52,563 nt of DNA, from the NCBI GenBank assembly GCA_005888335.1, contig VAWY01000130.1:1-52563 (forward strand). Reading direction: 5' to 3'. The DNA is from Actinomycetota bacterium (GTDB lineage: Bacteria; Actinomycetota; Thermoleophilia; Solirubrobacterales; Solirubrobacteraceae). Of the stretch, positions 1-52,563 are shown piece after piece. Every line of letters starts with the position of its first letter. The stretch's first letter is position 1. The notes beneath the pieces were generated by a model. That model worked only from the letters and a program-made list of their open reading frames with translations, was not told the DNA's origin and made no database searches. The position numbers were made by a program, and so were the translations under genes.

Positions 1-197
1 AGTACTCCTCGATGGCCAAGCTGTTTGCCTCCGACAACGCGATGCGCGTGACCGTCGAGGCCGTCCAGGTCCTCGGCGGCTACGGCTACGTCACCGAGTA
101 CCCCGTCGAGCGCTACATGCGCGACGCCAAGATCACCCAGATCTACGAAGGCACCAACGAGATCCAGCGCATCGTCATCGCCCGCGCCATGAAGTGA
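1..197 (+). CDS. Acyl-CoA dehydrogenase, C-terminal end (5' end outside window)
   Basis: The frame is open from the window edge and ends at TGA 195-197, leaving about 65 residues. The C-terminal signature of acyl-CoA dehydrogenases is visible: a [19 protein letters not shown] stretch followed by [11 protein letters not shown]. These residues help bind FAD and close the active site in this family. The enzyme oxidises acyl-CoA to enoyl-CoA in beta-oxidation. Its stop overlaps the GTG start of the next gene by 4 nt (GTGA). The subfamily (short, medium or branched chain) cannot be decided from this fragment. Confidence 0.93.
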
Positions 198-826
198 CCC
201 CCATGCCCAACCTGCGCCGGATCGCCTTCGCCGCCGCCGTCGCCCTCAGCGTCGGCGTGTCGGTCGTCGCGGTCGGCGAGGGCTTCAGCTCCTCGTTCCT
301 GCTCCGGCTCGTCGAGGCGGCCGCCGTCGCCGTCGTGGCCACGGTCGCCTTCGGGGCGCTCGTCGTGCTCGTCATGTCGCGGCTGGCCGACTGGCGCGAC
401 CCCGCCTCGGAGGCCGAGTTCGAGCAGGTGGTCCGCCGCTCCGAGCGCCTGGCCCGCGACGGCGTCGCCGCCGACCCGGAGGAGGGCGAGTTCCTCGAGC
501 TCGACCCCCTCGACGACGACGACTTCGAGGAGCTCGTCCGTGACGCCCTCGACGATCTCCCGGACCTCCTGCGCAACGCGCTCGAGCACGTCCCGGTCGT
601 CATCTCCGACAAGGGCCGCCGTCACCGCGCCTACGGGCTGTACATGGGCGACACCGCCGCGCGCGACAACGCGCACGACCGGATCGTGATCTTCCGCGAC
701 ACGCTGCGGCGCGACTTCGGCCACGACCCCGAGCTGCTGCGCGAGCAGGTGACGCGGACCGTGCGCCACGAGCTCGCCCACCACGTCGGCTTCGACGAGA
801 TGGGCGTGCGCGGGCTCGGCTTATAG
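194..826 (+). CDS. Membrane-anchored minimal zinc metallopeptidase (HExxH family)
   Basis: 210 aa. Two hydrophobic segments (about residues 9-28 and 36-61) should anchor the protein. An acidic, soluble domain follows, ending in [12 protein letters not shown] (residues 191-202). This HExxHxxGxxD pattern is that of the small 'zincin-like metallopeptidase' family often seen as a single short domain in Actinobacteria. The GTG start at 194 overlaps the previous stop (GTGA); ATG 203 is an alternative with no visible advantage. The penultimate sense region ends in a rare TTA leucine codon just before TAG. The substrate is unknown. The link to the acyl-CoA dehydrogenase is probably only transcriptional. 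Confidence 0.8.
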
Positions 827-883
827 TCCAGGGCCCGGTCCACGGTCTACAGGGGCGCGCTGGGCGGCGTCGATCTCGCCCCC

Positions 884-2905
884 ATGTCGCCGCTGCGCCA
901 GCTCGTCGCCGCCCGTGGGCGCGCGACCCTCGTCGCGCCGCTCCAGCTCCTGCTGGTCGTGGGCCTGGCCGCCTACGCGGTGCACTCGATCACCGGTCTC
1001 GGCCGCGACTCCGCCTTCTTCGAGGACTGGCTCTACGACGGCCTGCTGGCCGGCTCGGCGGTGCTGTGCCTGGCGCGCGGCGCGCTCGTCGCGCCCCAGC
1101 GCGCGGCGTGGCTCGTGCTCGGAACCGGGCTGGCGGTCTGGTCGGCGGGCGTGATCGACACGACGTTGCACCCGACGCTGCAGGACGGCGCGTTCCCCTC
1201 GCGCGCCGACGTGCTGTGGCTGGCCTTCTATCCGTTCGCCTACGGCGCGCTGGTCCTGCTGCTGCGCGCCCGCGTGCGCGACCTGCGCCTGACCCTGTGG
1301 CTCGACGGCATCGTGGGCGCGCTCGCGCTCGCCGCGGTCGTCGCCGCGCTCGCCTTCCCGGCGCTCGTCGAGGCCAGCGGGGGCGACGGCGCGAACGTCC
1401 TCGCCGACCTCGCCTACCCGGTCGCCGACCTGGTGCTCGCGGGCTTCGTCCTGTGGGTGAGCGCGCTGACCGGCTGGCGCCCTGGGCGGGTGCTCGGACT
1501 CGTCGCGGTCGCGCTGCTGCTCGGGGCGTTCATCGACATGTGGTCGCTGTGGTCCGCCGTCGCCGGCGGTCCGCCCACCGGGACCTTCGACTGGCTGTGG
1601 CCCGCGTCCGCCGCGCTGCTCGGCCTGGCCGCCTGGCAGCCCGTCGGCGCAGCGCAGCCGATCGAGCTCTCTGGCCTGCGCCCGCTCCTGCCGCCCGTCG
1701 TCTTCGCCGCCGCCTCGCTGGGCCTGGTGCTCTACAGCCGCTCGCACGCGGTCGACACCGCCGGCTTCGCGCTGGCCAGCGCCACGCTCGTCGCGGTGAT
1801 CGTCCGCATGGCGGTCACGTTCGCCGAGAACGTCCGCATCCTCTCCGCCAGCCGCCGCGAGGCGCTCACGGACCCGCTGACCGCCCTGGGCAACCGCCGG
1901 CGGCTGCTCGACGACCTGCAGGCCGTGCTCGACAGCGGCCGGCCGCACGCCCTGATCATCTTCGACCTCGACGGCTTCAAGCGCTTCAACGACACGTTCG
2001 GCCACCCGGCCGGCGACGCGTTGCTGAGCCGCCTCGGCGAGCGACTGCGCGACGCCGTGGCCGCCGAGGGCGAGGTCTACCGCCTGGGCGGCGACGAGTT
2101 CTGCGCCCTCGTGCGCCCAGGGGCCCGCCCGGTCGAGGCCATCGAGCGCGCGGCCGCCGAGGCGCTGTCCGAGCGGGGCGGTCTCGTCGCGGTCGGCACG
2201 TCGCTGGGCACCGTGCGCGTGCCGGAGGAGGCCACCGCCGTCAGCGCCGCGCTGCAGGTCGCCGACGAGCGCCTGTACGCGCACAAGGGCACGCGCGTGC
2301 GCAGGGCCGACGGCGGGCAGACGCTCGACGTGCTGCGGGCGCTCCTGCGCGAGCGCGAGCCCGAACTCCATGACCACTTCGACGGCGTCGCCAACCTCGC
2401 GCGGGCGATCGGGCGGCGCCTCGGCGTGACCGGCGCCGACCTCGACGACCTCGCGCGCGCCGCGCTGCTGCACGACGTCGGCAAGGTCGCCATCCCGGAC
2501 GCGATCCTGGCCAAGCCGGGCGCGCTCGACAAGCTCGAGTGGGCGCTCATGCACGAGCACACGCTCATCGGCGAGCGCATCCTCTCCGCGTCCCCGGCGC
2601 TGCGGCCGGTCGCGCCCGTCGTGCGCGCGAGCCACGAGCGCTTCGACGGCCGCGGCTACCCGGACGGGATCTCGGGCGAGCGCATCCCGCTCGCCGCCCG
2701 CGTCATCGCCGTCTGCGACGCGTTCGACGCGATGGTCAGCGAGCGCCCGTACTCGCCGCCAATCCCCCTCGAGGACGCGCTCGACGAGCTGAGCCGGTGC
2801 GCGGGCACCCAGTTCGACCCGGCGGTCGTGCGCGCGTTCTGCGCAGAGCTGGCCGCAGACCGCCGCTCGAGGGCGACCGCGCTCCCGCGTTTGGAGGCCG
2901 CCTAG
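884..2905 (+). CDS. Membrane GGDEF / HD-GYP signalling protein
   Basis: 673 aa. Residues 1 to about 310 are a multi-pass membrane region with eight or nine hydrophobic helices. A GGDEF domain follows, with DPLTALGNRRR near residue 330, the substrate-binding FDLDGFKRFNDTFGH stretch and an intact RLGGDEF near 402. No RxxD inhibitory site lies five residues before GGDEF. The C-terminal HD-GYP domain has HDVGK (about 530), a MHEH stretch and HERFDGRGYPDG (about 585-597). The usual HHE is SHE here, so one metal ligand of the classical trinuclear HD-GYP site appears to be replaced. The protein could both make and degrade c-di-GMP or be biased one way. No obvious promoter box was found. It is followed after 2 nt by a secreted protein gene. 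Confidence 0.9.
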   Translation: MSPLRQLVAARGRATLVAPLQLLLVVGLAAYAVHSITGLGRDSAFFEDWLYDGLLAGSAVLCLARGALVAPQRAAWLVLGTGLAVWSAGVIDTTLHPTLQDGAFPSRADVLWLAFYPFAYGALVLLLRARVRDLRLTLWLDGIVGALALAAVVAALAFPALVEASGGDGANVLADLAYPVADLVLAGFVLWVSALTGWRPGRVLGLVAVALLLGAFIDMWSLWSAVAGGPPTGTFDWLWPASAALLGLAAWQPVGAAQPIELSGLRPLLPPVVFAAASLGLVLYSRSHAVDTAGFALASATLVAVIVRMAVTFAENVRILSASRREALTDPLTALGNRRRLLDDLQAVLDSGRPHALIIFDLDGFKRFNDTFGHPAGDALLSRLGERLRDAVAAEGEVYRLGGDEFCALVRPGARPVEAIERAAAEALSERGGLVAVGTSLGTVRVPEEATAVSAALQVADERLYAHKGTRVRRADGGQTLDVLRALLREREPELHDHFDGVANLARAIGRRLGVTGADLDDLARAALLHDVGKVAIPDAILAKPGALDKLEWALMHEHTLIGERILSASPALRPVAPVVRASHERFDGRGYPDGISGERIPLAARVIAVCDAFDAMVSERPYSPPIPLEDALDELSRCAGTQFDPAVVRAFCAELAADRRSRATALPRLEAA

Positions 2906-2907
2906 CC

Positions 2908-3978
2908 ATGCTCACGCTTCGTCGCCGCCTCCTCGTCCCCCTCGCCGCCGCTCTGGCGTGCCTGCCCGCCGCGCCGGCCGCCGCGGCGACCTACGTGCTG
3001 CGCCCGTCGGCGACGTACCCGACCTTCTCGAGCTGGACCACCTCGCCGGCCGGCGCCGACCTCGCGGGCGTCCTCGACGACGCGGTGACCCGCCCGGCGG
3101 CGCCCTCGGTGTCCGGCGACTACGTGCAGAGCATCGGCGCCGCGAACGGGCAGTGGGTCAGCACGTACCTGGCCGCGCCGAGCCTCGCGTCCGGCGAGAC
3201 CCCGACGGCCGCGCGGCTGTACGTCTACGCCCAGGTCGGCTCGATGTCGACGCTGACGTTCACGCTGTGGGCGGGCACGCAGTCGATCGGCTACGCCACC
3301 CTGCCCGCGGGCTCGCCCGCCGGCTGGTACACGGCGACCGCGACCGCCCCGTCGAGCGCCACCGCCGCGGGCCACCTTGCGCTCACGCTGCGCGTCGACG
3401 CCGCCACGGGCGCGACGGCGACCCGCGTCTACGCCGCCGCCGCCGAGGTCGACACGACCGGCGCGCCCGCCGCCCCGCCGTCCGGCCCGGCGCCCGCGGC
3501 CGACACGCCGCCCGCCGACGACGTCGTCTCGGCACCTGTCCCGGCGCCGCGCGCCCCGGCCGCGCCCCCGGTGGCGTCCGCGCCGGCCGCCCAGATCGAC
3601 GCGACGGCCCCGCTGCTGCTGCCCGCCGGCGCCCCGGCGCTGCCCGTGCCGCTCGCCTGCCCGGCGATCGCCGCCGGCGGTTGCCACGGGACGATCGTCC
3701 TGCGCCTGGCGGAGAGCGCCCCGCGCGAGAAGTCCAGGTCCCGGCGGGCACGCGCCCGGGCGGCGCGCTGCGCGCGCGGCTGCCGGGTGATCGGCGAGGG
3801 CCGCTTCGACGTGGCCGCCGGCAAGACCAAGCGCGTGCGGGTCAAGATCGCCAAGGCCGCGCGCAACCTGTTCGCCGGCGGGCGCACCGTGCGCGCCACT
3901 GCGGTGGTCACGACGCGCGACGCCACGGGTCGCGCGACGGTCGTGACCAAGCCCGTGAGCATCCGCGCAAGCGACTAG
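2908..3978 (+). CDS. Secreted two-domain protein with Ala/Pro-rich linker, function unknown
   Basis: 356 aa. The ATG at 2908, 2 nt after the preceding stop, gives a textbook signal peptide: MLTLRRRLL, a hydrophobic core, then AAPAAAA at about residue 23-29. The mature N-terminal half (to about 190) is Thr/Ser/Gly-rich and likely a beta-sandwich. Residues 190-235 are a Pro/Ala linker. The C-terminal domain has two cysteine pairs (CPAIAAGGC and CARGC) and beta-rich segments ending in VTKPVSIRASD. Similar Cys-containing beta modules are common in secreted proteins of Solirubrobacterales (from memory). No catalytic motif is visible. Confidence 0.75.
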   Translation: MLTLRRRLLVPLAAALACLPAAPAAAATYVLRPSATYPTFSSWTTSPAGADLAGVLDDAVTRPAAPSVSGDYVQSIGAANGQWVSTYLAAPSLASGETPTAARLYVYAQVGSMSTLTFTLWAGTQSIGYATLPAGSPAGWYTATATAPSSATAAGHLALTLRVDAATGATATRVYAAAAEVDTTGAPAAPPSGPAPAADTPPADDVVSAPVPAPRAPAAPPVASAPAAQIDATAPLLLPAGAPALPVPLACPAIAAGGCHGTIVLRLAESAPREKSRSRRARARAARCARGCRVIGEGRFDVAAGKTKRVRVKIAKAARNLFAGGRTVRATAVVTTRDATGRATVVTKPVSIRASD

Positions 3979-3990
3979 CTTCCGCCGTCG

Positions 3991-3996
3991 TAGGAT
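3991..3996 (+). promoter_or_regulatory. -10 box TAGGAT, leaderless DAHP synthase gene
   Basis: TAGGAT ends 8 nt before ATG 4005; the following CCGCGCCG is identical to that before the gene at 25661. Confidence 0.5.
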
Positions 3997-4004
3997 CCGC
4001 GCCG

Positions 4005-5027
4005 ATGATGGTCGTCATGACCCCCGGCGCGACCGAGGATCAGATCCGCGCGGTCGTCGCCCGGCTCGAGACCACCGGCGTCCACGTGCTGACGATGCCG
4101 GGCGAGCTCACGACCGCCATCGGGGCGATCGGCGACCCCGAGGGCGTCCGCGAGCTCGGGCTGGAGGGCATGTCCGGCGTGGATCGTGTGGTGCCGATCT
4201 CGCGCCCGTACAAGCTCGCCTCGTCCGAGCTCGCCCACCACGAGCCCACGTCGTTCGAGATCGACGGGCGCGTTGTCGGCGGCGGCGAGACGTTCTGCCT
4301 GATCGCCGGGCCGTGCACCGTCGAGACGCGCGAGGGGACGCTGACCGTCGCCGAGGCGGTCCGCGCGGCCGGCGCGTCGATGCTGCGCGGCGGCGCCTTC
4401 AAGCCGCGCACGTCGCCGTTCGCCTTCAAGGGGCTCGGCGTCGCCGGCCTGGAGATCCTCGCCGAGGTCCGCGAGGCCACCGGGCTGCCGGTGGTCACCG
4501 AGCTGCTCGACAGCCAGCACGCCGACGCGGTCGCCACCTACGCCGACGTGATCCAGATCGGCGCGCGCAACATGCAGAACTACGCGCTGCTCGAGGTCGC
4601 GGGCAAGCTCGGCAAGCCGGTCCTGCTCAAGCGCGGGCTGTCGTCGTCGCTCGACGAGCTGCTCATGGCCGCCGACTACATCCTCAAGGAGGGCAACGAG
4701 CGGCTCATGCTGTGCGAGCGCGGCATCCGCACGTTCGAGACGGCCACGCGCTTCACGCTCGACCTCGGGGCGGTGCCGTGGCTCAAGCTGCACACGCACC
4801 TGCCGGTCATCGTCGATCCGAGCCACGCGTCGGGCGACCGGCGCCTCGTCGAGCCGCTCTCGCGCGCGGCGGCGGCCGTCGGCGCGGACGGCATCATCGT
4901 CGAGGTCCACGAGGACCCCGAGCACGCCGTGTGCGACGGGCCCCAGGCGGTCTACGCCTCGGGCTTCGAGGAGTTCGCCCGCCACGTCGCCGACCACGCG
5001 GCGCTCATGGGCCGGCGACTCTCCTAG
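4005..5027 (+). CDS. aroF: 3-deoxy-7-phosphoheptulonate synthase (DAHP synthase, AroF/AroG type)
   Basis: 340 aa. The enzyme condenses phosphoenolpyruvate with erythrose 4-phosphate, the first step of the shikimate pathway. Residues 1 to about 68 form the small ferredoxin-like regulatory domain of the Thermotoga-type enzymes (starts [14 protein letters not shown]). The barrel follows with AGPC (101-104), [24 protein letters not shown] and DPSHASG motifs that bind PEP and metal. There are two adjacent ATGs (4005, 4008) and no Shine-Dalgarno. A TAGGAT box ends 8 nt before the first, suggesting a leaderless transcript. The gene stands alone and is convergent with the lipoprotein gene. Confidence 0.96.
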
Positions 5028-5034
5028 CGCGGCA

Positions 5035-5454
5035 CTAGTTGCTCTCGCCGCTGGGCTCGCTCTCGATCCTCCAGTCGCCGTCGGCGCGCACGAGCGAGGT
5101 GCGCCCCGCGACGCCGGCCACGCTCACCTCGGCCCGGTCGCCGTCGACCGCGACGCGCGTGATCTTCGCCCGGCCCAGCCGGCGCAGCTGGGGTCCGTTC
5201 GGGGCGTGCAGCGCGCGGTCGATCGCCGCCTCGCACGAGCGCGTCTTGAGCCGCAGCTTCGACACGGCGGCGTCCGCGAGCGCGTCCTGGCTGCGCCTGG
5301 TCAGCTCGCGGCAGGCCGCCGCGGCGTCCCCGCGCCCCAGCGCGGTGAGGTAGCGCTGGACGGTCGCCCTCGCCGCGTCCTCGCTCGACTGGCCGCCGCC
5401 GCAGCCGGTGGCGAGCGCGGCGAGGGCGAGCGCGGCGAGCGCGCGCCGGCTCAC
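5035..5454 (-). CDS. Putative lipoprotein, NTF2-like
   Basis: 139 aa. The N-terminus is MSRRALAALALAALATGCGGG, a lipoprotein signal with lipobox LATGC. The rest starts with EDAARATVQRYLTALGRGD, a pattern typical of small NTF2-like or 'DUF4878-type' actinobacterial lipoproteins. It ends in short beta strands. The GTG start (5454-5452) overlaps the stop of the upstream BNR protein gene (GTGA), so the two are translationally coupled. The stop TAG is followed by TGCCGCG, shared with two other genes in this window. Confidence 0.75.
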   Translation of the reverse strand: MSRRALAALALAALATGCGGGQSSEDAARATVQRYLTALGRGDAAAACRELTRRSQDALADAAVSKLRLKTRSCEAAIDRALHAPNGPQLRRLGRAKITRVAVDGDRAEVSVAGVAGRTSLVRADGDWRIESEPSGESN

Positions 5455-7346
5455 GGGACGCGGAAGCGGCCGGGGTTCGCGCGGCGCGCCTTGCGCTCGA
5501 CGTTCCCCGCGGCATCGACGCCGAGCACCCAGACGACGTAGCGGCCGCGCGGCAGCCGGCGGCCCAGCCGGATCGACCAGCGCGTGGTCCCGCGGGCCGA
5601 CAGGTACGTGGTGCGGCGGCACTCGACGAGCGGCCCGAAGCGGTTGTCGGGCCGCAGGTAGCGGCAGCGCTGCTTGGCGAACCGCCGCCCCACGGCGACG
5701 CGCACCTGCTTGACGCGTCCCGCGCCGCGCGCTCCGCAGCCGCGGTCGCTCGAGCGGCCGCGCAGGACGACGACGCGCCGGCGCGAGACCCGCGCCCGCG
5801 TCAGCCGCGACACGGGAGCGATGCGGTCCGTGCAGCCGGTGATCGACGGCGCGCCCTGGCCGCCCCCCGGCGCCGGCCCGCTGCCCGCGAAGGCCCCCGC
5901 GGGCCGGCCCGCGTTGGCCTTGCTGAAGCACGCCTGCGCCGCGGTCTGGCGCGAGAAGTAGGCCGAGGACTGGAGGTTGTCGTCGCCGTTGGGGAGGTCG
6001 GGCCGGTTGTACGGGTCCTCCGGGATGGCCAGCGCCGCGCACCCGTCCGTGGGGTCGACGGCGGCGCTGGAGAAGTCCAGCAGGTTGCGGTTGCCCGGCT
6101 CGCCGGGGATCAGGCCGCAGAAGACGCCCTGCGTGCAGACGTCGCCGTAGTGGACGACGTCGGGGCTCACCGTGGCGTAGGCGATGCTCTGACCGCCGTC
6201 GAGCGACTCGCCCGCGTAGTAGCGCCACTGGCTGGTCTGGTTGTTGGGATCACCGCTGGAGGTGGTGCCGAACCACCCGAAGACGACCTGCCCGCGGGCC
6301 GGACCGCCGGCGACCGCCGGCAGCACGTTCGCCTTGAGCTCCGGCGGGTTGACCTGCTGCGGCGCCGACCAGTGCTGGCCGCCGTCGGCGGAGGTGAACA
6401 GCCACAGGTCGGTGTTCGGCTGATCGGCCTTCGTCTTCCCGCCCGCCACCACGTAGAGCTGACCGCCGCCGTCGATCGCCTGGGCCTGGAAGATCTTGGC
6501 CAGGTCGCCGCCCGGATCGCTGTAGATCGCGTAGTTCTTGAACTGCGTGGTGCCGCTGCAGCCGCCCTTGGCCACGGCCATGAACAGGTGGTTGAGGCGC
6601 GCGCCGACGGGCGGCGCGCTCTGGTCGGGCGTGGTGAACTCGACGTAGACCGTCCCGTCCCCGTCGATGACCGGCTTGGACACCAGCGTGCCGCCGCTGG
6701 GCGTGTAGGTCTGGGCCGCGGGCCCGCCCGGGTCGATGATCGTCCCGCACGGCGAGAAGCTCTGGCCGCCGTCCGTCGAGCGCTCGATGATCGGGAAGCC
6801 GGCGGTGAAGTCGTGGTAGGTCAGGTAGACCTCGCCCTGCTTGAGGCCGCGCGTGAGCCACTCGCGGTCGTTCTCCGGGCCCTGCTGGTTGTTCGTGAAG
6901 CCGCCCGAGCAGTTGTCGAAGGTCTGGGCGAAGTCGTGCGAGATGCAGATCGCCGCGGCCGTCGCCTCGAGGTCGGCGACGAGCACGGTGTGGTCCTGGA
7001 GGACCTCGACGTCGGAGTCGCCGCCCCCGTTGCCGGTGCCGGTGAGATCCGAGCGCGGCCACGTCCGCCCGCCGTCGTCGGAGGCCCAGTACGCGACGCC
7101 CAGCGGGTTGCCGCCGAAGACCCCGCCCAACGCGGCCGGCACGCCCTGCGGGGCGACCACGTACGTGTGGCCGCCCTGCGGGTCGAAGCCCAGCGAGGGC
7201 TCGCCGCCCGAGAAGTAGGGGCTGCCCTTCGGGTCGCCGTGGGGCAGCTGGACGGGCGTGGAGAACTGCAGGCCGTCGGCCGTCGCAAGACCGGCGGGCA
7301 GCAGGAAGCAGGCCAGGAGCGCCGCGAGCGCGATGATTCGGTGCAT
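5451..7346 (-). CDS. Secreted BNR/sialidase-like repeat protein
   Basis: 631 aa. ATG at 7346 gives a signal peptide (MHRIIALAALLACFLLPAGLATA). Asp-box motifs typical of beta-propeller sialidase-like proteins recur: SDDGGRTW, STDGGQSF and SADGGQHW. Segments such as GGPARGQVVFGWFGTT and GEPGNRNLLDF look like further blades. The last 130 residues carry four cysteines and a basic beta domain (RARVSRRRVVVLRGRSSDRGCG). No complete set of sialidase catalytic residues was identified, so the substrate is open; it may be a non-enzymatic or carbohydrate-binding propeller. It overlaps the downstream lipoprotein by 4 nt. Confidence 0.82.
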   Translation of the reverse strand: MHRIIALAALLACFLLPAGLATADGLQFSTPVQLPHGDPKGSPYFSGGEPSLGFDPQGGHTYVVAPQGVPAALGGVFGGNPLGVAYWASDDGGRTWPRSDLTGTGNGGGDSDVEVLQDHTVLVADLEATAAAICISHDFAQTFDNCSGGFTNNQQGPENDREWLTRGLKQGEVYLTYHDFTAGFPIIERSTDGGQSFSPCGTIIDPGGPAAQTYTPSGGTLVSKPVIDGDGTVYVEFTTPDQSAPPVGARLNHLFMAVAKGGCSGTTQFKNYAIYSDPGGDLAKIFQAQAIDGGGQLYVVAGGKTKADQPNTDLWLFTSADGGQHWSAPQQVNPPELKANVLPAVAGGPARGQVVFGWFGTTSSGDPNNQTSQWRYYAGESLDGGQSIAYATVSPDVVHYGDVCTQGVFCGLIPGEPGNRNLLDFSSAAVDPTDGCAALAIPEDPYNRPDLPNGDDNLQSSAYFSRQTAAQACFSKANAGRPAGAFAGSGPAPGGGQGAPSITGCTDRIAPVSRLTRARVSRRRVVVLRGRSSDRGCGARGAGRVKQVRVAVGRRFAKQRCRYLRPDNRFGPLVECRRTTYLSARGTTRWSIRLGRRLPRGRYVVWVLGVDAAGNVERKARRANPGRFRVP

Positions 7347-7360
7347 CGGCGCCGGGCAGG

Positions 7361-7828
7361 TTACGCGGCCGACAGCGGGCGCAGCTCCTCGGCGTAGGAG
7401 ATCGAGTGGCGGCGCAGCGCGCCGCTGGAGTCGACCTCGTAGGCGCCCATGCGCCACAGCGGCGGCGAGTAGGCGTGGATCGTCACCGCCGGGCGGCGCC
7501 CGGCGTGGCGCACGCGGTGGATGTCCGCGGGGCCGAAGGTGAAGGACTCCCCGGCGCGGACGATGCGCTGCAGCGGCGCGGCGCCGAGGCGCAGGCGGTC
7601 CTCGCGCACGGCGCCGTCGATCACCGCCACCGCGCCGGCCGAGCCATCGTGGTCGTGGAAGCCCGTGTCGTGGTCGTCCATCCAGCAGATCAGCCAGGCC
7701 ATGACGTCGGCGTCGTGGTGCAGCAGCCCGTAGGTGCGCTGGGCGGGGTCGTGGTTGACGAGATGGCGCCAGCGCTCGCGCGCGCGCGCCAGCTCGCGGG
7801 CGAAGGCCTCCAAGGCGTCGGCCGTCAT
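7361..7828 (-). CDS. Cysteine dioxygenase-like cupin protein
   Basis: 155 aa. The core reads WMDDHDTGFHDHDGSAGAV, with iron-ligand candidates H58 and H60, then GPADIHRVRH (H104) and TIHAYSPPL. These match the cysteine dioxygenase / thiol dioxygenase family, which uses three histidines and a tyrosine in a SPPL context. The family oxidises small thiols to sulfinates; the real substrate is unknown. The ATG overlaps the stop of the upstream amidohydrolase (ATGA at 7825-7828), so the two are a coupled pair. Confidence 0.87.
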   Translation of the reverse strand: MTADALEAFARELARARERWRHLVNHDPAQRTYGLLHHDADVMAWLICWMDDHDTGFHDHDGSAGAVAVIDGAVREDRLRLGAAPLQRIVRAGESFTFGPADIHRVRHAGRRPAVTIHAYSPPLWRMGAYEVDSSGALRRHSISYAEELRPLSAA

Positions 7829-8748
7829 GCCGCCAGGGCCCTCGCGCCGAGAAGTCGGGCCGGGTTGGCCCGCGCGAGCGCCTCCCACGTCGCCGGCCCG
7901 ATCGCCTTCGCGTCCGGCGGCTCGACGACCGGGCGATCCGAGCCGTGCACGAGCTGGTCGACCCCGACCACGCGCACCATCGCCTCGATCATCCGCGTCC
8001 CGTACGAGGACGTCTCGTAGAACAGGCCCGGGTCGAACGCGCTGGCCAGCGGCCCGCCGCGCGCGGCGATCCGCTCGAGGTGCAGCGGCGCGCCGCCGGC
8101 GAGCGCGGCGAAGACGACGGTCAGGCGCGGGTGGGCGCGGCGCCCGATCGCGGCGAAGGCATGCCACGCCGCGTGCAGGCCCTCGACGTAGTCGGTCAGC
8201 GCAGGCCACCACGGCGGCACGTCGTGGGCCTCGGCGGGCGCGGGGCCGGGGTGGACGAACAGCGGCGCCTCCCGCCGCTCGAGCGCGTCCAGCAGCGGCG
8301 CGACGCGCTCCACCGCCGCCGGCGTGGCGAGGGCGCCCGCCGGCAGGCACAGCCCGGCGAACCCCTCGGCGAGCCGGCGCTCGAGCTCGCCGACCGCGCC
8401 GTCGAGGTCGCGCAGCGGCACGGATGCCCACGCGCCGAACTCCGCGGGCAGCGCGGCGGCGCCGGCGTGGAAGGCGTCCAGCACGTCGGCGGCCTCGTCC
8501 GGGTCGAGCGACTCGACGCCCAGCGGTGAGGAGAGCGCGACCAGCGCCCGGTCGACCCCGTCGAGGTGCACGAGCGCCGCCCGCCGCCCGACGTCCTCGC
8601 TGGAAAGCTCGAGCTGGCACGGCGGCTCGCCGGCGAGGTCGAGCCACCACCCGTCAGGCGCGCGGCGGACGCGCGGCGGCAGGCGCCGGCGGGCCAGCGC
8701 GGCGACCAGCGGCTCGCTCCAGAGGTGCTGATGAACGTCGATGCGCAC
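7825..8748 (-). CDS. Amidohydrolase family protein (amidohydrolase_2 type)
   Basis: 307 aa. The protein begins MRIDVHQHLW, the HxH metal motif of this superfamily (H6, H8). It has APLFVHPGP near the middle, an H in HPRLTVVFAALAGG and a terminal GSDRP aspartate motif. This is the TIM-barrel amidohydrolase group of metal-dependent hydrolases and decarboxylases. The ATG at 8748 lies next to a relatively AT-rich stretch, probably the promoter region shared with the divergent thiolase. It is coupled to the downstream cysteine dioxygenase-like gene. The substrate is not deducible. Confidence 0.87.
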   Translation of the reverse strand: MRIDVHQHLWSEPLVAALARRRLPPRVRRAPDGWWLDLAGEPPCQLELSSEDVGRRAALVHLDGVDRALVALSSPLGVESLDPDEAADVLDAFHAGAAALPAEFGAWASVPLRDLDGAVGELERRLAEGFAGLCLPAGALATPAAVERVAPLLDALERREAPLFVHPGPAPAEAHDVPPWWPALTDYVEGLHAAWHAFAAIGRRAHPRLTVVFAALAGGAPLHLERIAARGGPLASAFDPGLFYETSSYGTRMIEAMVRVVGVDQLVHGSDRPVVEPPDAKAIGPATWEALARANPARLLGARALAA

Positions 8749-8783
8749 GGGGAGACGAGCAATGTACCTAATCCCAATCGACT

Positions 8784-8810
8784 TTGTAGGAAAGGCGTTT
8801 GCTCTACCCT
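8784..8810 (+). promoter_or_regulatory. Possible promoter for the thiolase gene
   Basis: An AT-rich island in otherwise GC-rich DNA holds TTGTAG (8784-8789) and TACCCT (8805-8810) with a 15-nt spacer, about 80 nt before the thiolase start. The spacer is short, so this is weak. Confidence 0.3.
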
Positions 8811-8820
8811 CGAAGGCAGG

Positions 8821-8872
8821 CCCCTGCGAGTGCGACGCCGGGGAAACCCGCCCCGCGAGTGCGACGCCGGGG
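8821..8872 (+). repeat. Imperfect 22-nt direct repeat in the thiolase leader
   Basis: Two copies, 8822-8843 and 8851-8872, share GCGAGTGCGACGCCGGGG and neighbouring C residues. They lie between the putative promoter and the ribosome binding site of the thiolase. They could be operator half-sites in tandem or a local duplication. Confidence 0.5.
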
Positions 8873-8891
8873 CTGACTCAAGGAGGCAGCA

Positions 8892-10043
8892 ATGCCCGAG
8901 GCCGTCATCGTCGATGCGGTCCGAACCCCGATCGGTCGCGCCGTCAAGGGCTCGCTCAAGGACGTCCGCGCCGACGACCTCGCCGCGGTCCCGCTCAAGG
9001 CCCTCCAGGAGCGCAACCCCGAGGTCGACTTCGCCGAGACCGGCGACGTGATGATGGGGGCCGCGTTCGGCGCCGGTGAGCAGGGCTACAACATCGGACG
9101 CAACGCGGCGCTCCTCGCCGACATCGATCATCACGTTCCCGCCTGCACGCTCAACCGCTTCTGCGCGAGCTCGCTGCAGACGCTGAGGATGGCCTTCCAC
9201 GCCATCAAGGTGGGTGAGGGCGACCAGTACATCGCCGCCGGCGTCGAGGCCGTCTCGCGCGCCGCGGGGGCGCCCGACTTCGAGTTCCACAAGAAGCTCG
9301 ACGGCGGGCCGGAGTCCGTCTACAACGTCTACATCCCGATGGGGCTGACCGCGGAGAACGTGGCCGATCGCTGCAAGGTCACGCGCGAGCAGCAGGACGA
9401 GTGGGCGGTCGTGTCCCAGAACCGCGCGGTCGACGCGCAGGCGTCCGGGCACTTCGACAAGGAGATCGTCCCGGTCACGACGCCGGACGGCACCGAGGTG
9501 ACCAAGGACGACGGCCCGCGCCCGGGCACCACGATCGAGAAGCTCGCCGCGCTCAAGCCGGCGTTCAAGCCGGACGGCACCGTCACCGCGGGCAACGCGT
9601 GCCCGCTGAACGACGGCGCCGCCGCCGTGCTCGTCATGAGCGACGAGAAGGCCAAGGCGCTCGGGCTCAAGCCGCGGGCGCGCATCATCGCCTCGACCGT
9701 GGCCGCGATCCGCCCGGAGATCATGGGCCTCGGCCCGATCCCCGCCATCCAGACGCTCCTCAAGGAGGCCGGGATGACGATCGACGACATCGACGTCGTG
9801 GAGATCAACGAGGCGTTCGCCGCCCAGATCGTGCCCTGCAAGGAGGAGCTGGGCATCGACGACGAGAAGCTCAACCCGTTCGGCGGGGCGATCGCCCTCG
9901 GCCATCCGTTCGGGATGACCGGCGCGCGGATCATGACCACGCTGCTCAACGACCTCGAGACGCTCGACAAGACCTACGGGGTCGAGTCGATGTGCGTCGC
10001 GGGCGGCATGGGCATGGCCATGCTCGTCGAGCGCCTGAACTAG
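8892..10043 (+). CDS. Acetyl-CoA acyltransferase / thiolase
   Basis: 383 aa, the usual thiolase length. The nucleophilic cysteine lies in NRFCASSLQT (C91). Further motifs are AGGVEAVSR-like AAGVEAVSRA, NEAFA, GGAIALGHPFGMTGAR with the catalytic His, and the C-terminal CVAGGMGMA with the second Cys. The enzyme cleaves 3-ketoacyl-CoA or condenses acetyl-CoA. A strong Shine-Dalgarno AAGGAGG (8880-8886) sits 5 nt before the ATG, unusual for this window where many genes lack one. It is convergent with an SDR that may supply the 3-ketoacyl-CoA. Confidence 0.96.
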   Translation: MPEAVIVDAVRTPIGRAVKGSLKDVRADDLAAVPLKALQERNPEVDFAETGDVMMGAAFGAGEQGYNIGRNAALLADIDHHVPACTLNRFCASSLQTLRMAFHAIKVGEGDQYIAAGVEAVSRAAGAPDFEFHKKLDGGPESVYNVYIPMGLTAENVADRCKVTREQQDEWAVVSQNRAVDAQASGHFDKEIVPVTTPDGTEVTKDDGPRPGTTIEKLAALKPAFKPDGTVTAGNACPLNDGAAAVLVMSDEKAKALGLKPRARIIASTVAAIRPEIMGLGPIPAIQTLLKEAGMTIDDIDVVEINEAFAAQIVPCKEELGIDDEKLNPFGGAIALGHPFGMTGARIMTTLLNDLETLDKTYGVESMCVAGGMGMAMLVERLN

Positions 10044-10051
10044 TGATCGGC

Positions 10052-10078
10052 GGGGAGGGCGCCTCGCGCGCCCTCCCC
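10052..10078. terminator. Perfect hairpin between convergent genes
   Basis: An 11-bp perfect stem, GGGGAGGGCGC (10052-10062) and GCGCCCTCCCC (10068-10078), with a 5-nt CTCGC loop. It has no U-tract, as is common in Actinobacteria. It lies 8 nt after the thiolase stop and just before the SDR stop, so it can serve both directions. Confidence 0.85.
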
Positions 10079-10079
10079 A

Positions 10080-10841
10080 TCAGGCCGGCGGCATCCGCAG
10101 CGCGCCGTCGAGGCGGATCACCTCGCCGTTGATCATCGTGTTCTCGACGATGTGGCAGGCGAGCGCCGCGTACTCGTCCGGGCGGCCGAGGCGCGGGGGG
10201 AAGGGGATGCCGGCGCCCAGCGCCTCGCGCTGCTCCTGCGGGAGCGCCCCGAGCAGCGGCGTGTCGAACAGCCCGGGCGCGATCGTGTTGACGCGGATGC
10301 CGTTGCGCGCGAGGTCGCGCGCGGCGGGCAGCGTCATGCCGACCACGCCGCCCTTCGACGCCGAGTAGGCGATCTGGCCGATCTGGCCGTCGTACGCGGC
10401 GATCGAGGCGGTGTTGACGCAGACGCCGCGCTCGCCGCCGGCGTCGGGCTCGTTGTCGAGCATCGCCTTGGCCGCGAAGCGCAGCGCGTTGAACGTCCCG
10501 ATCAGGTTGACGCCGACGACGATCTCGAAGGGCTGCAGCTGGTGCGGCCCGCGCGAGCTGGCGGTCCGCTCGGCCCAGCCGACGCCCGCGCAGTGCATCG
10601 AGATGCGCAGCCCGTCGTCGGCCTGCGCGGCCTGTCCCACCGCGGCCTCGACCTCGTCGGGCTTGGTGACGTCCGCCTTCACGAACGCGCCGCCGATCTC
10701 GCCGGCGACCGCCTTGCCCTTCTCCTCGTTGAGGTCGGCGATCGTCACCTGCGCGCCGCGCTCGGCGAGCGCCCGCGCGGTCGCCTCGCCGAGCCCCGAC
10801 GCGCCGCCCACCACCAGCGCTGCGCTGCCCTCGATCCGCAT
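10080..10841 (-). CDS. SDR family oxidoreductase, likely 3-hydroxyacyl-CoA dehydrogenase type 2-like
   Basis: 253 aa. The NAD(P)-binding [11 protein letters not shown] motif is at residues 12-22. The catalytic region has [14 protein letters not shown] and YSASKGG with Tyr about residue 158 and Lys four residues on. It ends in [15 protein letters not shown]. The layout resembles the HSD17B10-like SDRs that oxidise 3-hydroxyacyl-CoA. A convergent thiolase supports a beta-oxidation role. The ATG has no Shine-Dalgarno, but TACGTT lies 8 nt upstream, implying a leaderless mRNA. Confidence 0.9.
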
Positions 10842-10849
10842 GGCGGGGG

Positions 10850-10855
10850 AACGTA
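10850..10855 (-). promoter_or_regulatory. -10 box TACGTT, leaderless SDR gene
   Basis: TACGTT ends 8 nt before ATG 10841 on the minus strand. Confidence 0.5.
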
Positions 10856-10875
10856 CCGATTCGCGGACGGTGGGG

Positions 10876-10881
10876 TAGGGT
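10876..10881 (+). promoter_or_regulatory. -10 box TAGGGT, leaderless cupin gene
   Basis: TAGGGT ends 7 nt before ATG 10889; it is divergent from the TACGTT box of the SDR gene. Confidence 0.5.
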
Positions 10882-10888
10882 CGCGCGC

Positions 10889-11221
10889 ATGGACACCTGG
10901 AACATCACCGAGCTGAACGTCGAGCCCCATCACCCCGAGGTCCTGCGCTCCGATGACGGCGCTGCTCGTGTCATCGCCATCGCCCTGCCCGCCGGTGAGA
11001 TGCTCCAGGAGCACCGGGTCTACGAGCACACGTGGCTGCACGTGCACGACGGCGAGGTCGAGATCGGCGAGAACGGCCGGACGACGCAGGGCAGCGCCGG
11101 CTTCGTCGCCCACTTCGACCCGCACGAGCGGCGCGAGGTCCGCGCGAAGTCCGACGCGCGCCTGCTGTTGATCCTCGCCCCGTGGCCGGGCGAGGGCCGG
11201 GACAAGGACTTCAACGCCTAG
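10889..11221 (+). CDS. Small cupin-domain protein
   Basis: 110 aa single cupin. Motif 1 reads [27 protein letters not shown] and motif 2 lies around [11 protein letters not shown]. It has the AGF-like stretch [13 protein letters not shown]. Such proteins may bind a metal or act as stress or sensor cupins; no specific function can be assigned. It is divergent from the SDR, and both genes have a TANNNT box directly upstream and no Shine-Dalgarno. The stop begins a 59-nt inverted repeat. Confidence 0.8.
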
Positions 11222-11277
11222 TGCCGCGTCAGGCAACGTTCGCCCCGTTCGGCGGGACGTCACCTGACGCAGCACTA
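11219..11277. repeat. Inverted repeat at convergent junction, terminator-like
   Basis: Arms TAGTGCCGCGTCAGG (11219-11233) and CCTGACGCAGCACTA (11263-11277) pair over 15 positions with one mismatch. Inner bases can pair partly (CGTTCGCC against GGCGGGACG). The left arm contains the cupin stop codon. The element sits between the convergent cupin and egtD genes and may be a bidirectional terminator or a small repeat element. Confidence 0.65.
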
Positions 11278-11291
11278 GGAGCCAATCGGCG

Positions 11292-12281
11292 CTAACCGCG
11301 CGGGGTGGCCAGCGCGACCGCGAACAGCTCGTCCGGATCGGTGTAGAGCTGTTCCAGGAGCAGGCCCGCCGCGGCGAGGTCGGCAGCCAGGCGCTCGCGC
11401 GTGAACTTCGCGCTGATCTCGGTGCGCAGCTCCTCGCGGTTGGCGAAGTGCACGGTCAGCTCGAGCGCGGCGATCCGGACGACCTGCGGGCCGAGCGCGC
11501 GCAGGCGCATCTCGATCCACTCGTGCGGGCGGTCGTAGAAGGCGACGTGCTCGAAGGCCTCGAGGTCGAAGTCGGCGTCGAGCTCGCGGTTGACGACCGC
11601 GAGCACGTTGCGGTTGAACGCCGCGGTGACGCCCTGGCTGTCGTTGTAGGCGGCCTCGATGGTCGCCGGGTCCTTGACGAGGTCGGCGCCGAGCAGGAGG
11701 CGGTCGCCGTGCCCCAGCGTGCCGCGGACCGCGCGCAGGAAGCGCCGGCGGCTGCCCGGCGGGAAGTTGCCGATCGTCCCGCCGAGGAAGGCCACGACGC
11801 GCGGGCCGTCGTCGGCGGGCGGGATGGCGTCGAGGTGGCGCTCGAAGTCGCCGACGACGCCGTGGACGCGCAGGCCCGGGTAGTCCTCGACGAGCCGCTC
11901 GGCGGCCAGCCGGATGACGTGCTCGCTGACGTCGAAGGGCACATAGCGGTCCAGGGTGCCGGCGTCGCGCATCGCGTCGAGCACGAGCCGCGACTTGTCC
12001 GGCATCCCCGAGCCGAGCTCGACGAGCTCGGCGGCGCCCGTGCGCTCGACGATGGCGGCGGCGCAGTCGGTGAGGATCGCCCGCTCGGTGCGCGTGGGGT
12101 AGTACTCGGGCAGCGCGCAGATGCGGTCGAACAGCAGCGAGCCCTCGGTGTCGTAGAAGTGCTTGGGCGGCAGCTCCTTGAACGGCCGCGTCAGGCCGTC
12201 GAGAACGTCGTAGGCCAGCGAGCGCTCGTCGCCCGGGCGCAGTCGCGACTCGATCACGACGTCGGCGGCGCGCGTGGTCAT
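11292..12281 (-). CDS. egtD: L-histidine N(alpha)-methyltransferase EgtD
   Basis: 329 aa. The enzyme trimethylates histidine to hercynine using SAM, the first step of ergothioneine synthesis. Visible features are the N-terminal KELPPKHFYDTEGS motif, the SAM site LVELGSGMPDKSR (about residues 86-98), FLGGTIGNFPP and a C-terminal region with YNDSQGVTAAFNRN and FYDRPHEWIEMRL. These match the EgtD (Methyltransf_33) family. The ATG overlaps the egtB stop (ATGA, 12278-12281). egtA, egtC and egtE are not in this window, so the sulfur donor route is not visible here. Confidence 0.95.
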   Translation of the reverse strand: MTTRAADVVIESRLRPGDERSLAYDVLDGLTRPFKELPPKHFYDTEGSLLFDRICALPEYYPTRTERAILTDCAAAIVERTGAAELVELGSGMPDKSRLVLDAMRDAGTLDRYVPFDVSEHVIRLAAERLVEDYPGLRVHGVVGDFERHLDAIPPADDGPRVVAFLGGTIGNFPPGSRRRFLRAVRGTLGHGDRLLLGADLVKDPATIEAAYNDSQGVTAAFNRNVLAVVNRELDADFDLEAFEHVAFYDRPHEWIEMRLRALGPQVVRIAALELTVHFANREELRTEISAKFTRERLAADLAAAGLLLEQLYTDPDELFAVALATPRG

Positions 12282-13336
12282 GCGGCCAACCTCACTCCCG
12301 AGAAGAGCTGGCTGCGCGTGGGCAGGTCCCAGTTGCGGAAGTGCGGCGTCGCCACGCGCGGGTCGGTGGCGCACGAGCCGCCGCGCAGGACCCGGTAGCG
12401 CTCGCCGAAGAAGACCTCGGAGTACTCGCGATACGGGTGCGCGACGAAGCCCGGGTAGCCGCCGAACCACGACGACGTCCACTCCCAGACCCTCCCGATC
12501 CCCTCGAGCTGGTCCCAGGTCGCCGCCTTCTCCCATTCGACCTCCGTCGGCAGGCGCAGCCCCTGCGCGCGGGCGAAGGCGTCGGCCTCGAACCAGGAGA
12601 CGTGGACGACGGGCGCGTCCGGGTCCCCGGCCTCGGCCCCGGCGTGGTGTGTGATGTCGTAGTCCTCCTTCCACGCCCAGCCCTCGCGCGTCCACCACTC
12701 GCGGCGCACGTAGCCGCCGCCCTCGCAGAAGTGCAGCCAGGTGGCGTTGGTGACCGGCGTGCGGCCGATGTGGAACGACGGGACGGGCACCTCGTGGCGC
12801 GGGCGCTCGTTGTCGTACGCGAAGCCTTCGGGCGCGCCGATCAGGGCCGGCCCGGCGGGGACCTCGACGAGCTCGAGCCCGTCGCCGTCGACCCGGTCGG
12901 GCAGGCCCCAGCCGTCGGGGAGGACGTCGCCCAGGCGCATGGTCTGCAGCATGGTCTCTGTGTGCTGCAGTTCGTGACGCGCGACGAGCTCGTGCAGGAA
13001 GCCGTCGCCGGGATCGACGTCCAGCGCGCGCTCGCGGACCGCCTCCATGTACTCGCGCAGGTACCAGCCGCGCAGGAAGCGCGCCTCGCCGCGGATCGCG
13101 CGCGGCGTCTCGAACGCGTCGTAGAGGACGGCGAGATCGGCGCGCAGAAGCGGGCGACCGCCGAGCCGGTGGTTGATCCACAGGTCCTCGTAGGCCGCGA
13201 TGTGGCCGAGGTCCCAGGCGAGCGGGCTCATGATCGGGTCGACAACCCGCTCGAGGGCCTCGTCGCCCAGGTGGGCCACGAGGCCGAGCGTCCGTTCGCG
13301 CGCCTGGACCATCGCGTCGAGCACCGCGGGGGTCAC
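12278..13336 (-). CDS. egtB: Hercynine oxygenase EgtB (ergothioneine synthesis)
   Basis: 352 aa. The N-terminal DinB-like domain supplies the iron ligands: WDLGHIAAYE (H45) and HELVARHELQH (H121, H125). The C-terminal FGE-sulfatase-type domain starts near LVEVPAG and contains FHIGRTPVTNATWLHF, RLPTEVEWEKAA, GRVWEWTSSWF and YRVLRGGSCATDPR. EgtB couples hercynine to a thiol donor as the sulfoxide. The GTG start at 13336 is chosen because a TAGGGT box lies 7 nt upstream and no Shine-Dalgarno exists; the transcript is then leaderless. It is translationally coupled to egtD. Confidence 0.94.
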   Translation of the reverse strand: MTPAVLDAMVQARERTLGLVAHLGDEALERVVDPIMSPLAWDLGHIAAYEDLWINHRLGGRPLLRADLAVLYDAFETPRAIRGEARFLRGWYLREYMEAVRERALDVDPGDGFLHELVARHELQHTETMLQTMRLGDVLPDGWGLPDRVDGDGLELVEVPAGPALIGAPEGFAYDNERPRHEVPVPSFHIGRTPVTNATWLHFCEGGGYVRREWWTREGWAWKEDYDITHHAGAEAGDPDAPVVHVSWFEADAFARAQGLRLPTEVEWEKAATWDQLEGIGRVWEWTSSWFGGYPGFVAHPYREYSEVFFGERYRVLRGGSCATDPRVATPHFRNWDLPTRSQLFSGVRLAA

Positions 13337-13343
13337 CGGGCCG

Positions 13344-13349
13344 ACCCTA
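13344..13349 (-). promoter_or_regulatory. -10 box TAGGGT, leaderless egtB gene
   Basis: TAGGGT ends 7 nt before GTG 13336 and would give egtB-egtD its own promoter inside the larger cluster. Confidence 0.5.
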
Positions 13350-13383
13350 CACGACGGCCATGGCCGGCTTGGAAACGATGTGC

Positions 13384-13608
13384 TTACGGCGCGAACTGCC
13401 CGTCGCCGAGCGGCGGGCGCGCCCCGGCGGACATTCCCGGCGCCGGCAGCGTGACCGGCATGTCGCCCGGCGGCGTGCGCAGCTCGACGCTGCGCGGCTC
13501 CATCTTGGCGCCTTCGCGCGCCTGATCGAGCACCGAGTTCAGGCGCTCGCCCGCCTCGGCGACCGACCGCGCCTGGAACTCGTAGACGACGGTGGCCCAG
13601 AACTTCAT
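13384..13608 (-). CDS. Small conserved-looking protein, function unknown
   Basis: 74 aa, MKFWATVVYEFQARSVAEAG followed by a region with ERLNSVLDQAREGAKM and a Pro/Gly-rich tail. The N-terminus looks like a short beta-alpha unit. An AGGAGC Shine-Dalgarno lies 6-7 nt before the ATG, and the gene follows pgl after 21 nt, so it is probably the last gene of the pentose phosphate cluster. No motif points to an activity. Confidence 0.6.
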   Translation of the reverse strand: MKFWATVVYEFQARSVAEAGERLNSVLDQAREGAKMEPRSVELRTPPGDMPVTLPAPGMSAGARPPLGDGQFAP

Positions 13609-13629
13609 GAGGGTGCTCCTTCTCGAGGC

Positions 13630-14352
13630 TTAGCGCTCGCGCAGCCGCGACGGCGCCGCCGCGTCGTCGGCGATGACTTCGAGGCGCCCGAAGCGCAGCA
13701 GCGAGGCCGGGACGTGGGGATCGGGCCCGTCGAGAACGGCGGAGAGCGCCTCGGCCTTGGAGGCGCCCGCGGTCAGGAGGATGGTGCGGCGGGCCGCGTG
13801 GACGAGGTCGAGCGTGAACGAGACGCGCTCGGGCGGCGGCTTGGGCGCGTCGCGGACGCCGACGACGAGGCGGTCCTTGACGGTGACCTCGCGATGGCCC
13901 GGAAACAGGGACATCGTGTGGCCGTCCTCGCCGAGCCCGCACATGACGACGTCGAGGATCGGGACGTCGGCCTGGGTGCGCGGCTCGACCGCGGCGTGCA
14001 GCTCGCCCTCGTAGGCGTCGGCAGCGGCGTCCGGGCCGCGCTCGCCCATGACCCGGTGGACGTTCTCGCCGGGGATCGCGATCGCGTGCAGCAGCGACTC
14101 GCGGATCATCAGGAAGTTCGACTCGGGGTCGTCGGGCGGCACGCAGCGCTCGTCGGACTCCCACAGGTGCATGCGAGACCAGTCGATCTCCTGCTCGACG
14201 AGCAGCTCGTGACAGCGCCGCGGGGTCGAGCCGCCGGCCAGGGCCAGGTGGCAGACGCCGCGCGCGTCGAGCGCCTCAGCGGCCAGGCGGGCGACGACCT
14301 CGGCGGCGCGCGTCGCCGCCGCCTCGGCGTCGGAGACCGTCGTCAGGCGCAT
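13630..14352 (-). CDS. pgl: 6-phosphogluconolactonase
   Basis: 240 aa, normal length. Motifs of the PGL/DevB type are LALAGGSTPRRCHELL (sugar phosphate isomerase-like site), WESDERCVPPDDPESN and MCGLGEDGHTMSLFPGH. The enzyme hydrolyses 6-phosphogluconolactone, the product of Zwf, to 6-phosphogluconate, the substrate of Gnd, both encoded upstream in the same direction. It starts 13 nt after the GH15 stop. An 8-codon frame starting with ATGA at the GH15 stop overlaps the pgl start, possibly by chance. Confidence 0.95.
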   Translation of the reverse strand: MRLTTVSDAEAAATRAAEVVARLAAEALDARGVCHLALAGGSTPRRCHELLVEQEIDWSRMHLWESDERCVPPDDPESNFLMIRESLLHAIAIPGENVHRVMGERGPDAAADAYEGELHAAVEPRTQADVPILDVVMCGLGEDGHTMSLFPGHREVTVKDRLVVGVRDAPKPPPERVSFTLDLVHAARRTILLTAGASKAEALSAVLDGPDPHVPASLLRFGRLEVIADDAAAPSRLRER

Positions 14353-14365
14353 CCTCGGAGGACCG

Positions 14366-16306
14366 TCATATACCGGTCACCAGCCCCGCGTCGTCGCGTC
14401 GCTTGGCGCTCAGCGGCGCCTGCTCGGCGGCGAGCTCCTCATCGGCGCGGATCACGTGCATGACCGCGTTGATGAGCGCCAGGTGGGTGAACGCCTGCGG
14501 GAAGTTGCCGAAGTGGCGGCCCGACCGCGGGTCGATCTCCTCGGCGTAGAGGTGCAGCGGCGACGCGTAGCCGAGCAGCTTCTCGCACAGATCGCGCGCC
14601 ATCTTGGGCTCGCCGATCTCGCTCAGCGCGCTGACCAGCCAGAACGAGCAGATCGTGAACGTGCCCTCCTCGTCGGCGAAGCCGTCGTCGGTCTCCTCCA
14701 CGCGGTAGCGCAGCACGAGCCCGTCCATGGTGAGCTCGCTGGCGACGGCGAGCACCGTGTTGCGCACGCGCTCGTCCTCGGGCGGAAGGAAGCGCACGAG
14801 CGGCAGGAGCAGGCACGAGGCGTCCAGCGCGTCGGTGTCGTAGTGCTGGGTGAACACGCCGTCCTCGCGCACGCCGTTCCCGCAGACGTCGGCCTTGATC
14901 TCCTCGGCGACCTCCTGCCACTTGTCGGCCTGCTCGTTGTCCTCGCGCACGCGCGCGAGGCGCGCGCCGCGGTCGCAGGCCACCCAGCACATGACCTTGC
15001 TGGAGACGAAGTGCTTGGTCTCGCCGCGGACCTCCCAGATGCCGCGGTCGGGCTCGCGCCAGTGGTCTACCGCATTCTGCGTCAGTCGCTTGATGAGCGG
15101 CCAGCGGCGCTCGGGCAGGTGGTCGCGCGACTTGGTGTGCAGGAAGATCGAGTCGAGCATCACGCCCCACACGTCGTGCTGGCGCTGGTCGTAGGCGCCG
15201 TTGCCGACGCGCACCGGCTTGGCGCCGTCGTAGCCGGAGAGGTGCTCGAGCATCTCCTCCTCGAGCTCGCGCTCTCCCTGCACCCCGTACATCACCTGCA
15301 CGTCCTCGGACTCCTGGGCGACGTCCTGCATGAAGTAGAAGTAGTCGTTGGCCTCCCAGTGGAAGCCCAGCGTGTGCAGGCCCCACAGCATGAACGTGGA
15401 GTCGCGCACCCACGAGTAGCGGTAGTCCCAGTTGCGCTGGCCGCCGGGCGACTCGGGCAGCGACGTCGTCGCGGCCGCGATCATCGCCCCGGTCGGCGCG
15501 TACGAGAGGCCCTTGAGCGTCAGCGCGCTGCGCTGCAGGAAGGTGCGCCACGGGTGGTCGGGGAACGTCCCGTGCGAGAGCCACTCGTGCCAGAAGTCCG
15601 CGGTCTGGACGAGGCGGTCGTAGGCCTCCTGGTAGCTCCTGGGCCCTGGGTGCTCGGAGAAGGCCAGCGCGACGAACGCGGTGTCGCCGTCGCGCAGCGT
15701 CGTGCGCGCCCGCGCGCGCGAGCCCTCGAAGCCCAGGCGCAGATCGGTGGTCAGCGTCAGCTTCGTCGGCCAGCCCTCGGTGGCGGCGACCGCCTCGGTG
15801 TAGCTCGGGCCGGTGTACTCCCACTCGGCGTACTTGCGTCCGTAGTCGAAGATCGGATCGCACTCGAGCACGACCTCGACCGAGCCGTTGACGCAGCGCA
15901 GCGTGCGCAGCAGGACGTGGTCGGCGTCGTGATCTGTCGGCGCGCGGCGGTGCGTGCCCGAGCGCTCCTCGACGTCGTGCCACGGGCCGACGAGCAGGAC
16001 GTCGCGCACGATCAGCCAGCCCAGCCGCGTGCCCCACGTCGTCTCGAGGACCATCGTCCCGGGCAGGTAGCGCCGCGAGGCGGGGACCATCGTGTCGGCC
16101 GGGCCGATGCGGAACGTGCCGGCATCGCGGTCGAGCATCGCGCCGAAGACGCTGGGGCCGTCGAAGCGCGGCAGGCACATCCACTCGACCGCGCCCGACG
16201 GGGCGACGAGCGCGCACGTCTCGCAGTCCGACAGGAACGCGTACTCGGCGATCGGCGGGAACGGCGAGACCAGCGAGGTGTCCGAGAGCAGCGATTGTCC
16301 GGTCAT
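14366..16306 (-). CDS. Glycoside hydrolase family 15 protein, probable trehalase/glucoamylase
   Basis: 646 aa. The N-terminal beta-sandwich domain runs to about residue 270 and begins PPIAEYAFLSDCETCALVAPSGAVEWMCLPRFD, here split by no signal peptide, so it is cytoplasmic. The (alpha/alpha)6 domain holds RNWDYRYSWVRDSTFML and EEGTFTICSFWLV near residue 545, where the GH15 catalytic acids are expected. GH15 proteins of this form in Actinobacteria act on trehalose. Its place between opcA and pgl suggests it feeds glucose to the ROK kinase and Zwf. The start is 2 nt after the opcA stop. Confidence 0.92.
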   Translation of the reverse strand: MTGQSLLSDTSLVSPFPPIAEYAFLSDCETCALVAPSGAVEWMCLPRFDGPSVFGAMLDRDAGTFRIGPADTMVPASRRYLPGTMVLETTWGTRLGWLIVRDVLLVGPWHDVEERSGTHRRAPTDHDADHVLLRTLRCVNGSVEVVLECDPIFDYGRKYAEWEYTGPSYTEAVAATEGWPTKLTLTTDLRLGFEGSRARARTTLRDGDTAFVALAFSEHPGPRSYQEAYDRLVQTADFWHEWLSHGTFPDHPWRTFLQRSALTLKGLSYAPTGAMIAAATTSLPESPGGQRNWDYRYSWVRDSTFMLWGLHTLGFHWEANDYFYFMQDVAQESEDVQVMYGVQGERELEEEMLEHLSGYDGAKPVRVGNGAYDQRQHDVWGVMLDSIFLHTKSRDHLPERRWPLIKRLTQNAVDHWREPDRGIWEVRGETKHFVSSKVMCWVACDRGARLARVREDNEQADKWQEVAEEIKADVCGNGVREDGVFTQHYDTDALDASCLLLPLVRFLPPEDERVRNTVLAVASELTMDGLVLRYRVEETDDGFADEEGTFTICSFWLVSALSEIGEPKMARDLCEKLLGYASPLHLYAEEIDPRSGRHFGNFPQAFTHLALINAVMHVIRADEELAAEQAPLSAKRRDDAGLVTGI

Positions 16307-16308
16307 AT

Positions 16309-17370
16309 TCAGCTCACCATCTGCGTCGCGGCGTCGAGCGCCGGCCGGTAGGTCGGGTCGCGCAGCAGCGCCTGGCGGATGCCCTCGCCCAGGATCCCCG
16401 CCTCGCCGCGGGAAGCGCCGAGCACGGTCCACTCGATCTCGTGGCCCTTGCGCGTCACCCGCTTGGCGCGCAGGCCGCCCGGCCCGCGGTCGAGCTGGAT
16501 CCTCGTCCCCTGCGCGGTCTCGATCGTGATGCCCGCGAGGCCCGGGACGCTCTGCTCCGGCGCGGGCTCGAGCTCGAGCGTGATCTCGTGCCTGCGCGTC
16601 TTCGCCCGCCCCGCCAGCCCGCCGTCGCGCCCGCGCGCCGCCAGCGAGCCCGGCGTCCAGCCCAGCCGCGAGGCCAGCCAGCCGAACAGCAGCACGCCGG
16701 CCACGCCCGAGTCGGGGTGGTGGCGCGCGCTGACGCCGGTGATCGCGCCCAGCTGCGGGCGGAACACGGGCGGGTCGAACGTCGCGGCGATACGCTCGCG
16801 CCACGGCGTCGAGCGCAGCCAGGCGAGGTCGACGACGTAGGCGCGGTCGGCCAGGCCGCGCGCCCAGTTGAGCCCGTCCTCGATCGAGGGCTCCGAGACC
16901 GTGTCGAGCAGGACGACCTGGGACAGGCGCATGACCGCGTCGATCCCGGCGTGGTGGCCGTGCGGCGCCCACGCCATCGTGGGCAGGTCGGTGACGACGA
17001 GCGGGTCGACGATCGTGTCGAGGCTCTTGAGGTGCTGCTCGCCGATGTCGACGACGACATGCTCGTGGGTCAGCGAGAACTCGCCGGCCTGCGGTGAGTC
17101 GTCGGCGATGAGGCGCACGCGCGCGTCGATGGTCGTGCGCCGCGGGTCGACGGCGCAGAGCACGGTGCGCGACGCGTGGTAGCGGCCGACCTTCTCGAGG
17201 CGGTTCTCGACCTCTCCGCGCCACTCGCGGTCGACGATCGCGATGAGGTTGAGCACGCGCGCGGGCGCGTCGTGCGCCACCTCGGCGTGGTGGTGCACGA
17301 GGAGTTCGCGCAGCGCGGCCTCGATCTCCGCGGGAGACGTGTCCTGCGCCGACCAGACCTCGTCGGTCAC
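16309..17370 (-). CDS. opcA: Glucose-6-phosphate dehydrogenase assembly protein OpcA
   Basis: 353 aa. The sequence matches the OpcA family: ARVLNLIAIVDREWRGEVENRL at the N-terminus, SRTVLCAVDPRR, then VDIGEQHLKSLDTIVDPLVVTDLPTMAW and VDLAWLRSTPWRERIAATFDPP. OpcA binds and activates or assembles Zwf in Actinobacteria and Cyanobacteria, and here sits right behind zwf. The start is GTG at 17370, which overlaps the stop of a 20-codon mini-ORF (GTGA). Without the mini-ORF a 55-nt gap would separate it from zwf. Confidence 0.94.
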   Translation of the reverse strand: MTDEVWSAQDTSPAEIEAALRELLVHHHAEVAHDAPARVLNLIAIVDREWRGEVENRLEKVGRYHASRTVLCAVDPRRTTIDARVRLIADDSPQAGEFSLTHEHVVVDIGEQHLKSLDTIVDPLVVTDLPTMAWAPHGHHAGIDAVMRLSQVVLLDTVSEPSIEDGLNWARGLADRAYVVDLAWLRSTPWRERIAATFDPPVFRPQLGAITGVSARHHPDSGVAGVLLFGWLASRLGWTPGSLAARGRDGGLAGRAKTRRHEITLELEPAPEQSVPGLAGITIETAQGTRIQLDRGPGGLRAKRVTRKGHEIEWTVLGASRGEAGILGEGIRQALLRDPTYRPALDAATQMVS

Positions 17371-17429
17371 CGCGGGTCTCCCGCGTCGCGAGCGTGCCCG
17401 CGGGGGCGTGGCGTGGGAGGCCCGCTCAT
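17367..17429 (-). CDS. 20-codon mini-ORF bridging zwf and opcA
   Basis: The frame starts ATG at 17429-17427, overlapping the zwf stop as ATGA, and ends TGA at 17369-17367, overlapping the opcA GTG as GTGA. A GGAGAG sequence inside the end of zwf lies about 5 nt before the ATG. The peptide would be Pro/Arg/Gly-rich, [20 protein letters not shown], with no domain. The position suggests a role in translational coupling rather than as a peptide; conservation is unknown. Confidence 0.4.
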
Positions 17430-18967
17430 ATCGCTCTCCAGTGATCGCCGTCTTCGAGGATGCGGTTGGCCTCCTCGGGCCCCTGCGAGCCGGCCGGGTA
17501 CTGCGGCAGCGGCTCGTCGTTGTGCTCCTGCCACGCGTCGAGGATCGGCTGGATGATGCGCCATTGCGCCTCGACCTCGTCGTTGCGCGTGAACAGCGTC
17601 GCGTCGCCGCGCATCGCGTCGGTGATCAGGCGCTCGTAGGCCTCGGGCGACTGTGACATGAACGCCGTTCCATACAAAAACTCCATCTGCACCGGGCGGA
17701 TGCGCATCTTCGACCCGGGGATCTTCGCGCTCAGCGAGATCGATGCACCCTCGTTGGGTTGCACGGTGAGGACCAGCTGGTTGGGCTTGACGCCCAGCGA
17801 GCCGTCCTGGCCGAAGGCGAGGTGGGGGACGGGCTTGAGCGTGACGGCGATCTCGGTCACCTTGCGCGTCAGCCGCTTGCCCGTGCGCAGGTAGATGGGA
17901 ACTCCCGCCCAGCGCCAGTTGTCGACCTCCAGGCGCAGCGCCGCGTAGGTCTCCGTGTGCGAGTCGGGAGGCACGCCCTCCTCCTCGAGGTAGCCGGGAA
18001 CCTCCTCGCCGGCCACGTTGCCGCGCGAGTACTGCGCGCGCACGGTGGTCTCGGCGCACGACTTGGGTGACGGGGGCTGGATCGCGTGCAGGACCTTGAC
18101 CTTCTCGTCGCGGACCTCGTCGGCCGAGAAGCGCACCGGCGGCTCCATGCACAGCAGGCACAGGAGCTGGAGCATGTGGTTCTGGACGAGATCGCGCAGC
18201 GCGCCGGCCTGGTCGTAGTACCCGGCGCGCCCCTCGATCCCCAGCTCTTCCGCGGCGGTGATCTGGACGTTGTCGATGTAGTTGCGGTTCCAGATCGGCT
18301 CGAAGAGCCCGTTGGCGAACCGGAACGCCAGGACGTTCTGGACAGTCTCCTTGCCCAGGTAGTGGTCGATCCGGAAGACCTGGTTCTCCTGAAAGACGTC
18401 GAGCACGATGTCGTTGAGCTCGTTCGCCTCGCGCAGCGTCGTCCCGAAGGGCTTCTCGATGACCACACGGACGTCGGCGCCGTGGTGCTGGTTGAGGCTG
18501 TGCTCGCCCAGCGCCTTGATGATGACCGGGAAGAACTCCGGCGCCGTCGAGAGGTAGTAGCAGCGGTTGAACGGGACGTCGGAGGCCTCGTCGAACTCGT
18601 TGACCTGCGCGCCGAGGCGGTCGTACATGTCGCTCTGGTCGAACGTGCCGGAGACGTAGCGGACGTTGGCCAGCAGGGCGTCGAGCACCTTCGGGTCCGG
18701 CTTGCGGCGGCTGAACTTCTCGATCGCCGCGCGCGCCTGGCGCTGGTACTCCTCGTGCGGCAGGTCCGAGCGCGAGACGCCGATGAGGTTGAAGCGCTCG
18801 GGCAGCGCGCCCTCGTGGGCCATGTTGTAGATGGCGGGCAGCAGCTTGCGCCGCGCGAGGTCGCCGGTCGCGCCGAAGATCGTCATCGTCGTGGGGCGGA
18901 TCGGCAGGCGCTCGAGGCCCGCGGTCAGCGGGTTCTCCTCGGTGGTGGGCTGCTCGACGGTCGTCAC
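17426..18967 (-). CDS. zwf: Glucose-6-phosphate dehydrogenase
   Basis: 513 aa, normal length. NADP-binding [15 protein letters not shown] begins near residue 30. The active site motif is [13 protein letters not shown] and the substrate region includes IEKPFG and LRTGKRL. The enzyme commits glucose 6-phosphate to the oxidative pentose phosphate pathway and makes NADPH. The GTG start (18967) overlaps the gnd stop (GTGA, 18964-18967). It is in one transcription unit with gnd, opcA and pgl, giving the whole oxidative branch in order. Confidence 0.97.
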
Positions 18968-19905
18968 GAGGGCTGCGCCTCCCGGGCCCGCGTCTTGGTG
19001 GTGTGCCCGCCGAACTGGTTGCGCAGCGCGCTGAGGACCTTGCCGGTGAACTCGCCGTTGCCGCGCGTGTAGAAGCGCGCGTAGAGCGAGCCGGTGATCA
19101 CCGGCGTCGGCACGTCGAGCCGGGTGGCGTCCTCGATCGTCCAGCGGCCCTCGCCCGAGTCGGCGGTGTACTGGTCGAGGTTGGCGAGGTCGTTGCCCTC
19201 CTGCTCGAAGGCCAGAGCGGCCAGCTCGCACAGCCACGAGCGCACAACCGACCCCTGCATCCACAAGTGCGCGATCGCCGCGTTGTCGAGGTCGTACTCG
19301 CACTTGTCGAAGATGTCGAAGCCCTCGGCGTAGGCCTGCATGATCCCGTACTCCACGCCGTTGTGGACCATCTTCACGTAGTGCCCGGCGCCCGCCGGCC
19401 CGAAGTGCCGCCAGCCCGGGCCGTGCTCGTCGGTGGACGGCGGGGCGAGCACATCGAGGATCGGCGCGAGGCGCTCGACGGCGTCGTCGGCGCCGCCGAC
19501 CATCATGCAGTAGCCGACCTGCAGGCCCCACACGCCGCCGCTGGTCCCGACGTCGACGTAGGCGATGCCGTGCTCGCGCAGCTGCGCGGCGCGCTTCTTG
19601 TCGTCGGTCCACTTGGAGTTGCCGCCGTCGACGACCGCGTCGCCGTCGTCGAGCAGCTCGGCGAGCCTGTCGATCGTCTGCTGCGTGGGGTCGCCCGCCG
19701 GGACCATGATCCACACCGTCCGCGGCGGCGAGAGCTTGGCGACGAGGTCCTCCAGCGACGACGCGCCCTGCGCGCCGTGGTCCTCCGCCTGGCGGACGGC
19801 GTCCTCGTTGAAGTCGAAGGCGACGACCTCATGGTCCGAGTCGCGCCTGATGCGATGGACCATGTTGCCGCCCATCTTCCCCAGGCCGATGAAGCCGAGC
19901 TGCAT
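18964..19905 (-). CDS. gnd: 6-phosphogluconate dehydrogenase, decarboxylating (short GndA type)
   Basis: 313 aa, the short form of the family rather than the 470-aa enterobacterial one. The nucleotide site is [19 protein letters not shown]. Substrate motifs are [33 protein letters not shown] and [13 protein letters not shown]. It oxidises 6-phosphogluconate to ribulose 5-phosphate. Short forms are often NAD-preferring, but that cannot be read directly here. The ATG overlaps the tal-pgi stop by one base (TGATG), and the stop overlaps zwf. Confidence 0.94.
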
Positions 19906-22613
19906 CAGCGCATCCCCTCCACTCGCTTGGTGATCTCGCGCACGGCGGCGGCCAGGTCGCCCTCGAGCTTGACCCGCTTGGTCGGCAGGTCGTGCCCGTC
20001 GAGCGTCTGCAGGTCGCCGGTGGCCTGCGCGTTCTTGAGCCGGCGGAACGTGTACGGCTCGCCCGGCACCTCGACGTCCGGGCCGACGTCGCCGACGAGC
20101 TGCAGGAAGCGCCCGGTCGGCGGGCCGCCCTTGTGGAACTGGCCGGTCGAGTGCAGGAACCGCGGCCCGTAGCCGAACGTCGTCGTCGTGCGCGTCATGT
20201 CCCGGATCATGCTCCGCAGCTCGGTGACCGCCTCGTCGAACTCCGGCGACGGCGGCACGTAGGCCATGATCGCGACGTACCGCTCGGGGCCCGCCTCGGC
20301 GATGAGCACGTCGAGGCCGTCGTCGAGCGCGTCGGGCACGTGCGGCAGGTCGCCGGCCTCGAGCACCGCCCTGGTCTTGTCCTTGGCCTCCTGCACGTTG
20401 GGCTGGTCGAACGGGTTGATGCCCAGCGCCCAGCCGCTCACCGCGGTCGCGAACTCGGCGAAGAAGAAGATCCGGCCGAGGTCGCGCGCCCCGCGCGTCG
20501 GGATCGTCAGCACCGGCTGCCCGGCGTGCGCGAGCGCCTGCATCTCGTCGTCGAGCCGGGCGCTCTCGCCGCGCAGGTGGATGAACACGCGGTCGTCGCC
20601 GTAGACCTCGGGCGGGCCGACGGGCTCGTCGGCCACCGGGAGGATGCCGCGCCCGTGCTTGCCGGTCGACTCGGCGACGAGCTGCTCGAGCCAGAGCCCG
20701 ACCGAGGAGATCTCCTCGTCGTCGACGACGAACGTCAGCTTGTCGCGCCCGCGCCGGGCCAGCTCGCCGAGCGTGACGCCCTGCCACAGCCCGGAGTTCC
20801 CCGCCGAGGTGTCGTCGTGGCGGCAGCCCTGCGCGGCGACCTCGGCGCCGTCGAGCAGCGCCTCGAGGTCGGCGCCCATCACCGCCGCCGGCACGAGGCC
20901 GAAGTTCGACAGCGCGCTGTAGCGCCCGCCGATCTCCGGCTCGCCGGGGAAGACGCGGCGGAAGCCGTGCTCGTGGGCGAGCTGCTCGAGCGGCGAGCCC
21001 GGGTCGGTGATGGCGACGAACTGCTCGCCGCGCCCCGCCTTCGACCAGAAGTACTTGAAGTGCGACAGCGTCTCGATCGTCCCGCCCGACTTCGAGGACA
21101 CGATGAACAGCGTCTTCGAGAGGTCGAGCGCCTCCTCGGCGGCCAGCACCGCGGCCGGGTCGGTCGAGTCGAGCACGTGCAGGCGCAGGTGGTGGTCGGC
21201 CACCGGGAACGACTGGCGGAAGACCTCGGGCGCGAGGCTCGAGCCGCCCATGCCGAGCAGCAGCGCGTCCGTCAGGCCGTCGTTGATGCACTCGCGGGCG
21301 AAGTCGCGCAGCTCGTCGAGGCGCTCCTCCATGTGCTCGGCGATGGTCAGCCAGCCCAGGCGGTCGGCGAGCTCGGGCGTCTCGGCCCTGCCGCCCCAGA
21401 GCGTCGGGTCCTTGTGCCACACCCGCCGGGCGACGTCCTCGCGGCGCGCCTCGGCGATCCGCTCGGCCACCGCGCCCTCGAGCTCGTCGGGCAGGTTGGA
21501 CTCGAACGTGCGCGGACGGGCGGTGACGACGCTCTCGCGCTTGGACTCGATGCCCGCCATCAGCTTGATCATCGGGGTCACGAACTTGGCGATGCCCTCG
21601 ACGAGCAGCTGGTCGGTGACGTCGCGCATGTCGATCCCGGCGTCGGCCAGCCGGCGCAGGTCGTCGCTGGGGTCCTGTTCGCCGGTGCCGGACCGCGGCT
21701 GGCCGTGGTCGCCCTCGGCGAGCAGCGTCTCGAGCGGCATCGTGTTGACCGTGTCGGGCGCGACGAGCTCGTCGACGTACATCGTGTCGGGGTAGCGCGG
21801 GTCCTTGACGCCGGTCGAGGCCCACAGCGGCCGCTGGACCGGCCCGCCGATGGCCTCCTGGCGCGGGCGCAGCTCGGTCTTGAAGCGCCGGTACGCGGCG
21901 CGCGCGTTGGCCAGGCCGGCGATCCCGCGCAGGTCCTCGCGACCGAGCTTCTCCAGGCGCTTGTCGACCTCGGTGTCCACGCGCGAGACGAAGAAGCTGG
22001 CCACCGAGTGCACGTCGAGCGACTTGCCCTCCGCCTTGCGGCGCTCGAGCCCGCGGGCGTAGGCCTCGGCCACCTCGGCGTAGGCCTCGACGGCGAACAG
22101 CAGCGTCACGTTGACGTTGATGCCCTCGTAGATCGCCTGCTCGATCGCGGGGACGCCCGCCTCCGTCCCGGGGATCTTGATCATCAGGTTGGGCCGGTCG
22201 ACCATGCCCCAGTACAGGCGCGCGGCCGCGATCGTGCCCTCGGTGTCGTGGGCGAGATCGGGCTCGACCTCGAGCGAGACGTAGCCGTCCTTGTGATCGG
22301 TGGACTCCCACACGCCGCGCAGGACGTCGGCCGCGCCCTGGACGTCCTGGACGACGAGCGCGCGGTAGGTATCACGGCCGGAGGCGCCCTCGCGTGCGAG
22401 GCGCTCGAGCTGGTCGTCGTAGTCCTCCGAGCCGAGGATCGCCTTCTCGAAGATCGCCGGGTTGGAGGTGACGCCGCGCAGCGACTCCTCCTCGATCATC
22501 CGCTGCAGCTCGCCGTTCTCGATCAGTGACCGGCGCAGGAGGTCCAGCCACACGCTCACACCGGCGGCGGTCAGGGCCGCGAGCCGCTCGTTGACGCCTG
22601 CCGTCGTGCTCAT
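19905..22613 (-). CDS. Bifunctional transaldolase / glucose-6-phosphate isomerase fusion
   Basis: 902 aa. The N-terminal transaldolase spans to about residue 370, with GVTSNPAIFEKAI (about 47-59), NLMIKIPGT with Schiff-base Lys146 and SFFVSRVDTEVD. The C-terminal isomerase domain starts near residue 385, with LLLGMGGSSLAPEVF, VSSKSGGTIET and the Glu/His/Lys-rich end where NPFDQPNVQEAK lies. Fused forms are known in some Actinobacteria and Proteobacteria. The fusion links non-oxidative pentose phosphate reactions to glycolysis by returning fructose 6-phosphate to glucose 6-phosphate for Zwf. GGAGG lies 7 nt before the ATG, and the start overlaps the ROK stop (ATGA). Confidence 0.95.
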   Translation of the reverse strand: MSTTAGVNERLAALTAAGVSVWLDLLRRSLIENGELQRMIEEESLRGVTSNPAIFEKAILGSEDYDDQLERLAREGASGRDTYRALVVQDVQGAADVLRGVWESTDHKDGYVSLEVEPDLAHDTEGTIAAARLYWGMVDRPNLMIKIPGTEAGVPAIEQAIYEGINVNVTLLFAVEAYAEVAEAYARGLERRKAEGKSLDVHSVASFFVSRVDTEVDKRLEKLGREDLRGIAGLANARAAYRRFKTELRPRQEAIGGPVQRPLWASTGVKDPRYPDTMYVDELVAPDTVNTMPLETLLAEGDHGQPRSGTGEQDPSDDLRRLADAGIDMRDVTDQLLVEGIAKFVTPMIKLMAGIESKRESVVTARPRTFESNLPDELEGAVAERIAEARREDVARRVWHKDPTLWGGRAETPELADRLGWLTIAEHMEERLDELRDFARECINDGLTDALLLGMGGSSLAPEVFRQSFPVADHHLRLHVLDSTDPAAVLAAEEALDLSKTLFIVSSKSGGTIETLSHFKYFWSKAGRGEQFVAITDPGSPLEQLAHEHGFRRVFPGEPEIGGRYSALSNFGLVPAAVMGADLEALLDGAEVAAQGCRHDDTSAGNSGLWQGVTLGELARRGRDKLTFVVDDEEISSVGLWLEQLVAESTGKHGRGILPVADEPVGPPEVYGDDRVFIHLRGESARLDDEMQALAHAGQPVLTIPTRGARDLGRIFFFAEFATAVSGWALGINPFDQPNVQEAKDKTRAVLEAGDLPHVPDALDDGLDVLIAEAGPERYVAIMAYVPPSPEFDEAVTELRSMIRDMTRTTTTFGYGPRFLHSTGQFHKGGPPTGRFLQLVGDVGPDVEVPGEPYTFRRLKNAQATGDLQTLDGHDLPTKRVKLEGDLAAAVREITKRVEGMR

Positions 22614-23524
22614 CTGGTGACCTCCATTTGCAGTTCCTGTCCCGCCAGCAGCGCCGCGCCGCGGACGCCGGCGTCCGGGCCGCCGCGCGCGCGCCTGATC
22701 TCCGTTCGCGTGCCCACTCCCGGGACGACGAAACGCGCCGCCGTGTCGCGCGCCGGGCGAAGCAGCAGCTCGCCGGCCACCGAGACGCCGCCGCCGACCG
22801 CGACGACCTCGGGATCGAACGCGTTGACGGCGTTGGCGATACCGATCCCGAGGCGCGTGCCGAGCAGCCGGACCGCCTCACACGCGCGCTCGTCGCCGCG
22901 GTGCGCGGCCTGGACGACCGCGCGGCCGTCCTCGAAGCCGCGCTCGCGCCCCAGGCGGTCCAGCGCGGTGCCGGCGGCGAGCGATTCGAGCGAGCCCGGC
23001 TGCGGGAAGTGCTCGTTGTGCTGGGGCTCGCCGTTGCGCAGGTCGGCGGCGATGACCCAGTGGCCGAGCTCGGGGGCGGCACCGGTCGCGCCGCGGAAGA
23101 CGCGCCCGTCGATCACCACGCCGCCGCCCACGCCGGTGCCGAGCGTGAACATGACGAGGTGCCGCGCGCCGCAGTCGTGCGCCTCGGCCAGCGCTGCCAC
23201 GCTGGCGTCGTTGTCGACGAAGACCGGCACGCCCAGGCGCTCGCGCAGCACGTCGCGCAGCGGCACATCGGCGAGCGGGATGTTCACGCTCGAGCGCACG
23301 CGCCCGGTCTCCCAGTCGACCACCGAGGGAACGCCCAGCCCGACGGCGACATGGCCGTCGTCGCCGGCCGCCGCGCTGATCAGGCGCACGAGCTGGTCGA
23401 GCAGCGCGTCCGGGCTCGAGCGCTCGGTCGGCTCGACGTGCGGCTCGGAGAGCTCGCCGTCGGCGAAGACGGCGACCGACACCTTCGTCCCTCCGACGTC
23501 CACGCCGATCAGCCGATCGTCCAT
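22610..23524 (-). CDS. ROK family sugar kinase, probable glucokinase
   Basis: 304 aa. The protein has the phosphate motif IGVDVGGTKVSVAVF at the N-terminus, VDNDASVAALAE with the catalytic Asp, FTLGTGVGGGVVIDG and GAAPELGHWV. The usual ROK zinc cysteines (CxCGxxGC) are not present: the corresponding place reads LRNGEPQHNEHFPQPGSLE, so this belongs to the zinc-less branch. The start is uncertain. ATG 23524 abuts AGGAGG with no spacing, while ATG 23557 would add 11 basic residues and overlap yihY. It supplies glucose 6-phosphate to Zwf. Confidence 0.88.
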   Translation of the reverse strand: MDDRLIGVDVGGTKVSVAVFADGELSEPHVEPTERSSPDALLDQLVRLISAAAGDDGHVAVGLGVPSVVDWETGRVRSSVNIPLADVPLRDVLRERLGVPVFVDNDASVAALAEAHDCGARHLVMFTLGTGVGGGVVIDGRVFRGATGAAPELGHWVIAADLRNGEPQHNEHFPQPGSLESLAAGTALDRLGRERGFEDGRAVVQAAHRGDERACEAVRLLGTRLGIGIANAVNAFDPEVVAVGGGVSVAGELLLRPARDTAARFVVPGVGTRTEIRRARGGPDAGVRGAALLAGQELQMEVTR

Positions 23525-23540
23525 CCTCCTTCGAATCCTG

Positions 23541-24389
23541 TCACTTCGCCTCGCCATCGCGAGCGACGTCTTCGCGCACGAGCGCGTCGAGCAGCGTGCC
23601 CGTCAACAGCACGGTGGCGGACAGCTGGAGGAACGTCACCAGCACGATGACGACGGCGAAGGCGCCGAAGGCCGAGCCGAGGTCGGCGACGCTCGTGACG
23701 TAGAAGCCGTACGCGCTCCACGTGATCAGCCAGCCGACGACGACGAGCGCCGAGCCGAACGACACCCAGCGCAACGGCTGGGGAGCGGCGTCGGCGAAGC
23801 GGACGAGCAGGCCGACCGCCAGCCAGAGCAGCGCGGCGGCGACCAGATAGCGCGCCAGCGTGCCGGCGATCCCGCCGACAAGGTGAGAGCCGAAGCGCAG
23901 GCTCGCGGCGGCGCCGATCACGCAGACGCCGGTCGCGAGCGCGAGCCAGGCCGACGTCAGCAGGCGCTCGACGAGCGGCCGGCGCTTGCGGCTGCCGTAG
24001 ATCGCGTCGATCGCCTGCATGACGGCGCGCACCGCGGCCGAGGCCTCCCACAGCGTCAGGGCGAACCCGGCCGTGACCCAGAACAGCTGGCGGCCGCCGA
24101 GCACCTTGCGGACCGTCGAGTCGAGGATGTCGTAGACCTGGGGCGAGACCTTCGGCGCGATGTTCGGCGCGAGGTCCTGCGTCCACAGCGAGTCCAGGGA
24201 GAGCGCCCCGGCGAGCGCGAGGATGAACAGCGCGAACGGGATCAGCGTGAAGAGCAGCCGGAAGGCGATCGCGCTCGCCCGGACGAACAGCTCGTGGCGG
24301 TGGAAGCCCTCGGCGATCTCGGCGAGCGCGGGCAGCTGCGGCGCCGGCGGCCTGCGGGCGACATGCGCGAGTGACGCGGCGAGGCCCAT
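23541..24389 (-). CDS. YihY/BrkB family membrane protein
   Basis: 282 aa with about six membrane segments. The conserved FVRASAIAFRLLFTLIPFALFILA region begins near residue 36, followed by FWVTAGFALTLWEASAAVRAVMQAIDAIYG, both typical of the YihY (formerly RNase BN) family. Function of the family is unsettled; transport or envelope roles are proposed. It sits 20 nt after the RibD-like gene and 16 nt before the ROK kinase, inside the same run of minus-strand genes, so co-transcription is likely though metabolic relation is not obvious. Confidence 0.88.
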   Translation of the reverse strand: MGLAASLAHVARRPPAPQLPALAEIAEGFHRHELFVRASAIAFRLLFTLIPFALFILALAGALSLDSLWTQDLAPNIAPKVSPQVYDILDSTVRKVLGGRQLFWVTAGFALTLWEASAAVRAVMQAIDAIYGSRKRRPLVERLLTSAWLALATGVCVIGAAASLRFGSHLVGGIAGTLARYLVAAALLWLAVGLLVRFADAAPQPLRWVSFGSALVVVGWLITWSAYGFYVTSVADLGSAFGAFAVVIVLVTFLQLSATVLLTGTLLDALVREDVARDGEAK

Positions 24390-24409
24390 CTGGCCATGCG
24401 GTTACCCGC

Positions 24410-25135
24410 TCAGCCGCGCGGGCGGACGCGGTAGCGGAGCAGCAGCGTGCTGTCGTGCTCGAGCGCCTGGACGAGGTCGAGCGCGAGCGCGACCTCGAGC
24501 TCGCCCTCGAGGATCGTCAGCGGGTGGCGCCCGCCGACCAGGGCGGGGGAGATCGTCAGGAAGAGCTCGTCGACGATCCCGGCGGCGAACAGCGGCCCGT
24601 TGAGCGTCGGCCCGCCCTCGCAGAGCACGCAGCGCACGCCGTGGCGGGCGCGCAGGTCGGCGAGCACGGCGGGGGGCAAGAGCTCGTCAAGGCGGACGAG
24701 CTCGAGCTGCGCGGCGCACGGCTCGGGCTCGCGGTCGCTGCTCGTGTAGACGATCAGGCGGGCCTCGGGCTCCTGGAAGAGCGGGATGTCGTACGGCAGG
24801 TCGAGGGTGCGGGTCAGCGTGACCGCGATGGGCTCGGGCGCCAGGCCGGCCGCGGCCCGCTCGGCACGGCGGCGCTCGTCCTTGATCATCCGCCCGTAGC
24901 GCTCGGTGCGCAGCGTCCCCGTGCCGACGAGGATCGCGTCGGCCTGCGCGCGCAGCAGGTGGAAGAGCTCGCGATCGGCCGGGTCGCTGAGCGGCGCGGT
25001 GACGCCGCCGAACGCCGCGCGCCCGTCGGCGCTGCAGACCATGTTGACGGCGAGGACCTCGCGGCCGGCGAGCCCGGCCACCGCCTCGGCGCCCTCGAGA
25101 TCTCCGGGCTCGGGGAGCAGCCGGCGGAAGATCAT
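24410..25135 (-). CDS. RibD C-terminal / dihydrofolate reductase-like protein
   Basis: 241 aa. It starts MIFRRLLPEPGD and has VNMVCSADGRAA, the SADG-type substrate/NADPH contact of RibD_C proteins, then ADAILVGTGTLRTERYGR and CEGGPTLNGPLFAAGIVDELFLTISPALVG, all characteristic. Family members reduce pyrimidine or pteridine-like substrates with NADPH. No deaminase domain is attached. The ATG at 25135 is supported by its ATGA overlap with a 22-codon mini-ORF; GTG 25186 in the same frame is a weaker alternative. It may be the first full gene of the cluster running to egtD. Confidence 0.86.
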   Translation of the reverse strand: MIFRRLLPEPGDLEGAEAVAGLAGREVLAVNMVCSADGRAAFGGVTAPLSDPADRELFHLLRAQADAILVGTGTLRTERYGRMIKDERRRAERAAAGLAPEPIAVTLTRTLDLPYDIPLFQEPEARLIVYTSSDREPEPCAAQLELVRLDELLPPAVLADLRARHGVRCVLCEGGPTLNGPLFAAGIVDELFLTISPALVGGRHPLTILEGELEVALALDLVQALEHDSTLLLRYRVRPRG

Positions 25136-25200
25136 CCGCGGCGGGCCAGGGCGCGCATCGCGCCGGGCGGGACCGTCAACCCCCACCTGACGTCGGGCAT
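25132..25200 (-). CDS. 22-codon mini-ORF, apparently leaderless, coupled to RibD-like gene
   Basis: ATG at 25200-25198 is preceded by TAGTGT (25213-25208 on this strand) with a 7-nt gap, the same arrangement as many full genes here. The frame encodes 22 residues beginning MPDVRWGLTVPPGAMRAL and ends TGA at 25134-25132. That stop overlaps the ATG of the RibD-like gene as ATGA. It may be an upstream ORF that delivers ribosomes to a gene with no Shine-Dalgarno. Its peptide has no recognisable motif. Confidence 0.4.
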   Translation of the reverse strand: MPDVRWGLTVPPGAMRALARRG

Positions 25201-25207
25201 CGGCGGC

Positions 25208-25213
25208 ACACTA
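25208..25213 (-). promoter_or_regulatory. -10 box TAGTGT before a mini-ORF and the RibD-like gene
   Basis: TAGTGT ends 7 nt before ATG 25200 of the mini-ORF, the expected spacing for leaderless genes here. Confidence 0.45.
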
Positions 25214-25220
25214 CGCGTCG

Positions 25221-25646
25221 ATGGAGGACCTCGACGGGATCGCGGGCGCCGACGCGCATCTCGGGCGGCCGGTCCCGCTCCCCGCCGTCGCCCTGCCGCT
25301 GACGCGCTGGACCCGGGTGCACGCCGTCTCGCCGGAGGGCGTCGAGATCGAGTGGAACCTCGACGACTCGCGCGCCGGGGCGCCCGGGCGCCTGGCGCTC
25401 TACGTCGGCTACGGGCCGCCCCCGCACCGCGCGTGGCCGGGCGACGGCGCGGCGCGCGAGGTCGCGGTCGGCGAGGTGCCGGGAGCCTGGCGCGAGGCCG
25501 AGCTGCTCGAGGCGGAGCCGTCGCTGCGGCCCGCGATCGAGCTCTCGTGGCGTGCCCACGGGCTGCATCTGCGCCTCACCGCGCAGGGCCCGTGGGAGCC
25601 CTCGCGGCTGGTCGAGATCGCCGCGTCGGTGGCGCCCGCCGCGTAG
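25221..25646 (+). CDS. Hypothetical protein
   Basis: 141 aa, not recognised. It begins MEDLDGIAGADAHLGRPVPL and contains WTRVHAVSPEGVEIEWNLDD, which looks like a short beta domain. There are no membrane segments, cysteines or catalytic-looking motifs. The gene is divergent from the RibD-like cluster and is followed after 14 nt by a membrane protein. The codon pattern (GC-rich third positions) fits a real gene. Confidence 0.6.
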   Translation: MEDLDGIAGADAHLGRPVPLPAVALPLTRWTRVHAVSPEGVEIEWNLDDSRAGAPGRLALYVGYGPPPHRAWPGDGAAREVAVGEVPGAWREAELLEAEPSLRPAIELSWRAHGLHLRLTAQGPWEPSRLVEIAASVAPAA

Positions 25647-25652
25647 TAGGGT
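25647..25652 (+). promoter_or_regulatory. -10 box TAGGGT before the membrane protein-glpX pair
   Basis: TAGGGT ends 8 nt before ATG 25661, inside or just after the end of the previous gene. Confidence 0.5.
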
Positions 25653-25660
25653 CCGCGCCG

Positions 25661-26119
25661 ATGACCAGGGGGGAGCTGACGCGCTCGGAGCTGACGGCCG
25701 TCGTGGGCGGCCTGCTGCTCGCCATCGGCGTGTTCCTCAGCTGGTACCACCTCAAGAACAACTTCGTGTCGATCGGCGACACGAAGGGGCCCGCCTCGCT
25801 GAGCGCCTGGCAGGCGCATCCGGTCCTGCGCTGGCTGCTCCTGGCCGCCGCCGCCGGCCCGCTGATCCTCAGCTGGATCATCTACCGCGGCCACGCGCTG
25901 TCCTGGCCGCGCGGCGAGATGACCGCGGTGGCGTCGGTCGCCGCGATCGGCCTCATCGGCTACAACGCGTTCATCGACAAGCCGGGCACGGTCAGCGGGC
26001 TCGTCTCGCTGCAGTTCGGCATCTTCCTCGCGCTCTTCGGGGCCATCCTCATGCTCGCCGGCTCGGCCATCCGCGCCTCGGCGACGGAGCGTCCACGCAA
26101 GCCGCCCGGCGTCCTCTGA
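25661..26119 (+). CDS. Four-helix membrane protein, function unknown
   Basis: 152 aa with four hydrophobic segments at about residues 12-30, 57-75, 88-104 and 115-138. The first loop has WYHLKNNFVSIGDTKGPASLSAWQ. ATG 25661 is chosen because TAGGGT ends 8 nt before it and there is no Shine-Dalgarno; the box and spacer (TAGGGTCCGCGCCG) are nearly identical to those before the DAHP synthase gene. It precedes glpX by 3 nt, so glpX is probably on the same mRNA. Confidence 0.78.
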   Translation: MTRGELTRSELTAVVGGLLLAIGVFLSWYHLKNNFVSIGDTKGPASLSAWQAHPVLRWLLLAAAAGPLILSWIIYRGHALSWPRGEMTAVASVAAIGLIGYNAFIDKPGTVSGLVSLQFGIFLALFGAILMLAGSAIRASATERPRKPPGVL

Positions 26120-26122
26120 TCC

Positions 26123-27127
26123 GTGGCCACCAAGCCCGCCACCCGGCTTGACCGCAACCTCGCGCTCGAGCTCGTCCGCGTCACGGAGTACGCCGCGCTG
26201 GCCGCCGCGCGGGAGGTCGGCCGCGGCGACAAGGAGGCGGCCGACCAGGCGGCGGTCGACGCGATGCGCAGCCTGCTGCACTCGGTGCACATGGACGGCG
26301 TCGTGGTCATCGGCGAAGGCGAGAAGGACGAGGCGCCGATGCTCTACAACGGCGAGCACATCGGCGACGGGACGCCGCCGGCGGTCGACATCGCGGTCGA
26401 CCCGCTCGAGGGCACGACGCTGACGGCGAAGGGCATGCCGCGCGCGCTGAGCGTCATCGCGCTGTCCGAGCGCGGCTCGATGTTCGACCCCGGGCCGATC
26501 GTCTACATGGAGAAGCTCGCCGGCAACCGCGACGTCGCCGACGTGCTCGACCTCGACCGGCCGATCGGGGAGACGGTCGCGCGCGTGGCCGAGCGCAAGG
26601 GCGTCGACGTGGGCGACGTGATGGTCGTCGTGCTCGACCGTCCGCGCCACGAGGAGGGCATCAAGGCGATCCGCGAGGCGGGCGCGCGCGTGATGCTCAT
26701 CCCCGACGGCGACGTCTCGGCCGCGCTGCAGGCGGTCAGCGAGCGCTCGCCCGTCGACCTCCTGTGGGGCGTCGGCGGCACGCCGGAGGGCGTGATCTCG
26801 GCGGCGGCGATCAAGTGCATCGGCGGCGAGCTCGTGGGCCGGCTGTGGCCGCGCGACGAGGACGAGCGGCGCGCCGCGCTCGAGCAGGGCTACGACCTCG
26901 ACCGCCAGCTGACCAGCAGCGATCTCGTGCGCTCCGACGACTGCATGTTCGCGGCGACGGGCGTCACCGACGGCGACGTCCTGGCGGGCGTGCACCTCGA
27001 GTCGGCGGGCGCGGCGACGACCGAGTCGCTCGTCATGCGCGCGCGCTCGGGGACGGTGCGGCGGATCTTCGCCCGCCACGACCGCGCGAAGCTGCGCGCG
27101 GTGCGCGAGGCGCTGCACCACGATTAG
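26123..27127 (+). CDS. glpX: Fructose-1,6-bisphosphatase class II (GlpX)
   Basis: 334 aa. The protein contains NLALELVRVTEYAALAAAR, VVIGEGEKDEAPMLYNGEHIG with the metal-binding acidic residues and VDIAVDPLEGTTL, all GlpX hallmarks, and LLWGVGGTPEGVISAAAIK. The enzyme hydrolyses fructose 1,6-bisphosphate for gluconeogenesis and would return hexose phosphate to the pentose phosphate genes nearby. The start is GTG 26123, 3 nt after the previous stop. The stop overlaps the convergent gene at 27124 by 4 nt. Confidence 0.96.
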   Translation: MATKPATRLDRNLALELVRVTEYAALAAAREVGRGDKEAADQAAVDAMRSLLHSVHMDGVVVIGEGEKDEAPMLYNGEHIGDGTPPAVDIAVDPLEGTTLTAKGMPRALSVIALSERGSMFDPGPIVYMEKLAGNRDVADVLDLDRPIGETVARVAERKGVDVGDVMVVVLDRPRHEEGIKAIREAGARVMLIPDGDVSAALQAVSERSPVDLLWGVGGTPEGVISAAAIKCIGGELVGRLWPRDEDERRAALEQGYDLDRQLTSSDLVRSDDCMFAATGVTDGDVLAGVHLESAGAATTESLVMRARSGTVRRIFARHDRAKLRAVREALHHD

Positions 27128-27837
27128 CGGGGGACCGGCTCTCGCTCGCGCGCGGGCTCGGGCAGCGCGCCGATGGGCCCGAAGCGCCCGACCTTCGACG
27201 GCGCGAGGTCCAGCCTCGCGAGCGAGCGCAGGAAGCCGTGGGTCACGATCACGTGGATGCGTGACTGCGTGTTCTCGTAGACCCAGCGGCTGATCGAGTG
27301 CGCGATGGCGGGGTAGAAGTTGGCGACCTCGACCTCGACGTGGACGCGCGCCACGCCGGGCCTGGCGTCGGGGAGGCGCTCGACGTCGATCTCGAGATAG
27401 CCGTTGCCGCCGCGCCCGCGGGCGGAGACGAGCACGCCGCGCTCGATGCGCCAGCGCACGATCCCGCGGTTGGCGTTCATCTCGTACTCGGGGGCCTGGA
27501 AGGCCAGCAGGACGAAGGGGCGGAAGAGGAGGCAGACGAAGCGCTCGCGCTCGGTGTACTTGACACGGATCACCCCGAGCGTGACGAGGGTGAGGAAGCG
27601 CCAGTAGGTGCGCGCCAGGCGCTCGAGGTACATCGGCGACCAGAGGCGCTCGAGCTCGTCGGCGGGCAGGGTGACGTCGGCGGACTGGATGGAGCGGATG
27701 GCGCCGCCCGCGTCGGTGACCGTCTGGTCGTCGAGCTTGTGGATGTGGGCGACCGCCTCGCGGCGCCGCAGGAATGCGCGGACGGCCAGGGCGGCGACTA
27801 CGACCAGCGCGACCGCGGCGGCGAGGTAGCGGCGCAT
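27124..27837 (-). CDS. Single-pass membrane protein, function unknown
   Basis: 237 aa. An N-terminal anchor (MRRYLAAAVALVVVAALAVRAF) is followed by a soluble domain with HIHKLDDQTVTDAGGAIRSI, a helical YLERLARTYWRFLTLVTLGVIRVKY, and beta segments such as GYLEIDVERLP. No known family was recognised. TAACCT lies 11 nt before the ATG. It is downstream of moeA by 14 nt in the same direction, and convergent with glpX, sharing 4 nt. Confidence 0.7.
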   Translation of the reverse strand: MRRYLAAAVALVVVAALAVRAFLRRREAVAHIHKLDDQTVTDAGGAIRSIQSADVTLPADELERLWSPMYLERLARTYWRFLTLVTLGVIRVKYTERERFVCLLFRPFVLLAFQAPEYEMNANRGIVRWRIERGVLVSARGRGGNGYLEIDVERLPDARPGVARVHVEVEVANFYPAIAHSISRWVYENTQSRIHVIVTHGFLRSLARLDLAPSKVGRFGPIGALPEPAREREPVPR

Positions 27838-27851
27838 GGGTGGGTGAGAGG

Positions 27852-29054
27852 TTAGAAGAGCTCGACCGTGACGGTGGTGCCCGCCGCGAGCTCGCCCTCG
27901 CCGGCCTCCACCAGGGCCAGGCCGTCGGCGCCGAGCATCGACGTGAGCACGTGGCTGCCCTGGGGGCCCGTCGGCGTGGCGGTCAGCGAGCCGTCGGCGC
28001 CGCCGGCCAGGCGGACGCGGACGGCCTCGTCGCGCTCGGGGCTGCGCGGGACGGCCTCGGTCAGGCGGGCGGTGCGCAGCGGCCCGGAGGCGTACGGCGC
28101 GCCCTGGAGGGCGAGCAGCGCGGGGCGGGCGAAGAGGTGGAAGGTGACCATCGAGGACACCGGGTTGCCGGGGAGGCCGAAGACCAGGCGGCGCCCGCGG
28201 GTGCCGAACCACGTCGGCTTGCCGGGGCGCAGGGCCACGCGCCAGAAGCGCTGCTCGACGCCGAGCGCCTGCAGCGCGGGCTTGACGTGGTCGTGGGGGC
28301 CGACCGAGACGCCGCCGGAGACGACGAGGACGTCGGCCTCGTCGAGCGCCGCGGCGAGCGTCGCCTCGACCGCCTCGCGGGTGTCGGCGGCCCGGCCGGT
28401 CGGGGCGACCTCGGCGCCGGCCCGGCGGGCGAGGGCGGCGAGGGTGATCGCGTTGGAGTCGTGGATCTGGCCGGGAGCGAGCTGTGCGCCGGGCGCAACG
28501 AGCTCGTCACCGGTGGCGACGACGGTGACGCGCGGGCGCCGGCCCACCTCGAGCTCGCCGCGGCCGGCGGTGACGGCGACGCCGAGCTCGGCCGGCCCGA
28601 GGCGGATCCCCGGACCCAGGACGGTCGCCCCGGCGTGCAGGTCCTCGCCGGGAAGGCGGACGTTGCGTCCGGGCGCGACGTCGTCGTCGAGCGTCACGCG
28701 GTCGCCGTCGACGCTGACGCGCTCGACCTGGAGGACGGCGTCGGCGCCGGCCGGGAGCGCGGCGCCGGTGGAGATGCGGATCGCCTCGCCGTCCTCGAGC
28801 TCGGTGGCCGCCGGGGCGGGCGCGCCGGCGCGCGACTCGCCCACGACCTTGAGCGTGCGGCCGCGCGGGCCCGCGTGGACCGCGTAGCCGTCCATGGCGG
28901 CGTTGGCGAACGGGGGGACGTCGTGCGCCGCGACGACCGGCTCGGCGAGGACACGGCCGAGGGCGTCGGCGACCGGGACGCGGTCGGTCGGAAGCAGCTC
29001 GACCGCCGCGGCGACGGCGGCGCGGGCCTGGGCGATGGTCAGCAGCGGGGGCAC
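27852..29054 (-). CDS. moeA: Molybdopterin molybdotransferase MoeA
   Basis: 400 aa, normal size. Motifs in order are VPPFANAAMDGYAV (about residue 46), AGRNVRLPGEDL-like GRNVRLPGEDLHAG, VVATGDELVAPG, HDSNAITLAA, VVSGGVSVGPHDHVKPAL and VFGLPGNPVSSMVTFHLF. The enzyme inserts molybdate into adenylylated molybdopterin. The GTG start (29054) is supported by TACCGT 9 nt upstream. No other molybdenum cofactor gene is adjacent; a MoaD/ThiS-like gene lies 15 kb away. Confidence 0.95.
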   Translation of the reverse strand: MPPLLTIAQARAAVAAAVELLPTDRVPVADALGRVLAEPVVAAHDVPPFANAAMDGYAVHAGPRGRTLKVVGESRAGAPAPAATELEDGEAIRISTGAALPAGADAVLQVERVSVDGDRVTLDDDVAPGRNVRLPGEDLHAGATVLGPGIRLGPAELGVAVTAGRGELEVGRRPRVTVVATGDELVAPGAQLAPGQIHDSNAITLAALARRAGAEVAPTGRAADTREAVEATLAAALDEADVLVVSGGVSVGPHDHVKPALQALGVEQRFWRVALRPGKPTWFGTRGRRLVFGLPGNPVSSMVTFHLFARPALLALQGAPYASGPLRTARLTEAVPRSPERDEAVRVRLAGGADGSLTATPTGPQGSHVLTSMLGADGLALVEAGEGELAAGTTVTVELF

Positions 29055-29063
29055 GTGCGGTGA

Positions 29064-29069
29064 ACGGTA
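29064..29069 (-). promoter_or_regulatory. -10 box TACCGT, leaderless moeA gene
   Basis: TACCGT ends 9 nt before GTG 29054 on the minus strand. Confidence 0.45.
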
Positions 29070-29103
29070 CGGATCCGTCGGGTGGCGCTGATATCAACGC
29101 TCC

Positions 29104-30750
29104 ATGCTTGCTGGTCCCACGACCGATCGCCCGTCGCGGGCGCGGCCGGTCGCCGACGCGCCGGTCGCCGCGCTCGTCGCCGCGGCGGAGGACCTCGCGA
29201 AGGGCTGGCTGCTCGAGCTCGTCGCCGCCGGGCCGCTGGACGCCGCCGCCGCCCTGCCGTTCGCGGAGCTCGCGCGCGAGGGGCCGGCGCTGTGCGCGGC
29301 GGTGGCGCGCGGCCTGCGCGACGATGCCGAGCTCGCCCGCCTCGCGCCCGGCGGCGACCTCGCCCCGCTCGCCGCCCGCGCCGGCGCCCTGGCCGGGGCG
29401 CGCGATGCGGCGTCGGCGGTCGCGGCGATCGACGCCCTGCGCCGCGTCCTCTGGGAGGCCGCGCTCACGGAGCTCCCCCGCGCACCCGGCACCCTCGTCG
29501 CCGACCTCGCCGACCGCCTGGCCGCAACCTCCGCGACCGTCGTCGCGGCGACCCTGTCACCGCGCTCCCCCGCGCCCGCCCCGCCCCCGACCGGCGAGCC
29601 CGCCACCTCCCCGCCGGGCTCGCCGGCCCCGGGGGCTTCGGCGCCCGACCTCGCCGGCGAACCGGATCGCTTCGCCGACGCCGGCGGCGCGTACGACGGC
29701 GCGGCGGCGGCGGCCGGCGAACCGGATCGCTTCACCGACGCCGGCGCGGACCGGCCGCCGCGCGAGCCGGCTCGTGCCGCGGGTCGCCTCGCCGCGGGCG
29801 GCGGCGCGTACGACGGCGCGGCGGCGGCGGCCGGCGAACCGGATCGCCTCGCGGCGGCCGACGCGGACCCCGGCGAGTTGGCCGACGTGGCTGATCGCTT
29901 CGCCGGCGGCGCGCACGACGGCGCGGTGGGCGCGGCCGACGAATCGCACCGCTTCTCGGCGGCCGATACGGAGCCCGGCGCGCCGCTCGACGCGACCGAT
30001 CGCTCCGCCGGCGGCGGCGCGGACTACGGCGTGGCCGAGGAACCGGCTGGGTCCGCTGAAGACGACGCGGACGAGCCGCCGACCGAGCTCGCCGGCGGCA
30101 GGCCGTCCGGCGGCGGCCGCGGTCGCAGCTGGTTCGGGCGGCGCGGGCGGGACGTCGAGCAGCTCGCCGAGCTCACGCGTGCCGTCGCCGAGGCGCGGGT
30201 GCGGGTCGCCGACCTGCGGGCCGAGCGGCCGGCGCAGATCGTCCGGCCGCCGCTCGGCGACGAGTCGTTCGGCGACGGCAGCCCGCCGCGGGTCGCGGAC
30301 GGCGATCCGCGGATCCATCTCGCCGCGCGCACGGCGGAGTTCGTCGCTGACGGACGGCCGTTCGCGGTGCTGCTCGTCGAGCTCGACGGGGTCGAGGCGC
30401 TGCTGGCGGCCGAGCGCGACGACGAGATCGCGCGCGCCGTCGACGCGGCCGAGCGGGCGCTGGAGGACCTGGCGCGTCCCGGCGACGCGATCCGGCGCGA
30501 GGCGCCGGGCCGGCTATGGCTGACGCTCCCGGGCGCGGGTCCGGCGGGCGCGCGGGCGCTCGCGCTGCGCGCGGCGGCCGCGGTCGAGCGGGCGGCCGAT
30601 CATCGCGGGCGGCCGCTGACGGCCACCGTCGGCGTCGCGGTGTGCCCGCGCGACGGCACGGACGCCGACGCGCTCGCCGAGCACGCCGAGGACGACCTGC
30701 TCGCGGCCCAGGCGGCCGGCACGCACGGCGGGGAGCCACCCGCCGTGTGA
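29104..30750 (+). CDS. Repeat-containing protein with degenerate GGDEF-like domain
   Basis: 548 aa, soluble. Residues 1 to about 155 are a helical Ala/Leu-rich region. Residues 165-330 are low-complexity and built of imperfect repeats around GGAYDGAAAAAGEPDRF. A basic segment RSWFGRRGRD and a short coiled stretch lead to a C-terminal domain (about 405-540) with FAVLLVELDGVEALL and TATVGVAVCPRDGTDADALAEHAEDDLL, the frame of a GGDEF domain. At the place of the GGDEF motif the sequence reads EAPGRLWLTL, so cyclase activity is lost. It may bind a nucleotide or act as a scaffold. It is divergent from moeA. Confidence 0.75.
   Translation: MLAGPTTDRPSRARPVADAPVAALVAAAEDLAKGWLLELVAAGPLDAAAALPFAELAREGPALCAAVARGLRDDAELARLAPGGDLAPLAARAGALAGARDAASAVAAIDALRRVLWEAALTELPRAPGTLVADLADRLAATSATVVAATLSPRSPAPAPPPTGEPATSPPGSPAPGASAPDLAGEPDRFADAGGAYDGAAAAAGEPDRFTDAGADRPPREPARAAGRLAAGGGAYDGAAAAAGEPDRLAAADADPGELADVADRFAGGAHDGAVGAADESHRFSAADTEPGAPLDATDRSAGGGADYGVAEEPAGSAEDDADEPPTELAGGRPSGGGRGRSWFGRRGRDVEQLAELTRAVAEARVRVADLRAERPAQIVRPPLGDESFGDGSPPRVADGDPRIHLAARTAEFVADGRPFAVLLVELDGVEALLAAERDDEIARAVDAAERALEDLARPGDAIRREAPGRLWLTLPGAGPAGARALALRAAAAVERAADHRGRPLTATVGVAVCPRDGTDADALAEHAEDDLLAAQAAGTHGGEPPAV
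29683..29847 (+). repeat. Two perfect 48-bp direct repeats inside the coding sequence
   Basis: Copies at 29683-29730 and 29800-29847 are identical at all 48 positions and are 117 bp (39 codons) apart, so in frame. They encode GGAYDGAAAAAGEPDR. Perfect identity in a drifting low-complexity region suggests recent duplication or gene conversion, and potential for copy number change. Confidence 0.9.
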
Positions 30751-30766
30751 TCACCAGCTCGCCCCG

Positions 30767-30795
30767 CCCCGCGCGTGTCCTCCCCACGCGCGGGG
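30767..30795 (+). terminator. Hairpin terminator after the degenerate GGDEF gene
   Basis: An 11-bp perfect stem, CCCCGCGCGTG (30767-30777) with CACGCGCGGGG (30785-30795), and a 7-nt loop, 17 nt after the stop. The remaining 155-bp gap to the RlpA gene carries a repeated GGGGTGTGGCGTCAGC (30792-30807 and 30895-30910), the second copy at the RlpA stop. Confidence 0.75.
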
Positions 30796-30905
30796 TGTGG
30801 CGTCAGCGGCGCAAGCAGGCCGAGTCCCGCGCGTGGGGCCCGTGCCGCGCGACGCTGCGCGAAGCGCCAGCAGGCGCGCGCGGACTCCTGCGCGGGGGTG
30901 TGGCG

Positions 30906-31589
30906 TCAGCCGTTCGGCCGGCGCGCCGTCGCGGCGGGCGGCCGCGGCGCGACGCCGATGCGCGACGTCTGGCGGACGCCGAGGGCTTGGGCGGTCGCGG
31001 AGGTGATGTCATACGAGGCGCCGTTGGCGAACGGGCCGCGGTCGACGACCGGAGCGACGAGCGAGCGGCCGCGGAAGAAGACCTGGACCGGCGTCCCGCA
31101 CGGGAGCGTGCGGTGCGCGACGCCGATCGTCGTGGTCGTCAGGCGGCCGCCGCAGGCCAGCCGGCGGCCGTAGAAGCCGGGGCCGTACCAGGTCGCGCGC
31201 GCAGGGCGAAAGACCGTCACCTGCGCGACCGTCGGGGCCTCCGACGCGCTCGCGCCATCGCCGCCGGGCTCGCGGATCGCCCGCACGGTGAACGTGCCCG
31301 TCGCATCGCCCGGCCACGTCGCCGTGAAGGCGCCGTCGCCGTCGGCGGCGGCCTCGGCGACCGCCGACCACGTCCCCGTGTCGTCGTCGAAGCGCTCGAC
31401 GCGCACCTGACCCGCGCCTCCCGCGACCGTCCCGCTCCACCGGACCGGCCCGCCCAGCAGGCCGCCTGGGGTCAGCGCGGCGAGCGGGGGCGCGTCGAAG
31501 GCGGCGCCGCCGGTGTCGTCGGCGCGCGCCGCGGCAGGTGCGGCCAGGACGGCGGCAAGCGCCAGCGATGTCGCAAGTCTCGATCTCAT
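30906..31589 (-). CDS. Secreted RlpA-like double-psi beta-barrel protein
   Basis: 227 aa. ATG 31589 gives a signal peptide (MRSRLATSLALAAVLAAPAAARA). Residues 45-127 resemble a small beta domain. Residues 131-214 form the RlpA-like double-psi barrel: ATWYGPGFYGRRLACGGRL, RTLPCGTPVQVFFRG and VAPVVDRGPFANGASYDIT, with the conserved Asp183-Arg-Gly. RlpA-type proteins are peptidoglycan-active or peptidoglycan-binding, here extracytoplasmic. The leader contains a c-di-AMP riboswitch whose 3' end is only about 9 nt before the ATG. No Shine-Dalgarno is obvious, so the riboswitch could act on initiation. Confidence 0.86.
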   Translation of the reverse strand: MRSRLATSLALAAVLAAPAAARADDTGGAAFDAPPLAALTPGGLLGGPVRWSGTVAGGAGQVRVERFDDDTGTWSAVAEAAADGDGAFTATWPGDATGTFTVRAIREPGGDGASASEAPTVAQVTVFRPARATWYGPGFYGRRLACGGRLTTTTIGVAHRTLPCGTPVQVFFRGRSLVAPVVDRGPFANGASYDITSATAQALGVRQTSRIGVAPRPPAATARRPNG

Positions 31590-31598
31590 GTCGTCGGC

Positions 31599-31742
31599 GC
31601 CTGCGGGGTGAGCTGACGGGCTCGCGCTGCGGAGAGCAGCGCTACGGCTCAAAGCGAGCCGATTCGCCCCAGCGGACAGGCGTCCGCGACGGTTCCCCCG
31701 CCGTCCGCGCCCGGGGGCGCGGACGTTCGGCGGCCGACAGGC
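31599..31742 (-). ncRNA. c-di-AMP riboswitch (ydaO/yuaA type)
   Basis: On the minus strand the conserved blocks of this class appear in order: GCCGCCGAACG (31734-31724), a GC-rich hairpin (31725-31702), GGCGGGGGAACCG (31702-31690), GGGGCGAATC with a following stem (31670-31654), and finally CGAGCCCGTCAGCTCACCCCGCAGGC ending at 31599, here described by its parts CCCGTCAGCT and CGCAGGC. The ends can close as GCCTG (31742-31738) with CAGGC. ydaO riboswitches commonly control cell wall hydrolase and RlpA-like genes in Actinobacteria and turn expression off with c-di-AMP. The 5' boundary is approximate. Confidence 0.88.
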
Positions 31743-31754
31743 TACCGGACCGGC

Positions 31755-32165
31755 TTACGGACGCAGGCGACGAAGCACGGACTTGACCGTGTGGCGGCCG
31801 ATGGTCGCGCCGACCTGGGCGAGCTCTCCGGCGGCCCGGACGGCGCTCTCCAGCACCTCGGCGCCGCTCGGCGGCTCGACCGGCCGGGGCGGCGGATCGT
31901 CGCTCGGGACGCTCGCGCCGACCGGCCGCGGCCGGGACGGGGGCGCCGCCTTGGCCCTGGCGGCGGCCGGCGCCTTGCTGCGCGGCTTCGCGGCCGGTGT
32001 CGCCGCGCGCGCCTTCGCGCCCGCCGCCACGGGCGTCCTCGCCGGCACCCCACCGTCGGCCGACGGCCCGGCATCGTCGCCGCCGCCGCGCTTCGCGCTA
32101 CGGCGCTGCGGGCGGCTGCGAGGGAGGCTGGTGAGGACTTCGCTGCGATCGTCGTCGGCGGGCAT
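31755..32165 (-). CDS. Low-complexity Ala/Pro/Lys protein, function unknown
   Basis: 136 aa. The middle (about residues 40-95) is a disordered, basic Ala/Pro/Lys/Arg stretch that resembles DNA- or RNA-binding tails. The C-terminus, SGAEVLESAVRAAGELAQVG followed by ATIGRHTVKSVLRRLRP, is an amphipathic helix pair. No family was recognised. It is divergent from the principal sigma factor gene and ends just before the riboswitch leader of the RlpA gene, so read-through into the riboswitch is possible. Confidence 0.6.
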   Translation of the reverse strand: MPADDDRSEVLTSLPRSRPQRRSAKRGGGDDAGPSADGGVPARTPVAAGAKARAATPAAKPRSKAPAAARAKAAPPSRPRPVGASVPSDDPPPRPVEPPSGAEVLESAVRAAGELAQVGATIGRHTVKSVLRRLRP

Positions 32166-32300
32166 GGCGCGGCATTCTCGCGCAAAAATCGCCAGACGAG
32201 AGGTTTTGCGGCGTTGTGGGTACTAAGGCTGCACGTCGCCGCCCCCCGCGACCACTTCACAGACGCCGGAAACGATCGGCAGAACGGCGGGCCAGAGGCG

Positions 32301-32328
32301 TTGACTTCAAGTGGTCCACACGTACTAT
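32301..32328 (+). promoter_or_regulatory. Promoter of the principal sigma factor gene
   Basis: TTGACT (32301-32306) and TACTAT (32323-32328) with a 16-nt spacer are close to the sigma-70 consensus, the best promoter in the window. The start of transcription near 32335 gives a leader of about 114 nt and rules out any in-frame start at 32311. Confidence 0.85.
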
Positions 32329-32448
32329 CGTGGAGTTCGTTCGGGGTCGCCTCAGGCGGACGGGTCCTCTGTCCGGGCAACGCCGACACTCAGATCTGAA
32401 GAAGTCCGCCGGAGCGACGGCTTCGGCGCCCGAGCAGAACGGAACTGG

Positions 32449-33552
32449 ATGTCAGTCGTAGAGCTGCAGGAACTCGAAGAGGTCAAGGTCCTCCTGGCCA
32501 AGGGCCAGCAGCTCGGCGTGCTCACCCATGCCGAGATCCAGCTGGCCACGCAGGAGCTCGACCTCGACGAGACCGACCTCGAGGAGCTCACCCAGTTCTT
32601 CGAGTCGCAGGAGATCGAGCTGGTCGAGGACATCGATCCGGCCACGGCTGCCAGCAACGAGGTAGAGCGCGCGCCCGACAAGCGCGGCCGCCGAGCCAAG
32701 AAGGCGACGCTGGACCTCCGGCCGGACATGACCACCGACTCGCTCCAGCTGTTCCTGAAGGACATCGGGAAGGTCCGACTCCTGACGGCGCAGGAAGAGG
32801 TCGATCTCGCCAAGCGCATCGAGCGCGGCGACCTCGACGCCAAGCAGAAGATGGTCGAGTCGAACCTGCGGCTGGTCGTCTCGATCGCCAAGAACTACCG
32901 CAACCAGGGGCTGCCCTTCCTCGATCTCATCCAGGAGGGAACGCTCGGTCTGGTGCGCGCCGCTGAGAAGTTCGACTACCGCAAGGGCTTCAAGTTCTCG
33001 ACGTACGCGACCTGGTGGATCCGACAGGCGATCGCTCGCGCGCTCGCCGACAAGGCGCGGACGATCCGGATCCCCGTGCACGTCGTGGAGAAGCTCAACA
33101 AGATCGGCCGGGCCGAGCGCAAGCTCGTCACCGAGCTGGGCCGCGAGCCGACCGCCGAGGAGATCGCCGACGTCACGGGAATCGATCCCGAGGAGGTCGA
33201 GTCGATCAAGCGCAGCGCGCAGGCGCCGGTCAGTCTCGAGAAGCCCGTCGGCGACGAGGAGGAGTCGGAGTTCGGCCAGTTCATCGCCGACGAGCGCGCT
33301 GAGTCCCCGTACGAGCGCGCGGCCGAGATCCTCACCAAGGAGGCGCTGCGCGAGGCACTGGAGAACCTCTCGTACCGCGAGCGGCGTGTCCTCGAGCTGC
33401 GCTACGGCCTGGGCGGGGAGCACCCGCGCACGCTCGACGAGGTCGGGCGGACGTTCAACGTCACGCGCGAGCGCATCCGCCAGATCGAGAACCAGTCGCT
33501 CAAGAAGCTGCAGAGCCTCGCCGAGGCCCAGAAGCTCAGGGACGTGGCGTAG
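32449..33552 (+). CDS. sigA: RNA polymerase principal sigma factor (SigA/RpoD)
   Basis: 367 aa. Region 1.1-like N-terminus ([20 protein letters not shown]) precedes region 1.2 ([21 protein letters not shown]), region 2 ([26 protein letters not shown] and [21 protein letters not shown]), region 3 and region 4 ([35 protein letters not shown]). It directs transcription from housekeeping promoters. ATG 32449 is the first start after the mapped-by-sequence promoter; it opens [12 protein letters not shown]. The gene is monocistronic, closed by a strong terminator. Confidence 0.96.
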
Positions 33553-33575
33553 GGCCACGCCCCACGTCAGGACCC

Positions 33576-33603
33576 CGAGGGCCCCGCACCAGCGGGGCCC
33601 TCG
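33576..33603 (+). terminator. Terminator of the sigma factor gene
   Basis: A 12-bp perfect stem, CGAGGGCCCCGC (33576-33587) and GCGGGGCCCTCG (33592-33603), with an ACCA loop, followed by TCGTTTAAG. It begins 24 nt after the stop. Confidence 0.9.
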
Positions 33604-33653
33604 TCGTTTAAGTGGAGCGCAGCATCGCCCAGCAGGGCCCTGGCTTCATTCGG

Positions 33654-33659
33654 TAAAGT
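33654..33659 (+). promoter_or_regulatory. -10 box TAAAGT, leaderless HxlR gene
   Basis: TAAAGT ends 7 nt before GTG 33667, placing the likely transcript start at the codon. This is the reason for choosing GTG 33667 over GTG 33658, which overlaps the box. Confidence 0.55.
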
Positions 33660-33666
33660 GTTGGAC

Positions 33667-34005
33667 GTGACCGGCGATCCCACGTGTCCCGTCTGCCGCA
33701 CCGCCGACGTCGTCTGCGGCAAGTGGACGCTGCTGCTCGTGCGTGACCTCAGCGAAGGCCGCTCGCGGTTCTGCGAGCTCGAGCGCTCGCTGGCGGGCAT
33801 CAGCCCGCGCACGCTCTCGCTGCGCCTGCGCGCCCTCGAGGAGGAGGGGATCGTCGACCGCCACACCTACGCCGAAGTGCCGCCCCGGGTCGAGTACCAG
33901 CTGACCGAGAAGGGCCGCGACCTGCTGCCGATCATCCAGTCGATGCGCGAGTACGGGACGCGCTGGCTCGGCGGCGAGGACGCCTGCACGCCCGCTGCCG
34001 CATAG
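33667..34005 (+). CDS. HxlR-family winged-helix regulator
   Basis: 112 aa. The family pattern is clear: CPVCRTADVVCGKWTLLLVRDL, RSRFCELERSLAGISPRTLSLRLRALEEEGIVDR and a wing with VEYQLTEKGRDLLPII. HxlR proteins are one-component regulators that often sense thiol-reactive or redox signals; the N-terminal CPVC and a third Cys (VVC) are candidate sensors. GTG 33667 is preferred on promoter spacing; GTG 33658 and TTG 33661 are alternatives. The target is unknown; the next gene is a candidate. Confidence 0.88.
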   Translation: MTGDPTCPVCRTADVVCGKWTLLLVRDLSEGRSRFCELERSLAGISPRTLSLRLRALEEEGIVDRHTYAEVPPRVEYQLTEKGRDLLPIIQSMREYGTRWLGGEDACTPAAA

Positions 34006-34044
34006 GAGGACTGGGCCCCCGACCCGTCGAAGCCGACGGGCGCG

Positions 34045-35277
34045 ATGAGGTCCCACATGCTGCACGCCGCGCTGCGCGCGTTCGCCGAGGAGGCCGCGGG
34101 CCTGCTCGCCGGCGAGACCGCGCAGGGCGCCGAGATCCCGTTCGAGCTCGCCGAGGCCGCCCCCTCCGCGCGCCGCGCCCGCACCCCGCTGTACTGCTAC
34201 CGCCCGCTGGTCGGCGAGTTCCTGCGCACCCGGGCGAGTGCCCTCGAGCGGCTGCCGGCGCACCCCGCCGCCGCCGGCGCGCTGGCCGATCACGCCGACC
34301 GCCTCCCGCGCTACCTCAGCGCGCTGGGCGAGCGGCCGTCGGGCGGCCCGCCCGCCGCCCTGCAGGCCTTCCTGGGCCGCGTGTTCGCCGAGCAGACCGA
34401 CTTCGCGCTCGACGACGCACGCTTCGACCGCGCCTACGCGCGCCTGGAGGAGGTGCTGTTCGCGGGGCGCACCGATGCCGTCGTCGTCCTGCCGGTCCTC
34501 GGCCTCGACATCGCCTCCGACGAGGTCGTGCTCGGCGAGGGCCTGAGCCTGCGCCGCGCCGAGGCGCTCCCCGGCGCGCCCACCGAGGCGGTCGAGCAGG
34601 CCGACGTGCTCGCCGTGTTCCGCGCGGTGATCGAGGACCGCGCGCCCGATCCCTTCGCGCAGGCGGGGCGCCGGTTCCGGCGGCTGCTGACCGCGCTGCG
34701 CCTCTACGACGACGGCGCGATCGCCTTCGGGCCAGTGGCCTGGGTGCGCGTCGACGACGGCCCGTGGCGTGGCGGGCTGCTCGGCACGGGGGCGGGCGCG
34801 GCCGCCTACGAGGGCGTCGTCCTGCTCGAGGCCGAGGAGGAGGACGAGCTGCGCGCGTTCTGCAACCTCATCGCCCGGCGGATGCCGCGCGCGGGCGAGC
34901 TCGCGTGGGCGCTCGGGCGCTACGAGATGGCCTGCGAGCGCGCGTCGGGGACTGAGGCGCTGACCGACGTCCTGCTCGGCCTGCGCGCGCTGCTGGAGCC
35001 GGAGGGCCAGCAGTCGGGCCAGCTCCCCGGCCGCCTGGCGGCGCTGTGCGCGACGCCGCCGGAGCGCGCGGCGCTCGCCGCGCGGGCGGCGCACGCCATC
35101 TCGCTCGAACGCGCCGTCGTCGCCGGCACGGCGCCGCGCGGCGAGCAGGTCGACGAGCTCATCGACGAGCTCGCCGGGCACCTGCGCGCGCTGCTGCGCG
35201 ACGTGCTCTGCGGCCACCTGGACTCCGATCTGCGCACGCTCGCCGACCGGCTGATCGCGGAGGCCGCGCCCGCCTGA
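34045..35277 (+). CDS. Hypothetical protein with possible HEPN-like C-terminal helical domain
   Basis: 410 aa, not recognised with confidence. The N-terminal 300 residues are mixed alpha/beta, with charged segments such as VLPVLGLDIASDEVVLGEGL. From about residue 285 it is helical: ELAWALGRYEMACERASGTE, then LTDVLLGLRALLEPEGQQSG, RLAALCATPPERAALAARAAHAIS and a terminal helix LIDELAGHLRALLRDVLCG. This order (aromatic helix, LxALEALL-like segment, RLA..A helix, final helix) resembles the Apea-like HEPN domain, but the catalytic RxxxxH is not evident. It follows the HxlR gene by 39 nt with AGGAGG too far away to serve. Confidence 0.55.
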   Translation: MRSHMLHAALRAFAEEAAGLLAGETAQGAEIPFELAEAAPSARRARTPLYCYRPLVGEFLRTRASALERLPAHPAAAGALADHADRLPRYLSALGERPSGGPPAALQAFLGRVFAEQTDFALDDARFDRAYARLEEVLFAGRTDAVVVLPVLGLDIASDEVVLGEGLSLRRAEALPGAPTEAVEQADVLAVFRAVIEDRAPDPFAQAGRRFRRLLTALRLYDDGAIAFGPVAWVRVDDGPWRGGLLGTGAGAAAYEGVVLLEAEEEDELRAFCNLIARRMPRAGELAWALGRYEMACERASGTEALTDVLLGLRALLEPEGQQSGQLPGRLAALCATPPERAALAARAAHAISLERAVVAGTAPRGEQVDELIDELAGHLRALLRDVLCGHLDSDLRTLADRLIAEAAPA

Positions 35278-35304
35278 GGCGGGGCGCAGCCTCCGCTCGC
35301 GGCA

Positions 35305-36495
35305 CTAGAAGGCGTCAGCGCCGAACGGCGTGCCGAGCCCGGTCGGCCCGTCCCAGCCGGACGCGGCCCTGCACAGCTGCGCCGTGCGCTTGACGCAGCG
35401 CCCGTTCGAGCCGCTCATGACGTCGAACAGCGCGTTCGTGTGTGAGTACGGGTACGAGCCGTAGCTGACCGAGGCGGCGTTGCCGGCCAGCGCGTAGACC
35501 CCGGCGATCACGGGCGCCGCGACGCTCGTGCCGCCGAAGACCATCCACCCGGCGGAGCCCTGGTACGGGGTCGAGTCGTAGACCGCGACGCCGGTGTTCG
35601 GGTCGGCGACCGCGGCGACGTCGGCCACCGCGCGCCTGCCGCAGCCGGTCGAGGCGGGCTGCCAGGACGGCTTGGCCTCGACGGCCGAGCAGCCGGAGCC
35701 CGCGCCGCTCCACGCGCTCTCGGTCCACCCGCGCGCCGTCGTCGCCGCCTGCTTCAGGCTCGTTCCGCCGACGGCGGTGACCCACGGCGACGCGGCCGGC
35801 CACTGGACGCCGTACCCGCTGTCGCCCGAGCTGACGGTGATCGCGATGCCGGGGTGCTTGTAGTGCGAGTCGTAGGCGGTCTCGCCGGAGAACTCGCGCG
35901 CGCCGTAGGAGTTCGAGATCACCGTCGCGCCGAGCGCGGCCGCCTTGTCGACCGCGGCGCTCAGGTCGGCGATCGACGCCGAGTTGGCCTCGACGAGGAG
36001 GATCTGGCACGTCGGGCACACCGCCGACGCCATGTCGAGGTCGAGCGCGATCTCCTGCCCCCAGCTCGCATCGGCGGCCGGGAGCGCGTTCCCCTGTCCG
36101 ACCTTCGTGAAGCAGGTGTTGGCCGTCGTGCAGTCGCCCAGCCCGAACTGCGAGCGGTAGACGTTCAGGTCCTTCTCGGCGGTCGGCAGGTCGTAGGCGT
36201 CGACGATGGCGATCTTCTGGCCGGCCGCCGGCGGCGCGGCCGGGAGCTTGTAGGCCGAGACGAGGTCGGCGGGGCCGTAGCCCGCCGGGCCGGGCGTGAC
36301 CAGCGGCGTGACGCCATCGGCCTCGGTGACCACCTCGGCGTTGCAGCGGGCGTGGCGGGCGGCGGGCGGCCCGCAGACGGGACGGTGCGGGAAACCCTGC
36401 TGGCCCGGCTGGACCGGGGGCGCGGCGGCGGCGGGTGCGGCGGCGACGAGGCTCGCCGCGAGCGTCGCAGCAGCGACTCGGGCACGGAAGGTCAT
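35305..36495 (-). CDS. Secreted sedolisin-type (S53) peptidase without a propeptide
   Basis: 396 aa. The start ATG 36495 has a GGAGAGAG Shine-Dalgarno and gives a signal peptide (MTFRARVAAATLAASLVAAA). The mature protein starts soon after, at YGPADLVSAYKLP, rather than with the roughly 200-residue prodomain of typical S53 enzymes. Catalytic residues of the Ser-Glu-Asp set fit at Glu148 and Asp152 (WGQEIALDLDMA), Asp225 (SGDSGYG) and Ser324 (GGTSVAAP). The C-terminal GWDGPTGLGTP region matches the calcium-binding end of the family. Eight or more cysteines suggest disulfides. Confidence 0.88.
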   Translation of the reverse strand: MTFRARVAAATLAASLVAAAPAAAAPPVQPGQQGFPHRPVCGPPAARHARCNAEVVTEADGVTPLVTPGPAGYGPADLVSAYKLPAAPPAAGQKIAIVDAYDLPTAEKDLNVYRSQFGLGDCTTANTCFTKVGQGNALPAADASWGQEIALDLDMASAVCPTCQILLVEANSASIADLSAAVDKAAALGATVISNSYGAREFSGETAYDSHYKHPGIAITVSSGDSGYGVQWPAASPWVTAVGGTSLKQAATTARGWTESAWSGAGSGCSAVEAKPSWQPASTGCGRRAVADVAAVADPNTGVAVYDSTPYQGSAGWMVFGGTSVAAPVIAGVYALAGNAASVSYGSYPYSHTNALFDVMSGSNGRCVKRTAQLCRAASGWDGPTGLGTPFGADAF

Positions 36496-36565
36496 GCCTG
36501 TGCTCTCTCCTGGGTCGAGGTCCACTGAGGGAGCGGCAGGGCAAGCGACCCACCGCCTGATCACT

Positions 36566-37684
36566 CTACCGGGGAGAAACCTCCCCGAAAAGGTGATCAT
36601 GGACGGATATGAGTCCATCGAGGTCGTGGACGTCGCCGTCGAGCTGGGGCACGAGGACCGGCTCGGCGCCGCCGACCTCCGCCCGGAGGTGCTCGAGGCT
36701 CGCCTCGTGCCGGCGCACGAGGAGCTGCGCCTCGGCGTAGGACTGGGCGACCCGGCGGGCGAGGTCGTCGCCCAGCGTCGCGGTCAGCTCGGCCTCCACC
36801 ACGTGCGGGTCGCCGTCCAGGCCGTCGGACGCCTGCACCCGGTTGACGATCAGCCCGCCGAACGGCATGCGGGCCTCCCGCAGCTTGCCGTGGAAGAAGA
36901 TCGCCTCCCCGACGGGATCCGGTTCGGGCGACGTGATGATCAGGAACGTCGTCGAGGGGTCGCTGAGGACCGCCTTGACGCCGGCCGCCCGCTCGCGGAA
37001 CCCGTCGATCAGGCCGCCGAGCGCGCGGAAGAACGCCGAGACGTCGCGCAGCAGGTCGACGCCGGTGACGCGCTTGAGCACGGAGAAGACGACCCCCGTC
37101 CCGCGGCTCATGACCCTCGCGGCCAGGCCGGTGGGGGCGAGGAAGACGCGCAGCGCGCGGCCCTCGAAGAAGTTGGTCAGCCGGTCGGGCGCGTCGAGGA
37201 AGTCCAGCGCGTTGCGCGAGGGGGGCGTGTCGAGGACGACGACGTCGAAGCGCTCGCTGCGCACGAGGTCGTAGAGCTTGGCCACGGCGGTGAACTCCTG
37301 CGAGCCGGCCACCGCGCTGGAGAGCTCCTGGTAGATGCGGTTGGCCAGGACGTCGTCGCGCGTGCGCTCGTCGGGCGCCAGCCGGTCGATGAGCTCGTCG
37401 AAGGTGCGCTTGGCGTCGAGCATCATCGCCCACAGCTCGCCGCGCATCTCGATCCCGTGCCCGGCGAGGCGCGCAGGCTGGACCAGCCGGGGCTCGTTGC
37501 CCAGCTCGTCGAGGCCGAGTGCGTCGGCCAGGCGCTTGGCGGGGTCGATCGTCACCACGGCGACGCGCTGCCCGCGCGCCGCCAGCCCGAGCGCGAGCGC
37601 CGCCGAGCACGTCGTCTTGCCCACGCCGCCCGAGCCCGCGCAGATCAGCACACGCTTGCCGGCGATCCGCTCCGCCAGGCTCAT
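36566..37684 (-). CDS. ArsA/Get3-like ATPase, second of a tandem pair
   Basis: 372 aa. Walker A is CAGSGGVGKTTCSAA (about residues 15-29), with switch motifs VTIDPAKRLADALG and VLDTPPSRNALDFL. It has the ArsA/Get3 length and VRSERFDVVVLDTPP. In mycobacteria the paired genes Rv3679-Rv3680 encode a related complex; by analogy this and the next gene could form a heterodimer. A GGGAGG Shine-Dalgarno precedes the ATG, and two hairpins separate the pair. It precedes the sedolisin gene by about 70 nt in the same direction. Confidence 0.86.
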   Translation of the reverse strand: MSLAERIAGKRVLICAGSGGVGKTTCSAALALGLAARGQRVAVVTIDPAKRLADALGLDELGNEPRLVQPARLAGHGIEMRGELWAMMLDAKRTFDELIDRLAPDERTRDDVLANRIYQELSSAVAGSQEFTAVAKLYDLVRSERFDVVVLDTPPSRNALDFLDAPDRLTNFFEGRALRVFLAPTGLAARVMSRGTGVVFSVLKRVTGVDLLRDVSAFFRALGGLIDGFRERAAGVKAVLSDPSTTFLIITSPEPDPVGEAIFFHGKLREARMPFGGLIVNRVQASDGLDGDPHVVEAELTATLGDDLARRVAQSYAEAQLLVRRHEASLEHLRAEVGGAEPVLVPQLDGDVHDLDGLISVHDHLFGEVSPR

Positions 37685-37699
37685 GGCTCAGCCACCTCC

Positions 37700-37742
37700 C
37701 GCGAACGCGCAGCGTTCGCGCAAGCGATCGCGAAGCGATCGC
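37700..37742 (-). repeat. Tandem hairpins between the two ArsA-like genes
   Basis: Hairpin 1: CGCGAACGC (37700-37708), GCA loop, GCGTTCGCG (37712-37720). Hairpin 2: GCGATCGC (37724-37731), GAA loop, GCGATCGC (37735-37742). Both stems are perfect (9 and 8 bp) with trinucleotide loops. They lie in the 61-nt gap between two co-directional genes and just upstream of a Shine-Dalgarno, so may affect mRNA processing or relative expression. Confidence 0.85.
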
Positions 37743-37745
37743 CCG

Positions 37746-38591
37746 TCACAGCGCGCGCTCCAGGCGGTCGGCGATCGTGTCGAGGTCGACGCCGGCGGGG
37801 TTGAACGGCACGCGCAGCATCGGGACCTCGCCCGCCAGCCCGCGGCGCAGGCGGGCCAGCTGGGCGCGCTGCGCGCGGGCGTGGACGTGCGCCGAGAGCG
37901 CGATGCGGCCGGCGGCGCCGTCGACCGCGCGCAGCCGCGCGGCGTCGGCCTCGGTGAAACGATCGGGGCGCACCGCGTTGACGACGACGAGCGTGAGGTC
38001 GAGGCCGACCTGCTCGCGCAGCGCCTGGCGCAGGGCGAGCGTCTCGTTGACCGGCAGTTCCTCGGGCGTCGTCACCGCGACCACCGCCGTGCGCGCCGGG
38101 TCCGACAGCATCGAGTCGATGATCGTCCCGTGCCGCGCGATCGGCCCGACGCGCGCGGCGTCGGCGAACGTGCGCGGCGCGGCGAGGACGGCGACGCCGT
38201 GGCCCGTGGCCGGCGCGTCGACGACGACGAGGTCGTAGGGCTTCGCGCCCGGCGTGCGCCGGCGGTCCTGGGCCAGCTCCCAGACCTTGCCCGCGGTCAG
38301 CAGCTCGCGCATGCCGGGCGTGGCGGCGGCCAGATAGGTGAAGGCGCGGCTGGAGACGAGCAGGTCGGCCAGCGCGCGCACCGGGAGCTGGTCGGCGAGG
38401 TACTCCTCCATCGCGTCCTCGGGGTCGATCGAGATGTGGTCGGCGCCGCCGGCGGTCACGGCGTGCTCGACGTCGGTGCGGCGGTGGACCTCGGCGACGA
38501 CGGTGCGCCGGCCGCGGCGCACGGCGGCGAGCCCGAGCGCGGCGGCGACGGTCGACTTCCCGACGCCGCCCTTGCCCGACACGTACACCAA
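37746..38591 (-). CDS. ArsA/Get3-like ATPase, first of a tandem pair
   Basis: About 281 aa. Walker A is YVSGKGGVGKSTVAAALG close to the N-terminus; further motifs are VVVDAPATGHG and VTTPEELPVNETLALRQAL. It is shorter than its neighbour. No ATG is available: TTG 38591 or GTG 38588 are the only sensible starts, giving residues beginning MVYVSGKGG or MYVSGKGG. No Shine-Dalgarno was found. It is divergent from parA across about 95 nt. With the next gene it likely forms a two-subunit ATPase that handles tail-anchored or other cargo; that role is inferred from the family. Confidence 0.8.
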   Translation of the reverse strand: MVYVSGKGGVGKSTVAAALGLAAVRRGRRTVVAEVHRRTDVEHAVTAGGADHISIDPEDAMEEYLADQLPVRALADLLVSSRAFTYLAAATPGMRELLTAGKVWELAQDRRRTPGAKPYDLVVVDAPATGHGVAVLAAPRTFADAARVGPIARHGTIIDSMLSDPARTAVVAVTTPEELPVNETLALRQALREQVGLDLTLVVVNAVRPDRFTEADAARLRAVDGAAGRIALSAHVHARAQRAQLARLRRGLAGEVPMLRVPFNPAGVDLDTIADRLERAL

Positions 38592-38685
38592 CCGGTGGTC
38601 GAGGAGCGGGATGACGGAAGGAGTACCCGACTGACCGGCGAATGGTGGCGCGTACGGGTCCCGGCACGACCGAGAGCGAGCACTC

Positions 38686-39453
38686 GTGGAGCAGCAGGCC
38701 AAGGTCATCGCATTCGCCAACCAGAAGGGCGGGGTCGCCAAGACGACGACGACGCTCAACCTGGCCGTGGCGTTCGCCGAGTCCGGCCATCGCGTCCTCG
38801 CGGTGGACATGGACCCCCAGGGCAACCTGACGATGTCGCAGGGGATCAACCCGGACTCGCTCGAGCTCTCGATGTACGACGTCCTCGTCCACAAGACCTC
38901 GATCCGGGAGGTCATCCGCCGGCGGGAGGTCGACGTTGCGTGCGCGTCGATCGACCTCGCGGGCGCCGAGATCGCGATGTCGACGATGATCGGGCGCGAG
39001 CGCGCGCTCGAGAAGGCGTTCAAGCCGATCCTCGAGGACTACGACTTCATCTGCATCGACACCCCGCCGAGTCTCGGCCTGCTGACGATCAACGCGCTGA
39101 CGGCCGCCGACAAGGTGATCGTCCCCGTGCAGTGCGAATATCTGTCGATGCGCGGGCTGATCCAGCTGCAGAACACGCTCTCGATGATCCGGGAGAACCT
39201 CAACCCGGGGGTCGAGATCGAGGGCATCCTGCCGACGCTCATGGACGCGAGGACCCTGCACGCCAAAGAAGCGATCGAGATCCTCGAGGAGAACTTCGGG
39301 GATAGGGTGTTCGCTTCGCGCATCAAGAAGACCATCCGTTTCGCGGAGGCGCCCGTGAAGGGCATGTCGGTGCTCAAGTACGACCCAGACGGCGTGGCGG
39401 CCCACTCGTACCGCCAGCTGGCCAAGGAGGTCCTCGGCAATGGCAGGCGGTAA
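38686..39453 (+). CDS. parA: ParA/Soj-family ATPase
   Basis: 255 aa. The deviant Walker A is [18 protein letters not shown] (residues 10-27), with Ala where most ParA have Gly, as is common in Actinobacteria. Walker A' context is [10 protein letters not shown] and Walker B is [11 protein letters not shown]. Such ATPases position chromosomes, plasmids or protein machines. No parB gene or obvious parS site is next to it; instead its 3' end overlaps ftsZ by 14 nt, so a role in positioning the division ring is plausible. The start is GTG 38686. Confidence 0.93.
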
Positions 39454-40885
39454 GCGCGCGAGCATGCGTGAGGGCCCCCTGGCGGCCCTGTTCCGGGGGA
39501 CGGCGGAGCTCGAGGCCGAGGAGCGCCAGCAGCAGGAGGAGCGCGAGCAGCGCGAGACCGCCCAGCGCGAGGCGAGCGAGCGCGCGAGCCAGGCGTGGCG
39601 CGAGGCGCCCCCGCCAGTGGCCGAGCACGTCGCCCCCGAGGTCGAGCCCGAGACGCGGGTGCCCTCGCCGCAGGAGCGCCTGCGGGCGGCGTTCTCGTCG
39701 GACATCCCCGAGAACGTGATGGCGCCGGCGCCCCCCGCGGCCCCGCCGCCCGATCCCTACGCGCGCGGCGGCGCCGAGTCGGCGTTCGTCCAGGCGCGCC
39801 CGGTCGGCTCGCCGGTCCTGCGCGTCGTGGGCGTCGGCGGAGCCGGCGTCAACGCGGTCAATCGCATGATCGAGGCCGAGGTCGAGGGCGTCGAGTTCAT
39901 CGCGATCAACACCGACCTGCAGTCGCTGCAGCAGTCGACCGCGGACATCACGCTGCACATCGGCGCGCAGCTCACGCGCGGACTGGGCTCGGGCTCGGAC
40001 CCCGAGCTCGGGCGCCACGCGGCGATGGAGGAGTTCGACAAGGTCAAGGCACTGCTGAAGGGCTCGGACATGGTGTTCATCACCGCCGGGGCCGGCGGCG
40101 GCACCGGGACCGGCGCGGCGCCGATCGTCGCCCGCATCTCGCGCGAGCTCGGCGCGCTGACCGTGGGCGTGGTGACCAAGCCGTTCGGCTTCGAGGGCTC
40201 GCGCCGGCGCGAGCAGGCCGACCACGGCGTCCAGGCGCTCGCCGACGAGGTCGACACCCTGATCGTCGTGCCGAACAACCGCCTGCTGTCGATCCTCGAC
40301 AAGAACACCGCGATGGTCGACGCCTTCCGCGTCGCCGACGACGTCCTGCGCCAGGGCGTCCAGGGCATCTCGGACCTCGTGACGCTGCCGGGGCTGATCA
40401 ACCTCGACTTCGCCGACGTGCGCACGATCATGAGCGAGGCCGGGCCGGCGCTGCTGGGCATCGGCATGGGGCACGGCGACAAGCGCGCGATCATGGCCGC
40501 CGAGCAGGCCGCGTCGTCGCCGCTGCTCGAGACGTCGATGGAGGGCGCCCGCAAGATCCTGCTGTCGATCACGGGCGGGCGCGACCTGTCGCTGTGGGAG
40601 GTCAACGAGGCGGCCAAGGCGGTGTCGGCGGCCGCCCACCCGGAGGCCAACATCATCTTCGGGGCGATGGTCGACGACAAGCTCGACGACCAGGTGTGGG
40701 TCACGGTGGTGGCGACCGGCTACACGGACGGGCTGCGGCCGCCGCGCCGGCCGCTCGAGGAGCCGGCGGGCGAGCCGCGCGTCCAGCGCCGGGAGCGCCC
40801 GCGGGAGGATGCTGTCGGGCGGCGGAGCGGCCTGGGCAGCGTCGCCTCGCTCGACGTCCCCGAGTTCATGCCTCGCGGCAGGTAG
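39440..40885 (+). CDS. ftsZ: Cell division protein FtsZ with long N-terminal extension
   Basis: 481 aa. Residues 1 to about 125 are an extra, disordered segment: a Glu/Gln/Arg-rich coiled part ([21 protein letters not shown]) then a Pro-rich part. The GTPase core begins at [18 protein letters not shown] (about 129) and has the tubulin signature [11 protein letters not shown] (about 216-226) and the T7 loop [11 protein letters not shown] (about 321). The end, [13 protein letters not shown], is a classical C-terminal binding peptide. Most bacterial FtsZ lack such an N-terminal arm. A strong AAGGAGG (39424-39430) supports ATG 39440, which overlaps parA. FtsZ forms the division ring. Confidence 0.96.
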
Positions 40886-40890
40886 CGCCA

Positions 40891-41562
40891 CTGAGCATCG
40901 GAGTCCTCGCCGAGGGGCCGCTGCACGCGGCCCTGAAGCGCTGCTACGCGCGGCCGGGCGACGAGGTCGAGGCCGCGCGCTGCGGCTGCGTCGTCGACAT
41001 CGCCCGCGGCGACGAGGTCATCGAGATCCAGACGCGGGGCTTCGGGCGCCTCCGGCCCAAGCTCGAGCGCCTGCTGCCCGGCCATCGCGTGCTGGTCGTG
41101 CACCCGGTCGCCGTCGAGCGGCGCGTCGTGCGCGTCGACGAGCGCGGCGAGGTGGTGGGGGCGCGGCGCTCACCCAAGCGCGACGGGCCGCTGGCCGTCT
41201 TCGACGAGCTCGTGTTCGTGCCGCGGGCGCTCGAGCACGAGCACTTCGCGGTCGAGATCGCGCTCACGCGCGAGGACGTGGTGCACGGCCCGCCTGACGG
41301 CCGGCGGCGCCGGCGGCGCCCGGCGGGGCGCCGGCACCTGGTCGAGCTCGTGGACCGCGTGCGCTTCGAGCAGCCGGCGCAGCTCGCCGCGCTGCTGCCG
41401 GGCGGCCTCGAGGAGCCGTTCGGCGCCCGCGACCTGGCGGCCGCGCTGGGCGTCACGCTGCTGCGCGCGCAGCACTGCGCCTACGTGCTGCGCGCGCTCG
41501 GCGTGCTCGCCATCGCCGGCAAGCGCGGCAATGCCCTGCTCTACAGGATCGGGCGGCGGTAG
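40891..41562 (+). CDS. Uncharacterised protein, nuclease-like core plus winged helix, CTG start
   Basis: About 223 aa. No ATG, GTG or TTG lies in frame near the ftsZ end; CTG 40891 (then SIGVLAEGPLHAALKR) is the best start, 5 nt after the ftsZ stop. The segment VVDIARGDEVIEIQTRGFG followed by LRPKLERLLPGHRVLVVHP has the DxnExQ pattern of a PD-(D/E)XK-like fold. The C-terminal 55 residues (EPFGARDLAAALGVTLLRAQ) look like a winged helix. The gene probably belongs to the parA-ftsZ operon. The nuclease assignment is by pattern only. Confidence 0.65.
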   Translation: MSIGVLAEGPLHAALKRCYARPGDEVEAARCGCVVDIARGDEVIEIQTRGFGRLRPKLERLLPGHRVLVVHPVAVERRVVRVDERGEVVGARRSPKRDGPLAVFDELVFVPRALEHEHFAVEIALTREDVVHGPPDGRRRRRRPAGRRHLVELVDRVRFEQPAQLAALLPGGLEEPFGARDLAAALGVTLLRAQHCAYVLRALGVLAIAGKRGNALLYRIGRR

Positions 41563-41840
41563 CCGGTGAGCGCCACGCCGGCCAGCAGGCGCGCGATCAG
41601 GGTCCCGACCATCGCGTAGACCGCCGCCGCGATGCCCCAGTTCAGCACGATCTGCAGCTTGGCGCTGTGCAGGTTGAACAGGCTCTGGAACGGCGAGACG
41701 AGCGGCCGGTCGAGGTCGTACACGAAGCGGACGATCTCGTTGTGGCTGTTGGCGCCGAACACGTGGAGCAGGATGCCGACGACAATGACGCCCGCGACGA
41801 CCGAAGCGAGTGTTTTGACCATCCGGGCCAGGAGCAGCAT
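41541..41840 (-). CDS. Two-helix membrane protein, YggT-like in appearance
   Basis: 99 aa with hydrophobic segments at about 10-28 and 66-90, separated by NEIVRFVYDLDRPLVSPFQSLF, which resembles the loop of YggT-type proteins. GGGAGG (41849-41854 on this strand) is 8 nt before the ATG. The 3' end overlaps the convergent gene by 22 nt. Function is unknown; co-location with ftsZ is noteworthy because YggT genes are often near division genes. Confidence 0.72.
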   Translation of the reverse strand: MLLLARMVKTLASVVAGVIVVGILLHVFGANSHNEIVRFVYDLDRPLVSPFQSLFNLHSAKLQIVLNWGIAAAVYAMVGTLIARLLAGVALTGYRRPIL

Positions 41841-41888
41841 GTCAACACCTCCCTTGGTGGTGTAGGTGGGGCCTACCCGTCGCCTCCG

Positions 41889-43370
41889 ATGACCTCACGC
41901 GCCGTCATCGCTGCGGGACACCCGCTGACCGCGGAGGCCGGCGCGAGGGTGCTGCGCGAGGGCGGGAACGCCGTCGACGCGGCCGTCGCGGCGGTGCTCG
42001 CCTCGGCGGCGGCCGAGCCGCTGCTCACCGGCCTGGGCGCCGGCGGCTACCTGCTGGTCGCCGGGCCGGACGTCGAGCCCACCGTCCTGGACTTCTTCGT
42101 CGCCGCGCCCGGCCGGGACGCCCACCACGGCGACCGCGTGCCGCTCGAGGCGGTCGACGTCGACTTCGGCGACGCGGTCCAGGTCTTCAACGTGGGGCCG
42201 GCGTCGTGCGGCGTGCCGGGCGTGCCCGCCGGGCTGGCCCTGGCGCTGGAGCGATGGGGCAGCGTCGCCCTCGCCGACCTGGCCGCGCCCGCCGCGCGGC
42301 TCGCGCGCGAGGGCGTCACGCTCAACGCCCAGCAGGCGTTCATCGCGTTCATCCTGCAGCCGATCATGCGCTCGACGCCCGAGTGCGCCGCGCTGTGGGC
42401 GCCCGGCGGGCGGCTGCTGCAGGAGGGCGACGTCTTTCGCAACGAGGAGCTCGCCGACATGCTCGAGCTGCTCGGGCGCGAGGGCGCGGAGCCGTTCTAC
42501 GACGGGCCGGTCGGCCAGGCGCTGGCCGACTGGGTCAGCGAGCGCGGCGGCCTGCTCACGCGCGCCGACATGCGCGCCTACGAGGTCGTGCCGCGGGCGC
42601 CGGCGCACGTGAGCTACCGCGACCGCACCGTCATGACCAACCCGCCGCCGAGCGCCGGCGGGATCCTGCTCGCCTACGCCCTCGGGCGCCTCGACCGCGA
42701 CGCGCCGTCGCCGCCCGCGCTGCGCGACGTGCTCGCGGCAATGGAGGCCGCGCGCGCCGAGCGCACGCCGCAGTTCACCGACGAGCTCGACGAGCCGGGA
42801 TTCCTCGAGCGCTTCCTCGGCTCGCGGCTGGGCGCGACGACGCACCTCTCGGTGCTCGACGGCGACGGGATGGCGGCGAGCGTGACGTGCACGAACGGCG
42901 AGGGCTCGGGCGTGCTCGTCCCCGGCACCGGGATCCAGATCAACAACATCATGGGCGAGGAGGACCTCAGCCCGCTGGGCTTCCATCACGATCCGCCCGG
43001 GCGCCACATGCCGTCGATGATGGCGCCGACGCTGGTCCTCCACGACGGCGAGGTCGAGCTGGTGCTCGGCTCGGCGGGGTCCAACCGGATCAGATCGGCG
43101 CTGCTGCAGACGATCGTCGGCGCCGTCGATCACGGGCTCGACGCCCGCGCCGCCGTCGAGGGGCCGCGGATGCACGTCGAGGCCGGCCATCTGTATGTCG
43201 AGCCCGGCGTACCGCTCGAGGAGCTCGGCGCGCTGGGCTACGAGGTCGTGCGCTTCCGCTCGCCGAACGTCTTCTTCGGCGGCGTGCAGGCCATCCGGCG
43301 CGACCCGCGGACCGGCGAGGTCACCGGTGCGGGCGACCCGCGGCGGGGCGGCGTGGCCGTGGTGGTGTGA
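41889..43370 (+). CDS. ggt: Gamma-glutamyltransferase family protein, apparently cytoplasmic
   Basis: 493 aa. There is no signal peptide; the protein starts MTSRAVIAAGHPLTAEAGAR. Hallmarks include GGNAVDAAVAAVLASAAAEPL, GAGGYLLV, the self-processing and nucleophile region GATTHLSVLDGDG with Thr about 317, and NNIMGEEDLSP. Secreted or cytoplasmic Ggt proteins cleave gamma-glutamyl bonds; cytoplasmic ones can be cephalosporin acylase-like or linked to ergothioneine-type chemistry, which cannot be decided here. Its stop overlaps the next gene (GTGA). Confidence 0.9.
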   Translation: MTSRAVIAAGHPLTAEAGARVLREGGNAVDAAVAAVLASAAAEPLLTGLGAGGYLLVAGPDVEPTVLDFFVAAPGRDAHHGDRVPLEAVDVDFGDAVQVFNVGPASCGVPGVPAGLALALERWGSVALADLAAPAARLAREGVTLNAQQAFIAFILQPIMRSTPECAALWAPGGRLLQEGDVFRNEELADMLELLGREGAEPFYDGPVGQALADWVSERGGLLTRADMRAYEVVPRAPAHVSYRDRTVMTNPPPSAGGILLAYALGRLDRDAPSPPALRDVLAAMEAARAERTPQFTDELDEPGFLERFLGSRLGATTHLSVLDGDGMAASVTCTNGEGSGVLVPGTGIQINNIMGEEDLSPLGFHHDPPGRHMPSMMAPTLVLHDGEVELVLGSAGSNRIRSALLQTIVGAVDHGLDARAAVEGPRMHVEAGHLYVEPGVPLEELGALGYEVVRFRSPNVFFGGVQAIRRDPRTGEVTGAGDPRRGGVAVVV

Positions 43371-44194
43371 GTGCCGGCGCGCTCGCGCTGACGCTTGCCT
43401 CGGCGTTCGTCCACGCGGGCTGGAACCTCGCGCTCGCGCGCGCCCGCGACGCCGAGGCGGCGACCGCGGTCGTGCTCGTGCTGGCGCTGCTGGTGTGGGC
43501 GGTGCCCGCGGCGCTCCTGGGGGGCGTGTCGGCGGCGGCGCTGCCGTGGGTCGCGGCGTCTTCTGTTCTTGAGCTCGCCTATTTCGCACTGCTCGCCGCG
43601 GCGTACCGGCGCGCCGAGCTCAGCGTCGTCTACCCGGTCGCGCGCGGGCTGGCGCCCGTGCTGCTGGTGGTCGCCGCGCTGGCGGGGGTCGGCGGGGCGG
43701 TGGGGGCGGGGCAGGTGGTCGGCGTGCTGTGCGTGGTCGCGGGGATCGTGGCGGTGCGTGGGGTGGGCGGTACGGGCGCGTCGGGGCGTGATCTGGCGCT
43801 CGCCGCCGGGGTCGGGGCGTGCATCGCGGCCTACACGCTCGTCGACCGCGAGGGGGTGCGGCACGCGGCGCCGGTGCCGTATCTGTGGCTCGTGCTGGTG
43901 GGGCCGGGCGTGGTGTACGCGGGGGTGATGGCGCGGGTGAAGGGGCGGGCGGCGCTGCTCTGCGAGCTGACGCCTGGGGTCTGGTTCGCGGGCGTGGGGC
44001 TCATCGGGGCGTTCGCGCTGGCTTTGGCGGCGTTGCGGCTCGCGCCGGCGGCGGCGGTCGGGGCGGTGCGGGAGACGAGCGTCGTCATTGCGGTGCTGCT
44101 GGCGCGGGTGGTGCTGGCGGAGGCGGTGGGGGTGCGGCGGGTTTGTGGCGCGGTGGTGGTGGTGGTGGGGGTCGCGTTGGTGGCGGTGGGGTAG
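43367..44194 (+). CDS. EamA/DMT-family transporter
   Basis: 275 aa, nearly all hydrophobic, about ten helices in the two-times-five arrangement of the drug/metabolite transporter superfamily. GTG 43367 overlaps the ggt stop as GTGA. Motifs include HAGWNLALARARDAEAATAV and VVYPVARGLAPVLLV. Codon use is odd: in the second half third positions switch from C to G (gtg, ggg, gcg), unlike neighbours. The substrate is unknown; coupling to ggt suggests an amino acid or gamma-glutamyl compound. Confidence 0.85.
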   Translation: MSAGALALTLASAFVHAGWNLALARARDAEAATAVVLVLALLVWAVPAALLGGVSAAALPWVAASSVLELAYFALLAAAYRRAELSVVYPVARGLAPVLLVVAALAGVGGAVGAGQVVGVLCVVAGIVAVRGVGGTGASGRDLALAAGVGACIAAYTLVDREGVRHAAPVPYLWLVLVGPGVVYAGVMARVKGRAALLCELTPGVWFAGVGLIGAFALALAALRLAPAAAVGAVRETSVVIAVLLARVVLAEAVGVRRVCGAVVVVVGVALVAVG

Positions 44195-44327
44195 GGCGCG
44201 TTTCGCTCCGCTCGGGGGTTGCGGCGGGCTGTCGCCTGGTCCGATTGCACCGAGGGGAAGGAGCCGTTTGTCCTTGTGACCGCACCTGTCGAGCGCGCTC
44301 CGCGGCGCCTCCCTGCGGGGTTTCGGC

Positions 44328-44414
44328 GGCGCTGTCCTGCCCTGAGGTCGCTAGACGACCCTGAGGCAGGACAGCGGCGCGACTTCGTGGCGCTGTCCTG
44401 CCCTGTGGTCGCTA
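44328..44414 (+). repeat. Three-copy alternating repeat with mutually exclusive hairpins
   Basis: A 26-nt unit occurs at 44328-44353 and 44389-44414 (one mismatch). Between them, 44356-44376 is the inverse. The middle copy pairs with the first (12 + 5 bp with a CTGA/CTGA internal loop) or with the third (same bases), but not both. The order plus, minus, plus resembles BIME-type elements or an attenuator. Confidence 0.85.
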
Positions 44415-44571
44415 TGTCGACTCTGCTTGGCGCGTAGGCACTCGCCGCGGGGAGCCGCAACCGCGCAGGGCGCCGCGCGGCGCGGGCGCGGACCAGGCCG
44501 CGTTTCCCCTCGGTGCCACAAACCCGGCCGCGAGCAGACGACATCGGTCGCGCGAAGCGCCAAAACGAGCG

Positions 44572-44577
44572 TACGAT
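44572..44577 (+). promoter_or_regulatory. -10 box TACGAT before the MoaD-like gene
   Basis: TACGAT ends 9 nt before ATG 44587; no Shine-Dalgarno is present, consistent with a leaderless transcript. Confidence 0.5.
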
Positions 44578-44586
44578 CGCCCCAAC

Positions 44587-44865
44587 ATGCAGGTCCGTGT
44601 GCGCCTCGTGGCCGGGCTCTCGCAGCTCGCCGGGCGACCGCGCCTCGAGCTCCGGCTCGAGGACGGGGCGACGGTCGACGATCTCCTGCGCCAGCTCGGC
44701 GACGCGCATCCCACACTGAAGCCCGGGCTCCCGTCCGCGCTGCCCGTCGTCGCCGGCAGCCACGCGCGGCGCGACCAGCCGCTGCACGACGGCGACGAGG
44801 TTTCCCTGCTCAGTCCCGTGGCCGGCGGCGCCGGCCCCACCGAGGGAGGTCACGAATGGCGGTAG
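44587..44865 (+). CDS. MoaD/ThiS-like ubiquitin-fold protein with masked C-terminal GG
   Basis: 92 aa. The beta-grasp pattern is visible: MQVRVRLVAGLSQLAG, LEDGATVDDLLRQLG, and DGDEVSLLSPVAGG. In working sulfur carriers the chain ends at GG. Here GG is at residues 80-81 and 11 more residues (AGPTEGGHEWR) follow, so it needs trimming or is no longer a carrier. The last 10 nt overlap the start of the acetamidase gene, so the extra tail may exist because it carries the next gene's Shine-Dalgarno (GGGAGG). Confidence 0.8.
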   Translation: MQVRVRLVAGLSQLAGRPRLELRLEDGATVDDLLRQLGDAHPTLKPGLPSALPVVAGSHARRDQPLHDGDEVSLLSPVAGGAGPTEGGHEWR

Positions 44866-46169
44866 AGGCGCTGACCGCGCACCGGATGGTCATGGTCGAC
44901 ACGTTCACCGACGGCGTGCTGCGACCCGATGAGCCGATGCTCGGGCCCGTCGAGGACGGCGGGCACATCGTCTTCAACACGGCGCCCGGCTGCTGGGGGC
45001 CGATGATCACGCCCGCCATCCGCGGTGGGCACGAGGTGGCCCGGCCGGTCGCGGTCGCCGGAGCCGAGGTCGGCGACGCGATCGCGATCCGCATCCAGGA
45101 CATCGTCGTGACGTCGATCGCCACCGCGTCGGGCAACGACGTCTGGGTCGACGGCGCCTACAACGGCGACCCCTACTGCGCGCGGCGGTGCCCCGGCTGC
45201 GGGACCGAGTACCCCGAGACGCGCCTGGAGGGCATCGGCCAGGAGGCCGTGCGGTGCGTCAACTGCGGCGCCGACGCGACGCCGTTCAAGTTCACCAACG
45301 GCTACACGATCGCCTTCGACGAGCAGCGCCGCGTCGGCGTGACCCTCCCGCGCGGGGCGGCCGAGGACATCGCGCGCGACGCCGCCCACTACGCCGCACT
45401 GCCCGAGAGCTCGGTCCAGCACCCGATCCTCACGTTCGCGCCGCACGACCTCGTCGCGCTGGCCACGCGCCTGCGGCCGTTCATGGGCCAGCTGGGGACG
45501 ACGCCGTCGATCGCCATGCCCGACTCGCACAACGCGGGCGACTTCGGGTCGTTCCTCGTCGGCGCGCCGCACCAGTTCGCCATCACCGCGGAGGACCTCG
45601 AGCGCCACCGCACCGACGGCCACATGGACATCGACGCGGTCCGCGCCGGGGCGATCCTCATCTGCCCGGTCAAGGTCCCCGGCGGCGGCGTCTACATGGG
45701 CGACATGCACGCCCTGCAGGGCGACGGCGAGATCGCCGGCCACACGTGCGACGTGTCGGGCACCGTGACCCTCGAGGTGGAGGTCGTCAAGGGGCTGGGC
45801 ATCGACGGGCCGGTCCTGCTGCCGGTCCCCGACGACCTGCCGTTCCTGGCCCGCCCGCTCGACGCCGAGGAGCGCCGGCGCGCCGAGGCGCTCGCTCGCC
45901 AGTGGGGGCTCGACGCGCTCGAGGAGACCGCGCCGATCTCTGTCGTCGGCAGCGGCCCGGACCTCAACAGCGCGACCGACAACGGCCTCGCCCGCGCCGC
46001 CGCGCTGCTCGACATGACGGTGCCCGAGGTCAAGAACCGCGCGACGATCACGGGGGCGATCGAGATCGGCCGCCACCCGGGCGTCGTGCAGGTCACGTTC
46101 CGCGCCCCGCTCGACCGCCTCGAGGCCCGCGGCCTGCTTCCCTACGTCGAGGAGCAGTACCTGACCTGA
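44856..46169 (+). CDS. Acetamidase/formamidase family protein with zinc-ribbon insert
   Basis: 437 aa. The family features are NTAPGCWGPM near residue 42, VDGAYNGDP, QLGTTPSIAMPDSHNAGDFGS and VKVPGGGVYMGDMHALQGDGEIAGHTCDVSG, typical of FmdA/AmdA. Family members hydrolyse formamide or acetamide. Between residues 108 and 137 lies CARRCPGC and CVNC (C112, C115, C134, C137), a likely zinc ribbon not needed for the amidase fold. GGGAGG is 6 nt before the ATG, and the gene overlaps the MoaD-like gene by 10 nt. Confidence 0.92.
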   Translation: MAVEALTAHRMVMVDTFTDGVLRPDEPMLGPVEDGGHIVFNTAPGCWGPMITPAIRGGHEVARPVAVAGAEVGDAIAIRIQDIVVTSIATASGNDVWVDGAYNGDPYCARRCPGCGTEYPETRLEGIGQEAVRCVNCGADATPFKFTNGYTIAFDEQRRVGVTLPRGAAEDIARDAAHYAALPESSVQHPILTFAPHDLVALATRLRPFMGQLGTTPSIAMPDSHNAGDFGSFLVGAPHQFAITAEDLERHRTDGHMDIDAVRAGAILICPVKVPGGGVYMGDMHALQGDGEIAGHTCDVSGTVTLEVEVVKGLGIDGPVLLPVPDDLPFLARPLDAEERRRAEALARQWGLDALEETAPISVVGSGPDLNSATDNGLARAAALLDMTVPEVKNRATITGAIEIGRHPGVVQVTFRAPLDRLEARGLLPYVEEQYLT

Positions 46170-46173
46170 CGGA

Positions 46174-47106
46174 TCAAGCGCCGAGCAGCGCCGCGACCTC
46201 GCGAGCGGAGCCCCACGACAGCCCCACGCCCGTCCCTCCGTGCCCGTAGTTGTGCACGCACGTCGACGCGCCGAGCGGCTCGGCCTCGACGCGCACGGTG
46301 GCGCGCGCCGGCCGCAGCCCGACGCGGTGCTCGAGCACGCGGGCGTCGCCCAGGCGCGGCTCGACCTCCGCGCACCGGCGGACGATCTCCTCGGCGACGG
46401 CCGGGTCGGGCTCCATGCTCCACTCGCCCTCGTCGGCGTTGCCGCCGAGCACGACCTGGTCGCCGTGGGGGAACCAGCTCGCCCAGCGAGGCGCCGGCTC
46501 CTCCATGAAGAACTCGTTCAGCCCCGGGTTCTCGACGACCACGTGCTGGCCCCGCACCGGCCGCACCTCGGAGTCGGGCACGAGGTGGCGCGCGCCGACG
46601 CCCGAGCAGTTGACGATCGCGCGCGCCTCGCCGGCGACGTCGGCGAGGGCGCGCAGCGTGCGCACCTCGATCGTCCCGCCCGCCGCTTCGAACCGCGCGA
46701 GCAGGTAGTCGAGGTAGCGCGGCATGTCGACCACTGGGACCTCGAGCGAGAACGCGGCGAGGCAGCCGGCGGGAACGTCGTCGCGCCGGGCGATCTCGAC
46801 GCCCGGAAAGAGGAACGGCGGCGGGCCGTCGGACGTGGTGCGCCCGGCCAGCATGCCGCGCGCGATGCGCACGCCGGTCCGCGGGTCGCCGGCCTGAGCG
46901 CGCAGCTCGTCGCGCGTCACCTCGGCCCAACGCCGCACGGCGTCAGCCGGTCCGGCGAACGTCGAGCCCCACAACGCGCCGGCTGCGTGCGATGTCGTCT
47001 CGTGGGCACGCGCCGCGGTGACGATGCGGGCGTCGATCCCCGCCTCGGCGAGCGTGACCGCCGTCGTCAGCCCGATCACGCCCGAGCCGATCACCAGCGC
47101 CTCCAT
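46174..47106 (-). CDS. D-amino acid oxidase / glycine-type FAD oxidase
   Basis: 310 aa. The FAD-binding start is MEALVIGSGVIGLTTAV. The DAAO family motifs are PRYLDYLLARF, VNCSGVGARHLVPD, VRPVRGQHVVVENPG and the C-terminal HNYGHGGTGVGLSWGSA with the active-site region. The enzyme deaminates D-amino acids or related substrates. It is convergent with the acetamidase gene across 4 nt and divergent from a small lipoprotein gene across 25 nt. Confidence 0.9.
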   Translation of the reverse strand: MEALVIGSGVIGLTTAVTLAEAGIDARIVTAARAHETTSHAAGALWGSTFAGPADAVRRWAEVTRDELRAQAGDPRTGVRIARGMLAGRTTSDGPPPFLFPGVEIARRDDVPAGCLAAFSLEVPVVDMPRYLDYLLARFEAAGGTIEVRTLRALADVAGEARAIVNCSGVGARHLVPDSEVRPVRGQHVVVENPGLNEFFMEEPAPRWASWFPHGDQVVLGGNADEGEWSMEPDPAVAEEIVRRCAEVEPRLGDARVLEHRVGLRPARATVRVEAEPLGASTCVHNYGHGGTGVGLSWGSAREVAALLGA

Positions 47107-47131
47107 GACCTCGACGCTAGCGTCCGGCGCC

Positions 47132-47539
47132 GTGCGCCTCCTCGCCGTCGCCGCGCTCGCCGCCGCCCTGCTCGCCGCGGCCTGCGGCTCGCCGTCGCCC
47201 GACCTGTTCGCGGTCGACCGCTCCGGCACCATCCCGGGCGCGCGCCTGCGCCTCGTCATCAACGACGCCGGCACCGTCCGCTGCGACGATCGCCGGGCGG
47301 TCGAGCTCAGCGGCGGCGAGCTGCTCGACGCGCGAGACCTGCAGCGCGACCTCGAGGCGCCCGCCGCGCGCGCCCTGCGCCTCGCGCCCGGCCGCGGTTC
47401 GGTCCTGCGCTACCGCGTCCGCACGCCCGACGGCACGGTGAGCTTCGCCGACGACTCGGCGGGCAAGCCGGCGGTCCTCGATCGCCTCGCCTTCTACGTC
47501 CGGCGCGTGGCCCAGGGGCGCTGCGGTCGCGCGCGCTGA
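47132..47539 (+). CDS. Small lipoprotein, function unknown
   Basis: 135 aa. GTG 47132 gives MRLLAVAALAAALLAAACGS, a signal with lipobox LAAAC. An in-frame ATG at 47105 would add nine residues and overlap the divergent DAAO start. The rest is a small domain with VDRSGTIPGARLRLVINDAG and VLRYRVRTPDGTVSFADDSAG. No catalytic motif is seen. Confidence 0.7.
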   Translation: MRLLAVAALAAALLAAACGSPSPDLFAVDRSGTIPGARLRLVINDAGTVRCDDRRAVELSGGELLDARDLQRDLEAPAARALRLAPGRGSVLRYRVRTPDGTVSFADDSAGKPAVLDRLAFYVRRVAQGRCGRAR

Positions 47540-47585
47540 TGGCTGCCATCAGCAATTCGATTGGCTCGTCCAGGGCGGGCGCTCA

Positions 47586-47591
47586 TAGCCT
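47586..47591 (+). promoter_or_regulatory. -10 box TAGCCT before the second DMT transporter
   Basis: TAGCCT ends 6 nt before GTG 47598; TTGGCT (47561-47566) is a possible but 19-nt-spaced -35. Confidence 0.4.
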
Positions 47592-47597
47592 GGAACG

Positions 47598-48515
47598 GTG
47601 CACCGACGCGCCTGGCTGCTCATGGCGCTCCTCGCCGCGCTGTGGGGGGCGTCGTACCTGTTCATCAAGGTCGCCCTCGACGACCTCAGCCCGGCCGCGC
47701 TCGTCTTCGCCCGCACCGCGCTCGGCGCGCTCGTCCTCGCGCCGGTCGCCGCGCGCCGCGGGGCCTTCGCGCCGGCCCGCCGCCACCTCGGCACGCTGGC
47801 GCTGATCGCCGCGGTGCAGATCGCGGGCCCGTTCCTCCTCATCGCCGCCGGCGAGCAGTCGATCCCGTCCTCGCTGGCCGGCATCCTCGTCGCCTCAGCG
47901 CCGATCTGGACGGCCATCCTGGCCGGCGCCTTCGTGCCCGAGGAGCGCCTGCCGCGGCTCGGCCTGGCCGGTGTCGCGCTGGGCATCGTCGGCGTGGCGC
48001 TGCTCTTCGGCGTCGACCTCGGCGGCGGCGACGCCCTGCTCGGCGGCGCGCTCATCCTCCTCGCCAGCCTCGGCTACGCGATCGGCGCGCTGGTCGCCAA
48101 GCGCCGGCTCGCCGACGTGCCAGCGGTGGGGCTGGTGGCGAGCATCATGTCGCTCGGCACGCTGTTCCTGCTCCCGGCGCTCCCCTTCGCCGCGCCCGGC
48201 CACGCTCCGGGGCTGGACACCGTCGCCGCGCTGCTCGCCCTCGGCCTGGGCGGGACGGGCGTCGCCTTCCTGATCTTCTACGTCCTCAACGCCGAGGTCG
48301 GCCCCAGCCGCGCGTCGATCGTCGCCTACATCGCACCGGGCTTCTCGGTCGCGTACGGCGTGACGCTGCTCGACGAGCCCTTCACCGCGGGCACGGCGGC
48401 CGGGCTGGCCCTCATCCTCGCCGGCTCGTGGCTGGCGGCCGACGGCCGCGCGCCGCGGCTCAGCCGAAGCGGACCTTCCCGTTCGAGCGCGCCCGCTCCT
48501 GCGCGCGCTCGATGA
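47598..48515 (+). CDS. EamA/DMT-family transporter
   Basis: 305 aa with ten predicted helices in two EamA repeats. Motifs are LWGASYLFIKVALDDLSPAALVFAR and the second-half APIWTAILAGAFVPEERL, VLNAEVGPSRASIVAYIAPGFSVAYG and GSWLAADGRAP, all typical of this family. The GTG start lacks a Shine-Dalgarno. The last 56 nt overlap the convergent Lon-N gene. The tail SGPSRSSAPAPARAR is antisense to that gene. Confidence 0.9.
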   Translation: MHRRAWLLMALLAALWGASYLFIKVALDDLSPAALVFARTALGALVLAPVAARRGAFAPARRHLGTLALIAAVQIAGPFLLIAAGEQSIPSSLAGILVASAPIWTAILAGAFVPEERLPRLGLAGVALGIVGVALLFGVDLGGGDALLGGALILLASLGYAIGALVAKRRLADVPAVGLVASIMSLGTLFLLPALPFAAPGHAPGLDTVAALLALGLGGTGVAFLIFYVLNAEVGPSRASIVAYIAPGFSVAYGVTLLDEPFTAGTAAGLALILAGSWLAADGRAPRLSRSGPSRSSAPAPARAR

Positions 48516-49083
48516 AGTCCAGGCGCTTGGCCGCCGCGCGGAAGAGGCGGTCGACCAGGCGCAGGCGCGCGTTCTCCGAGCGCAGCTCGAGCAGCCCCTG
48601 CTTGGCGTCGAGCCCGAAGTCGACGGTGGCCGCCATCGCGTAGGCGTCCATCGCCGCGAGCTCGTCGGGATCGGGCCGCTTGTCGGTCGCCTGCTCGACG
48701 AGCTCGGCGTACGACGTGTGCGCGCGATCGGCTGTCGCCGCCTCGGGCGACTCCTGCTTGTCGTCGAGGAACTCGACCGTCCCCGCCGGATAGGGAAGCC
48801 CCTCCTGGCGCTCGACGAGCCGGAACGGGCGCGTGCCCTGGCAGAGGATGTTCATCCGCCCGTCGTCGAAGCGCTCGAGCACGCGCGTCACCGTGACGGC
48901 GCAGCCGATGCCCTTCAGCTCGTCATCGGCCAGCCAGACGATGCCGAACTCGCAATCGCGGTCCAGGCACTCGCCGATCATCGTCTTGTAGCGCTCCTCG
49001 AAGATGTGGAGGGGCACGTACTCCGTGGGGATGGCGACGAGCCCCAGCGGGAACAGCGGGAAGTCGCGCTCGACCGAAGCCAT
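48460..49083 (-). CDS. Lon N-terminal-domain protein (LonN, no protease)
   Basis: 207 aa. The family pattern is FPLFPLGLVAIPTEYVPLHIFEERYKTM and GCAVTVTRVLERFDDGRMNI, matching the substrate-binding N-domain of Lon without AAA or protease domains. A helical C-terminus follows. The role is probably protein interaction. ATG 49083 is preceded by TAGACT at 8 nt. Its 3' end overlaps the convergent transporter. Confidence 0.9.
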   Translation of the reverse strand: MASVERDFPLFPLGLVAIPTEYVPLHIFEERYKTMIGECLDRDCEFGIVWLADDELKGIGCAVTVTRVLERFDDGRMNILCQGTRPFRLVERQEGLPYPAGTVEFLDDKQESPEAATADRAHTSYAELVEQATDKRPDPDELAAMDAYAMAATVDFGLDAKQGLLELRSENARLRLVDRLFRAAAKRLDFIERAQERARSNGKVRFG

Positions 49084-49091
49084 CGGCCGCG

Positions 49092-49097
49092 AGTCTA
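49092..49097 (-). promoter_or_regulatory. -10 box TAGACT, leaderless Lon-N gene
   Basis: TAGACT on the minus strand ends 8 nt before ATG 49083; the pair with TAGATT at 49133-49138 serves the divergent gene. Confidence 0.5.
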
Positions 49098-49132
49098 GAC
49101 CTGGCGGGGCATTCGGAAATGGCCGCCGGCGG

Positions 49133-49138
49133 TAGATT
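49133..49138 (+). promoter_or_regulatory. -10 box TAGATT, leaderless dehydrogenase gene
   Basis: TAGATT ends 8 nt before GTG 49147. Confidence 0.5.
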
Positions 49139-49146
49139 GCGCCGCC

Positions 49147-50001
49147 GTGGTCGTCGCCGTCCTGGGCACGGGCATCATGGGCGCGCCGATGGCGCGCAAC
49201 ATCGCCGCCGCCGGGCACGAGGTGCGCGCGTGGAACCGCACGCGCGAGAAGGCCGAGCCGCTGGCCGCCGACGGGATCGCGATCGCCGGCACGCCCGCCG
49301 AGGCCGCCCGCGGGGCTGGGGTGGTCGTCACGATGCTCGCCGACGCCGCCGCGGTGCACGCGGTGCTCGTCGACGGCGGCGCGCTCGACGCGATGGGCGG
49401 CGACGGTGGCGTGCTCTGTCAGATGAGCACGATCGGCATCGCGGGCATCGAGGACGTCGCGCACGAGTGCGCCACGCGCGGCGTCCCGCTCGTCGACGCC
49501 CCGGTCCTCGGCACCAGGCAGCCCGCCGAGCAGGGACAGCTGATCGTCCTGGCCTCCGGGCCCGACGACGCGCTCGAGCGGTGCGCCCCCGTCTTCGACG
49601 CCGTCGGCTCGCGGACGCTGCGCCTCGGCGAGGCGGGCGCCGGCACGCGCCTGAAGCTCGTCGTCAACCACTGGCTGCTCGCGCTCGTCGACGCGCTGGC
49701 CGAGACGATCGAGCTCGCCGAGGCGATCGACGTCGATCCCGCCACGTTCCTGGAGACGATCTCCGGCGGCCCGCTCGGGCCGGCGTACGCCGACGTCAAG
49801 GGCCGGCCGATGATCGAGCGGCGCTTCACGCCGGCCAGCTTCCCGCTCGCGCTGGCGGCCAAGGACGCCGACCTGGTGCTCGAGGCGGCCGTGCGCCACG
49901 ACCAGGCGCTCGGCCTGCTCCCGGTGGTCCGCGAGCGGATGGCCCGGGCCATCGAGCGCGGGCATGCCGACGAGGATCTGGCCGCGCTGTTCTGCGGCTA
50001 A
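49147..50001 (+). CDS. NAD(P)-dependent 3-hydroxyisobutyrate dehydrogenase-type oxidoreductase
   Basis: 284 aa. The Rossmann motif is VVAVLGTGIMGAPMARNIAAAGHEV, with VVTMLADAAAV, a DAPVLGTRQPAEQGQL substrate loop and KLVVNHWLLALVDALAET with the catalytic Lys of the beta-hydroxyacid dehydrogenase family. The substrate is not defined. It is followed after 35 nt by the EAL gene, possibly in one transcript. Confidence 0.9.
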   Translation: MVVAVLGTGIMGAPMARNIAAAGHEVRAWNRTREKAEPLAADGIAIAGTPAEAARGAGVVVTMLADAAAVHAVLVDGGALDAMGGDGGVLCQMSTIGIAGIEDVAHECATRGVPLVDAPVLGTRQPAEQGQLIVLASGPDDALERCAPVFDAVGSRTLRLGEAGAGTRLKLVVNHWLLALVDALAETIELAEAIDVDPATFLETISGGPLGPAYADVKGRPMIERRFTPASFPLALAAKDADLVLEAAVRHDQALGLLPVVRERMARAIERGHADEDLAALFCG

Positions 50002-50036
50002 GGGGCCGGGCTCCAGCCGCCGATAGGCCCCGAGGC

Positions 50037-50843
50037 ATGTCCTCCCCCGGTCCCTCCCCGTCGCCCGTCACGCGCCGCTCGCTGGCCGAGCTGATGCTCG
50101 CGCCGCAGCGGCTGCGGCTGCAGTTCCAGCCGATCGCCGACCTGACGAGCGGCGAGGTCGCGGGCTATGAGGCGCTGGCCCGCTTCGACGTCGAGCCGCA
50201 TGCTGCGCCCGACGCCTGGTTTGCCTCGGCCGGCCGCGGGAACGCCGGGCGCCTGGACGCCCTCGCCGTGGGGCGCGCGCTCGCCGCCCGCCGGACACTC
50301 CCCGCGGGCTGCTTTCTCGCCGTCAACATCACCCCCGCCGGGCTGCTCAGCACCGCCGTCCAGCAGACGTTCGCGCGCGCCGGTCGCCTGGACGCGATCG
50401 TCGTCGAGCTCGCCGAGCCGGCGGCGGCCGCGCACGCCGGCGCGGTGAGCGCAGCGCTCGCGCCGCTGCGGGCGGCGGGCGCGCGCGTCGCCCTCGACGA
50501 CGCCGGGACCGCGGGCGTGCGGCTCCAGGCCGTGGTCGCCCTGCGGCCCGAGTACGTCAAGGTCGACCGCGGCGTCGTGGCCGGCGTCGACCGCGATCCG
50601 GGCAAGGCCGAGGTCGTCGCGACGCTCGCCGCGCTGGCCGAGCGCTTCGGCGCGCAGGCCGTCGCCGAGGGTGTCGAGCGCCCCGAGGAGCTCGAGGCGG
50701 TCATGGCGCTCGGGGTCACGCTCGCCCAGGGGTTCGCCCTCGCCGAGCCCAGCCGCGGGATGCGCTCGATCGAGCGCGGGGTCGCGGAGGTCGTCGCGGA
50801 CGCGCGCCGGGCGCGCGGCGAGGACGAGCGGGTCGCTGCCTGA
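50037..50843 (+). CDS. EAL-domain c-di-GMP phosphodiesterase
   Basis: 268 aa, soluble, single EAL domain. Catalytic residues are intact in order: Glu45 of YEALARF, Asn97 of VNITP, Glu124 of VVELAE, Asp154-Asp155 of ALDDAG, Lys175 of VKVD, Glu211/Glu214 of AEGVE and Gln231 of QGFAL. Loop 6 reads DDAGTAGVRL rather than the usual DDFGTG, a mild change. It probably hydrolyses c-di-GMP and can oppose the GGDEF-HD-GYP protein. It has no sensory domain. Confidence 0.93.
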   Translation: MSSPGPSPSPVTRRSLAELMLAPQRLRLQFQPIADLTSGEVAGYEALARFDVEPHAAPDAWFASAGRGNAGRLDALAVGRALAARRTLPAGCFLAVNITPAGLLSTAVQQTFARAGRLDAIVVELAEPAAAAHAGAVSAALAPLRAAGARVALDDAGTAGVRLQAVVALRPEYVKVDRGVVAGVDRDPGKAEVVATLAALAERFGAQAVAEGVERPEELEAVMALGVTLAQGFALAEPSRGMRSIERGVAEVVADARRARGEDERVAA

Positions 50844-50858
50844 GCTGAGCCGCGCGGC

Positions 50859-51770
50859 CTAGGGCCGGCGCGCCGCGACCATCAGGTTGTAGAAGAGCGC
50901 CGGGGGCAGGCGCGGCTCGAGCAGCCGGCGGTCGACGTCCTGCAGCAGCAGGTAGCCGCGGTAGGCGTACTGGATCCACAGCCACGGCACCTCGCCGGGC
51001 TCCGCGCTGGCCTCGAGCGTGCGGTTCGCCCAGCCGAACCAGTTCGCCAGCAGCTCCTCGCCGCGCACGCGGACGCCCTCGAAGCCGGCGGACCGGGCGT
51101 GGCGCGCCAGGTCGCCGGGGGCGAACGCGTGGACGTCGACGTGCCGCTCGAGCGCGGCGTCGGCGTCGCCGTGGCCGCCCGGGCGCCTGGCGGGGCGGGC
51201 GCGCACGAGCGCGCGCCAGGCGGGCGCGGCGGCCGTCGCCGCGCGCTTGGGCACGGAGGCGATCCGGTCGCCGAGCCGCGACGGCTCGCCGGCGAAGACG
51301 AGCGTCCCGCCGGGGCGCAGGACGCGGTGGAACTCGCCGAACGCGCGCCCGAGGTCGGGCAGGTGGTGCAGGACGGCGTGCCCGAAGACGAGGTCGAAGC
51401 TCTGGTCGGGGAAGGGGAGCGCCTCGGCGTCGGCGACGCGCGTGTCGACGGGCAGCCCCAGCCGCTCGGCGTTGCCGCGCAGCGTCCGGAGCATTCCGGG
51501 CGAGATGTCGGTGGCCACGGCCTCGCTGACGACGCCCGCACGCAGCAGGTTGAGCGTGAAGTAGCCCGTCCCGGCGCCGATCTCCAGCGAGCGACCGAAC
51601 GGCCCGAGCGGGGCCCGACCGAGCGCCTTGGCCAGCTTGCCCGTCACCTGGCGGCGGCCCTCGGCGCCGAAGTCGATGCCCCATTTGGCGTCGTAGCTCC
51701 GGGCGGCCGTGTCGTGGTAGCGGGTGTTGACCTCGCGGATCTCCTCGGCGGACAGCGGGGCGGCGCTCAT
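50859..51770 (-). CDS. SAM-dependent methyltransferase
   Basis: 303 aa. The SAM-binding motif is LEIGAGTGYFTLNLL (about residues 74-88), then ATDISPGML, GHAVLHHLPDLGRAFGEFHRVLRPGG, a class I methyltransferase. The C-terminal half has no known accessory domain. ATG 51770 is preferred over GTG 51812 because TACGCT lies 9 nt upstream. The substrate is unknown. Confidence 0.86.
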   Translation of the reverse strand: MSAAPLSAEEIREVNTRYHDTAARSYDAKWGIDFGAEGRRQVTGKLAKALGRAPLGPFGRSLEIGAGTGYFTLNLLRAGVVSEAVATDISPGMLRTLRGNAERLGLPVDTRVADAEALPFPDQSFDLVFGHAVLHHLPDLGRAFGEFHRVLRPGGTLVFAGEPSRLGDRIASVPKRAATAAAPAWRALVRARPARRPGGHGDADAALERHVDVHAFAPGDLARHARSAGFEGVRVRGEELLANWFGWANRTLEASAEPGEVPWLWIQYAYRGYLLLQDVDRRLLEPRLPPALFYNLMVAARRP

Positions 51771-51779
51771 CGGCACGGC

Positions 51780-51785
51780 AGCGTA
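51780..51785 (-). promoter_or_regulatory. -10 box TACGCT, leaderless methyltransferase gene
   Basis: TACGCT on the minus strand ends 9 nt before ATG 51770. Confidence 0.5.
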
Positions 51786-51879
51786 CAGTTGCCCGCCGGC
51801 CGATCGAGCCACCCCGTGGCAGGCGGGCGCGCCGGCCGGGTGGCCTCGGCCGGCGCGCCGCCGTCGTCGGGTCGGCGGT

Positions 51880-52563
51880 TCAGGCGCAGAGCGCCGGAAG
51901 CGCGGCCCCCGGGTCGGCGCTCACGTCCAGCGGAGCGGCGAGCGAAGCCGCCATGGTCGTGGCTTCGATGGCCGCGGCGCCCGGGGCGCTGAGGCCGAGC
52001 GCCGGCGCGCCTGCGGTCGGGCAGGCGTTGACGACCGCCGCCGCCGGCACGCTCAGGCCCGCCTCGACGCCCGGGATGGCGCCGGGCGAGAGCGCCGTCG
52101 CCGGCAGCCCGACCGGGCAGCCGATGGACGGCAGCGAGACCAGCGCCGGCAGAGCGCCGACCGGCGCTGACGGCAGCCAGGCGAGCGGGCAGCCGCTCGG
52201 GAGCGCGGGGAGCGAGGCGATGGCGTCGGTCAGGCCGGCGTTCGCGGTGACGTGCCCATCCGCGCCGACGCTCGGGGCCGGCGCCGCCGGCGCCGGCTGG
52301 GGAGCGCTCGCGGTCACGTTGAGGCCGGCGTCGAGCGGCGCGGGCGCCGGTGGTGCGGGCGCCGGCGGCGCGTGGACCGGCGCGGGGGCCGGGCTCGGCG
52401 GCGCCGCCGGGGCCGGCGTGGGCTGGGCCGGCGACGACGGCGCGGGGGTCGGCTTCGCCGGGGTCGCGGCGGGTGGCGCGGGCGTCGGGGCCGGGGCCGG
52501 GGCCGCCGGGGCGCCCGCCGGGTTGGAGGCCGGCACGTGCACGGCCACGCTCGCGTTGAGCGG
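51880..52563 (-). CDS. Ala/Pro-rich protein, probably exported (5' end outside window)
   Basis: The frame is open at the window edge (228 codons seen, including the stop). Residues near the edge are a Pro/Ala repeat of the PAPAP type, then hydrophobic and Cys-containing segments such as LPSGCPLAW, LPSIGCPVG and VVNACPTAG. The composition fits a secreted or cell wall protein. Start, length and signal peptide are not visible. Confidence 0.6.
   Translation of the reverse strand, partial: PLNASVAVHVPASNPAGAPAAPAPAPTPAPPAATPAKPTPAPSSPAQPTPAPAAPPSPAPAPVHAPPAPAPPAPAPLDAGLNVTASAPQPAPAAPAPSVGADGHVTANAGLTDAIASLPALPSGCPLAWLPSAPVGALPALVSLPSIGCPVGLPATALSPGAIPGVEAGLSVPAAAVVNACPTAGAPALGLSAPGAAAIEATTMAASLAAPLDVSADPGAALPALCA

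Follow-up and report, generated by a model that had tools for sequence, protein, structure and literature searches.

The window, by which we mean the whole 52,563-nucleotide stretch of DNA analysed, carries on its minus strand a c-di-AMP riboswitch aptamer that ends next to the start codon of an rlpA-like gene. The locus is composed of the following features:

30906..31589, minus strand: rlpA-like gene (227 aa), with a signal-peptide-like N-terminus and a C-terminal double-psi β-barrel
31584..31587, minus strand: GAGA, spanning the G of the ATG and the second codon; no other 4-nt stretch around the start is complementary to the UCUC loop
31590..31598, minus strand: spacer GCCGACGAC between GCAGGC and the ATG, without a Shine-Dalgarno sequence (SD) and without a docking strand
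31599..31604, minus strand: conserved 3' motif GCAGGC (GYAGGC), the 3' side of P1, 9 nt before the ATG
31598..31732, minus strand: c-di-AMP riboswitch aptamer from P1 to P1 (RF00379), placed by covariance score and model pairs
31631..31635, minus strand: UCUCC loop of the last aptamer hairpin, which in relatives pairs with an SD-bearing tail
31739..31744, minus strand: predicted -10 hexamer TAGCCT, whose final T lies 7 nt upstream of position 31732, where P1 begins
31755..32165, minus strand: upstream gene (136 aa) with no match in Pfam; its relatives occupy the corresponding position in other loci
32311..33552, plus strand: divergent rpoD-type sigma-70 gene, a conserved neighbour of the locus in relatives

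The rlpA-like protein begins with MRSRLATSLALAAVLAAPAAARA, which resembles a signal peptide by eye. The initial annotation had placed the aptamer before a secreted double-psi barrel gene, and the DPBB_1 domain (PF03330) is indeed recognized in the product at 38.4 bits, above the cut-off of 28.8; an Ig-like match is weak and lies under its cut-off. The product also matches the solved DPBB protein PA4485 (structure 4avr, E 3e-10). The gene is a member of the RlpA/DPBB_1 family by domain, and its lytic activity is putative. A protein search scored 7994 candidates and yielded 2750 relatives at E <= 0.001; the best 120 of the 2750, which were listed, include proteins named 'rare lipoprotein A' from members of Solirubrobacterales and Solirubrobacteraceae.

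The upstream 136-residue protein has relatives (E <= 1e-3) in 12 loci, some of which are the same place found twice. The divergent rpoD gene lies close by in at least 24 of 179 loci, and the aptamer motif is missing from L015, one of the rpoD-linked relatives. In L019, from a contig titled 'Chlamydiae bacterium', the rpoD gene is 92.6% identical to that of the window and the aptamer-rlpA layout is the same; the contig is probably mislabelled or mis-binned Solirubrobacterales. On the other side of the locus, a downstream convergent ORF (29104-30750, plus strand) matches GGDEF below the threshold (20.9 vs 23.8 bits), and is possibly a degenerate diguanylate cyclase adjoining the putatively c-di-AMP-controlled gene.

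When the window is scanned with cmscan against all Rfam families, RF00379 is the sole hit (31742-31583, minus strand). Its score of 58.2 bits exceeds the gathering threshold of 38 (E 5.4e-11), and the hit spans model positions 1-134, which is the full model. All 26 consensus pairs are standard, one of them G-U, and the ydaO/yuaA class proposed in the initial annotation is thus upheld. The GCC/GGC pairs of P1 are standard in 79/79, 75/79 and 78/79 aptamers, respectively. The match covers the ATG because the model carries a 15-nt tail past P1; in many relatives this tail is a purine-rich SD tract, and in the window it is occupied by the spacer and the start codon. The ATG (31589-31587) is 9 nt from GCAGGC (31604-31599), as had been estimated, and 8 nt after the last P1 base (31598). 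An alternative in-frame TTG at 31652 lies within the window aptamer; in relatives, the downstream ATG is forced by an in-frame stop at the end of the aptamer.

The loop-tail pseudoknot of the solved RNA is absent in the window, where the best match of the loop extends over 4 bp and overlies the AUG. The assignment to RF00379 holds despite the missing pseudoknot, because the latter is outside the model pairs and because the aptamer binds without a platform, as stated in the available portion of PMC10907184. The window element is a genuine c-di-AMP (ydaO/yuaA) riboswitch, and from its sequence we infer that the window RNA binds the ligand. Nothing was found in favour of a chance or degenerate look-alike, which the E value of the match and the recurrence of the aptamer before orthologous genes in dozens of genomes make exceedingly improbable.

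After duplicates were collapsed, 89 distinct aptamer-DPBB leaders were collected, the window included, mainly from Solirubrobacterales; they are defined by the aptamer 3' motif before a DPBB gene and come from genomes that were not randomly sampled. The motif is absent from 20 DPBB loci, several of them of other phyla. Aptamer positions were taken from 79 of 92 RF00379 matches, the other 13 being dropped as duplicate, gene-distant, cut off or weak. An initial regular expression for the 5' motif caught 45 of the 89 leaders, and Rfam coordinates were used instead. Start codons were inferred by a heuristic choice, and the line of -3 kcal/mol used to call an SD is arbitrary.

The genome-contig scan gave 67 loci. 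The first 40 of them were examined in two sets of 20, in which 17 and 7 loci, respectively, contain RF00379. An alignment search found protein relatives in 209 of 232 genomes, and we used 30 returned loci and 60 more from the top of its list, mostly one per genome. RF00379 was present at E <= 0.001 in 17 of the 20 loci submitted from the 30, and in 18/20, 14/20 and 18/20 of the other 60, with a few such matches falling below the gathering score. RF00379 is present in each of 61 genomes sampled from the order to which one relative belongs, and in 13 of 80 genomes of a phylum draw. The c-di-AMP synthase (diadenylate cyclase) domain PF02457 occurs in 11 of 12 related genomes. The rigid pattern GYAGGC-N4-12-ATG has 34 matches in 30 of 299 genomes and none in the reversed control; it counts neither SD-less leaders nor starts, because several matches have GAAAGAG-type SDs and in others a better start than the matched ATG exists.

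The predicted -10 box at 31744-31739 belongs to a recurrent arrangement. A TANNNT hexamer starts at -25 to -11 before P1 in 63 of 78 leaders (one of the 79 aptamers lacks 60 nt of upstream sequence), compared to 7/78 and 1/78 in equal windows further upstream. A -35 box was looked for by eye in the window, with no clear match. Transcription probably starts at about 31732, the first P1 base, and given the position of the -10 box the leader is probably made of the aptamer and about 8 nt more. An extended P1, in which the spacer pairs with bases just 5' of the aptamer, is seen in the fold of the window. It was dropped because it stays at the permuted level in 78 leaders (1.08 vs 0.98, with 22.5% of permutations as high) and because the 5' bases sit in the promoter discriminator.

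Neither a terminator nor an SD had been noticed between the aptamer and the ATG, and the search for both bears this out. A run of five T within 100 nt after the aptamer occurs in none of the 89 leaders, window included, and a run of four T in seven; a scan of the window spacer finds no complementarity to the anti-SD (0 kcal/mol). Control could instead be exerted on transcription or mRNA stability, by Rho, pausing or an RNase, and not on translation. Blocked translation can expose Rho sites. The S. coelicolor rpfA riboswitch is reported to cause premature transcription termination without a canonical terminator, according to the accessible parts of PMC10117811 and PMC9960051. However, all 89 leaders lack the room or the U-tract for an intrinsic terminator, the transcript level of a C. 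glutamicum nlpC reporter was unresponsive (PMC9960051, in the text available), and the covariation of SD docking in relatives, described below, points to translation. We consider control at the level of transcription or stability unlikely.

Other c-di-AMP riboswitches of the phylum were surveyed as well. A census of 52 RF00379 loci in 9 genomes contributed 42 leaders that are new beside the earlier loci; a heuristic start lies within 42 nt in 35 of the 42 (median 22), and 30 of these 35 have an SD. Among 23 loci of other Actinomycetota, the top-ranked start lies at 17-30 nt in 10, and a run of five T occurs within 150 nt in 4. In L271, L272, L283 and L273, from the phylum draw, such runs lie about 47-90 nt after the aptamer and fit classical terminator platforms.

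In many relatives, the tail after GYAGGC contains a purine-rich SD that is complementary to the loop in the final hairpin of the aptamer. The pairing was scored in 73 of the 89 leaders (eight without a clear hairpin and eight with long hairpins were set aside), where the matched loop-tail score of 13.14 exceeds the permuted value of 10.96 (sd 0.32), with none of 1000 permutations as high. For the 37 leaders with an SD, the corresponding values are 13.76 and 11.59 (sd 0.47), again with 0/1000 as high. The two strands change together, as in the compensatory loop/tail pairs CUCUUUC/GAAAGAG, CUCGUUC/GAACGAG, UCGUUC/GAACGA and UCAUCCG/UGGAUGA, and CUCGUCG/UGACGAG in L117. A loop-tail match of at least 5 bp is present in 39 of the 53 leaders outside the SD-less class; in these 39, the docking strand mostly begins 3 to 6 nt past the motif, and in 32 of them it includes GAG, GGA or AAG.

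The crystallised ydaO RNA, whose sequence is printed in PMC5393176, has an 8-bp loop-tail match 3 nt after the motif, and the available text of that paper mentions a pseudoknot in the RNA. The docking in the relatives is therefore the known pseudoknot, used on the SD. It agrees with the CTCC-GGAG pairing proposed for C. glutamicum nlpC in the accessible part of PMC9960051, and also with that of PMC10907184, which places ydaO among the interdomain-docking riboswitches. In this commoner layout, folding of the aptamer would pair the loop with the SD tail and so hide the SD. Six leaders (L145, L149, L253, L265, L267 and L269) have a strong SD (GGAGG) with CCTC a few bases later, as seen by eye; a small hairpin between aptamer and start could by itself hide the SD there.

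The window belongs to an SD-less class of 22 among the 89 leaders, in which the AUG lies at most 18 nt away by the heuristic start choice. If only leaders with one possible start are considered, 19 combine an AUG at 9 to 24 nt with the absence of an SD. The median spacing between aptamer and start is 12 nt in SD-less leaders and 23 nt in those with an SD (p 2e-8), and the structure around the start is weaker in the SD-less class, at -7.1 vs -9.0 kcal/mol (p 0.0014); both p values ignore kinship. The SD-less spacing is variable: the chosen starts range from 9 to 18 nt, and in one case a pair of AUGs lies at 6 and 9. The AGG of GYAGGC is the only anti-SD match near the AUG in SD-less relatives (about -2.6 kcal/mol); because the spacing varies, we do not put it forward as an SD.

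Loop-tail pairing in the SD-less class is at chance (10.52 vs 10.19 permuted, 226/1000 as high), and single members retain a helix (7 bp in L117, 6 bp in L222, L167 and L239). The aptamer might thus be kept for other reasons or be decaying, control of rlpA having been lost with the docking strand and the SD. The chance-level pairing favours such a loss, as do the lower scores of several SD-less aptamers, down to 35.6 bits in L241. Those lower scores, however, are due in part to the absent tail; several of the matches are local and cover model positions 12-118. Conservation of the core also speaks against a loss: the 20-nt 3' motif is without mismatch in 17 of 22 SD-less leaders vs 20 of 47 SD leaders, and both inner blocks are kept in all 22. 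The aptamer core of the SD-less class is as well kept as elsewhere, and we regard a lost output as rather improbable.

A quick protein tree of 89 rows requires nine changes of the SD-less state, at least four of them forced by well-supported branches. The window falls in a clade of mixed states together with L001, whose start is a GTG at 27 nt. In L001, whose rlpA relative is the closest to that of the window, a four-codon mini-ORF (AUG ACC CUG UGA) overlaps the GTG start.

Several leaders have no conventional start codon. In L228, L229, L232, L257, L258, L260 and L264, there is no ATG, GTG or TTG from the in-frame aptamer stop to the signal-peptide core, and the only NTG found in L228 and L232 is inside the hydrophobic stretch. 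The same seven genes have an AUC 18-21 nt past GYAGGC, behind a GAGG or GAG tract, which suggests conserved AUC starts. In the related L204, L213 and L220, an in-frame CTG follows AGAGG with no NTG nearby, and a CUG start is possible; an in-frame stop at the aptamer end rules out upstream starts in L204 only, not in L213 or L220. We do not claim that an SD compensates for a non-AUG start. A comparison of AUG with non-AUG by SD gives p 0.22 among single-candidate starts, and p 0.008, a value that ignores kinship, only after the addition of 10 leaders without an NTG start.

In the window, the initiation region lies beside the aptamer with no separate platform, terminator or SD, which is the arrangement of direct occlusion; an SD platform complementary to an aptamer loop, which defines interdomain docking, is lacking. 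With no terminator, SD or docking strand, direct occlusion is the simplest remaining output. The mRNA leader would be nearly all aptamer, and the variant in the window would have lost the SD and the tail strand, leaving the AUG at 9 nt. The 30S subunit needs space that includes the 8 nt upstream of the AUG. The ligand-bound, folded aptamer would sit within this footprint and block initiation at the AUG directly, so that control in the window would act through access to the start codon, as the initial annotation had considered possible. Since the riboswitch class is described as OFF in the available part of PMC11481543, high c-di-AMP should switch the gene OFF and lower RlpA. That the riboswitch controls translation of the secreted RlpA-like protein, with direct occlusion and an OFF response in the window variant, is a proposal that we hold to be evenly poised.

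Secondary structure alone shows no switch, as the accessibility of the AUG hardly differs between the free leader fold and the constrained one. In the solved RNA, the tail pseudoknot is part of the structure, and its absence may lower affinity or switching. Alternatively, the UCUC loop could pair with the GAGA of AUGAGA, the start codon taking the place of the SD strand. The window offers a 4-bp UCUC/GAGA helix at +2 to +5, and helices over the AUG can be formed in L167 (6 bp) and L244 (4 bp). Against this, L183 has the loop of the window without a complement, and in 20 SD-less leaders the score for -6 to +8 around the AUG is 9.2 vs 8.36 (sd 0.54), with 128 of 2000 permutations as high; for two narrower regions, 1031 and 808 of 2000 permutations are as high. 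Such docking on the start codon appears doubtful.

Returning to direct occlusion, we speculate, and would not yet bank on it, that the c-di-AMP aptamer of Solirubrobacterales repeatedly shed its SD-docking pseudoknot and became a direct-occlusion switch for SD-less starts. The leader would be all aptamer, the folding of an RNA of about 135 nt beside the AUG would be the sole regulatory step, and AUC and possibly CUG starts would be tolerated.

The window resembles the ydaO/yuaA (kimA) riboswitch (PDB 4QLM/4QLN) in its covariance match, model pairs and conserved blocks, and both have a last hairpin with a CUC-containing loop. The solved ydaO RNA has the 8-bp loop-complementary tail, whereas the window has neither a tail strand nor a terminator, and its AUG is at 9 nt. 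The ydaO-type riboswitch of C. glutamicum nlpC (RSnlpC) is reported as translational in the accessible text of PMC9960051. Both RSnlpC and the window come from Actinomycetota and have a cell-wall target, no canonical terminator and translation as the proposed level of control; RSnlpC has a GGAG ribosome-binding site with a proposed pairing to the aptamer CTCC, whereas an SD is absent from the window leader. Streptomyces rpfA and other hydrolase genes with ydaO-like riboswitches (PMC10117811, PMC11481543 and PMC8079986, each in the part available) share with the window secreted cell-wall proteins as targets. Unlike the window gene, the six S. lividans targets given in the available part of PMC8079986 are hydrolases, peptidases and a transglycosylase, none of them named RlpA there. 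The direct-occlusion group described in the accessible part of PMC10907184 (SAM-II, Tte preQ1-I and others) has in common with the window that the aptamer itself would be the block, with no separate platform. SAM-II and Tte preQ1-I, however, hide the ribosome-binding site inside a compact aptamer, whereas in the window a large aptamer stands beside an SD-less AUG.

Control through the start codon had been called unusual for this class. That judgement stands for an SD-less AUG near the aptamer, and not for translational control as such, for which nlpC is a precedent (PMC9960051, in the text available), nor for short distances, which are common in Solirubrobacterales. The downstream terminator expected for the class does not fit Solirubrobacterales, and the novelty lies in the SD-less form only. 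The window element is a known family in a new architectural form, in which the SD-docking strand is missing and the AUG is close to the aptamer. A search of open-access literature for c-di-AMP, riboswitch and Thermoleophilia jointly found none, and 'rare lipoprotein A' was found with neither ydaO nor riboswitch among the matches listed in open-access full text.

If the proposal is true, docking and direct occlusion are both used by one riboswitch class on a single orthologous gene, many natural intermediates exist, and the locus offers a natural series of start-site designs that share the same aptamer. How close aptamer and start must be, and whether an SD is required, for the ligand to stop initiation would become testable; such questions are usually argued from few model RNAs. 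RlpA-like proteins would then join the cell-wall functions under c-di-AMP in Actinomycetota.
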